IMG/VR virus record: IMGVR_UViG_3300032289_002198
Coordinates: 1-41,412 of that record
Length of the DNA: 41,412 bases
Reading direction: 5' to 3' (one strand)
Source of the DNA: a virus
Shown: positions 1 through 41,412 of the stretch, piece by piece
How positions within the stretch are numbered: position 1 is the first letter of the stretch
Layout of the letters: every line of letters begins with the position of its first letter
The notes under the pieces: generated by a model
What the model saw: only the letters and a program-made list of their open reading frames with translations
Database searches by the model: none
Told to the model about the DNA's origin: nothing
Made by a program: the position numbers and the translations under genes

Positions 1-1
1 A

Positions 2-3000
2 ACCTTGTGTTTCTTTATAAGTATTAAGAGGACCGCTTCTAGAAAAAGTGTCTAATTGACCACCAACTGCGCTGAAATTGCGATCTTTAACACTTGTTGA
101 TATATCACCAGCTAATTGATTTTTTAACTCATTTTGCTGTCTTTTAATAGATTCACTTCTTATTTGAGCTATGCTTATACCGCCACCAACAATACCACCA
201 ATGATTGCTCCTGGGACACCTCCAAACTGCGCTCCTGTAGCGGCACTACCACCAATATTAGCCATTATAGATCCTGCTCCAGCAACATAAGAATTCTCTG
301 AAGCTGCTAGACTAGTTCCTACAATACTAGTTGCTAAACCTCCTAAGCCAATTTTTTGTATTCTTCCTTGTCTCCTCATCTCCATAGCCTGTCTTCTTTG
401 ATTTACATTATTAATAGTTTCTCTAGCAGCTCTTCTAGATTGCTTATCTCCTCCACCAGAAGATAATAAATTTTGTGCCTCTATTTCTGCTTGTAATAAT
501 TGATCGTCGATTTTCTCACTTTTAAGATTATCCATTAAGAAACTACCAGTTCTTAAAAAAGCTCCTCTTACTATTCCTGGTCTGGTATTTTTTTGAATTC
601 TATTTGCTTCGCGCGCTTGATCCGCAGTTGTAGCGCTTCTAAATACTTGACCATAAGTACCAGTACCAAGATCTTGCCTTTGTTGAGCTTGTTGTTTTCT
701 AACATTTGCTAATTCAGTAGTCGCCGCAGTTGCTTTAATTTGCGCATCAGCGGTAGCTTGAGTTTGTTTAGACAAATCATTAAAATAATTTTTAACTTCT
801 TTTGAAACTCCACTGAATTGATCTAAAGTAACTGTGCCTTTTTTTACAGCATCAGTAAATTGAGATATATTCTCTATTCCTTTTCCTTTTAGCTCAGCTC
901 TATTATTTTGAATAACTGAAGCTATTCCTTTTCTTAAATTAGAATTGCCTCCAACTTTTTCTGTTTGAGATTCTAATGATTTTAATTTAGATTGCTCCGC
1001 CCTAGCTAATTCGCTGGTAGTTTTTGCAAAACTTTCTGCTTGATATGCTTGATCTTTAATATCGAATTGGCCAGTCTTTACATCATAAGCCTTTCTTGCT
1101 TCAGTATACTCTATTTCTGCTCTCAAGAGGTCTCTATTAGTTACGCGCTCTCTACCTTTAATTGGAGCTTCAGCGGCTTCTTTTTCTTTTAATAGGGCTT
1201 GCTCTTCTTTCTGTAGATTTTTTAAAGTTATTGGTTCTAGGCCAGTAGTTTTCTTTTGAGCTTCTCTATTAGCATTAAGCTTTCTATTTACTTCTTCAAC
1301 TTTTCTTTGTTGCTCTTGAGTTCTATTTATATCTTTCAATTTAGCAGAAGCTAAATTAACTTCAACATATTCATTCTCAGCGCCCTCTGGAACATATCTT
1401 GGTTGATTTAGAAAATCTTTATATCTTTGTCTTTTCTTTGTTAAAGCTGGAGACATTTCTGGCCCTATAGGGTCAGCATATTGTCTAGATTGCTCTACTT
1501 TTCTTCTTTCTGCTTCTTCACGGATTATTCTGATACCTTCAGTTCTAGCAGTCTCTCTATTCCTTCTTATATTAGGATCAAATTTTTCAGCATACTTTAA
1601 AGTTTTTTCTTCTAATGAATCAAATGCTTTTAAGACTTTTCTTCGAGCTTTTATTTGTTCTTCAATAGGCGCTCCACTTTTTATTAAATCTTCATAATTC
1701 TTTTTTAATGCCTGTGCATTCTTATGCAAAGATTGATGATAATCATTTATAGCTTTTATTTGAGGCGCGCTTAATTTAGTTGTAAGAGATTTTAATACTT
1801 TCGCATATTCTTTATTGCTTTCAAGAAAAACAGCAGCGCCTTCTCCTATTGGCACTTGATCTATACCCATCCTTCCTCTTTTTGCATACTCAGCTCTTTC
1901 TGGTTGAAATAATGAACCATATTGTTTCATGGTATCATCTATACCAAGAGCATGTACTGACTCATGAGCTGTATTTGTAAAATTCATATATTGTTTAGAT
2001 CTAAAGCCAACAGCTCCTTGATTAGTTGCGAAAGCAGCCCAATTATTTTTACTTCTATGTTTTTTATTTGCATATTCTTCTGAAAATACTGGCACTCCCA
2101 TCGCAGCCAATATTCTTAGATTCTCATTTTCAGATTCTGGCGCTGGTTTAGGATTTCTATAAGTTCTACTAGGAGCGGTACGCGCTGTTTTCCATAAATT
2201 TTTCATTGTATCAAAAAAACCACGTTTTGAACCATCTGAAAATTTTTGCAGTTTTCTAGTTCTTAACATATTTGAGGCTTTTTTATTTAATACAAAAGAG
2301 CCATTTTCTAAAAATGCAGGAAAGTTATCTTGATTACCTGAGCCGGGAACTGTGCCTACGAAACCACCTTTAGCGAAACCAGGTAATTTTGACCGAAGAA
2401 AATCCATTACAGTATTACGTCTTTTAACTAATACTGGATGGGTTAATGACTCATTATAAGTTTTTATTCCTTTATTACGCTCTTCTAAATATGATTTAAA
2501 AGATACTTCTTTAAAATTTTCTAATGAAGGATCTTTTATATATTTTTGAATATTTTTCTTTAATTCTTGTTTATATTTAATTAAATCATTAAAATTGACA
2601 CTTTGAGAAGCTTTGCCTTGAGCTCTTAAGATATCTTCAATCATATCTTCATTGAGCTGCATAGGAGGTAATAATTTTTTTATATCTGAATATTTAATAT
2701 TTTTTTCAGCAAAAACTGTCGCGCCTTCAAGTGGTAAATCGGCATAATCATTGCTAATAACTGCCTGCATAGCTAAAGTTTTAGCTGCAGCTGGCGTTTT
2801 AGGATCAAACCCTAATTCTTTATATTTATCCCCATGAATATACTGAGCTAAATAATCTCCATAATTAGCAATATAATTAGGTGTTTTTAATGCTTCATAA
2901 TCTAAACCAAAATGATGCATAGATTCATGGACTGCTGTATTTGAATTTACATATTTTTTATTTTGAAAACTTTTTAAATTTATTATTCCAATATCATCAA

Positions 3001-5902
3001 CTGAACTAGAAGTATCTATGCCCCCAGTTCCTACTGGAATCCCAATAGATGAAAAAAAACCTAAAACATCGTTATATTTTACATAATGAGGTTTAGTTCT
3101 AAATTCCTCTATACTATTAAAACCTCCTCCGATTCCCATTTTCTTAACACTATTCTTATTAAGAACATAACTACCATGAGGTAATGTCGCTGGAACAGAA
3201 TCTACACCCGCAAGCCCTTGTCTATTTATTTTCTCTAAATTATTTAATCCTATCCGCTGTACTTCTTCTGGGCTAAATACAACTTCACCAGGCATTAGTA
3301 ATGCATTAACTAAACCTCCAGCAGTTTCACGTTTCCTAATAGAAACGCCATATCCCAAATCAATATCATCTACTTCGCCACCTTGGCTAAAACCAGGCAA
3401 GTGTTTTTTTAATATAGATTGAACTAATCTTCTATTCTTAAGAATATTTTGTCCTTGACTAGTAGAAGTTAACTCTTCTTCAAATCTTTTTGTAAGAAAA
3501 CCGCTTTTATCAGTGTCATTTAAATTTCGATCCATTCGCCTAAAAGCATTACGACTTGCAATTGTAGAAAATATTGCACTATCTTCTGGATCAATATTTT
3601 CTGTTATATCAAATAAACTTTTTATTTTTAATTTACTTGATTGAATAGCTATAGGCGCGCCTTCTAAAGATATATTTTGTCCAGTTTTTTCAAATATTTT
3701 ACTTATTATCTCTTGAGTAGGTATTTCTCTTCGAATGCCATACCCTAATATTCTTGCATATTTTTTTATATATCTATTGTATAGAGAATCGTGATTTTTT
3801 AAATTATAAGCATCATAATCTACTCCTAAACCATGTACTAATTCATGCAACCCTGTGCCGCGCTTAGTTTTTAATGTATCAGATAAAGAAATAGTATTAA
3901 TTACTGGATCAAATTGGCCTTTAGAATCATTTGGAAGATATGGCATTAATCCTATACCTAAGTTGTTTAATAACAATTTATAATTACTCATGAATTCGCC
4001 GCCGCGAGACATTTGTTTTACGCTGTTCTTATTAAGCACATAACTACCATGAGGTAATGTTGCTGGTACAGAATCTACGCCCGCAAGTCCTTGCCTATTT
4101 AATTTTTGTAAATTACCTAATCCTATCTGCTGTACTTCTTCTGGACTAAATACTATTTCACCCGGCATTAAAAGAGCATTAACATAACCGCCTTGCGCAA
4201 ATTTCTTTCTTTTGTTTAGAGCTCCATATACTGTATCAAGCGTTTCATTTCCATAAATAGGAGGTCTTGTTAAAAATTTATCCATAAAAGGTACAGATGA
4301 AATATAACCAGCAGACCTTCTAGTTATCAAATCGTTAGGATTACTTCCTCTAATAATAGAGGCAGTTCCTTGTAGCATATTATAAGCTTTTGGAGCAAGT
4401 ATGCTTCCAATACCTGCTGCAAAACCAACTTGTAATGTTGGACTAAGAGTATCTAATAAAAAAGTTACCGCTTTAATAACTTCTCTTATTTGATCAAGCA
4501 TTATTTTAAATCCGCTACTCTCAGCTACTTTAGTGCCGAATGAAGCTAGGTCTTGTCCTATTTTTGTTATTTTATTAGATAAAGAATCCGCTGTTAATTC
4601 AGCGTCTTTAGAAAGTGAATTATCTCCCTTTCTAGCTTCTGCTAAAGCTTTATAACTATCAGCAACCCCAGTAATTAATGGAATTGCTATTTTTGCTTGA
4701 CGAACACCACCACCGATAGCATTAGCTACTTCAATAAACGTAGTAGTATTAGAACCTACATTTTGTAATTCTAGATTTAATTTTTCTGCAGCTTTTAATG
4801 TTCCAATAAACTCTCCTCTAGTATTTCTTAGAGAAAAATTTGCCCCCAATATTTCTTTTAATTTTGCTTCAACTGATGGGTCTTGCAATCTATTTATAAT
4901 AGTTCTTAAACCAGTAGAAACAACACTTTCAGATAAACGAGTTGTACTACGAATACTCGTAACTATAGAAGCAAATTCACGAAGTTTATCTAAATTTTTA
5001 TCCGCATTAGGAGAAACTCCTAAACCTAGAACATCACCTCCTAAAATACCTTCAGAAGCAGCAAAAACACCACCAGCGCTTTTAATAGCTTCAATAATGT
5101 TACCAGCTTCGACCGCATACTTTTTAGACAAAGTATTTAATGTACTTAAAAATTTATCAATATTTTTAGTAGATCCGTCAACATCTAATAATCTAAACTG
5201 AGCTATAGCAGATACAACACCTTCTGTAGTTTTTTCTAAATTATCGAAAGTTGGAACTAATTGAGTATTAGCTAGACTTCTCATTAGCCCTTGAATTGTT
5301 TTTAATCCAAAACCAGCTTGAGCTAAAGTATCTGAGGCTTCTAGTAAGTCTGTTGATGCGACACCAACATTTCTACTAAGTTCTAAAATACTAGAGGAGA
5401 ATTTATTAACTTCTGCTGCTGTATTACCAGTTATCTGTTGTAATTTAATTTGAGCACTATTAATTTTTATAATAGCATCAAAACCATAATCAATTGCTTG
5501 TACTATTTTCTGAACACCAGCAGAAGCTACGGCGAACTTTGCAAATTGTGCAAAACGAGTACTAACACCACCAACAAACGAATCAAATAAGTTAACTGTT
5601 TTATTTAATTTTTTAGTTTCTTTTTCTATATTAGAAGTAAAATCTCTATAACTAGAGATTGCTTTTTGAGTATTTCTCTCAATAGAAGAAGACATTCCTT
5701 TGCCGATATTTTCTGTTTCTTGAACTAAACTTCTTGCTTTATTTTTAATCTGATCAAAATTAGCAGCGCTCGCCCCTTTAACAGCTAAGTTAATAGGAAT
5801 AGAGCCGCCCAACTCTTTACGAATTTGAGCGGCTATATCTGAAACGCCTTTTTTAGGGCTAAAGTTAAGTTCTACTTGCCCACGAAGTTTAAAATCGGCC
5901 AT
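2..5902 (-). CDS. Tape measure protein with three embedded zincin-like domains (C-terminus cut by window edge)
   Basis: The reading frame is open from the ATG at 5902 to the left edge, at least 1967 codons without a stop, so the C-terminus is missing. The length, position after tail tube and chaperone-type genes, helical N-terminal half (about residues 1-560), coiled-coil region (about 1400-1800) and late Gly-rich hydrophobic stretch (about 1850-1925) fit a tail tape measure protein, which sets tail length and is ejected with DNA. Segments rich in GG..V..PGE..VLNK (about 567-640, 834-925, 1173-1220) are typical of tape measure proteins. After each comes a metalloprotease-like unit: HELVH at 686 with Glu 747, HESMH at 992 with Glu 1059, HESVH at 1313 with Glu 1354; each Glu sits in an EGA motif. 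I checked that all six sites are in frame with the ATG. The ribosome site AAAGG lies rather far upstream (about 12 bases). Confidence 0.9.
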   Translation of the reverse strand, partial: MADFKLRGQVELNFSPKKGVSDIAAQIRKELGGSIPINLAVKGASAANFDQIKNKARSLVQETENIGKGMSSSIERNTQKAISSYRDFTSNIEKETKKLNKTVNLFDSFVGGVSTRFAQFAKFAVASAGVQKIVQAIDYGFDAIIKINSAQIKLQQITGNTAAEVNKFSSSILELSRNVGVASTDLLEASDTLAQAGFGLKTIQGLMRSLANTQLVPTFDNLEKTTEGVVSAIAQFRLLDVDGSTKNIDKFLSTLNTLSKKYAVEAGNIIEAIKSAGGVFAASEGILGGDVLGLGVSPNADKNLDKLREFASIVTSIRSTTRLSESVVSTGLRTIINRLQDPSVEAKLKEILGANFSLRNTRGEFIGTLKAAEKLNLELQNVGSNTTTFIEVANAIGGGVRQAKIAIPLITGVADSYKALAEARKGDNSLSKDAELTADSLSNKITKIGQDLASFGTKVAESSGFKIMLDQIREVIKAVTFLLDTLSPTLQVGFAAGIGSILAPKAYNMLQGTASIIRGSNPNDLITRRSAGYISSVPFMDKFLTRPPIYGNETLDTVYGALNKRKKFAQGGYVNALLMPGEIVFSPEEVQQIGLGNLQKLNRQGLAGVDSVPATLPHGSYVLNKNSVKQMSRGGEFMSNYKLLLNNLGIGLMPYLPNDSKGQFDPVINTISLSDTLKTKRGTGLHELVHGLGVDYDAYNLKNHDSLYNRYIKKYARILGYGIRREIPTQEIISKIFEKTGQNISLEGAPIAIQSSKLKIKSLFDITENIDPEDSAIFSTIASRNAFRRMDRNLNDTDKSGFLTKRFEEELTSTSQGQNILKNRRLVQSILKKHLPGFSQGGEVDDIDLGYGVSIRKRETAGGLVNALLMPGEVVFSPEEVQRIGLNNLEKINRQGLAGVDSVPATLPHGSYVLNKNSVKKMGIGGGFNSIEEFRTKPHYVKYNDVLGFFSSIGIPVGTGGIDTSSSVDDIGIINLKSFQNKKYVNSNTAVHESMHHFGLDYEALKTPNYIANYGDYLAQYIHGDKYKELGFDPKTPAAAKTLAMQAVISNDYADLPLEGATVFAEKNIKYSDIKKLLPPMQLNEDMIEDILRAQGKASQSVNFNDLIKYKQELKKNIQKYIKDPSLENFKEVSFKSYLEERNKGIKTYNESLTHPVLVKRRNTVMDFLRSKLPGFAKGGFVGTVPGSGNQDNFPAFLENGSFVLNKKASNMLRTRKLQKFSDGSKRGFFDTMKNLWKTARTAPSRTYRNPKPAPESENENLRILAAMGVPVFSEEYANKKHRSKNNWAAFATNQGAVGFRSKQYMNFTNTAHESVHALGIDDTMKQYGSLFQPERAEYAKRGRMGIDQVPIGEGAAVFLESNKEYAKVLKSLTTKLSAPQIKAINDYHQSLHKNAQALKKNYEDLIKSGAPIEEQIKARRKVLKAFDSLEEKTLKYAEKFDPNIRRNRETARTEGIRIIREEAERRKVEQSRQYADPIGPEMSPALTKKRQRYKDFLNQPRYVPEGAENEYVEVNLASAKLKDINRTQEQQRKVEEVNRKLNANREAQKKTTGLEPITLKNLQKEEQALLKEKEAAEAPIKGRERVTNRDLLRAEIEYTEARKAYDVKTGQFDIKDQAYQAESFAKTTSELARAEQSKLKSLESQTEKVGGNSNLRKGIASVIQNNRAELKGKGIENISQFTDAVKKGTVTLDQFSGVSKEVKNYFNDLSKQTQATADAQIKATAATTELANVRKQQAQQRQDLGTGTYGQVFRSATTADQAREANRIQKNTRPGIVRGAFLRTGSFLMDNLKSEKIDDQLLQAEIEAQNLLSSGGGDKQSRRAARETINNVNQRRQAMEMRRQGRIQKIGLGGLATSIVGTSLAASENSYVAGAGSIMANIGGSAATGAQFGGVPGAIIGGIVGGGISIAQIRSESIKRQQNELKNQLAGDISTSVKDRNFSAVGGQLDTFSRSGPLNTYKETQG
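3150..4184 (-). repeat. Direct DNA repeat within tape measure gene
   Basis: Bases about 4020-4184 and 3150-3314 are clearly homologous over roughly 165 bases with scattered, mostly third-position differences. They encode the same linker (NALLMPGE, FSPEEVQ, RQGLAGVDSVPATLPHG, SYVLNKNSVK). The copies are 870 bases (290 codons) apart, so a whole linker plus protease-like unit was duplicated in tandem. A third, more diverged unit follows at about 2384-2240. Confidence 0.9.
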
Positions 5903-5921
5903 TATTTATAACAACCTTTAT

Positions 5922-6623
5922 TTAAGTTGTAACAGTCTCAATTTCTTTTTCATTAACAATCACAGGATTATCATTATCATCAAGAAATGGTTTAAATTCT
6001 TCTGGTTTTGGAGCATCTACAGGAGTTAAATCTTTATTATAAAAACCATATTTAACTAAGAATTCATTCTCAGGTAAGGTAGAGAAAAAATTACCTCTAT
6101 CTGGATATAAGATTTCTACCATACACGAGGCTGCTTTTTCTAATAGATTACTATCAGTGCAGTTTTCCCAATCTTGATATGTAGTAAAGACTCGCTTGCC
6201 TTCTGAATCAAACAAGCATGAATAAACTAAGAAATTAAATTTAGCATCTTCAGCCACGCTTTCAGCAGTTAAATCATCATATTTAGTTCTATAGCTTACT
6301 AAACTATATAGTTGTAAGCGAAGTAACTGAGCCTTTTCAGCTCTTTCTTTCATTTCTTTGAGTTTAATGCCGCCTGTTTTTAAAGGTTTAATAAGCTCAT
6401 CAATTTCATTGCGTAATTTATCCATCTTATCATAATCTTCTTGAGATAAAAGACCTAATTCTTTCAGTTTATCATCAAGTCGATCACGTGGCACGCTATC
6501 AGTTTTTAAAGCTTTATTATATTCGCTCATATAAACTTTTTTAGCTGCGCTTTCTATATTAATAGTAGGCTCAACTACTTTATACATTTTACCGTCGATT
6601 TCAAAAGTTTTAATATTACTCAT
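5922..6623 (-). CDS. Probable tail assembly chaperone or tail accessory protein
   Basis: This 233-residue acidic, largely helical protein is encoded immediately upstream of the tape measure gene, where tailed phages usually carry chaperones that coat the tape measure during tail assembly. No catalytic motif is visible. A charged helical segment covers about residues 45-110 and the C-terminal 40 residues are acidic and probably disordered. AGAGGA lies about 9 bases before the ATG. It starts three bases after the preceding stop, so it is co-transcribed. The role is inferred from position only; the family is not recognised. Confidence 0.5.
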   Translation of the reverse strand: MSNIKTFEIDGKMYKVVEPTINIESAAKKVYMSEYNKALKTDSVPRDRLDDKLKELGLLSQEDYDKMDKLRNEIDELIKPLKTGGIKLKEMKERAEKAQLLRLQLYSLVSYRTKYDDLTAESVAEDAKFNFLVYSCLFDSEGKRVFTTYQDWENCTDSNLLEKAASCMVEILYPDRGNFFSTLPENEFLVKYGFYNKDLTPVDAPKPEEFKPFLDDNDNPVIVNEKEIETVTT

Positions 6624-6626
6624 ATC

Positions 6627-6947
6627 CTAATCCTCTTTCTTTAAATCAAAATTGTAACTAAAATTTGCATTATGTATAATAAAATAGTCAAATTCTTTTT
6701 CTATATAAGAAATTCTACTATTTCCTAAATCTAATATTTTTGTTCTTGTTGATTGCCAAATTTCACGCATTTTTTTCTCTTGCTCTGTTAATTCATTATA
6801 ATCTTTTCCATGACCCCATAAACTACCAAAGCGTTCTTCCATAGAAGCTAATGCGCCGATCATTATTGTTTGGGCTTGTTTTTCAACATACTCTAGCAAG
6901 CTTTTTTTAGCCTGATGTGAGTACCTTTCATTTCTTTGCCTTTTCAT
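6627..6947 (-). CDS. Small helical tail-module protein
   Basis: This 106-residue, charged, helical protein of unknown family lies between the tail tube and tape measure genes. Its ATG overlaps the end of the preceding gene by 20 bases in another frame and is preceded by AGGAAA at a normal spacing, so independent initiation is likely. The overlap recalls the paired tail chaperones that many phages make by frameshifting, but a +1 or -2 shift would be needed and no convincing slippery site is visible. It is probably a tail chaperone or assembly factor by position. Confidence 0.5.
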   Translation of the reverse strand: MKRQRNERYSHQAKKSLLEYVEKQAQTIMIGALASMEERFGSLWGHGKDYNELTEQEKKMREIWQSTRTKILDLGNSRISYIEKEFDYFIIHNANFSYNFDLKKED

Positions 6948-7881
6948 TTAATTTTCCTAAAAAGTTTTTGGCAACCATTTTGTTAGCCTGATTATTCATA
7001 TTGTTAATACGCTTAGCGTCTTCAGCATCTTTAGCAACGACAAATATGTTTCCTCCTTTAACGCCAGCCCTATCTAATTGCTTATCTATATCTCTTTTTG
7101 CAATATCACCCTCTCTTTTCCTGCTATTATTAATAAGCCATCCATCAAGTAAATCTGAATCATCTAAAACTTCTTTATCTGGACAATTTGGATTTTGTTG
7201 AATAGCATCAAACATCTTTGAGGTATTTATAATTGTTATTTGCTCTTCATTTAAAATATCTTTATTATTAAATAAAGTATCTTTACATCCCCAATATAAA
7301 GACCATTCTTGATGTCTAGCTATTTTTCTATAGCAATCAGATGATATTTGCTCAAGATTATTATACACCTTATTTACAAAAGTAAATGAATCAGTGTTAA
7401 TTTTATTCATATTTTCATCATACAAAAGCTGCGCAGTAATCCATAATTTTGTATTATACTCTGCCCAATGATCAGCAGTTATAGTATAATATGTATTTTT
7501 TTTATTAGATAATTTTATTGCTTTTCTTTTTAAAGAATCTATAGTTTTTTTAAGTATTTTCATACTATATTCTGATTTTTGTTGATAAGCAAAAAAATAA
7601 TCTACTTTTACATCATCTATTTTTTCTGGCAGTTTTTCTATTTCGAGCAGTTCTTCTTTAGTAATCATATTTTTAGTTAAAGCCAAATCATGACTTTCTT
7701 CTAAACTAATAAAACTACTAGAAATGCCTTCAAAATATTTTTCTTCATAAAAAAACTCCGCCTGATGTAGTAAATCTACACTAGGCGGAGTATATATTAT
7801 AAATTTATCGTTTAATTTTAAATATGCTTTTCCTGAAAGCAAACGATAAATATATTTCTTTATCCTTGTGTCATCAAACAT
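6928..7881 (-). CDS. Unrecognised tail-module protein
   Basis: This 317-residue protein starts two bases after the tail tube stop codon. It is rich in Lys, Asn and Ile and mostly helical, with aromatic clusters at about residues 25-55 and 130-155 and an acidic DDSDLLDGW segment near 240-248. A basic region with many Asn and Gln follows to the C-terminus. No enzyme motif or membrane segment is seen. Position between tube and tape measure suggests a tail assembly factor or minor tail protein; I do not recognise the family. Confidence 0.45.
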   Translation of the reverse strand: MFDDTRIKKYIYRLLSGKAYLKLNDKFIIYTPPSVDLLHQAEFFYEEKYFEGISSSFISLEESHDLALTKNMITKEELLEIEKLPEKIDDVKVDYFFAYQQKSEYSMKILKKTIDSLKRKAIKLSNKKNTYYTITADHWAEYNTKLWITAQLLYDENMNKINTDSFTFVNKVYNNLEQISSDCYRKIARHQEWSLYWGCKDTLFNNKDILNEEQITIINTSKMFDAIQQNPNCPDKEVLDDSDLLDGWLINNSRKREGDIAKRDIDKQLDRAGVKGGNIFVVAKDAEDAKRINNMNNQANKMVAKNFLGKLNEKAKK

Positions 7882-7883
7882 TA

Positions 7884-9032
7884 TTACAGCAAGTAAGTTG
7901 CTCGGTTAGTCCACCAAGTTGCACCACTTGAATGTGGATCAGCATCGTGCATTACTGTGAAGTCATTGAAGGTTCGGAAAGTATAACTTACGTTAACTGA
8001 ACCACCACCAGCATCACCACCTGAATAATTCAATGATTGAAGCTTATTCTTTTTACCTAAGAATATTCTAGTGCCTTCGCAAGAAGCTACGCGAATTGTA
8101 TGATTCTTCAAGTTCATATCACCATTCCAACAAGCGCTGTTGCCGGTATTTAATATACCATTTGCGGTTGCTGATACTAGACCATGTGAACGAGGAACAA
8201 CCTGAATTTCAGTAGTAACTTCGACCGGGAACTGAATATAACGACAAACTGGTTCCAGAGTGCCTAGCTGATCAGTTCTTTCGCGTGTAATATTAGCTGA
8301 AACAGTAATACTTTGAACATTTGAATTATACGCATTGTCTACGAATTCATTAGTTCCAGAATTGCTGATGCCATCGATTATACTTGGAAGTATAGTTGCG
8401 TCTTCTTCTGCAACTTGCATATTACTATCTAAAGTTGCTGCGTTATAAGCAAATATCAAATGTTGCTTACGATTAACACCGTCTGGAGGGTTTTGAACTC
8501 CAGTAAATTGACCATTAACAGTGATGCCAGTAGAACGCGCTTGATCGGCAGTATTTAAAATTTTAGCATCATTTGATACTAAAATATCATTACCGATAAA
8601 ACTAATACTTTCTCGGAAAGCATCTCCAACACTGAAAGTATAAGAAATGTTCTGATAGTACATACCAGTCATTTGAACTGTATATTCAGGGACGCCGCTT
8701 GCAGAATCGTTAGTTGAATCGAAAACTGATAAAGCCAAAGAACAACGGGCATTAGCACGACCAGCTAAGGTCGGAGTAGTAGCGTCTCGGGTAGCTAAAT
8801 GATAAATAAGAGGATTGCCATCTAAAACTTTGTCAACACTAACATTAGTGTCTGGCAAATCTTCTAATTGTTGATAAACTTCTAATCTACCAAGTTGAAA
8901 TATTTCCTGCAATGGAACATCTAAACCTAAAGATAAGGTTTGAGCGCCTTTAACTGCAGTATATGTGCTGCTGCCTTCTCTTGCAATAGCTAATTGCTGG
9001 ACAGCGAAATAAATACGATCACAACGAGCCAT
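7884..9032 (-). CDS. Major tail tube protein
   Basis: This 382-residue beta-rich protein has the features of a large-phage tail tube subunit: an N-terminal segment reading LGLDVPLQEIFQLGRLEVYQ, then a conserved ED.PDT.VSVDKVLDG stretch at about 56-73, and a long beta-strand-rich body with few Lys. Codon use is less AT-biased than in neighbouring genes, as expected for a highly expressed virion protein. The gene has its own promoter-like GGTGTATAAT 30 bases upstream and a clear GGAG ribosome site. It lies after neck genes and before tape measure genes, the standard place for the tube. No sheath gene is adjacent. Confidence 0.8.
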   Translation of the reverse strand: MARCDRIYFAVQQLAIAREGSSTYTAVKGAQTLSLGLDVPLQEIFQLGRLEVYQQLEDLPDTNVSVDKVLDGNPLIYHLATRDATTPTLAGRANARCSLALSVFDSTNDSASGVPEYTVQMTGMYYQNISYTFSVGDAFRESISFIGNDILVSNDAKILNTADQARSTGITVNGQFTGVQNPPDGVNRKQHLIFAYNAATLDSNMQVAEEDATILPSIIDGISNSGTNEFVDNAYNSNVQSITVSANITRERTDQLGTLEPVCRYIQFPVEVTTEIQVVPRSHGLVSATANGILNTGNSACWNGDMNLKNHTIRVASCEGTRIFLGKKNKLQSLNYSGGDAGGGSVNVSYTFRTFNDFTVMHDADPHSSGATWWTNRATYLL

Positions 9033-9062
9033 TATTATTTCTCCAAAAAAAATGTACTATGT

Positions 9063-9072
9063 ATTATACACC
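9063..9072 (-). promoter_or_regulatory. GGTGTATAAT promoter-like element upstream of tail tube gene
   Basis: On the minus strand the sequence is GGTGTATAATACATAG, about 30 bases before the tail tube ATG at 9032. The same core occurs upstream of several other genes here. It contains a TATAAT -10 element without a recognisable -35 box, which fits a phage late promoter. Confidence 0.6.
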
Positions 9073-9079
9073 GGTTTTA

Positions 9080-9979
9080 TTATTTTGATGGGTTAAATAT
9101 TTCGAATCTTAACCTTACTCTTCCGATATATAAACTTGGGGTAGGACTTTCAAATGATGATGAGCCAACATTAACTATTCTGGTGCATTTCCAACTAGGT
9201 AAATCTGTATATTGCGCTCCTGTAGGAGTTCCATTACAATTTAATGGAAAAACACCAGAATCACTATTAAAAAGCGTAAAACTTTTATCATTTTGTAAAG
9301 TTAAAATAGATACTATTTTATCTCTTAAATGAGGATTTTCTGTAACTATATTGAAAACTATATCTTGGTAAAGCCAATGAGCGCTACTGCCAAGTTGTGC
9401 TCCCTCTTGATAAGAAGAAGATGTTTCTAAAACTATTGCTGGGGGTTGAACGCCGTATTGTCTTAATAAATTATAAACTTCCTCATTAGATGGGGTGCTT
9501 TCCCCATTATACATACTATCTATTAACTTAAACCACCATTCTCCTGATCCTTCCATATACACTTGAACTATTCTAAAAGAATAAGAAGCTGTTATAGTTC
9601 CAGAAGTTATTGTGCTACTTCTTACTTGTCCTAATGGATAATTTATCTCAAAATTATTACCAGTATCTAATACATTATTTACGTAGATTTCTGGTTCGGC
9701 CGGCTCTCCACTGTTGTATGAGACTTCTTCCCAAACCCAATCTTTCCTAGGAGCCGCCCAAATTTTATATCCAACTCCCACAGGAAGATCCACAGAAGTA
9801 AGATTGTAATACTTTGTCCCACAGTCATTGTTAACACCATTTTGTACATCTTCCCACGCGCCTATTTTAAGAAACGCGTAATCTATCCACGCTTTAATGT
9901 TACGCTGCAACTCAGTAGCAAAATCTACTGAAGAAAAATCATTTATATTATTGAAATCCCAATTATCGCAACAACTCAT
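9080..9979 (-). CDS. Probable neck/tail completion protein
   Basis: This 299-residue, aromatic-rich, beta-structured protein sits directly upstream of the tail tube gene, where tail terminator and neck proteins are encoded. The N-terminus (MSCCDNWDFNN) is Cys-rich, a WAAPRKDWVWEEVSY segment lies at about 74-88, and a helical EGAQLG..AHWLYQDIVFN stretch follows near 195. No enzymatic motif is visible. Its ATG overlaps the preceding stop as ATGA, so translation is probably coupled. A tail terminator or connector role is inferred from position. Confidence 0.5.
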   Translation of the reverse strand: MSCCDNWDFNNINDFSSVDFATELQRNIKAWIDYAFLKIGAWEDVQNGVNNDCGTKYYNLTSVDLPVGVGYKIWAAPRKDWVWEEVSYNSGEPAEPEIYVNNVLDTGNNFEINYPLGQVRSSTITSGTITASYSFRIVQVYMEGSGEWWFKLIDSMYNGESTPSNEEVYNLLRQYGVQPPAIVLETSSSYQEGAQLGSSAHWLYQDIVFNIVTENPHLRDKIVSILTLQNDKSFTLFNSDSGVFPLNCNGTPTGAQYTDLPSWKCTRIVNVGSSSFESPTPSLYIGRVRLRFEIFNPSK

Positions 9980-10668
9980 ATTTTATTTATCTTTGTTTTA
10001 TTAATGATAATATCTAAGACTTTATCTTGAAAAGCTTTACTTTCTAAAACATTATCAACAAAGTTAATTTTACCTACTGCTGGCATAGTCCAGCTTTTAC
10101 TTTTAGAAGGTCTCATTATTAAACCTCCTGTGCCTGAGCGAGAGTTTTTACGCCTCACCCCATCAACGCTCTCAACAGTCCAATTACTAATAGTAATAGA
10201 TTCTGCTTCTAATAAAAGCCATTGAAGCCAATTAATCTCTGTACTTGTACCAAAACGCTTACTTCTTCTATTATTATTAACAGAAATATATTTAGATAGT
10301 GGTAAATTTAAAACATCACTATAGTCTGATCTAATAGATTGTATATTAATAACCATATCTAAATCTGACGGACTTGTAGACCTATCTTCTATACTTACTT
10401 CTACATTTTTCTTCCAAGCATCTAAAATATCATTAAGCCCTTGATTTACTATATCATTACTTAAGCCTAAGTGTGCTCTTAAATCTTGAGGGCCTGTTAT
10501 AGTTAATGACTGCCAAGTTTCAGTATTTCTTATAAAACTTACGAATAGCTCACCAACTGCAATTGTTATCGGAAAAATACTTCTAGATAAAATTCGCCAA
10601 ACTTTTTGTTTAACGGCGTATGTAATCTGCCCCTCATCAATATCAAATGTCACTCTAGCATTTATCAT
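9976..10668 (-). CDS. Probable head-tail connector or tail completion protein
   Basis: The frame opens at TTG 10680, but I choose the ATG at 10668: it has GGATAA just upstream and gives a four-base ATGA overlap with the preceding gene. The product is about 230 residues. A basic Ser/Arg/Gly region at about 175-200 contains RKNSRSGTGGLIMRPS, reminiscent of HK97 gp10-like connector proteins where a basic Gly-rich loop recurs. Central aromatic segments (INWLQWLLLEAE) are likely buried strands or helices. Position among neck genes supports a connector role; the family call is tentative. Confidence 0.5.
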   Translation of the reverse strand: MINARVTFDIDEGQITYAVKQKVWRILSRSIFPITIAVGELFVSFIRNTETWQSLTITGPQDLRAHLGLSNDIVNQGLNDILDAWKKNVEVSIEDRSTSPSDLDMVINIQSIRSDYSDVLNLPLSKYISVNNNRRSKRFGTSTEINWLQWLLLEAESITISNWTVESVDGVRRKNSRSGTGGLIMRPSKSKSWTMPAVGKINFVDNVLESKAFQDKVLDIIINKTKINKI

Positions 10669-11108
10669 GATTTTATCCAAATGATAGAGTAATATTCATA
10701 ACCGGGCCCAAAACCACATGGTTCTGGGACACTATCTCTTCTATAAGTAACACCATCTATTTTTATTTTACCAATATCTATTAACTTGTTTTTATTTTCT
10801 AAGTTAATAACTGTTCTTACAAAGTTTTCATTAATTAAAGCTTGATTTTTATATACATAAGCTTTTTCATTATAAAATACAGCTAAATCTAATATTTTTT
10901 CTACTATAGTATTTTCGCAAGCTGTTTGATTAATCTGTCCAGGAATCCCATACTTATTAATACCAGAAGTATTGCAATTATTAAAAACAGGTATTTCATA
11001 AATTAAAGTAACTGGACGCACACAACCACAAGATCCATCTAAAATAGATGAAATTTGCTCTAGCCATTTTTCTTTTAATTTTTTAATAGCTTTATCTAAT
11101 GGTCGCAT
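10665..11108 (-). CDS. Probable neck protein
   Basis: This 147-residue protein has a basic helical N-terminus (about residues 1-25) followed by a Cys-rich region (SCGCVRP near 26-32, with further Cys at about 45, 64 and 131). The end is aromatic (GPGYEYYSIIW). It overlaps the preceding membrane-protein gene by 17 bases. Its place just before the connector and tube genes suggests a head closure or adaptor protein. I do not recognise the family, and no enzyme motif is visible. Confidence 0.4.
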   Translation of the reverse strand: MRPLDKAIKKLKEKWLEQISSILDGSCGCVRPVTLIYEIPVFNNCNTSGINKYGIPGQINQTACENTIVEKILDLAVFYNEKAYVYKNQALINENFVRTVINLENKNKLIDIGKIKIDGVTYRRDSVPEPCGFGPGYEYYSIIWIKS

Positions 11109-11646
11109 GTACTAATTCATCCCTATAAGCTCTGCCTATATAATATGTTTTATCATCTACTGTTTGTGCTATTTCTTTAATAACCATCATAGTATCATCA
11201 TTATTTGGAAACTTTATACCTCGTTTTACAGCTGTTTTTAAAGGACTCAACGCTGCTTCTATATCTAATTCTTTTAAAGTTTTCCATATTTTTGGATAGC
11301 CAGCAAATATTTCTTCATCGCTTTTACCTATCGCATCTTCTTTTCCTTTACCCATAGGTAATAGAATACATATCTCATATGATGTAGATACATATTCATA
11401 AATTCCCCTATTATTTTTTCTCCACTCTGGATGATTACTATTTATCACTAAAAGTTCTAATTGGCTGATTCTTTTTTCTTGTTCTTCAGCCATTTTTTTA
11501 TACTTATCTCTTTCAATGGCGTCAAACTCGCGGCGATCTTTTTTTTCAGAATCGGACACTTCTTTACGATATTTAAGAAAAGTAATTAACCCACCGCCTA
11601 AAATAAAGGTGATAAAAGGCATTATATAATCTTGAATATCGCCCAT
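11092..11646 (-). CDS. Membrane-anchored coiled-coil protein with PAS-like domain
   Basis: The 184-residue product has one N-terminal membrane segment (about residues 7-26), a charged coiled coil (about 27-68) and a C-terminal domain resembling a PAS fold: a WRKNNRGIYEYVSTSYEICI start where PAS domains have a strand pair plus short helix, then the helix GKSDEEIFAGYP (GK.DEE is common in PAS domains) and closing strands ending in YYIGRAYRDE. PAS domains bind small ligands or mediate dimerisation. No kinase, cyclase or DNA-binding domain is attached. GAGGT lies before the ATG. It ends the envelope module and overlaps the first neck gene. A holin-like or sensor role is possible; the PAS call is by pattern only. 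Confidence 0.5.
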   Translation of the reverse strand: MGDIQDYIMPFITFILGGGLITFLKYRKEVSDSEKKDRREFDAIERDKYKKMAEEQEKRISQLELLVINSNHPEWRKNNRGIYEYVSTSYEICILLPMGKGKEDAIGKSDEEIFAGYPKIWKTLKELDIEAALSPLKTAVKRGIKFPNNDDTMMVIKEIAQTVDDKTYYIGRAYRDELVHATIR

Positions 11647-11653
11647 GTTTACC

Positions 11654-12442
11654 TCACTTTATCATAAAAATAAATTTAATAGCTGATGCTATTTTACTAT
11701 ATAGTTCAGGAAATAATCTAGCAAATGTAGCTCTGATCAACGCTAAACCTAGCAGTATACCTATAATTACACCAAAAATTTTTAATACAATATAGAATAT
11801 ACCATTTATAATATTATGGATCCAATTAGCTAAAGCCTCTAAAGGACGTAATCTTAAATCAACTGAATCAATTCTTTCTTCTATGGATTTAGAACGCGCG
11901 TCCATTCTTTCAATAATAACATCTATTAACCTACGCCGTTCACGTTCTTGATTTATTTGCTCTACTAAATTAGGTAAAATACTTAATCTATCTTGCATGT
12001 CTTTAATAGAAGACAGTCTTTCGCTTAAAATTTCTTTAATATTTTCTAAAACTTTGACTCTTTCAGTCTCATTTTTATTAAATAAATCATCAACTTTATT
12101 TGATAGTTCTTGTATTAAATTTCTTAAAGGTTGAATATCTGGCCGTAATTCTATATTTTTGACCAGTCCTTTTAACTCTTCAATTTGATTTCTTAAAGGT
12201 TGAAAGTTATCACGTTCATTAATTTTCTTTAATAAATCTTCTATGTCTAAAACTTTATTAGATATAATACCTATTAAAGCACGTTGAGTCCGAGACTCTT
12301 GCTTGATATTTTCTAATATTTTATCTAATAAACCATCTTGTATTACTTCTTCTTGAACTGGTAAAGGAGGTAATATTACTTGTTCTTGTATATGATTACT
12401 AGTGATTGCTATTCCTAAGCAAAACAAAAAATTACTTATCAT
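11654..12442 (-). CDS. Exported or membrane-anchored long coiled-coil protein
   Basis: The 262-residue protein begins with a short hydrophobic segment (FLFCLGIAI) that could be a signal or anchor. It continues as a nearly unbroken coiled coil from about residue 25 to 205 with an internal repeat (FQPLRNQIEELKGLV then IQPLRNLIQELSNKV). It ends with a strong membrane segment at about 212-240 and a basic tail. This layout fits an envelope-spanning or membrane-tethered rod. AGAAGGG precedes the ATG, which overlaps the thioredoxin gene by 11 bases. No known family is recognised; a spanin-like or virion membrane-puncturing function is speculative. Confidence 0.55.
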   Translation of the reverse strand: MISNFLFCLGIAITSNHIQEQVILPPLPVQEEVIQDGLLDKILENIKQESRTQRALIGIISNKVLDIEDLLKKINERDNFQPLRNQIEELKGLVKNIELRPDIQPLRNLIQELSNKVDDLFNKNETERVKVLENIKEILSERLSSIKDMQDRLSILPNLVEQINQERERRRLIDVIIERMDARSKSIEERIDSVDLRLRPLEALANWIHNIINGIFYIVLKIFGVIIGILLGLALIRATFARLFPELYSKIASAIKFIFMIK

Positions 12443-12827
12443 TAAAAAACCCTTCTAGGCCTGCCCCATTATAGAAAGTTCTGATTCCCTTACCATTTGA
12501 ATCAACTTTATATCTAAATAACTTAGGTATAGTTTTATCCGTCCCTTCTAATAACTTTTTTCTTATAGTTTCTTCTTTATCGTAATCTACTAAAATTATA
12601 TTTTTTCCTTTTGGGAAAATAACTTTTTTGATTTGTTCTTTTAACTTTTGGCATGGCGCACACCAATCAGCACTCACTAATATATAATAAGTTCCCTCTT
12701 TAAAACTCTTATCTATATAAGATTCTTTAATAAAATCATTATATGTTTTAAAACTTCCAGCTTTATCTTGTGAAAAACAATTGTGTGGAAATAGTAAAAC
12801 TAAAAGTATTAAAAGATATCTTACCAT
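12432..12827 (-). CDS. Exported thioredoxin-like protein
   Basis: The 131-residue protein has a Sec signal peptide (about residues 1-19, likely cleavage before Gln20) and a small thioredoxin fold. The active site is DWCAPC with Cys56 and Cys59, and the cis-proline loop is TIPK with Pro101. The ILVDYDKEE strand before it is typical of thioredoxins. The CAPC dipeptide differs from classical CGPC and suggests a periplasmic thiol-disulfide reductase. It follows the papain-like protease gene with a seven-base overlap, so it may act on secreted Cys-rich products of this module; that link is inference. It is on the short side for the family. Confidence 0.85.
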   Translation of the reverse strand: MVRYLLILLVLLFPHNCFSQDKAGSFKTYNDFIKESYIDKSFKEGTYYILVSADWCAPCQKLKEQIKKVIFPKGKNIILVDYDKEETIRKKLLEGTDKTIPKLFRYKVDSNGKGIRTFYNGAGLEGFFNDK

Positions 12828-14761
12828 AAGTTATTATTAATCTCCTGGGCTGGATAACCCTTGAAATTTGAAAGAGCATAAGAGTCTTGCTGTTTTAACA
12901 TTCTGTCTGCATCGTCAGCGTCTACCCAGAATGAGCCTTCTGGTTGATTGTGGCGCTTTGGCCCATCAATCCAATGCTCACCCCATGAATTGACGCAAAG
13001 TAAACCTGGGCGCTTATATTCATCATCAACGCTCGCAAATAGCAAACAATGGGCCCATCTACCTTGGGCTCTAGCGAAACCTTCAGAATCTCGTTTAGAG
13101 GCAAACCCTTGATTAGAACAAACTACAACAGGATAGCCGTTTGCTATAGCATCTCGGGCCTCTTCATATGAGGTAACTAGTGCAGTAGTTTGTATCGGAT
13201 GTTCATCTGCTATGGGCTCTAGTTCGTATGGGAGTCCTTGAAAACCCCAATCTTTAGCCACTTTGCCAGAATATGAAGATAAATCATATTTATCATACTT
13301 CTGTCTTAAAAGGGTTCCATTTTCTTTTACTGCTTTTTGAGCCCAAGAGCCTAAGCTACCGTCCATATTTCTTAGACGGCCTTGTCCTTGTATTACTCTA
13401 CTAGTTCCATAAATCCATTCTGTAGAAGTTAAAACACCTGGCCATTTTTCTGGCTCTTTCCTTAAAAGAATTTCAACAGCCATTAATACTTCTATACCTT
13501 TAGCATAACCATGCGATACACAATTATGCACAGAATATCCATTAGCTATAAAAGAATGATGAGTATCTTTTACTCCTATATCATATACAATTGTTGGTCC
13601 TTCACAATATTGCTTTTTAGTAATAAATTTTAATAAATAATTATTATATCTATAAGAATATTTTTTCTGATTATCTATTTTAAAACTCAATCTAAAAAAT
13701 GGTTTAGCATTAGGATAAGAACCTTTACTTCTTTTATTTTTAGAAATTATCGGATTAAAACCTAATATAATTAATGATTGATACGCTCCATAAATAATAG
13801 ATTTACTTATAGAATCTAAATGCTGTCTTTTATGGTTAATATCGTAATGACCATCTGCTGCAAATAATCCATCTAAAAATACTTGAGAACCAATTGCCCA
13901 TGCGGGAAATTCTTTAGATTTATTATTATAAAAATACTCTCTAAATAATCTACCTAATTCAACTGAATGGATGCGTATTCTCCAAGCTTTGCAATCTTTA
14001 TAATATGAATCTATTTTAGGAGAATATCCTAATTGAGAAAAATATTTTACAATACGCTCAGAAATATCTTGATTGCTGACAGCGAATTCTAATCCACTTT
14101 TAGATGCGTGACCATCTCCTATAAAATAACCTAAAATAAACATTGTATCTTGATATTTAAATATACCATGATTTGGTATTTGTGTAATATTATTAATATT
14201 TATTGGCATTAAAAGAGCATCGTTTTCAGTTAAATCTTTAGCTTGAACCCATTCCGGAGCTAACTGAACGCTAATATTAGAAATGTCTTCACCATTTTTA
14301 ATTTTTAATAATTCTTGTTTACTATATTTTTTATTAATATCGCGATACACAAAAAATTGATGATCTTCAGTGCATTTAATGTTCTCGCCACCACGAATTG
14401 ATAGTTCAATTATAGGTTTAAAAGTTTGAATTTCTCTTGTAGAAATTACTTCAGTTATTTTGCCTTCTGCAGTATATACTTTATCACCAACTTTAATATC
14501 TTCAATATTTTTTATATTAGGACCAAGAACAGTAGTGCCAGCTACAAAACAATCACCTATAGTTTGAGTATTAATAGGAAAAGTGCCATTGCATAATTTA
14601 GTTAATGCTTCATGTAATAGAACTACTTTTTTCTCACCACTTCCAACAAGATTCCAAGCTGCGCTTCCGAATAATCTTGAAAAACTTAAAATCTCATCAT
14701 GAGACTTAGCAATGCTATAATCGCGCTCTTCTGGCGCTATCCAACCAAATTCTTGACTCAT
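12821..14761 (-). CDS. Papain-like (C1) cysteine protease interrupted by an intein
   Basis: The 646-residue precursor has exteins 1-70 and 414-646 and an intein at 71-413. Splicing would give a 303-residue C1-type peptidase reading QTIGD-CVSHG across the junction. The oxyanion Gln is Gln66, the nucleophile is Cys414, the catalytic His is His571 (RWAHC) and the Asn is Asn591 (CVNSWG). The intein therefore blocks the active site until excised, because its +1 residue is the catalytic cysteine. There is no signal peptide, unlike several neighbours, so the enzyme may act in the cytoplasm or be packaged in virions. It lies three bases after the lipid desaturase stop. Precursor processing, fibre maturation or host-protein cleavage are possible roles; the substrate is unknown. 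Confidence 0.88.
   Translation of the reverse strand: MSQEFGWIAPEERDYSIAKSHDEILSFSRLFGSAAWNLVGSGEKKVVLLHEALTKLCNGTFPINTQTIGDCFVAGTTVLGPNIKNIEDIKVGDKVYTAEGKITEVISTREIQTFKPIIELSIRGGENIKCTEDHQFFVYRDINKKYSKQELLKIKNGEDISNISVQLAPEWVQAKDLTENDALLMPININNITQIPNHGIFKYQDTMFILGYFIGDGHASKSGLEFAVSNQDISERIVKYFSQLGYSPKIDSYYKDCKAWRIRIHSVELGRLFREYFYNNKSKEFPAWAIGSQVFLDGLFAADGHYDINHKRQHLDSISKSIIYGAYQSLIILGFNPIISKNKRSKGSYPNAKPFFRLSFKIDNQKKYSYRYNNYLLKFITKKQYCEGPTIVYDIGVKDTHHSFIANGYSVHNCVSHGYAKGIEVLMAVEILLRKEPEKWPGVLTSTEWIYGTSRVIQGQGRLRNMDGSLGSWAQKAVKENGTLLRQKYDKYDLSSYSGKVAKDWGFQGLPYELEPIADEHPIQTTALVTSYEEARDAIANGYPVVVCSNQGFASKRDSEGFARAQGRWAHCLLFASVDDEYKRPGLLCVNSWGEHWIDGPKRHNQPEGSFWVDADDADRMLKQQDSYALSNFKGYPAQEINNNLW
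13523..14551 (-). other. Intein with LAGLIDADG homing endonuclease in the cysteine protease
   Basis: This is a 343-residue in-frame insertion (precursor residues 71-413). It starts with Cys71 in CFVAGTTVLG, has the block B motif NIKCTEDHQFF near 128-137, two LAGLIDADG-type motifs (LGYFIGDGH near 210-218 and LDGLFAADGH near 296-305), and ends SFIANGYSVHN with penultimate His412 and Asn413. The +1 residue is Cys414. All residues needed for splicing appear present. Confidence 0.93.
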
Positions 14762-14763
14762 TA

Positions 14764-15294
14764 TTAATAACCGTCTCTTTCTTCTGACATTCTCTTAACT
14801 TTAATTCCAATTTTATCCAATATAAATTCTAATTTTGCCCAAATGTTAAAATAATCTAATATCGGATTTAATATATTACTTAATATACAATAACATTTAT
14901 TATAAGGGGGTTTATGATGTTTAGCATGTTGATGTTTTGTTTGTATAATTGCAGCTTCTTGCAAGTAAGTAATAAATATATTATTACTAGCTCGGTGATT
15001 CCATGAGTGGACTTCATTACCCATAGATGTAAAGAAACCAATTAATAATACCCAGTATAAATCAATACCTAATATTAAAAGAAATGGCGCTAAACATACT
15101 GTCAATACTATAGGAACTAAATTTCTAGTGATGAATGTTCCCATTCTACCTATAAGTCCTGGCTGTTTATGATGCTCTATATTGTGAGCACCTATACCAA
15201 ATGGCCAATCTTTAGTTGCATAAGCATCTTCAATCCAATGGAAAAGTCCAGTGAAAAAATCTGCTATTAAAAAACAAATTATTAGCGTGCCCAT
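14764..15294 (-). CDS. CarF/TMEM189-type membrane lipid desaturase (plasmanylethanolamine desaturase-like)
   Basis: This 176-residue membrane protein carries the histidine boxes of the Kua/TMEM189/CarF lipid desaturase family: FHW..D at residues 18-23 (His19), HNIEHHKQP at 37-45, EVHSWNH at 94-100, and HQHAKHHKPP at 121-130, followed by YCILSN.LNP.LD (135-147) and W..LE. The order and the closing YCI..LNP.LD match that family rather than ordinary acyl-CoA desaturases. Known members form the vinyl-ether bond of plasmalogens using a di-iron centre. Two or three membrane spans (about 1-18, 55-92) flank the boxes. It is shorter than animal or Myxococcus members at the N-terminus. Start and preceding stop overlap as TAATG, so it is coupled to the secreted protein gene before it. 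Confidence 0.8.
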   Translation of the reverse strand: MGTLIICFLIADFFTGLFHWIEDAYATKDWPFGIGAHNIEHHKQPGLIGRMGTFITRNLVPIVLTVCLAPFLLILGIDLYWVLLIGFFTSMGNEVHSWNHRASNNIFITYLQEAAIIQTKHQHAKHHKPPYNKCYCILSNILNPILDYFNIWAKLEFILDKIGIKVKRMSEERDGY

Positions 15295-16019
15295 TATTTG
15301 ATTGCTTTCAAACCTTCAGCCACTTGTAAATAAGCATCAATATAATCATCTTTAGTAGATTTAACACTTTTCATTAAATCAACATATTTACTATTAAAAA
15401 CTGACCATTTAGATTTAATATTTTCTGGTAGTTTTTCTTTTAATAAAGTTGATAAATCTGTCGCCATTTGTTGTGGAGACATATTTAAACCTGCTGCGCG
15501 CGAGGCAATAGTTTCAAAACAAGTCGCTAAAATTTTTGCTTCATCTTTTCTATTTTGAGATTGTACCGACATAGCTACTTTATAAATATCTAAAGCTAAA
15601 CCAGTTAGATTAATATCTGGATCTGGAGGATTTGGATTTGGCTTAGGATCAGGATTTGGCCCTGGACCGATTTCATCACCAGATATTTGTATATAGCTAA
15701 AATCGCGTTCAGACTTATCAACTACGTAATATGTAATTATAACTTTATATAAGCCAGGAGGACCAGTAAAAACATATTTACTATCATTTAAAGGTAATGA
15801 TTGAACTTGTTCTGATTCTAAAACTTCTATCTCTTTATTATTTACAGTTATTTTATAGACTCTATGTATACTAATGTCTACAAATTTAGTGTCTGCTGGA
15901 CTTTTATAACCAAACACTATTAATTCGTGTTGATTAACTTTTTCTGGAGCTTCTATCTGGGCAAAAACACTTGTTGTTGCTAAAAATAAACATAATAAAC
16001 TTAAAATAATTTTTTTCAT
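15294..16019 (-). CDS. Secreted protein with beta-sandwich-like domain, Pro-rich linker and helical C-terminus
   Basis: The 241-residue protein starts with a clear Sec signal peptide (MKKIILSLLCLFLATTSVFA, cleavage before Gln21). The following domain (about 22-122) is beta-rich and resembles PKD or Ig-like folds, ending in PGLYKVIITYYVV. A Pro/Asn/Asp-rich linker spans about 123-138 (PGPNPDPKPNPNP), and a helical domain fills 140-241. From memory, this layout resembles secreted proteins of planctomycetes and their phages, but I cannot verify it. It sits between the trypsin-like protease and lipid desaturase genes and overlaps the latter by one base. The function is unknown; an adaptor for the neighbouring exported enzymes is possible. 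Confidence 0.6.
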   Translation of the reverse strand: MKKIILSLLCLFLATTSVFAQIEAPEKVNQHELIVFGYKSPADTKFVDISIHRVYKITVNNKEIEVLESEQVQSLPLNDSKYVFTGPPGLYKVIITYYVVDKSERDFSYIQISGDEIGPGPNPDPKPNPNPPDPDINLTGLALDIYKVAMSVQSQNRKDEAKILATCFETIASRAAGLNMSPQQMATDLSTLLKEKLPENIKSKWSVFNSKYVDLMKSVKSTKDDYIDAYLQVAEGLKAIK

Positions 16020-16020
16020 A

Positions 16021-16752
16021 TTATAAACCTGTTAATTCCTTAATAATTTTTAAACTTGGTCCATTTGTTGGGCCGCCTATAATCGCACCATTTATGCGTT
16101 CGGATCTATCTGAATATGCAACACTCGATACTAAACTAAAAATCTCACCATTCTCATTTAAAATTGGCCCGCCGCTATCTCCTTGCATGCAATAACCTAA
16201 TACACAAGTTCCTTTATCATCGCTAATACCTATTTTAAACATAAAATGACGAACTTTATTTGATCCGCCACCAAAACCTAAAATATGACATTCGCTGTAT
16301 AAAGCTGGGTGTTCTTTTGCTATTTTTAATGGTTTTATTGAATTTGGTATCGCCGCTCTAACTATTGCCGCATCTTGTTTATGACCATGTTGTTCGTATT
16401 CTTTATTATACATTTTTAACACAGTCGCATTTTTACTTTTTTTGCCATTTTCAAATTCTATATCCATTGAAGTGCAATCAGCTATGTGACCAGCAGTCAA
16501 TATCCACCCATAATACCAACCTTCTGGACAACCTTCTTGATTCTCTTCTTTAGAAATTACAGAGCCAGAACCAGATCCAGTAGTAAATTCGATATCTGCA
16601 ATTTTTTCTTTACATATAATTTTAACTGTAGATTTTTTATATTCAGAATCTTCCAGCATTTTCCAAATTTCTGGCCTGTCAATACCAGTCTGGGAAAATA
16701 AAGATGGTGTATTTAAGAAAAAAAGAATAAAAATAAATAAAATTTTTTTCAT
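16021..16752 (-). CDS. Secreted trypsin-like serine protease (S1 family)
   Basis: The 243-residue protein has a Sec signal peptide (about 1-20) and a chymotrypsin-fold protease domain. The catalytic triad is visible: His89 in LTAGHIAD, Asp127 in QDAAIVRA, and Ser193 in GDSGGP. Six Cys in the mature domain (47, 75, 93, 155, 183, 188) could form disulfides, consistent with export and with the thioredoxin encoded downstream. GAGGTG lies just before the ATG. It is the first gene of the envelope module and is read together with the secreted Pro-rich protein that starts one base after its stop. Substrate unknown; envelope remodelling, blocking of superinfection or virion-associated digestion are all possible. 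Confidence 0.9.
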   Translation of the reverse strand: MKKILFIFILFFLNTPSLFSQTGIDRPEIWKMLEDSEYKKSTVKIICKEKIADIEFTTGSGSGSVISKEENQEGCPEGWYYGWILTAGHIADCTSMDIEFENGKKSKNATVLKMYNKEYEQHGHKQDAAIVRAAIPNSIKPLKIAKEHPALYSECHILGFGGGSNKVRHFMFKIGISDDKGTCVLGYCMQGDSGGPILNENGEIFSLVSSVAYSDRSERINGAIIGGPTNGPSLKIIKELTGL

Positions 16753-16778
16753 TATACACCTCTTTTTTAAAGATTTAT

Positions 16779-16786
16779 ATTATACC
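16779..16786 (-). promoter_or_regulatory. Possible promoter element before the secreted protease gene
   Basis: The minus strand reads GGTATAATATAAATC, overlapping the stop codon of the preceding gene and lying about 27 bases before the ATG at 16752. It shares the TATAATAT core of the other promoter-like elements but lacks the GTG extension. A second GGTGTATAAT at 16751-16760 overlaps the start codon itself and is more likely ribosome-site sequence. Confidence 0.35.
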
Positions 16787-17286
16787 TGTCTTATAGATAA
16801 TTTTAAAGTTCTATTATCAGTTTCAGATGAGTTTCCAACCACTTTGATAAATGGCTGGCCTGCAAAAACTCTAAGATCGACTGGGACATATACTCCAGCA
16901 CTTACTGTAAGAGTATAGGTGGATGCCCCGCCGACATCTTTAACTGTATGATAAACACCAGTAGACTCATTAGAACTAGCAAAAGTTACTGAACTTGAAG
17001 TAAAAGTAGCTGGGAAATAAATACCTACTAATTGAGTTTGATCATCTGTCCAGTATCCACAATCTACTACTGCGCTTGTTGTTGAACCACTATTTATAGT
17101 CGTATCAATTACCTGATATTCATTTAAATCAAATTCTGCTCTACTGGTGCCATTTACATCAAATTCAAAATTTTGCTGTTTAGTAGCATTTAAATTTATA
17201 GTGTAATATATATCATTAACATCAGCATCTGGCTTCAATGTATATATATACTTTTTATTTGGATCGCTTGGTTGCAAAACTGCCAT
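16780..17286 (-). CDS. Virion structural protein (beta-rich)
   Basis: This 168-residue protein is almost entirely beta-strand, Ser/Thr-rich and has no signal peptide. The sequence reads like a common phage particle protein: a GYWTDDQTQLVGIYFPATFTS segment is followed by a strand-rich body and a final FAGQPFIKVVGNSSETDNRTLKL stretch in two blocks. Many tailed phages carry this fold near decoration or fibre genes. A promoter-like element and AAGGG ribosome site precede it, so it can be expressed separately from the glycosyltransferase genes upstream. The exact location on the particle is unknown. Confidence 0.6.
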   Translation of the reverse strand: MAVLQPSDPNKKYIYTLKPDADVNDIYYTINLNATKQQNFEFDVNGTSRAEFDLNEYQVIDTTINSGSTTSAVVDCGYWTDDQTQLVGIYFPATFTSSSVTFASSNESTGVYHTVKDVGGASTYTLTVSAGVYVPVDLRVFAGQPFIKVVGNSSETDNRTLKLSIRQV

Positions 17287-17319
17287 TTTTTTACCCTTTT
17301 ATTAGAAAAAAATCTATAT

Positions 17320-17329
17320 ATTATACACC
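17320..17329 (-). promoter_or_regulatory. GGTGTATAAT promoter-like element upstream of the 16780-17286 gene
   Basis: The minus strand reads GGTGTATAATATATAG, almost identical to the element before the tail tube gene. It lies 34 bases before the ATG at 17286 and overlaps the stop codon of the GT2-HtrL gene. Confidence 0.6.
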
Positions 17330-18946
17330 ATTATTGTGCAATATAGATAAGTAGTTATTAATATCTCCGTTAGGCATATGATGCACATCAAAAATTTCTG
17401 GTTTTATTTTAAAAACGCCCGAAAAAATAGCTTCTTCTGTTCCTATGTGTCCTAAGTTTAAAGATTTATCTAAAAAGTCATAAAAATAAGTGTTTAACTC
17501 ATTTATTGCATTAATACCACCTCCAAAGAAAGCTGCCCTTAATACTTTAGATGGTTTTGAAGGACATAGTTGCTCATAACCTTTATATGAATATCCATGT
17601 ATTTCTGTATATATTGGATATGGATATGAAGTTATAAACAAATTATCTGGCTTAATTTTATTAAAATCTATCTTTTCAAAATTTTTCACATTATAACTAT
17701 TAACCAGCCCAGCGTCTATCCAAAAATATCTTTTACCTTTAAAACAATAAGCACTATTATAAGCTGCATATTTTAAAAACTCTATTTTATGTAAAGTAAG
17801 TGAAATATAATCTGGATTTTTAATAATACTGTCCCACATCCAGCTAGATTGAGTCTTCCACTCTTTTGTGCTAGTAATTTCTACAACTCTGTTATGATAG
17901 TACATTCTTCTTATATCTTCTAGATTTCTGAAATGCACTATTGCCTTTTTACCAGCCGTAAGTCTATTTATTTGTTCATAATATCTTTCATCAGCAAAAA
18001 TTACTATTGGAACATTGGCCTCTAATAATTTTTCTAATCCTTTTATATAATGATCCTCAAAATTTCTATCATCTATCTTATCTCTATTTATATCTATTAA
18101 TGCAGTGACTAGTACATTTTCATATTCTGTATGATCTTTATCGGTATTTCTGATTTGTAACGCAAGCTCATCAAATTTATAATAATCTACCCAAGGCAAA
18201 ATTCTATTTTTAGATAATTCTTCAGGAAATAATGTTTCTGGTGTTGTCAGCTCATTTGGTCTTTTATTAACCATTATACTTTCGCCGTCACCGGTATGTA
18301 TAACACATTTTTTATTTAAATAAACGCCCTTAAAACCTAAACCAAAAAATTTTCTATCTATATTCCATTCATTATAATACTTCTCTACTCTACCTAGAAG
18401 AATTAAATCTTCTCTTCTTTTTAAGTTTGGGCTCCCCTGCCAAATAAACCAATGGAAGTGATTTTTAGTTATGCGCCATGGTTTTTTATAAAAGAATGTA
18501 TTATCTATTAATGTATCATCATATGAATCTATACACTCTTCTTGAAAAGTGCGCCAAGATATATCTACAGAACCTATATCTCTATATTTTTCTAATACTT
18601 GTTTTGATAGAGTTAAATATCCTGTGTCTATAAAATACCAATCTTCTTCTAAATAAAAAATATACTTTGTGGAGCAGAAAGATGTCATAAAATCTTGCGC
18701 CCACCACAATCCTCTGTTCTCAGGGAAACAAATAATGTCTGCGATTTCCCCATATTTTTCAACTAAATTTTCAAAAACGCCTTCAACGGCGCTATCATCT
18801 ACAATCACAATTTTTGTAACTATATCCCTAGTTCTAAGAAAAGACTCCATCGTTTTTTCTAACAAATGGAGTCTATTGCAACTTAAAACATAGGTAGTGA
18901 TCTCGCTCTCAGGCTGATCAATAGTATGTATTTTAATTTTAGCCAC
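17321..18946 (-). CDS. Fusion of GT2 glycosyltransferase and HtrL/YibB-type domain
   Basis: The 541-residue protein has two parts. Residues about 15-250 form a GT-A family 2 transferase: [16 protein letters not shown] at the start, VIVDDS (Asp50-Asp51) binding nucleotide, [11 protein letters not shown] near 74-84 and the metal-binding EED (100-102). Residues about 275-541 resemble the HtrL/YibB family (VTALIDINR, then FADERYY, FWIDAG and a late FFGG), which is linked to surface polysaccharide synthesis. The start is GTG with a weak ribosome site, and the gene overlaps the preceding one by eight bases, so coupling is likely. It probably adds sugars to fibres, virion proteins or host glycans; the acceptor is unknown. 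Confidence 0.75.
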
Positions 18947-20552
18947 GTTTTAATACCATTAAATTATTAACAAACCAACCCATATAATAACCTTGAGTCA
19001 CATGATTAAGAATAGAATTTTCTATATCATTATCTCTTATAAAACCTTCTTTATTAAATTTATCTTCCCAATATTCTTTTGGTTGACAATTTATATGACC
19101 GGTGCCACCTTGCCCAGGTTTAGCAGCAGTCCATATAATTACGCCGCCAGGAGCAACATTTTTGCATACTGCTTTAACTACATTATCAGATAATTTTTCA
19201 TGTATATGTTCTGCAACTTCTAAGCATATTACTATATTGCCTTGATCATTTACAGTAAATAAATCTTCATGGAATAAATTTGGCCTACCTTTTACTTTAG
19301 GATCAATGTCGTATCCTACTGCATCAAAACCTATATCTCTTAACGCATTAACATAAGTTCCTAAACCACAACCGATATCTACTATTTTGGCGTCTGGTAC
19401 AGCATGATTTTTAAACCAAGAAGCTAAATTTTGAGCAAAAGGCTTTTCTTCTTCATCTATTTGCTCTAGATTACAATTTTCACTAATTTGATACCAACCA
19501 TTGCCAGTGTAAACATTCATAACGTCAGTAAAATATTTTTCATATTTTGGAGCTATATTTTCTAATGAGAATTTCTCACCTTGCTTGCGGCAATCGGCTG
19601 GGTTTATTTTATCCACATTTAATGCTGCGTTTACAAAATCTTCAAAAGTGCGACAGCGGAACCCAGTTACACCATGCAAGTTGTTTTCCGTGGCCGCACC
19701 CCAGTCAGTGGTAATCGTAGGTGTGCCGGAAATCAAATTTTCAACCTGAACCCCACCGAATGGCTCAACATACATGCTAGGTAAGAAGCTGGCCTTTGCC
19801 TTCTTCATTAATTCTTTTCTTTTAGCTAAATCAGCATATCCAACGTATTCACAATGAGACGGTAAATGATACCCCTCTTCTTTTTGCCCAGCGACAATCA
19901 GTTTCGCTCCTATTTTTTCTGTGACTTGAATGGCTATATTAACGCCCTTGCCGTCGTAAACGCGCCCAAGGTATAAAAAGTAATCATCTTTCTTATCACA
20001 GTATTCAAATTCATTAAGGTCAAAATAGTTGGGTATAACTACATCATACCAACTTTGACGGCACTCACCAACATTTTGCAGTCCACAATAAGCATGATAG
20101 ATAGCATAAGACTCAAAAATTTTCCATTGAGCCCAATGCCCACCCGCATAACCAATTCCGGGCTCGACGCAAATCAAGTCTTGATGCGCGTCACAAACAG
20201 GCCTTACGCCACTACCCCAGAACGGTAGTATAAAATCGTGCTGTTGTTTGCGCTTGCCAACTTCTGCAATCGCATTTCGGTAAAACGTTTGATACGCATG
20301 ATCGTTAACGTCAAACTTAAAAAAGTTTTTGCGCCAATCATACGACCCGTAAGCGATTTCTAAATCACGGTTGGTTGTTACTGTAACGTGTTCATCGCAG
20401 TCCAGCTCCGAATCTTCGTGGCCGTAATGAATGATAGTATGCCCGCGCGGGCGCATCATCTTTGCAAACTTCACAACTTTTTGCGTGTAGGCACAACTTA
20501 CGTACTCTTTGTTTGAAACAGTGTGCGGTAAACCTAGAATGTGAAAACGCAT
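18939..20552 (-). CDS. Fusion of GT4-like glycosyltransferase and SAM methyltransferase
   Basis: I place the start at ATG 20552 ([13 protein letters not shown]), not the GTG at 20591, because a promoter-like GTGTATAAT lies between them. The N-terminal part (about residues 1-345) is a GT-B glycosyltransferase: [12 protein letters not shown] near 192-203 and EPFGGV.VENLISG near 263-276 are the family 4 donor-site motifs. The C-terminal part (about 360-537) is a class I methyltransferase with VDIGCGLG at 391-398 and ICLEVAEHI after it. The GT part is visibly richer in GC than the methyltransferase part, suggesting separate origins. The enzyme could make or methylate a surface glycan. Confidence 0.8.
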
Positions 20553-20582
20553 GGTTATTGGTACTCTTTGATTATGCAGTAG

Positions 20583-20592
20583 ATTATACACT
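20583..20592 (-). promoter_or_regulatory. AGTGTATAAT promoter-like element upstream of GT4-methyltransferase gene
   Basis: The minus strand reads AGTGTATAATCTAC, one base different from the consensus GGTGTATAAT. It overlaps the stop codon of the sulfotransferase-like gene and lies 31 bases before ATG 20552, a spacing matching the other copies. This supports the ATG start for the downstream gene. Confidence 0.5.
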
Positions 20593-21154
20593 AAAATTGT
20601 GCATTTTTAACTTCGCTTAACCTAGTGTATAGTTCAATGTCTTCAGAGTAATACTTTTTTGCCCAGTGTAGTTGATCTTCAGTCAAATTGGGTTTTGAGG
20701 GTTCGCTGTTTGTTGTTGGCAGGGGAGTAGGTAAACCAAGATATTCAGCGCAAACATTTAAATTTTCAAATAAAAAATATCGAGCTTGCGGATGGTTCAT
20801 TAAACCCATGCTGGCAATAGTCCAAGTATGCACATCATCTAAATGATTTGCAATAACGTCGTCTGGAGTTTTTTTCAATCTTGCGCACGCGCTCACAAAC
20901 CTGTCGAGTGGATTGCGCACCACAACTGCAAAAGTAATTTGTTGAGGAACGCTTCCAGTGCGTAAATCATGCATCCATTCAGTAATGTTCATTACAGGAT
21001 GCCAACGCTCGTTTACGTGATATTCAGAATAACTTTCTTGACTAGCTTGAGGATTTAAATGCTTTAGTATCAAACTAAACAACGTAAAACTTCCACTTCT
21101 AGGCACAAGCGCAAGACCAACTGTGTGATTGTGCCACAAAACACCTCTACTCAT
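20591..21154 (-). CDS. Sulfotransferase-like protein (carbohydrate sulfotransferase type)
   Basis: The 187-residue protein carries the two PAPS-binding signatures of sulfotransferases: an N-terminal 5'-phosphosulfate loop [11 protein letters not shown] (about 17-27) and a 3'-phosphate-binding segment [13 protein letters not shown] (about 78-90). The C-terminal [20 protein letters not shown] is the family's usual ending, also seen in the paralogous 270-residue protein upstream. It is short but seems complete. AGGA lies about 8 bases before the ATG, and the gene overlaps the preceding sulfotransferase-like gene by eight bases. It probably transfers sulfate to a sugar on phage fibres or host glycans. 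Confidence 0.75.
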
Positions 21155-21653
21155 GTGGCAATCCTTTGTTTAAGTGAGGATAATCTATAGTGGGAATTGG
21201 TTTACTCAAGAAATCGCACAGTTTGCCCCATTTGTCTGCTTCTTTTAAATCAAGTATCAGCAGGTCATTGCACCTACCAGAAAAATAGTTATGCACTAGA
21301 TCGTGGTAATCATCATATGCCTGCATAAATTTTTTTTTATCAAATATAGTAGTTTTGTACAGAATGGCGCGTCCCTCTAATAACCATAAAAGATCATTAG
21401 AATGGCGTGGTGTTAAAGCGGCACTTTTGATCCATGAATCTTTATCTCTAGTGGTCAGAATAAATTTACTATTTGGATAAAAAACATCTAAAATAGGAAA
21501 TCTAGCAGCTATAGCGGTATCAGTACTGGCTTGATGTTTTTTTATTTCTTCATAGCTCAATGGTTGATGCACTGCTGAGTAACCTAGCATTTTTAATGCT
21601 TCGGTTAAAGAAGTGGTTCCAGTTCGTGTTAAACCAATCCCAAATATCTTCAT
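21147..21653 (-). CDS. Sulfotransferase-family protein
   Basis: The 168-residue protein begins with GIGLTRTGTTSLTEALKMLG, the PAPS loop typical of a sulfotransferase family distinct from the two neighbouring paralogues, followed by a strand-helix segment and FILTTRDKDSWIKS (about 85-98), the 3'-phosphate site. The C-terminus (PIPTIDYPHLNKG) fits the family. Its ATG overlaps the stop of the oxygenase gene as ATGA, so expression is coupled. It likely modifies a glycan or small metabolite together with the neighbouring enzymes; substrate unknown. Confidence 0.75.
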   Translation of the reverse strand: MKIFGIGLTRTGTTSLTEALKMLGYSAVHQPLSYEEIKKHQASTDTAIAARFPILDVFYPNSKFILTTRDKDSWIKSAALTPRHSNDLLWLLEGRAILYKTTIFDKKKFMQAYDDYHDLVHNYFSGRCNDLLILDLKEADKWGKLCDFLSKPIPTIDYPHLNKGLPHE

Positions 21654-22219
21654 ACAAGATTAATACCTTTGGGCACACAAAACCCAAACATAAACAATGT
21701 GCGCGGAGAATTACCGGAGCATTGATCAACACTATGAAACAAGTCTGTAACCAAGTACGCCATTAAATCACCAGCGTTCAAATCATATGTTTTATCTTCC
21801 ACATGAATCAATCCTCCGTTTTCTGCTTTGCTTGTTAAAATATTAAATCTTGCTCCTGACATTCCTTCACCCACACTTGGATCTTTATGGCGATAAACAT
21901 CGCCTTCGTTAAATGTTACACTTACCACCACGCCGTCTTTTCCATGATCTGGAATTACTTTGCAATTTTTCACTACTTCAAATGTGTTGCGTATACGATT
22001 TTGTATGTCATATACTAACTGGCAGTAATTAATTTTAGTACTCATTCGATTAGTGTATCTTTTTTTAGTCGTTTCAAACTGCTTTGCCTCCCAGTTCCCG
22101 GTTATACCATCGCAAAATTGATTTTCTTGAATTGCTTGATCAATCCAGCAATTGAGTAGGTTACACTCTTCTTGTGTGATAAAATTTCTAACTAATAATA
22201 CTTGTCCATCATAAATCAT
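21650..22219 (-). CDS. 2-oxoglutarate/Fe(II)-dependent oxygenase
   Basis: The 189-residue protein has the jelly-roll oxygenase signature: iron ligands His111 and Asp113 in YRHKDPS, distal His162 in DLFHSVDQ, and a 2-oxoglutarate-binding Arg173 in SPRTLFMFGF. The N-terminal VLLVRNFITQEEC is the common start of such phage and bacterial enzymes. AGGAGA precedes the ATG. The gene lies between sulfotransferase-like genes, so hydroxylation of a sugar, lipid or fibre residue is a reasonable role, although the substrate is not visible in the sequence. Confidence 0.85.
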   Translation of the reverse strand: MIYDGQVLLVRNFITQEECNLLNCWIDQAIQENQFCDGITGNWEAKQFETTKKRYTNRMSTKINYCQLVYDIQNRIRNTFEVVKNCKVIPDHGKDGVVVSVTFNEGDVYRHKDPSVGEGMSGARFNILTSKAENGGLIHVEDKTYDLNAGDLMAYLVTDLFHSVDQCSGNSPRTLFMFGFCVPKGINLV

Positions 22220-23021
22220 TGTAGTCTCCTAAAATAGCTTGGACGCGCGCTGCGCCATACGACAATATCAAAACTTCAAATTCATTGAAGCTCATAGTGT
22301 GAATTTCTCCTTGCATATCAATAACTATCACTGGCTGATCGATGCCTAGCTCTTGGGTGCGTTTAGCCAGAACATACATAGATGTTAACATAGACACATC
22401 CGCTACTGTCCAAGCAAGTCGCCAACCTTCGGGAGTTTGCCATCCTGCTGCCAACCAATCTGGCGTATCTGGCTCAGGGTTTTCGCCATTTAGTGAATTA
22501 TAAAGGTTTATATCTTCTGCATAGTATTGACGCACCAAAGCTTCTTGCTGCTCAGTGAGATTGGGTAAATCACTACCTAAATCAATATTTTCTAAATCGA
22601 AATATGGGTTAACACCAAGATATATTGCACATTCTGCAAGTTGCTCTGGAAATTTAAAATATTGCGCATTTGATGCAATCGCCCCAATATTTTTTAAAGA
22701 CTCAAATACGGGGTTGTTTAAATTTAACAAAGCTTGCTCAACAGAAACATCTAATTTTTTACAGTTAAATAGAAACCGATTAATTGGATCACGCACCAAC
22801 ACGGCAAAAGGACCAGTTGATAAAATATCTGTTGACACTAAACTAGTATTTATTGCTTCTGAAAATTCTTCTGCAAAAGTCGAAATATCCGTGTTATCTT
22901 CTGGTATTTCTAAACCGCTATTTGCATAGTAGGTTGCTAATATTTTCTTTAAGATTAATTTACTGCCGCTAGATTCAACTAGCAAAAATCTTTTAACGCC
23001 ATTCCATATATAATTTGACAT
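22209..23021 (-). CDS. Divergent sulfotransferase-like domain fused to a tail-assembly-type domain
   Basis: The 270-residue protein is a paralogue of the 187-residue sulfotransferase: it shares VLVRDPINRFLFNCKKL (about 74-90) and LTEQQEALVRQYYAEDINLY. The PAPS loop is altered to VESSGSKLILKK, having lost the usual Arg, so catalysis is doubtful. After about residue 185 an extra domain follows (GWRLAWTVADVSMLTSMYV, then VIDMQGEIHTMSFNEFEVL), which resembles DUF4376-like domains of phage tail fibre operons. AGGAGA precedes the ATG. It follows the fibre paralogues directly, so it may be a fibre chaperone or modifier. The DUF4376 link is by pattern. Confidence 0.55.
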   Translation of the reverse strand: MSNYIWNGVKRFLLVESSGSKLILKKILATYYANSGLEIPEDNTDISTFAEEFSEAINTSLVSTDILSTGPFAVLVRDPINRFLFNCKKLDVSVEQALLNLNNPVFESLKNIGAIASNAQYFKFPEQLAECAIYLGVNPYFDLENIDLGSDLPNLTEQQEALVRQYYAEDINLYNSLNGENPEPDTPDWLAAGWQTPEGWRLAWTVADVSMLTSMYVLAKRTQELGIDQPVIVIDMQGEIHTMSFNEFEVLILSYGAARVQAILGDYNDL

Positions 23022-23031
23022 TTAAATTCTC

Positions 23032-24294
23032 CTATATTCCAGTGTGTCTAAAAGTAGTGTTGGCAATTTTTTGATTGGTCCATTCTGTGCCGTCTGGAGC
23101 ATTGTCATAATCACGAAAACGTAAAACCCCATTGGCAGAATCATTAGTTAAACTAACCCCGGAATCTGCAATAGAATTGACACCATCAGTAGCTCCAACG
23201 CCGATATCGCTATTGACTTCTGTTTTGTAGCCATGAACATATTGACGAACAAAAATTGGTGGAAGTGTTTCATTTGCAACGCCTGTTGCTTGCAAATTTA
23301 AAGCTTGTCCAATCGCATTTGCGGTATTTCTTGTGGTCAAAGCACCAGCACCCCCATATATTTCATTAACATTGCTCAACGCCACACCAGAATTTACAGG
23401 ATCTGCAAACGTATTAGTAGCTACGGTGTTATAATTAAATTTTGTGCAGCTCACACGACCAAGAAAATTGTTGTAAGTATCGCCAGTTTGATCACACCAG
23501 TAAATGTCATCATAGTATACTGTGTATGTAGCAGAATTAGTTCCACCATTTGTAAACTCACTTTGTGCCCCTCTAAAAAGTCCCAAACAAATACCACGAA
23601 CATTAAGGCTGGGTTGTACAGTATTTTGCGCGGTTGTGGTAAGATCGATTGTATTATCGTTTGAGTTTCTGTTTAATTTAATTTGAACGGAACCACCAGA
23701 ACCTGTACTGCTTATTGCGTATTTTACTTCAATATAATTCCAAGCGTTTTCTGTAACAAGACTTGATGAAGCTGCAAGCAACGTGTAATAACTTGGTTCA
23801 AAATATGAGTAACATGTAGCACTACAGCCACTTTTACCGCAATTACAGCTAAATACTAAACTGGCGTTCCAAGCTCCATTTGGATTGCTAGTGCCTCGGC
23901 GTCTTACTTCTATCTGCCCCAAACTATTGATGCCCACAAAAAAATGTGGTCGAGCTGAATCATCAATTAAAGTAGCAATAGGCACAAATGTTGCATAATG
24001 CGTTGCGGTTGTTCTGCCCGCAGGCAAAAAATTGTACCAAGCAAATCCAAAAACACCTGCGGTGTGGTTGGCGTTACTTGGATGTGTAATACTAATTCTG
24101 GGATAGGTTAAACTAGAGCTTACTAGTCTTAAACAAGCTCCGTTATTGCGCGGAGAAACATTGTTAGAATCTAAAGCAGTTAAAATCGTAATTCCATTAA
24201 CATGGCCAGTATTAAAATCTGCGTAATTTAAATATGATTTTACAAGCGAAAACGAACTATAGTTTTCAAAACCTTCGTATGTAATAAGACTCAT
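23032..24294 (-). CDS. Fibre or adhesin protein, paralogue C
   Basis: I choose ATG 24294 (MSLITYEGFENY) over the upstream start at 24408: it has AAGGAAAAAAAG just before it and matches the N-termini of both paralogues, and it avoids overlap with the preceding gene. The 420-residue protein resembles phage concanavalin/LamG-like adhesins: a GVFGFAWYNF stretch, WNYIEVKYAI (strands around a receptor site), a YYDDIYWCD motif and a conserved end (FRDYDNAPDGTEWTNQKIA). A Cys-rich insertion SCNCGKSGCSATCYS at about 150-164 is absent from the other two copies. Likely a tail fibre or receptor-binding protein. Confidence 0.7.
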   Translation of the reverse strand: MSLITYEGFENYSSFSLVKSYLNYADFNTGHVNGITILTALDSNNVSPRNNGACLRLVSSSLTYPRISITHPSNANHTAGVFGFAWYNFLPAGRTTATHYATFVPIATLIDDSARPHFFVGINSLGQIEVRRRGTSNPNGAWNASLVFSCNCGKSGCSATCYSYFEPSYYTLLAASSSLVTENAWNYIEVKYAISSTGSGGSVQIKLNRNSNDNTIDLTTTAQNTVQPSLNVRGICLGLFRGAQSEFTNGGTNSATYTVYYDDIYWCDQTGDTYNNFLGRVSCTKFNYNTVATNTFADPVNSGVALSNVNEIYGGAGALTTRNTANAIGQALNLQATGVANETLPPIFVRQYVHGYKTEVNSDIGVGATDGVNSIADSGVSLTNDSANGVLRFRDYDNAPDGTEWTNQKIANTTFRHTGI

Positions 24295-24304
24295 CTTTTT
24301 TTCC

Positions 24305-25483
24305 TTATAAGTTAACAGTTGTATATTTAAAAATAGTGTTAGTAATTTTTTGATTACCCCATTCACTACCGTCAGAGTAATTGTCGTAATCTCTAAAAAC
24401 AAGCGCACCAGACACGCCGGTGGTTATTGCAGTGTTTAAATTTGGAAGATTGTCGATTCCCAAACTTAAATCAGCACCATTACTGGCACTATAACCAAAA
24501 GCTACTTGTCGCACAAGGGTAGGATTTAAGCTGCCTGAAACATTAACAGCTTTTAAGTTAAAAGTAGTTCCACTAAGGTTTGTTTGAGCCGTAGTAGATA
24601 AACCTGAATCTAAATCATCGCTCACATTTTGTAGGGCTGTATTTTTGTTTTGCGGCTCGGTAAAGTCATAAAATGCTACAGTATCAAAATTTATTTTATT
24701 GCTACTTATTCTACCCAAAAAAGAATTGTAAGTTGTTCCAGAAGCATCGCACCAATAAATATCGTCGATATAAGTTATGTACTCTTTTGAATGCGTACCG
24801 CCATTTGAAGCAGCGCCATCGCCAAAATGGCGACCAAACACCAAGCTTCTTGCGTTTACATTAGATTGTGCAGTGGTTTGAACATTGGTTAATGTTAACG
24901 CATTTGAACCAAAAGCGCTCGTATTCATTCTAACATTTATTGATCCAGTGGAACCAGACGCCAATGTATAACTTACCTCGATAAAATTCCAATCATTTGC
25001 TAAAATTGTTTGCGTAGTTGCACCTAATGATGTGTAGTTTGTGGCGTCAAAAAGCGGATAATATCCAGCATCATTATTTGTATTCCAATTATAACTAGTG
25101 GAATTCCAGCGACAAACTTCAATTTGATTGCTCGCATTTATTCCAACGTAAAAATGCGATATTCCACTAGGATCTACCACTCCTGCAAGCGGTGTAAATC
25201 TGGGAATACTGCCCGCAGGCGGCAAATAACTATGCCAAGCAAATCCAAAAGTCCCACTTGTGTGATTAAGATTAAAAGGATGCTGTATCAATATTTTAGG
25301 GTAAATCGCACTGTTTGATTCATTAAAATATTTTAAACACGCACCAGAATTTCTGGGCGCAATGTTGTTGGCGTCGGTGATAGTTATTAAACCAATTTGT
25401 CCAACGCTTGAGTAATTTAAAATTGTTTGTATGCCACTAAAATTTGTGTAATTTTCCCATCCCTCAAAAGTAATCAAACTCAT
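24305..25483 (-). CDS. Fibre or adhesin protein, paralogue B
   Basis: The start is ATG 25483 (MSLITFEGWENY) with AAAGGAAC upstream; the longer frame from 25591 would overlap the previous gene by about 100 bases. The 392-residue product has the same layout as its two neighbours: GTFGFAWHSYLPP, DWNFIEVSYTL, YIDDIYWCD and the C-terminal FRDYDNYSDGSEWGNQKI. It is the most diverged at DNA level. It probably forms a lectin-like beta-sandwich on the tail or a fibre, binding a host glycan. Three adjacent variants suggest different receptors or a hetero-oligomer. Confidence 0.7.
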   Translation of the reverse strand: MSLITFEGWENYTNFSGIQTILNYSSVGQIGLITITDANNIAPRNSGACLKYFNESNSAIYPKILIQHPFNLNHTSGTFGFAWHSYLPPAGSIPRFTPLAGVVDPSGISHFYVGINASNQIEVCRWNSTSYNWNTNNDAGYYPLFDATNYTSLGATTQTILANDWNFIEVSYTLASGSTGSINVRMNTSAFGSNALTLTNVQTTAQSNVNARSLVFGRHFGDGAASNGGTHSKEYITYIDDIYWCDASGTTYNSFLGRISSNKINFDTVAFYDFTEPQNKNTALQNVSDDLDSGLSTTAQTNLSGTTFNLKAVNVSGSLNPTLVRQVAFGYSASNGADLSLGIDNLPNLNTAITTGVSGALVFRDYDNYSDGSEWGNQKITNTIFKYTTVNL

Positions 25484-25493
25484 ATTTGTTCCT

Positions 25494-26819
25494 TTATGAA
25501 CCTTGGACGGTGTGTCGAAAAGTAGTGGCTGCAATTTTTTGGTTGGTCCATTCTGTGCCGTCTGGGGCATTGTCATAATCGCGTGATGCAATATGTCCTG
25601 TTACAGCGTTCGAACCAATTGATACATTTTGATTTAATATATTGTTTGCGCCATTTTGTGCGCCCATAGTAATATTAGCCGCTGCGGTGGATTTATACCC
25701 ATATACCGTTTGTTTTACATGTATAGGATTGAGTGTTTCATTTGCAGATTCAATACTTCTTAAATCAATAGTTTGGCCCGACGTTGTAGAAGAAATAGTA
25801 GTAGTCAGTGCTGAAGTATCGACAAATCGCCGCGACAAAACAATCGCTTGATTTTGGTCAAGTGGTTGTGTAAAATTATAATTTTCTACAGTGTCATAGG
25901 ATTGTTTTAAGCATTTTACTTGACCTAAAAAGTTATTAAAAGATGTACCCTCTAAATCACACCAATAAAAATCATCATAATAAGCGTAATAGAGTCTATT
26001 GGCTGGATTACCGGGATGCGTATAGCCAGTTCTAAATCCTGCTGGCAGTGTTGGATCTCGGTGTAAGCCTAATACTATATTAGAACGCATAGCAGATTGT
26101 TCTGTTAGCTGAACATTGTTTAAGTTTATATCTAAAGTAGAATCAGTTTTGGCTCGGTTTAATTTTATTTGAACCAACCCAGTGGCTGAACTGCTGGATA
26201 TAGAGTATTTACACTCTATATAATTCCAATTATTAATTAACAAAGTATTGTTGGTTGTACCCAAAAGACTATAAATTGAATTAGTTTGAAAAGGAATTAA
26301 AGTTTCATTCGTATAAGTAGGGCCGGAGTTGAATGTAAATATATTGCCAGTATTCCAAACAACATTACTAGAATTAAGAGTATTACGGGTATACTGCCAA
26401 CCAGATGTAATATTTACGTTAGTTACAAATCTACAAATCTGAAGCTGACCTAGACTATTTATTCCAATGTAAAAATGTGGGTGACCTGTTTCTGATACTA
26501 AACCAGCGATAGGGAAAAATCCTGAATATTGTGAAGCTACGCTTGAATTGCTTGGAATATAATTATAAAAAGCAAATCCAAAAACACCATTGTTTCTATT
26601 GTAGTTATCACTAGATATTAATATTCTGGGATAAGCAGATTCGAAAAAACTATAATTTGATCTTGTTTTTAAACAAAATCCTTTATTTCTTGGTTTTACA
26701 TTAACCTCATCTGTAGAATCTAAAGAATATAGAAGCCCTGCCAGTGAATTACCTGAAAACGTAGAATAAAAATTTAAATTTCGGTATTTTTCAAAACCTT
26801 CGTATGTAATAAGACTCAT
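25494..26819 (-). CDS. Fibre or adhesin protein, paralogue A
   Basis: The 441-residue protein starts MSLITYEGFEKY at ATG 26819 with a weak ribosome site and a promoter-like element 37 bases upstream, so the paralogue cluster may be transcribed from here. It has the family features: GVFGFAFYNYIP, NWNYIECKYSI, YYDDFYWCD and the end ASRDYDNAPDGTEWTNQKIA. It is longer than the other two because of an insertion at about 130-170 rich in Asn and Thr. A lectin-like role is inferred from the concanavalin-like layout. Confidence 0.7.
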   Translation of the reverse strand: MSLITYEGFEKYRNLNFYSTFSGNSLAGLLYSLDSTDEVNVKPRNKGFCLKTRSNYSFFESAYPRILISSDNYNRNNGVFGFAFYNYIPSNSSVASQYSGFFPIAGLVSETGHPHFYIGINSLGQLQICRFVTNVNITSGWQYTRNTLNSSNVVWNTGNIFTFNSGPTYTNETLIPFQTNSIYSLLGTTNNTLLINNWNYIECKYSISSSSATGLVQIKLNRAKTDSTLDINLNNVQLTEQSAMRSNIVLGLHRDPTLPAGFRTGYTHPGNPANRLYYAYYDDFYWCDLEGTSFNNFLGQVKCLKQSYDTVENYNFTQPLDQNQAIVLSRRFVDTSALTTTISSTTSGQTIDLRSIESANETLNPIHVKQTVYGYKSTAAANITMGAQNGANNILNQNVSIGSNAVTGHIASRDYDNAPDGTEWTNQKIAATTFRHTVQGS

Positions 26820-26855
26820 ATTTTAATGCTTTAAAATGAAAGGATTTTATATAAT

Positions 26856-26865
26856 AATATACACC
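26856..26865 (-). promoter_or_regulatory. GGTGTATATT promoter-like element upstream of fibre paralogues
   Basis: The minus strand reads GGTGTATATTATTATATAA, 37 bases before ATG 26819. It shares GGTGTATA with the other copies and differs at one base of the core decamer. Confidence 0.45.
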
Positions 26866-26867
26866 GA

Positions 26868-28952
26868 TTACAATGAGTCGCTGCGTAAAATGCTTAAATA
26901 GGCGTTGCCAAGTATTGTATTTGGATGCTCACTAGCGACTATTGTGGCTTCGCGCAGCACAGATAAATACGTGTTGCCCAAGCTTAACGTCGGATTTGTT
27001 GGATTTCCCGGTTGTGGAGCAACGGGCGCCACAAAATCGTCTTCGTAAAGTACATCCAAGTACAATGCCGCCGCGTCCATCTTTACTAAAGCAAGGTTAG
27101 TCGGATCTTCGTATAGATTGTCCAAGTACGAAGCTGCAATACTAAATTCAGCAGGCGCTTGCGGAGATCCAGCGGGTGGATCAGTATAAAGTATGTTTAA
27201 ATAGGCATTGGCAATGTAAACCGGGTCAATGGTTGTATAACGGTTATCGCTGCGTAAAATGCTTAAATAGGCGTTGCCAAGTATTGAATTCGGGTGTTCA
27301 CTAGCGGTTATTGTGTCTTGATTACGCAATACGGAAACAAAAGCATTACCTAAATACACCGCGGCCGTGTCCCACTTATTCATCAAGTAATTTTCGACAG
27401 CCTCTCGGTTTACGTCGCTTAGAGCAGAGTTGTACATAACAACTTCGCAATAATCGAAATCGGAATACACGTCGTATTCAATCGAACCGTTGAAGCTGTA
27501 CGAAACGCCGCGACCAAAGGTCAGGTCTAGTCGCGAGTTGGATGACGAAACGGAATCTGTCTGCGTATTGTTTGCAATTGCCGAACCACCATTGATTCTA
27601 ATTGAGCTACGAAGCGAAGCTGTTTCGTTGCTGGGCTGAGCCACAATGGAAACGACGAAACACAACCCGGCAGCGACAGTACCTACGGAAGTGACGTTGT
27701 TCACTTCTGGTATTGTGCCAGCGCGGGAATAATGCAACACCGACCCCGTGGTATTAAAGCGGCAGGCCGCGCCAAGAGCACCGTTGTCGCCAGAGGGGCT
27801 GCCCCACGGCCCAGTTTCAAAAAGAAATTCGTGAGTGTTCAGGGCTCTCGGTTTGACTACAAAAAAAAGCGTGTGGTTGCTTCCGTGTAAAAACTTGAAA
27901 CTTGCAGTGCTACTTGCAACTGACATGAAATCATCGCTACCGTCAAACCGCAGGGCGGCGAGACTGTTTTGAATTGCCGTTTTGCGCGTCGGGCGACTGC
28001 CGCTTGTCGCTTGTATCGCGTGTCGTGCGTTTCCGCTTTTGTCTTCCCACCTTGCTACTGCACCATCCGCCGCGACCAGCGAGCCACCAGTCGTGGCGTC
28101 GTAGAGTGTGTTGGCGTCGGAAGCGTCCAGCCAGAGCTGGAGACCTGCGCTAACCCCGCCAGGTGGAGATGGTGGTATGATGCCCCACTTATTTATCAAG
28201 TAATTTTCGACGGCGGCGCGATTGGCATCAGAGAGGGCAGAGTTGTAGGCAATGATTTCGCATATCTCGCCATTGAGAAACGCCGTGATAACGCCATCAG
28301 TGTCAATATACGCACCAACGCCCGGAGTAATGGACGTTGCATTAAACGAGCCAGATATTGCAGAAGACCCAAATGCCGTTCCGTTTTTGGTCGCCGTGAT
28401 TGTGGAAGATGCCCTACGGAAACCAAACATCATTAGCGAATTTGATGAATATGTTTCAGCGTCATCGATGTCTATGGCAGCGACGGTATTTGTACGGAAG
28501 GTGAATTTTAATTTATCGGAAACAATTTGAGTTCGAAAAACAGGAGCAGAGCCGTTGGTATTGTCTTGAAAAACAACGAAACTCTGAGACCCAGATGGGG
28601 CTCGGCTGCGAGTAACGATAAACCACTCAAAATTTGACGAGCCAAAATGGCCAGCAGACGAAGGCAAAAGTAAATGGTCGTTTGTGCCGTCGAACGTAAT
28701 GGCATCCCGCGAGTTGATTATTGCCGTTTTTCTCATTGGCCTGCTGCCGCTTGTCCCTTGCGTTGCGTGTCGCCCGTTTCCGCTTTTGTCCTCCCACCGT
28801 GCAATCGCGCCATCTGCCGCCACAAGCGAGCCGCCAGTCGTGGCATCGTAAAGAGTTGAAGCATCCGCAGCGTCGAGCCAAAGCTGCATACCTGCGCTAA
28901 CTGGTGGTACGGCGCTGGCTTTAGGTGTTAGAGGTCTAAATAACGGGATCAT
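26868..28952 (-). CDS. Large adhesin with two LamG-like domains and C-terminal short repeats
   Basis: The 694-residue protein holds two related concanavalin/LamG-like domains, about residues 19-258 and 266-530. Each starts SAG(M/L)QLWLDA.DA.TLYD and continues GGSLVAADGA.ARWEDKSGN. Each ends with N.AL(S)D.NR.AVENYL.NKW. The C-terminal region (about 530-694) is a series of degenerate YL..L repeats (NAYLSILR, NAYLNILY, ASYLDNLY, ALYLDVLY, NTYLSVLR). Base composition is richer in GC than neighbouring genes, suggesting transfer. GGAA precedes the ATG. It likely binds host surface sugars from a tail or head fibre. Confidence 0.75.
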   Translation of the reverse strand: MIPLFRPLTPKASAVPPVSAGMQLWLDAADASTLYDATTGGSLVAADGAIARWEDKSGNGRHATQGTSGSRPMRKTAIINSRDAITFDGTNDHLLLPSSAGHFGSSNFEWFIVTRSRAPSGSQSFVVFQDNTNGSAPVFRTQIVSDKLKFTFRTNTVAAIDIDDAETYSSNSLMMFGFRRASSTITATKNGTAFGSSAISGSFNATSITPGVGAYIDTDGVITAFLNGEICEIIAYNSALSDANRAAVENYLINKWGIIPPSPPGGVSAGLQLWLDASDANTLYDATTGGSLVAADGAVARWEDKSGNARHAIQATSGSRPTRKTAIQNSLAALRFDGSDDFMSVASSTASFKFLHGSNHTLFFVVKPRALNTHEFLFETGPWGSPSGDNGALGAACRFNTTGSVLHYSRAGTIPEVNNVTSVGTVAAGLCFVVSIVAQPSNETASLRSSIRINGGSAIANNTQTDSVSSSNSRLDLTFGRGVSYSFNGSIEYDVYSDFDYCEVVMYNSALSDVNREAVENYLMNKWDTAAVYLGNAFVSVLRNQDTITASEHPNSILGNAYLSILRSDNRYTTIDPVYIANAYLNILYTDPPAGSPQAPAEFSIAASYLDNLYEDPTNLALVKMDAAALYLDVLYEDDFVAPVAPQPGNPTNPTLSLGNTYLSVLREATIVASEHPNTILGNAYLSILRSDSL
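26877..27310 (-). repeat. Near-identical direct repeat in the adhesin gene
   Basis: About 65 bases at 26877-26944 recur almost exactly at 27247-27310 (tcgctgcgtaaaatgctt, then aaataggcgttgccaagta, then the variable flank). They encode NTILGNAYLSILRSDS and NSILGNAYLSILRSDN. The spacing is about 370 bases. The LamG halves also repeat at DNA level near 28060-28160 and 28780-28900. Confidence 0.85.
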
Positions 28953-28955
28953 TTG

Positions 28956-30152
28956 TTAAGTTCCGGTGTCACCAGCCAATACGTAACTGTCTGTACCTAC
29001 GGGGATAATTGAGATGGCTGCATAACGACCTGCTGTTTTTGTTTGACTGGATCTATTATTCAAAGTAGCACCAGACGGTGACACTGTTACTTGGCCTGTA
29101 TTCAACTGTAGTAAAGTGCAGCTGAAGTTAGCTTCCAAACTTGCTGGGAGCGTTACTGTAACGGCAGCAGTAGCTGTAAACTCAAGTTGCTTGCCGTTGT
29201 CTGCGTTGGTGAGTGTGTAACCAGTGGCGCCGGATACTACTCTTAAGCTCGAACCGTACTTGTACGCTGAAGAGTAAATGTCTGTGACTGTGTTTCCGAC
29301 TGCACCAGTAGCTCCTTGTGCCCCAGTAGCACCTTGTACGCCCGTAGCGCCCGTTACACCTGTTGCGCCAGTCGTACCAACTCCTGTTGCACCGGCAGCA
29401 CCAGTAGCTCCTTGCGCGCCGGTTGCTCCTACCGGGCCTTGTGCGCCAGTAAGAATTTTAATGAAAAGAATATTGTGGTTGTTAGCAAAACCAGTTGTGC
29501 CGGTACCGCCAGAATCAGAAAGAGTCACAGAAATTACATCATAAGTTGTAAGCTCTGTCACTGCTCCTGTCACTAAAAATTTCTGATAATTAGCCGATAC
29601 GTTTTTATCTTGTAAAATAACAAAATCGCCTGCATTAAGCGTGTGAATAAACAAGTTAATGTCTTGATTATCCGCATTAAGATGGCTTATATGTAGTGCT
29701 GTGGCCGCTGTTTGCGTAGCAGAATTATAGATGATGTGCTGAGAGGTAGGATCGCCCGAAGTCACGCTAGTTTTGATCTTATAATTAAAGATCGAGCTTG
29801 ATTCACCGGGAGTACCTTGAGTACCCTGCGGTCCTGTTGCTCCTTGCGTTCCGGTAGCGCCTGTCGCTCCAGTTAAACCAGTTGCGCCAGTTGTGCCTGC
29901 CGGACCTTGTGTACCAGTGGCCCCTGTGGCACCTACCGGACCTTGTGTGCCAGTAGCTCCTGTTGCGCCTGCCGGACCTTGTGTACCAGTGGCGCCTACC
30001 GGACCTTGTGTGCCAGTAGCTCCTGTTGCGCCTGCCGGACCTTGTGTACCAGTGGCGCCTACCGGACCTTGTGTGCCAGTAGCTCCTGTTACGCCAGTAG
30101 CTCCTGCAACGCCAGTTGCGCCAATATTTATATCACCACCAATAAATCTCAT
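28956..30152 (-). CDS. Collagen-like fibre protein
   Basis: The 398-residue protein has two Gly-X-Y collagen-like stretches (about residues 11-118 and 236-288; GAT, GTQ, GPV and GPA triplets), which form trimeric stalks in phage fibres. Between them is a small beta domain ([12 protein letters not shown] to ILFIKIL), and the C-terminal beta domain (about 295-398; [19 protein letters not shown], then [18 protein letters not shown]) is common in phage fibres. The ATG overlaps the preceding stop as TAATG. A trimeric tail or head fibre is likely. Confidence 0.85.
29941..30066 (-). repeat. Perfect 63-base tandem repeat in the collagen-like gene
   Basis: Bases 29941-30003 and 30004-30066 are identical 63-base units, each encoding seven Gly-X-Y triplets, followed by a partial third copy at 30067-30090. 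Perfect identity points to recent slippage or recombination, so the stalk length may vary between relatives. Confidence 0.95.
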
Positions 30153-30526
30153 TAGCTAATCTCCTTAAACGAGCAGATAACGTGTAAGTCGTTGGCTGCT
30201 GAGGCGGTTGCGTAAAGACTCATATTTTCCGTAAGCAGTAGCGGAGAATCTTTGCTTACCGCAATTAGGGTTGCTTTAGATGGAACTGTTACGCTATTGA
30301 GTAGACCAGTCGCCGTTCCGGTGTTGGTGGCCGCTGCAAAGACTTGCAGTGTTATATCGCAAGCGTTTGTGCCATCGACATTTGCCACGGTCAGAGAGTC
30401 AATCAAAAATAGCTTGTTGCTGCTGGCAGCATTAGTTACAACCTGAGTTGGAGTATTGTCTACCAGTCGCACAAGATTAATTTTGCCTACGATACTTGTG
30501 GCTGAAACAATGTTTGGGTTTGCCAT
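30152..30526 (-). CDS. Small beta-rich virion protein
   Basis: This 124-residue, Ala/Thr/Val-rich protein looks like a small phage beta-sandwich: strands around [24 protein letters not shown] and the closing [11 protein letters not shown]. It has no signal peptide or enzyme motif. CGGAGC precedes the ATG, which overlaps the preceding stop by one base. Position just before the collagen-like fibre suggests a fibre attachment or decoration protein; I do not recognise a specific family. Confidence 0.5.
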
Positions 30527-30735
30527 TATAAAAGCTCCGTTATTCTAATAATCTTTATTTGTCTAATACTATCTGTAATATTTGCACCTACTACTTTTAG
30601 GCAAGCCAAATCGTCTTCGCGCAACTCACCACGAAAAATAAGGTCATATAGAAAACGATTCGCCAAAAGTTCTTCTGGTGGTTCTATTGGTGGCGCTGTA
30701 CTTGTTGGAGTATCGAATAATAATAATAATGACAT
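30526..30735 (-). CDS. Small hypothetical structural-operon protein
   Basis: This 69-residue protein begins MSLLLLFDTPTSTAPPIEPP, a short hydrophobic then Pro-rich segment, followed by a charged helix (ELLANRFLYDLIFRGELRE). Similar short MSLLLLF proteins occur in phage structural operons. GAGGT lies 8 bases before the ATG and the gene overlaps the next by one base, so it is probably real. No function can be assigned. Confidence 0.45.
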   Translation of the reverse strand: MSLLLLFDTPTSTAPPIEPPEELLANRFLYDLIFRGELREDDLACLKVVGANITDSIRQIKIIRITELL

Positions 30736-30753
30736 TAGAAAACCTCACATTTC

Positions 30754-30792
30754 AATGCTAATTTAACCAAAATGAATATATTAGTTAGCATT
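30754..30792. repeat. AT-rich inverted repeat between genes
   Basis: AATGCTAA at 30754-30761 is the inverse complement of TTAGCATT at 30785-30792, with a 23-base spacer in the 45-base gap between genes. The stem is short and no run of T follows, so it is a weak attenuator candidate at best. Confidence 0.25.
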
Positions 30793-31155
30793 TAATATAC
30801 TCCAAGTCCCATACATTTGAGTATAAATACCAGAATCATTTGTTATGACTGTCATATCATAATTATATAGGCCTGGATACCAATTTATTACTTGCTTATC
30901 TATTTGATATACACCACCAGTATTATTTGTAATTGTTATTCCACTATTATTAGTTAAACTATATATATAATCATTATTAGTTTCATTTATAAAAGTAAAA
31001 TCTATATTAGCATTAGTTAAATTTAGCGGCACATCATTTAATGTAATTGTAAATATTTTTCCAAGATATGTGTCGCCAGAATAATGGGACGGGAATGTAT
31101 ATTTTTCTCTAGAACATGTCATTTGGGCACCATTTACTATCTCTAAATCTATCAT
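30781..31155 (-). CDS. Probable fibre N-terminal/baseplate-type beta domain protein
   Basis: This 124-residue protein resembles the N-terminal domain of BppU-type phage proteins: GKIFTITLNDVPLNLTNANI at about 32-51, a gap, then GITITNNTGGVYQI, and a final WYPGLYNYDMTVIT with GTWSILN. Such domains attach fibres or adhesins to the particle. The ATG at 31155 overlaps the preceding gene by 47 bases; an internal ATG at 31122 would leave only 14. Which start is used is unclear. It is followed by fibre genes, in keeping with an adaptor role. Confidence 0.5.
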   Translation of the reverse strand: MIDLEIVNGAQMTCSREKYTFPSHYSGDTYLGKIFTITLNDVPLNLTNANIDFTFINETNNDYIYSLTNNSGITITNNTGGVYQIDKQVINWYPGLYNYDMTVITNDSGIYTQMYGTWSILNAN

Positions 31156-31639
31156 TAATAAATGGAGTTAATATAGCTTTAAAATAACTCCCACTAGTTA
31201 AACCACTTGTTTCAGTTTTATATTTTAAGTCTTTATAAGCCGCGCAAGGCCCTTCTTCCATTAAAATTTGCCATGAGCGCCCGCCTTCTGTCTTTGATAT
31301 AGATGCTGGACCGCATGCTGCTTTTAAACCATCTAAATTTGCCGCAGCTCTTAATTCTGCATTAAGTATTAAGCACGCAGCTTTTGTAACTATCATAGAA
31401 CAAATGATATCTGATGGTTCTGGATTTATAGTAAATTCACCAACTCTTATATCTAATAATTCAACAGAATAAGATGTTTGACCAGTATAAGTTTCAGATA
31501 TAACTATTCTTGAGGCTGTAGCTAATAATATTTTTAATTTTTGGGTAGTATATTCATAATCAGATGAATCTAAATCTCCAATTATGGCTCTAAGCATCAT
31601 TGCCATTAAATCAGAATCACATGAGTTACAATCTGACAT
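31109..31639 (-). CDS. Probable head-tail connector (adaptor) protein
   Basis: The frame opens at GTG 31654, inside the terminator T-tract, so I choose ATG 31639 (MSDCNSCDSD), which has AAAGAG upstream. The 176-residue helical protein contains KILLATASRIVISETY, then YSVELLDIRVGEFTINPEPSD, and a long helix (MIVTKAACLILNAELRAAA), followed by GPASISKTEGG. This matches the pattern of connector proteins encoded after the major capsid gene that seal the portal. It is the first gene after the capsid terminator; read-through or a local promoter must supply its mRNA. Confidence 0.6.
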   Translation of the reverse strand: MSDCNSCDSDLMAMMLRAIIGDLDSSDYEYTTQKLKILLATASRIVISETYTGQTSYSVELLDIRVGEFTINPEPSDIICSMIVTKAACLILNAELRAAANLDGLKAACGPASISKTEGGRSWQILMEEGPCAAYKDLKYKTETSGLTSGSYFKAILTPFINDRFRDSKWCPNDMF

Positions 31640-31663
31640 TCTACGCTCTTTCACTATAAAAAT

Positions 31664-31699
31664 ATATAAAAAAAGGCCGGGGCTTACACCTCGGCCTTT
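31664..31699 (-). terminator. Rho-independent terminator after the major capsid gene
   Basis: On the minus strand AAAGGCCGAGG, a six-base loop, then CCCCGGCCTTT form an 11-pair stem with one mismatch, followed at once by a run of seven T including the stem end and an AT-rich tail. It lies 25 bases after the capsid stop codon. It probably limits read-through from the capsid gene, keeping the connector and fibre genes lower. Confidence 0.9.
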
Positions 31700-31723
31700 A
31701 GAATGATTACTTACTAATGGATA

Positions 31724-32728
31724 TTAGTATGAGCCGAGCATAACTGCGCGAGCATCTAGAACGCCGAAACCAATTTCCATGTCGCCATAAACACCCCAGC
31801 GGCCCATACGGTCGAGGTATGGATCTTGAGACATGTTCATCTCTTGCGAGACTGGCATAACGAAAGTGTTTCTCTTGCTTAGATCTAAACCGATACACAA
31901 CTCTACGTCGGTATGATTGTTAACGCCGTTAACTGGCATAGCGATGTTCAAAGTATCTTCAGCGAAATCTTGTAGTTCTTGACCTACGCCAAGTTCATAA
32001 AGAACATGAAGATTTACATTGTGGAAACGTAACATACCATTATTAGTGAAAATTTCACGCCGAGTATATTCATCAACTTGATCAGTATTCCATGAACGGA
32101 TATCATCCATAGCTTCTAATGATATTAGAAGATCAGTCAAGCGAAAACCACCCATGCTAGTGCTATTACCACCACCATTACGTGCCATAGCAGTGATTAA
32201 CAAATTCATCAAGCGCATGGTAAATTGACCTTGCAAAGCTTGATTATCTGCAACTACTATACCGCGATCAGTACCAGCCTTCATAAGTACGTGGCCTGCA
32301 TCTTTATTTAATTTATAAGTGAAACCTGCTTTATAGGCTTCAAGCATATCTTGCATAACATCCCAACGAGCGCGTCGAATATAATGCTTGCAAGCATCAA
32401 TTGAGTTAGCTATGCGATAAGTATGTATGTAAATATCTTCTCCACTAACAGTACGATAAGGAATAGCGCCGCACTGTGGAACAGTATAAGCAGCAAATTC
32501 ATTTTCAGTACCAGGAGTTAAGAAGTGGATTGGGAAACGAGGAGCAGGATCATCTGGTGTTGATATTTTATTAAATACCTTGTCAAATAATACTGGGCCA
32601 TCAAATATACCCTTGCGAATGGGTACTTCTGCTGCTTTACAAAACATTTGTTTTGCCTGAGCGGCTTCTACAAGATTTTCTGAAACACTTTGCTTCAGAT
32701 ATTTCATTAACAATTCATGATTATCCAT
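31724..32728 (-). CDS. Major capsid protein
   Basis: The 334-residue protein sits after the protease-scaffold and decoration genes and before the connector, the normal place for an HK97-fold capsid protein. It has no Cys-rich or signal region. FDGPVLFDKVFNKISTPDD, DACKHYIRRARWDVMQDMLE and the end WGVYGDMEIGFGVLDARAVM resemble the long-helix and beta-strand elements of large-phage capsid proteins. Codon use is less AT-biased than neighbours. GAGGTG precedes the ATG, and a strong terminator follows. It is probably the most abundant virion protein. Confidence 0.85.
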   Translation of the reverse strand: MDNHELLMKYLKQSVSENLVEAAQAKQMFCKAAEVPIRKGIFDGPVLFDKVFNKISTPDDPAPRFPIHFLTPGTENEFAAYTVPQCGAIPYRTVSGEDIYIHTYRIANSIDACKHYIRRARWDVMQDMLEAYKAGFTYKLNKDAGHVLMKAGTDRGIVVADNQALQGQFTMRLMNLLITAMARNGGGNSTSMGGFRLTDLLISLEAMDDIRSWNTDQVDEYTRREIFTNNGMLRFHNVNLHVLYELGVGQELQDFAEDTLNIAMPVNGVNNHTDVELCIGLDLSKRNTFVMPVSQEMNMSQDPYLDRMGRWGVYGDMEIGFGVLDARAVMLGSY

Positions 32729-32749
32729 GATCTATATCACCTCTATTTA

Positions 32750-33202
32750 TTAGTACAATTGAATTCGTATACGAGCAAAACCATTAACTTTAGCTGATTC
32801 GAATGTACCAACTCTTGTGCTAGAGGTTGTAGTAGTAAACAAACCACCTGTAGTGAAGTGAGCAGCACTGCCTGTAGTAGGATTTGAACCAGTATGAATC
32901 ATATCAGTGACAATCCAGCCACCTTTTAAGACTTCAACTTTAGAACCAATCTGAGTTTCCATCTTTGACTGCATTAATGGGCAAGTTGTCAAATCTTTAT
33001 TAACAACATCTTGCATTAATACTCCGCAAGGACTGCCAGTGGTTCCAGTAGGAATTGTCGCTGTATTAACATCAGTGTCAAGACCGGGTTGACCAACTGC
33101 ACCAGTTGGATAAATTAATACAATGCCAGCTTCAGCTACTTGATTCAAATAGAATGAAACTTCGCTATCACCGCGATTGAAAAAACGATCTCGTTTTAAC
33201 AT
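32750..33202 (-). CDS. Probable capsid decoration or stabilisation protein
   Basis: The 150-residue, Thr/Gly-rich beta protein lies between the protease-scaffold gene and the major capsid gene, the usual place for decoration proteins. The N-terminus (MLKRDRFFNRGDSEVSFYLN) is basic, and the body (EAGIVLIYPTGAVGQPGLD, then VLKGGWIVTD) is strand-rich. It ends in FARIRIQLY, typical of beta-barrel virion proteins. GGAGATAAAAAGTA precedes its ATG. The decoration call rests on position and composition. Confidence 0.6.
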   Translation of the reverse strand: MLKRDRFFNRGDSEVSFYLNQVAEAGIVLIYPTGAVGQPGLDTDVNTATIPTGTTGSPCGVLMQDVVNKDLTTCPLMQSKMETQIGSKVEVLKGGWIVTDMIHTGSNPTTGSAAHFTTGGLFTTTTSSTRVGTFESAKVNGFARIRIQLY

Positions 33203-33744
33203 TACTTTTTATCTCCGTCGATATTTACGTTTATTAAATTAGCTATAATTTTCTGTAATTCAGAATACTCTTCCTCTTTTGAAGGAGTAGTAGTGTCTAC
33301 ATTAACCTGTGCATTACTAGTATTATCAACTGGTTCAACACTGGCTAAAACTTGTTGGGGAGTTTGAGTACCGTTATTAATCACAGTAGAAGTCGAGTTT
33401 TTAGCTGCAGCAACTAGGGCTTCTTTAACAGGAACCCATTGCTCGTCAGTTAAATTAATATATAATTTAGCACTTGCTGATGCCTTATCTTGTGAAAGGC
33501 CTTCAGATGTAAGTTCTGTTTTACGGGTTAAGGTTTGATATTCTAATTTTAGACTATCAATTGATGCTTTTAATTCAGAATTTTCTTTCTGAAATACTTC
33601 TAATTCTAATTGAGCCTTGCTCTTATTCTCTTCTAAGAGAATTGCTAAAGCTTCTTTTTCTGACTTCAATGCTTCAAAGCTTGCTGACAATGCAGCAAAT
33701 TCTTGCTTCAAAGTATCTAAATCAGTTTGAATAGTATCTGACAT
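33202..33744 (-). CDS. Nested in-frame scaffold start inside the protease-scaffold gene
   Basis: GGAGAA at 33752-33757 (minus strand) lies seven bases before an in-frame ATG at 33744 (protein residue 264, MSDTIQTDLDTL), exactly where the coiled-coil scaffold starts. Initiation here would give a free 180-residue scaffold, as in lambda C/Nu3. The ribosome site is better than that of the full-length start. Confidence 0.65.
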   Translation of the reverse strand: MSDTIQTDLDTLKQEFAALSASFEALKSEKEALAILLEENKSKAQLELEVFQKENSELKASIDSLKLEYQTLTRKTELTSEGLSQDKASASAKLYINLTDEQWVPVKEALVAAAKNSTSTVINNGTQTPQQVLASVEPVDNTSNAQVNVDTTTPSKEEEYSELQKIIANLINVNIDGDKK

Positions 33745-34533
33745 TTGTTTATTCTCCAATACATGTGCCACTAAGGATTGTACACCGTCTTCATAATCCG
33801 ATGGTGCTGGAATATTAGTAAAAATAATACTTCTCTTATTTGCAGGATTAGTTGTAAAACCTTTTCCAGTGAAAAGTATACCCCTAGGAGCCCTACCAAC
33901 TCTATAATCACCAAATAACCCATTACCGCCAAAGCAACGTAAATGTTTTGACATATCTGCGGTTTCTTCAGTTCTTTTAACTACTTTATATTCTTTTGCA
34001 TTTGATAATACATAATCAAAATCTTCAAAAATACATTCCATAGAAACAAACATTTTATTTTCTTCTATAGAATTAATTAATTCCATTACTTGGGCAGATT
34101 TTTCTTCTTCATACCAAGAAGTATATACTACACTAGCATTTACTAAGCTATATATAGCTGGTAAATCTTCTACTGCGGTATCTTCTGGAATTATTTCACC
34201 ATGATCATCTACTGCCCATATATCAGTCATATGGCCAACTATAATATCTTGATCATGATTAATGTTAACTGGATGATGTATAGGAGTATGTCTTGCATTC
34301 CATACTTCCTCTTTTAAAAATACATCGTCATTTGTGTTCCAAACTGTAGAAACTAAAATAGAAGTTACTGGATATAAATCTTTAGTTAGTTTCTTATTTG
34401 CTGTCGCAAAATTTTGCACAGCTTCATTAATAAATTGGGCTTTATTATCATAACTTAATTCTGTACAGTAAGAAATTGATCTACTGTTAAGTATTAAGCC
34501 TGCAATATTATGTTCTGATTTGTAAATTTTCAT
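33202..34533 (-). CDS. Prohead protease fused to scaffold
   Basis: The 443-residue protein has an N-terminal protease domain (about 1-245): a buried segment HHPVNINHDQDIIVGHMTD with candidate catalytic His93, followed by MFVSMEC with candidate Ser164, the HK97/herpesvirus-type assembly protease pattern. Residues about 255-345 form a coiled coil and the C-terminal 100 residues are low-complexity and probably disordered, a scaffold layout. An internal start at Met264 has its own ribosome site. The enzyme matures the prohead by cleaving scaffold and itself. It overlaps the portal gene by 26 bases and stops on the first base of the decoration gene's start codon. Confidence 0.8.
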   Translation of the reverse strand: MKIYKSEHNIAGLILNSRSISYCTELSYDNKAQFINEAVQNFATANKKLTKDLYPVTSILVSTVWNTNDDVFLKEEVWNARHTPIHHPVNINHDQDIIVGHMTDIWAVDDHGEIIPEDTAVEDLPAIYSLVNASVVYTSWYEEEKSAQVMELINSIEENKMFVSMECIFEDFDYVLSNAKEYKVVKRTEETADMSKHLRCFGGNGLFGDYRVGRAPRGILFTGKGFTTNPANKRSIIFTNIPAPSDYEDGVQSLVAHVLENKQMSDTIQTDLDTLKQEFAALSASFEALKSEKEALAILLEENKSKAQLELEVFQKENSELKASIDSLKLEYQTLTRKTELTSEGLSQDKASASAKLYINLTDEQWVPVKEALVAAAKNSTSTVINNGTQTPQQVLASVEPVDNTSNAQVNVDTTTPSKEEEYSELQKIIANLINVNIDGDKK

Positions 34534-36469
34534 TATAAATTATCGTATATATATCTATTTTTTCTTCTTGCGTTAATTCACGAGACAGTGAAGACGATAC
34601 GCTTGTTAGTAAATTATTAATTTTTTTAAGAAAATCTTTATTAATTTTTACACCAAGTAGATTTTTAAACTCTTCTTCCCCTATTTTATTAGGGTCGGTT
34701 AAATTAAAAAACATATTAATTCTTAAATCATCATAATCATTATACTGTGCAGTAGTCAAATCTCTTAAAGTCTTCTTTTTATAAGCTTTTAATATTATAG
34801 GTTTTAAATAGTTAGTTATTTTTTCATAAGCTATTTTTGCCTGTAATTTATTACCAAAAGAACCAATAGGGTTAAATTTTTGTCTTTGTCTTTTTTGGCT
34901 ATCTTTCTTATTTTTAGGTCTGCCAGGTATGCCTTGCGCTTTATCAGGTTGAGGCAGTGGTTTCATATTAAAACTATCTATAGTTTCTACTCCTGTTTTA
35001 CCAGGATTTATTAAACCTTTAGAAATAGCATCTCTTAAAACTAATTTTTCAAAATCTCCCTCATTGTAAGGTCCAGGCTTACGCGCGCGCTTACCTTTAT
35101 CTCTCTGTTTTTCTTCTTTATTAATTCTAGATCTTTCAAGTTCTGGATTATTATTAAAGGCGTGCTGCAATAATTCATCAGAGATAAGATTTCTATCTGC
35201 TAATTGTATTAATAAAGCTTTATATGCGGTATCATCTGTTAAATTAGAAAAGTCAAATTCAACAATAGGTTCTTTTGAAAAACCCATAGCTTCTTGGACT
35301 TGTTTTAACTCATTCATCCAAAAATTAGATAATATCATTCTACCATGCTCTAATCTTTGTAATAAAGTCTTTAAACTAATAAAGTTATTAGTAGAGCCAG
35401 CACTATTAGTTGCTCCAGCTAAAGTAGATGGTATTCCTAAACCTTGATATATCTTTTCTAAGTGAGGAACATATTTCTCTTTTCCTAAAAATTGATGGAC
35501 TGTGGTTTTACTTTCTTCTAGAGTTATAGCCTCATCCCAAATTATATCTATAGTTCCACCAGGAGAATGAGATTGTAAAACATCATCAAGTCTTTGAAAT
35601 AAAGCCTCGGTAGGTATTAATTTCTTTTCTACATTACCAAGTTTAAATATTCTAATATTAGATATTGCCCCATCTAATGCTGTTCTATCTGCTAGTTCTA
35701 GCCTATAAAGCATATCTATATCTCTAAATACAGAATATAATATTGGTTTTGACCATGCGCACCAATCATCTTTTCTATAATGATAAACTAAAGTAGTGTC
35801 ATTGTCTAATGGTATTGGAGTGCCTTTTTTTATAGCATCTTTGATATCTTGTTGTAAATCTTGATATTTTTTATTATTATTATTTCTTACATCAAAAGCT
35901 TGTGGTATAGTAACTACATATTTTTTTTCTTTATAAAAACATGATAAATCGCCTCCATCAACATCTACAATGGCTGGATTTATAAAAGTATAAGCATAAG
36001 GGATAATATTACTAGCAGAACTCATATCTTTCCGCTGTTTTTTAGTAATTTTACCCATACTTTTTTTAATTATAACATTAGCATATCTGTATAAATAATT
36101 TGCAAAACGTTCAGTAATTTCTTGACCTTTTATATGTTTATACCATGCTCTATAGAATCTTTCTACGCTTTTAACTGGATGTGAAATTCTTAATCCTTGG
36201 CCTGTAAAATCAGCCATTAAATCAATAATATTTCTAATTAAAGAGCAATCATAATATACCCATGAAGCTTTCATCATAATATCAGAATGCTTTACTGGTT
36301 GACCACCTCTTTGGCTATCCCAATCAGCGCGATTAAAACCATCACGCCCAGATATATTTCCATCAACACCATGATAAGTTTGTCTAAATGAAGCCATAGC
36401 TTTATTTCTTGCATTGATGACATCTTTTGTCATCTCACTGCCTTCCCAACTTATATAATAATCTTTCAT
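34508..36469 (-). CDS. Portal protein
   Basis: The 653-residue protein lies between the terminase and the protease-scaffold gene. WVYYDCSLIRNIIDLMADFTGQGLRI (in parts) and later stretches with the long helix and wing layout (LIPTEALFQRLDDVLQS; LEKIYQGLGIPSTLAGATN) fit phage portals, which form the dodecameric DNA gate. The last 200 residues are basic, including a Lys/Arg-rich segment near 440-460. The ATG at 36469 has AAGG upstream; a second ATG at 36433 has GGAAGG seven bases upstream and could be the real start. A promoter-like element lies 35 bases upstream of 36469. Confidence 0.8.
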   Translation of the reverse strand: MKDYYISWEGSEMTKDVINARNKAMASFRQTYHGVDGNISGRDGFNRADWDSQRGGQPVKHSDIMMKASWVYYDCSLIRNIIDLMADFTGQGLRISHPVKSVERFYRAWYKHIKGQEITERFANYLYRYANVIIKKSMGKITKKQRKDMSSASNIIPYAYTFINPAIVDVDGGDLSCFYKEKKYVVTIPQAFDVRNNNNKKYQDLQQDIKDAIKKGTPIPLDNDTTLVYHYRKDDWCAWSKPILYSVFRDIDMLYRLELADRTALDGAISNIRIFKLGNVEKKLIPTEALFQRLDDVLQSHSPGGTIDIIWDEAITLEESKTTVHQFLGKEKYVPHLEKIYQGLGIPSTLAGATNSAGSTNNFISLKTLLQRLEHGRMILSNFWMNELKQVQEAMGFSKEPIVEFDFSNLTDDTAYKALLIQLADRNLISDELLQHAFNNNPELERSRINKEEKQRDKGKRARKPGPYNEGDFEKLVLRDAISKGLINPGKTGVETIDSFNMKPLPQPDKAQGIPGRPKNKKDSQKRQRQKFNPIGSFGNKLQAKIAYEKITNYLKPIILKAYKKKTLRDLTTAQYNDYDDLRINMFFNLTDPNKIGEEEFKNLLGVKINKDFLKKINNLLTSVSSSLSRELTQEEKIDIYTIIYNENLQIRT

Positions 36470-36503
36470 TTGTGGCCTTTTTTCTAATGGTATTATAATA
36501 ATA

Positions 36504-36513
36504 TTAATACACC
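36504..36513 (-). promoter_or_regulatory. GGTGTATTAA promoter-like element upstream of portal gene
   Basis: The minus strand reads GGTGTATTAATATTATTATAA directly after the terminase stop codon, 35 bases before ATG 36469. It shares GGTGTAT with the other copies. Confidence 0.45.
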
Positions 36514-36514
36514 A

Positions 36515-39500
36515 CTATCTTTTTGGTCTTCCATAGAAATTAGGTGAAATGTTAGCAAGTGGGCCAGAAGCATATAATTTTTGGTTATTGTTTATAGATT
36601 TATGATTTTGAGTTCCAGATAAAAATCCAAGAATATTATAAGTTGGTGGTACAACCATTATTCTACCAGTCTGTCTTGCTCCCATATTAGCCATGACTAA
36701 TGAGCTATATCTATCTTTACGCATTCTAGATTTTTTTCCTGTGCCTACTTTTGTTTCTGGAGTGTCCCATCGTTCTGAACCAGTAGGTGTTTTAGTATGT
36801 ACTATACTAGATAGTTCTGATTTAAGCTCTTCAATCTCAAACATACAATCTTCTAAAGTATCATATAAACCTATTTTTTCTTCAATATCACTATATTTAA
36901 TACCTGAATCTTCTATTTTTTTCTTATCTTCTTGATGTGCAATAGCTAGGGTTACACTATCAAAATCAGGAAATAAAAGAAGTTTTTGCTCTAAATCATA
37001 TTTTAAACCATGATTTGCTTCTTGAACCCATTTTTGATTAACAAATTGGCACATAGTTAAAATATGTAAACCAGGTAAATCATCTGTTATTTGTGGATTA
37101 CCTTCTTCTATTATAGGATAAATTGAGATTGACCCATCTCTGGGTGTAGCTAAAGCCTGTTCTAAGGTTCTGCCGCCACCTTGAGCATCCATATATATTC
37201 CAGCGCAAGGGAATACACTCATTAAATCTCTTATTTTTTGAACACAGTATTGGAAATAATCATTTTCCTTTACTATTCCAGCCAAAACTTTTTGCTGATG
37301 TTTCTTCCTATTAATTGTCCAACAATTAACAATTCTGGTGTGGTCTTCATGTAGTTCTAATACGGTAATCGCCATGTTATCAACTTCGGATGCGGGGTCG
37401 ACGCCAAGAACATATTTTAAATTTTTGTCTCCATTTATTTTTGCTGTATATATAATTTTTTTATCATTTATTGTAATACTATTCTTGCTATTAGCTACAC
37501 AAGATCTTATTAAACTACTTTTAATAAAACCGGCAGAGTCTTTACTAAATACTGCCCCGTATTCTCTATTATACGCATCATTAGTCATACTTGCTCTAGC
37601 TCTAGCAACAGTATTAGCATCCATGATGCCGGGAGGAATTAATTCATAAGGTATTCTTACTATTGAATAATCTTTCCAGTTTAATTTATGTATCTCGTCT
37701 TCACCCATTATGCCTTCGAGTTTTTTCATATCTCCACGGCTTTCTATAATGGTTTTATAGACTTTCCAATATCTTGCAAAATGTTCAAAGTCATAAGTAC
37801 ATGTTCCAGAAAGTATTGACTGGTTTCCGCCTTTAGAAGCAAAATTTTCTTCCATTTCAGCAGTCCAAGTACCTTCTTTAATCATATATTCTCTTTTAAA
37901 GAATAAGTTCATATTCTCGATAGGATTTTTTGCAACTGCGCCGAAACCAGAGATAACAACTTCATATATTTCTGGATTTACTGACCCGAACTCGTCCATG
38001 ATAACTGTGTGTGCTCTTAAACCTCTAATTGTTTGGCCATCGCCAACGGGAACAAAGTGAGCTTCACTTTTCCCTATAAAAAATGAGCATTTATCTTGGA
38101 ATGTATGGGGTCCGTCATTTCTCCCGCATGTAGATCTATAAACATCTCCAGCGTCCCACATTTTATTTGCTTCTTGGAACACGAATTTTGATTGTCTATA
38201 TGCCGCGCCGCAAACGACTATCTTAGAGCCAGGCACTAACCTTAGCTTTAACATAACATATAAAGATAATAAAAATGTATTATGGCTAATATAACCATTG
38301 CTTAAAAAGCTATGATCATTTGGAATATGAACATCATAAGTGTCATTTTCAGATTTTTCTATATTTTCTATAGTACTATAATAATAATTACTATTATATA
38401 TTTTTTCTAACTCTATATATTCATTAGAGTCTTTTGCAAAATCGTATATTTTTAATATCTTTTTAAGTGTTTTATTACTTATGTCGTAAGTAGATAATCT
38501 TGATTGAGATACTAACTTTGATTTATAAGAACACGCTTTTTTAGAAAAAAAACGTTTTTCTTCTTTTCTTCTTTTTTCTAATTTAAATATTAAATCATTA
38601 ATCAAAACTTTTGGTATGTTACCTTTATTTGGATTACTCTTTTTACTTAATAAGTGATTAAGTTTTAACACCTTTCTTTTACAAACAAAACCTATATATT
38701 TTGCGTAATTTTTAATAGACTCTCCATCACATATATATAATTTATAACTTTTAAATCTTTTATTGTTACAAACAGTATAGTTTTCTGATATTCTACTAAT
38801 TATACCAAAACATAATAAAACTTGCTGAACTTGTTTAATAAGTTTTTCAGATACTGATGAATAACCTATTAAATTTTTTGCTACGTGGCCATCAGTATCC
38901 ATAAGACCACGAATAAATGCTGCAAGATTTTTGCTGCCAGATTCTCTTATAATTCTTGGTATGTTTTTATCATGTGCTTTTTTATTATATAGGCCATAAT
39001 AATTATTTATATCTTTACTGATTTGTTTGCCATAAAAAACATAATTAAAAGGCGCAATGAAACCAGGTTTCTTATTAAAGAATTTTTGCCCTATTTCACA
39101 CCATTTATCTACAAGTTCTTTATCTGTATTAGTAAATAATATTTTACTTTCCTGCGAAACCATGCCGTCGCCAACAATAGCTCCTAGCCACCAAGCAATA
39201 TCTTCATTTATATCTTTATGCTTATTTTTAAGTTTTATAACTTTTCTACTTATTGGTACAATATCGCCTATTTTTAGGTCTTCAAGATTTACCCATTCTA
39301 TTTTATTATTTCTTAAAGTTCTAATCGGGTGATTATTAGTGCCTTCTAAAGAAATGCCTAGATTATTTATAATTTTTATTGTTGGAGTTTTACCATTATA
39401 AAAAGCATAATCTGTTTTATTCCAGCCATTTTCACCATAAAAGTTTGTTACTGTTTTATAGTGTGTCAAAGGCAATAATTGATTTTTATCAAGTTCTAAA

Positions 39501-39865
39501 AACTCTTCGAAATCTATTATGCCGTTTTCAGTAACACACATAGTATCTTTAGTTATGCATTTACTAAAACCGCGACTGCCGATAAGCATTGGGAACGGCC
39601 TCGTCCACAATTCTTCTAAAACTAATGCCTGCATTGGTGATAAAGTTATATTTAATAATATCTTTGCAGCCCACCATAAATAATTGGCTGTAGACATCAT
39701 TCTAACTATATCATATGCTGGAATTTTACCAGTTTTAATATCTAAAGGATTAAAAGCTTTAGATGCAGCAGTTAATTGACTTGGATTTAGCCTAGTATAA
39801 GCAAAATCCTTCATATCGTAAAATTCGTTGGCTATTTTGAGGATTTTCTTATCCATTCGATCCAC
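36515..39865 (-). CDS. Terminase large subunit interrupted by an intein
   Basis: The 1116-residue precursor has exteins 1-102 and 530-1116 and an intein at 103-529. The spliced 689-residue product has a Walker A-like IGSRGFSK joined to T530, Walker B VIMDEF (621-626), the coupling motif ILSGTCTYD (684-692), and nuclease acidic residues Asp823 (LGVDPASE) and Asp893 (YMDAQGGG). It cuts and packages DNA into proheads. The frame opens at GTG 39865; ATG 39856 (residue 4) is an equal candidate. The gene overlaps the nuclease gene by 34 bases. No small terminase subunit is recognisable next to it. Confidence 0.9.
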   Translation of the reverse strand: MDRMDKKILKIANEFYDMKDFAYTRLNPSQLTAASKAFNPLDIKTGKIPAYDIVRMMSTANYLWWAAKILLNITLSPMQALVLEELWTRPFPMLIGSRGFSKCITKDTMCVTENGIIDFEEFLELDKNQLLPLTHYKTVTNFYGENGWNKTDYAFYNGKTPTIKIINNLGISLEGTNNHPIRTLRNNKIEWVNLEDLKIGDIVPISRKVIKLKNKHKDINEDIAWWLGAIVGDGMVSQESKILFTNTDKELVDKWCEIGQKFFNKKPGFIAPFNYVFYGKQISKDINNYYGLYNKKAHDKNIPRIIRESGSKNLAAFIRGLMDTDGHVAKNLIGYSSVSEKLIKQVQQVLLCFGIISRISENYTVCNNKRFKSYKLYICDGESIKNYAKYIGFVCKRKVLKLNHLLSKKSNPNKGNIPKVLINDLIFKLEKRRKEEKRFFSKKACSYKSKLVSQSRLSTYDISNKTLKKILKIYDFAKDSNEYIELEKIYNSNYYYSTIENIEKSENDTYDVHIPNDHSFLSNGYISHNTFLLSLYVMLKLRLVPGSKIVVCGAAYRQSKFVFQEANKMWDAGDVYRSTCGRNDGPHTFQDKCSFFIGKSEAHFVPVGDGQTIRGLRAHTVIMDEFGSVNPEIYEVVISGFGAVAKNPIENMNLFFKREYMIKEGTWTAEMEENFASKGGNQSILSGTCTYDFEHFARYWKVYKTIIESRGDMKKLEGIMGEDEIHKLNWKDYSIVRIPYELIPPGIMDANTVARARASMTNDAYNREYGAVFSKDSAGFIKSSLIRSCVANSKNSITINDKKIIYTAKINGDKNLKYVLGVDPASEVDNMAITVLELHEDHTRIVNCWTINRKKHQQKVLAGIVKENDYFQYCVQKIRDLMSVFPCAGIYMDAQGGGRTLEQALATPRDGSISIYPIIEEGNPQITDDLPGLHILTMCQFVNQKWVQEANHGLKYDLEQKLLLFPDFDSVTLAIAHQEDKKKIEDSGIKYSDIEEKIGLYDTLEDCMFEIEELKSELSSIVHTKTPTGSERWDTPETKVGTGKKSRMRKDRYSSLVMANMGARQTGRIMVVPPTYNILGFLSGTQNHKSINNNQKLYASGPLANISPNFYGRPKR
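38279..39559 (-). other. Intein with LAGLIDADG homing endonuclease in terminase
   Basis: This 427-residue insertion starts with Cys103 (CITKDTMCVTENG), has block B-like GTNNHPIRT near 175-183, endonuclease motifs LGAIVGDGM near 227-235 and IRGLMDTDGHV near 318-328, and ends SFLSNGYISHN with His528 and Asn529. The +1 residue is Thr530. It splits the Walker A Lys-Thr pair, a site where phage terminase inteins are known. Confidence 0.94.
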
Positions 39866-40308
39866 ATCAATCTCATCATTTGTGTAGTTATATAAGACGC
39901 TTTAGATGCATCTCCCGCAAAGATTACTGGAATATTTCTAGTAATGATTATATTGTTTAACCAACTGCTTATAAAAGGCCCAGTTACTTTTAATCTTTTT
40001 CTTATTCTGCTCCCGACTGGGAATTTAATTAAATCTGCATATGAAAATTCACAGATAATAGCTTTATGCTGATAACATTGCAGTCGCAAAAGAACATTCT
40101 CCATTCTTTTTTGGAACATATTGCCAGCTATTTCTTCTATGCTTTTCTTTCTTTCTATACAAAAAGTATCTTCTAACCCGACTATCGAATAATCGCCGGT
40201 TTCGAGTTTCTTCTTAATTGGATCATTACAATACTTTTTATCAAAAACGAGCGGTATTTGCTCTCTAGTATCAATGATTGGTGTAAACTTCTGAGTCGAT
40301 TGCGACAT
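39832..40308 (-). CDS. ERCC4/XPF-type nuclease-domain protein
   Basis: The 158-residue protein carries the nuclease signature of the XPF/ERCC4 family: IDTREQ.P (about 13-20), GDYSI (37-41) and IERKKSIEE (50-58). Such nucleases cut branched DNA. The remaining 90 residues are basic and helical, with no helix-hairpin-helix visible, so it is a minimal nuclease domain. Position just upstream of the terminase suggests a role in resolving DNA before packaging. It overlaps the dehydratase gene by 38 bases and the terminase by 34. Confidence 0.8.
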   Translation of the reverse strand: MSQSTQKFTPIIDTREQIPLVFDKKYCNDPIKKKLETGDYSIVGLEDTFCIERKKSIEEIAGNMFQKRMENVLLRLQCYQHKAIICEFSYADLIKFPVGSRIRKRLKVTGPFISSWLNNIIITRNIPVIFAGDASKASYITTQMMRLMWIEWIRKSSK

Positions 40309-41404
40309 GTACTAACTCTTCTATTATAGTATTAAAATCAATCTTATTTTCCCATCCAAGTTGCGTTTTAGCTTTGGTTGCATCACCTTGAAGGAAATCT
40401 ACTTCTCTTGGTCTATAAAATTTTGGATCTACAACCCAATAATTATCATAGTCATATATATTTATAGCACCAAAAGCTGATTTTAGTACTTCTCTTATGG
40501 TATGGCATTGGCCAGAAGCTAATACGAAGTCATCGGGTTTGGAGTGATTTAAAATTAACCACATCCCCTCGACCATATCGGCCGCGTGGCTAAAATCGCG
40601 CACTGAATCTATATTTCCAAGCCTTAATTTTGGATAATGAACACCACCTTCTAGTAATATATGCTCTTTCTCAAAAGCAATAGGCAGGCGTTGATTATCA
40701 TTACAGTATTTCCAGTATCTAGCTATCCATTTTGCTATTTTTTGCTCAACAAATTGCTCGCCGCGCATTGGTGAAGTATGGTTATGTAAAATGCCCGCGC
40801 ACGCCCATATATTATAACTTTCTCTATAAAGCCTAACAGACTGGTGGGCCGCGAGCTTTGCTACTGCATATGGTGAATTTGGGGTGAAAGGAGTATCTTC
40901 ATCTTGATATTTAACTATATTATAAGACATCCCACCATAATCAATAAAATTTGGATCTATAATATATTTTTTCATATCGCGATCAATTACTTTGGTAGAA
41001 TAATTAGATCCCCACAACTCAGATGTGCTAGCTTGGTATAACTTTGTATTGGGGCAATATCTTTTAATTGCTTCTAAGATATATAGCGGGCCGAGCGCAT
41101 TAACTTCAAAAGATGAGATTGGATGCTCAAAACTGTAATGGACATGTGATTTTGCTGCTAGGTTATAAAATTCGTCTGGTTTAATTGTATTAATAAAATT
41201 ATTTACAGCAGATGGATCTGTTATATCTAAGACCGCCAAATTTAAATCTTCTAAATGCTCCCAATTTTTAAATCTAAGAGAGATTGGAGTACTAGAATAT
41301 GTATGAGTGGCCCAAACTTCATATCCTTTATTTAAAAGAAATTTAGTTAGGTAATAACTGTCTTGCCCTGGCGCCCCCGTTACTACTGCGATCTTCTTAT
41401 TCAT
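40271..41404 (-). CDS. gmd: GDP-mannose 4,6-dehydratase
   Basis: The 377-residue protein is an extended short-chain dehydrogenase with the glycine-rich TGAPGQD (9-15), the substrate-side STSELWG (126-132), and the catalytic Tyr179 and Lys183 of YAVAK. HTSPMRGEQFV, LRLGNIDSVRDF and DPKFYRPREVDFLQGD are characteristic of this enzyme, which makes GDP-4-keto-6-deoxymannose, precursor of fucose, rhamnose-type and perosamine sugars. An insertion of about 25 residues (about 134-165) separates ELWG from TPF compared with usual family members. Start ATG 41404 lies eight bases from the window edge, so its ribosome site cannot be judged fully. It may feed the phage's glycosyltransferases. Confidence 0.9.
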   Translation of the reverse strand: MNKKIAVVTGAPGQDSYYLTKFLLNKGYEVWATHTYSSTPISLRFKNWEHLEDLNLAVLDITDPSAVNNFINTIKPDEFYNLAAKSHVHYSFEHPISSFEVNALGPLYILEAIKRYCPNTKLYQASTSELWGSNYSTKVIDRDMKKYIIDPNFIDYGGMSYNIVKYQDEDTPFTPNSPYAVAKLAAHQSVRLYRESYNIWACAGILHNHTSPMRGEQFVEQKIAKWIARYWKYCNDNQRLPIAFEKEHILLEGGVHYPKLRLGNIDSVRDFSHAADMVEGMWLILNHSKPDDFVLASGQCHTIREVLKSAFGAINIYDYDNYWVVDPKFYRPREVDFLQGDATKAKTQLGWENKIDFNTIIEELVHVAIDSEVYTNH

Positions 41405-41412
41405 TTGTTAAT

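Follow-up and report, generated by a model that had tools for sequence, protein, structure and literature searches.

The tape measure protein (TMP) encoded at the end of this virus contig raises the question of whether a phage tail ruler carries three consecutive zincin metalloproteases, as the initial annotation of the locus proposed, and, if so, what they would cut. Enzymes within TMPs and zincins within ejected phage proteins are each already known. Here we analyze the whole 41,412-base virus record (the window) and compare its TMP with that of a relative.

The tape measure protein and its HExxH units

The TMP frame is a single open reading frame without stops that remains open at the end of the contig, so the C-terminus of the protein is missing. 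The encoded protein matches PHROG 28 (tail length tape measure; E=3.3e-17) and the Pfam family PhageMin_Tail (PF10145; E=1.3e-13), and the relative has a homologous TMP in the same gene order. Curated families of M23, NlpC/P60, transglycosylase, and lysozyme domains had zero matches in either TMP. The TMP, its three units, and the candidate zinc ligands of each unit are located in the window as follows.

2..5902, (-) strand: TMP open reading frame P0001, 1967 aa, matching PHROG 28 and PF10145 and homologous to the 2275-aa TMP of the relative
4748..5392, (-) strand: PhageMin_Tail (PF10145) region, residues 171-385
3407..3988, (-) strand: unit 1 core, residues 639-832, homologous to units 2 and 3
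3833..3847, (-) strand: HELVH of unit 1, residues 686-690
3662..3664, (-) strand: E747 (EGA), candidate third zinc ligand of unit 1
2399..3082, (-) strand: unit 2 core, residues 941-1168, homologous to unit 3
2915..2929, (-) strand: HESMH of unit 2, residues 992-996
2726..2728, (-) strand: E1059 (EGA), candidate third zinc ligand of unit 2
1493..2131, (-) strand: unit 3 core, residues 1258-1470, orthologous to the one unit that the relative has
1952..1966, (-) strand: HESVH of unit 3, residues 1313-1317, on helix 51-61 of the AF2 model
1841..1843, (-) strand: E1354 (EGA), candidate third zinc ligand of unit 3, immediately ahead of helix 98-104 in the AF2 model

The HExxH motifs (686, 992, and 1313) and the EGA motifs (747, 1059, and 1354) lie exactly where the initial annotation had placed them; the spacing from first His to Glu, given there as 42-68 residues, measures 61, 67, and 41. 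The protein has 17 His and 125 Glu among its 1967 aa, a composition from which 0.009 HExxH motifs would be expected; three are observed, and none of 20,000 shuffles of the TMP contained even two. The cores that surround the motifs share about 19-29% protein identity, with local-alignment z-scores against shuffles of 8.8 (units 1-2), 7.5 (units 1-3), and 10.6 (units 2-3). The homology persists when HExxH is masked (4.5, 3.5, and 7.5, respectively), which argues that the units are paralogous modules and not three chance motifs.

The TMP of the relative (2275 aa) is identical in two IMG/VR contigs, 3300032116_000037 and 3300031857_020694, and shares 85% identity with the window TMP over residues 1-545. 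It carries one HExxH unit (HEMAHALNID...EGIATFLE) that is 44% identical to unit 3 of the window and retains both HExxH and the Glu of EGxA. Unit 3 has five His residues, and only the two in HExxH are retained in its ortholog. Across all four units, HExxH is present with its catalytic Glu, the two His of this motif occupy the only common His columns, and neither the catalytic Glu nor the EGxA Glu varies. The motifs are thereby in frame and conserved amid divergence, as had been claimed, and the predicted catalytic residues are selectively retained. Judged from sequence, three tandem HExxH...E metallopeptidase-like modules are a real feature of this TMP. When we searched IMG/VR, GTDB genomes, and GenBank phages for further kin of the TMP, the units, the linkers, and one neighboring tail gene, we found just the two contigs of this one relative, plus linkers. 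The relative (128 kb) has three further open frames of at least 100 aa with HExxH, all unrelated to the units. In C1:20001-40000 of the relative, two such unrelated frames of about 398 aa have similarly placed motifs (HELYHISFFH and HEMLHVAFFH).

Other genes in the window were also noted. A terminase-related open reading frame of 1116 aa (36515-39865, (-) strand) contains an intein (LAGLIDADG_3, E=2.9e-22; Intein_splicing, E=2.2e-9), and the parts flanking the intein match terminase PHROGs. The 646-aa frame at 12821-14761, (-) strand, has overlapping PHROG matches to ribonucleotide reductase, DNA polymerase, terminase, and LAGLIDADG, suggesting a second intein. At 18939-20591, (-) strand, a glycosyltransferase (phrog_3408, E=2e-203) is joined in one protein with a methyltransferase-like C-terminal part, and a collagen-like tail fiber protein is encoded at 28956-30152, (-) strand.

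Resemblance to zinc metallopeptidases

None of the curated Pfam or NCBIfam zincin models was passed by the window units; their resemblance to metallopeptidases is suggested by weak matches in several libraries. These include phrog_87 (metallo-protease; E=0.0023 for unit 1 and E=0.09 for the unit of the relative), the mini-zincin of PDB 3e11 (E=0.027, aligned along TxVHExxHxxGID), and the profiles SprT-like (0.01), DUF6782 (0.14), and Tox-MPTase5 (0.0021), of which SprT-like and Tox-MPTase5 fall below the curated cut-offs. Comparison by hhalign with nine N4-type domains gave a probability of 42%, a P of 2.6e-4, and a score of 36 over only about 30 columns. A second run of this comparison with the zincin of the N4 virion RNA polymerase (vRNAP) scored 33, whereas 60 controls with shuffled columns reached 21 at most and two unrelated alignments scored 14; since the alignment covers just a strand and the HExxH helix, the signal partly reflects the motif itself. 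The N4 vRNAP domain was assigned to the zincins via profile searches (PMC5512222), and it too has no Pfam metallopeptidase match. Absence from Pfam is therefore weak evidence against the window units. The units share with the N4 vRNAP and polyvalent-protein MPTase domains an HExxH followed by a Glu, predicted for the units to lie at a later helix, within very large ejected phage proteins, whereas the N4 vRNAP differs from the window TMP in being a DNA-accompanying RNA polymerase, with NEFMAW in place of EGxA as its second motif. Zincins of polyvalent proteins are reported in one to five copies per protein (PMC5512222).

Within the zincins, a gluzincin assignment is favored for the units, because the EGxA Glu is invariant and the Asp at position +10 from the first His, characteristic of Asp-zincins, is missing in three of the four units. 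The third zinc ligand is most likely the EGxA glutamate. The best metallopeptidase sequence match in the PDB, the mini-zincin Acel_2062 (PDB 3e11, PF06262; PMC3890501), has Asp at +10 as its predicted third ligand, whereas here units 1 and 2 have Y, unit 3 has D, and the unit of the relative has K. An Asp-zincin or mini-zincin (PF06262, HExxHxxGxxD) was ruled out as the main assignment, as the +10 Asp is unconserved and a Pfam match is absent. All four units do have an Asp at +9, which may play a structural part or act as a noncanonical ligand.

Structure prediction with AF2 from the four-sequence alignment gave a model of unit 3 with a pLDDT of 67 and a pTM of 0.67, in which helix 51-61 carries HExxH and EGA is placed at helix 98-104; confidence is low around the active site, and residues 19-39, 44-49, and 67-95 fall below 50. 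Prediction of unit 2 from its single sequence reached a pLDDT of 38. A Foldseek search of the PDB and BFVD with the unit 3 model matched helical bundles alone and did not find a zincin. The interpretation put forward in the initial annotation is thus partly supported: the invariant Glu favors a gluzincin-like set of ligands, and several weak matches suggest a metallopeptidase; for the putative zincin fold, the model is of low confidence and had no fold match.

Like the TMPs of TM4, P23-45, and T5, and like transglycosylase-bearing TMPs, the window TMP would contain an enzyme domain. The peptidoglycan-hydrolyzing motif (motif 3) of the TM4 TMP aids infection of stationary-phase cells (PMC1796659), the TMP gp96 of the Thermus phage P23-45 bears a metallopeptidase (PMC10770324), and a zinc carboxypeptidase is reported for T5 pb2 (PMC11445458). 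In our searches, gp96 matched Pfam M23 (PF01551, E=1.3e-21), and HExxH was absent from both gp96 and pb2; the window TMP, in contrast, has three tandem HExxH units. A peptidase of the P23-45 or T5 type was ruled out, since HExxH is missing from gp96 and pb2 and M23 does not match the window TMP. The open-license literature that we searched yielded no description of a TMP with HExxH units in tandem, and the arrangement looks new.

Linkers and the gain or loss of units

The units are separated by repeated linkers.

4025..4192, (-) strand: linker 1, residues 571-626 (GGYVNALLMPGEIVFSPEEV...DSVPATLPHGSYVLNK), 85.7% identical in DNA to linker 2
3152..3319, (-) strand: linker 2, residues 862-917
2279..2368, (-) strand: linker 3, a half-linker, residues 1179-1208 (GGFVGTVPGSGNQDNFPAFLENGSFVLNKK), with weak similarity to parts of tail proteins from Synechococcus and Gordonia phages
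2354..4084, (-) strand: segment with units 1 and 2, residues 607-1183, absent from the relative as judged by alignments

Two linkers had been described as recent DNA duplicates. The identity of linkers 1 and 2 (85.7% over 168 nt) is indeed far above that of the cores, but they are too diverged to be very recent duplicates. Each unit had also been described as preceded by a linker: linkers do lie between the units, and linker 3 is the second half of a linker alone. From the alignments with this one relative, we infer that a 577-residue segment holding units 1 and 2, either gained by the window TMP or lost from that of the relative, interrupts a linker contiguous in the relative (between NRQGL and TVPGSGN, with one extra residue). 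High linker identity beside diverged cores is compatible with linker-core cassettes being gained or lost, or with the linkers being homogenized.

By tblastn, linker-like stretches were found in tail proteins of Synechococcus, Gordonia, and mycobacterial phages, all weakly (best E about 0.005). In gp196 of cyanophage S-H34, a Phage_lysozyme domain (PF00959, E=1.6e-10) is flanked on both sides by similar linkers, two in all, and a mycobacteriophage TMP that weakly matches the linker region has a transglycosylase domain. The S-H34 protein, an 'endolysin' tail protein encoded at positions 2138-4345 of its locus, resembles the window TMP in that an enzyme domain stands between two GG/VPGxGxxD/FVLN linkers; it differs in that this domain is Phage_lysozyme and not HExxH, and the protein is not a TMP. 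Since such linkers flank enzymes in other phage tail proteins, the zincin units would, by analogy, sit where a tail-borne lytic enzyme would.

Possible roles of the modules

Peptidoglycan is the main target of the known TMP enzymes. For the window TMP, the reading that we favor, tentatively, is that it delivers tandem gluzincin-like metallopeptidase modules through the tail that most likely cut host envelope protein, with zincin fold, zinc binding, activity, and target all putative. Between its flexible linkers, the TMP would hold three paralogous HExxH...E modules, probably catalytic zinc metallopeptidases, that are carried inside the tail and expelled with the TMP at infection. They would then fold or act in the host envelope, where they presumably exit, and most likely cleave an envelope or surface protein, easing passage of the TMP and DNA, comparable to the peptidoglycan-active domains of other TMPs. 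Linker-core cassettes may be gained and lost through recombination at the repeated linkers. A copy number of three versus one between close relatives fits an accessory, host-directed role better than essential morphogenesis, and such a role is favored by this difference together with the fast divergence of the cores and the strict retention of the active site.

The chief rival to an envelope-protein target is self-processing, in which the units would cut the TMP or its tail partners at assembly or ejection, for example at the linkers, and thereby trim or release pieces; we consider this rather unlikely. TMP processing is common (PMC1796659), autoproteolysis has been proposed, as an alternative to host targeting, for zincins of polyvalent phage proteins that are injected, P1 DdrB among them (PMC5512222), and the repeated linkers that bracket each unit offer potential cut sites. 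However, a single protease would be enough for this purpose, yet the window TMP has three divergent ones and the relative manages with one; moreover, the cores evolve fast (44% identity versus 85% for the TMP N-terminus), which is unexpected for a fixed internal cut site.

It is improbable, in our estimate, that the units, once ejected, work as effector proteases in the host cytoplasm and attack host or defense proteins there. Such a role has been proposed for zincins in phage proteins that accompany DNA (PMC5512222), and copy variation among relatives was read as target diversity for the SprT-like peptidases of jumbo phages (PMC7824862), but the TMP is thought to be lodged in the envelope as a channel and not to be a free protein (PMC11445458), and the units are placed mid-protein in the window TMP. 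We give similarly little credence to structural filler, that is, to zincin-derived modules that add length or binding capacity to the ruler and whose catalysis is unused. Extra units would lengthen the ruler, known peptidases are only weakly similar to them, and copy number varies; against this reading, the catalytic Glu and three candidate ligands are invariant in four units that have diverged and that have no further His in common. Finally, a coincidental occurrence of HExxH and EGA in a helical, non-zincin TMP, which the low-confidence model and absent fold match would allow, is very improbable given the 0.009 motifs expected per protein and their retention by all four homologous units.

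Returning to the favored reading of host-directed envelope proteases, a bolder form of it, which we regard as speculative, is that the TMP delivers an array of three functionally diversified gluzincins, cassette-swapped via tail-protein linkers, as a protease battery for different host envelope proteins. If the HExxH units are proteases within the ruler, some phages bring protein-cutting enzymes to the host via the tail tube. The window and its relative, with three units and one, form a naturally occurring pair for comparison, and tail proteins may exchange enzyme cassettes by way of the repeated linkers.
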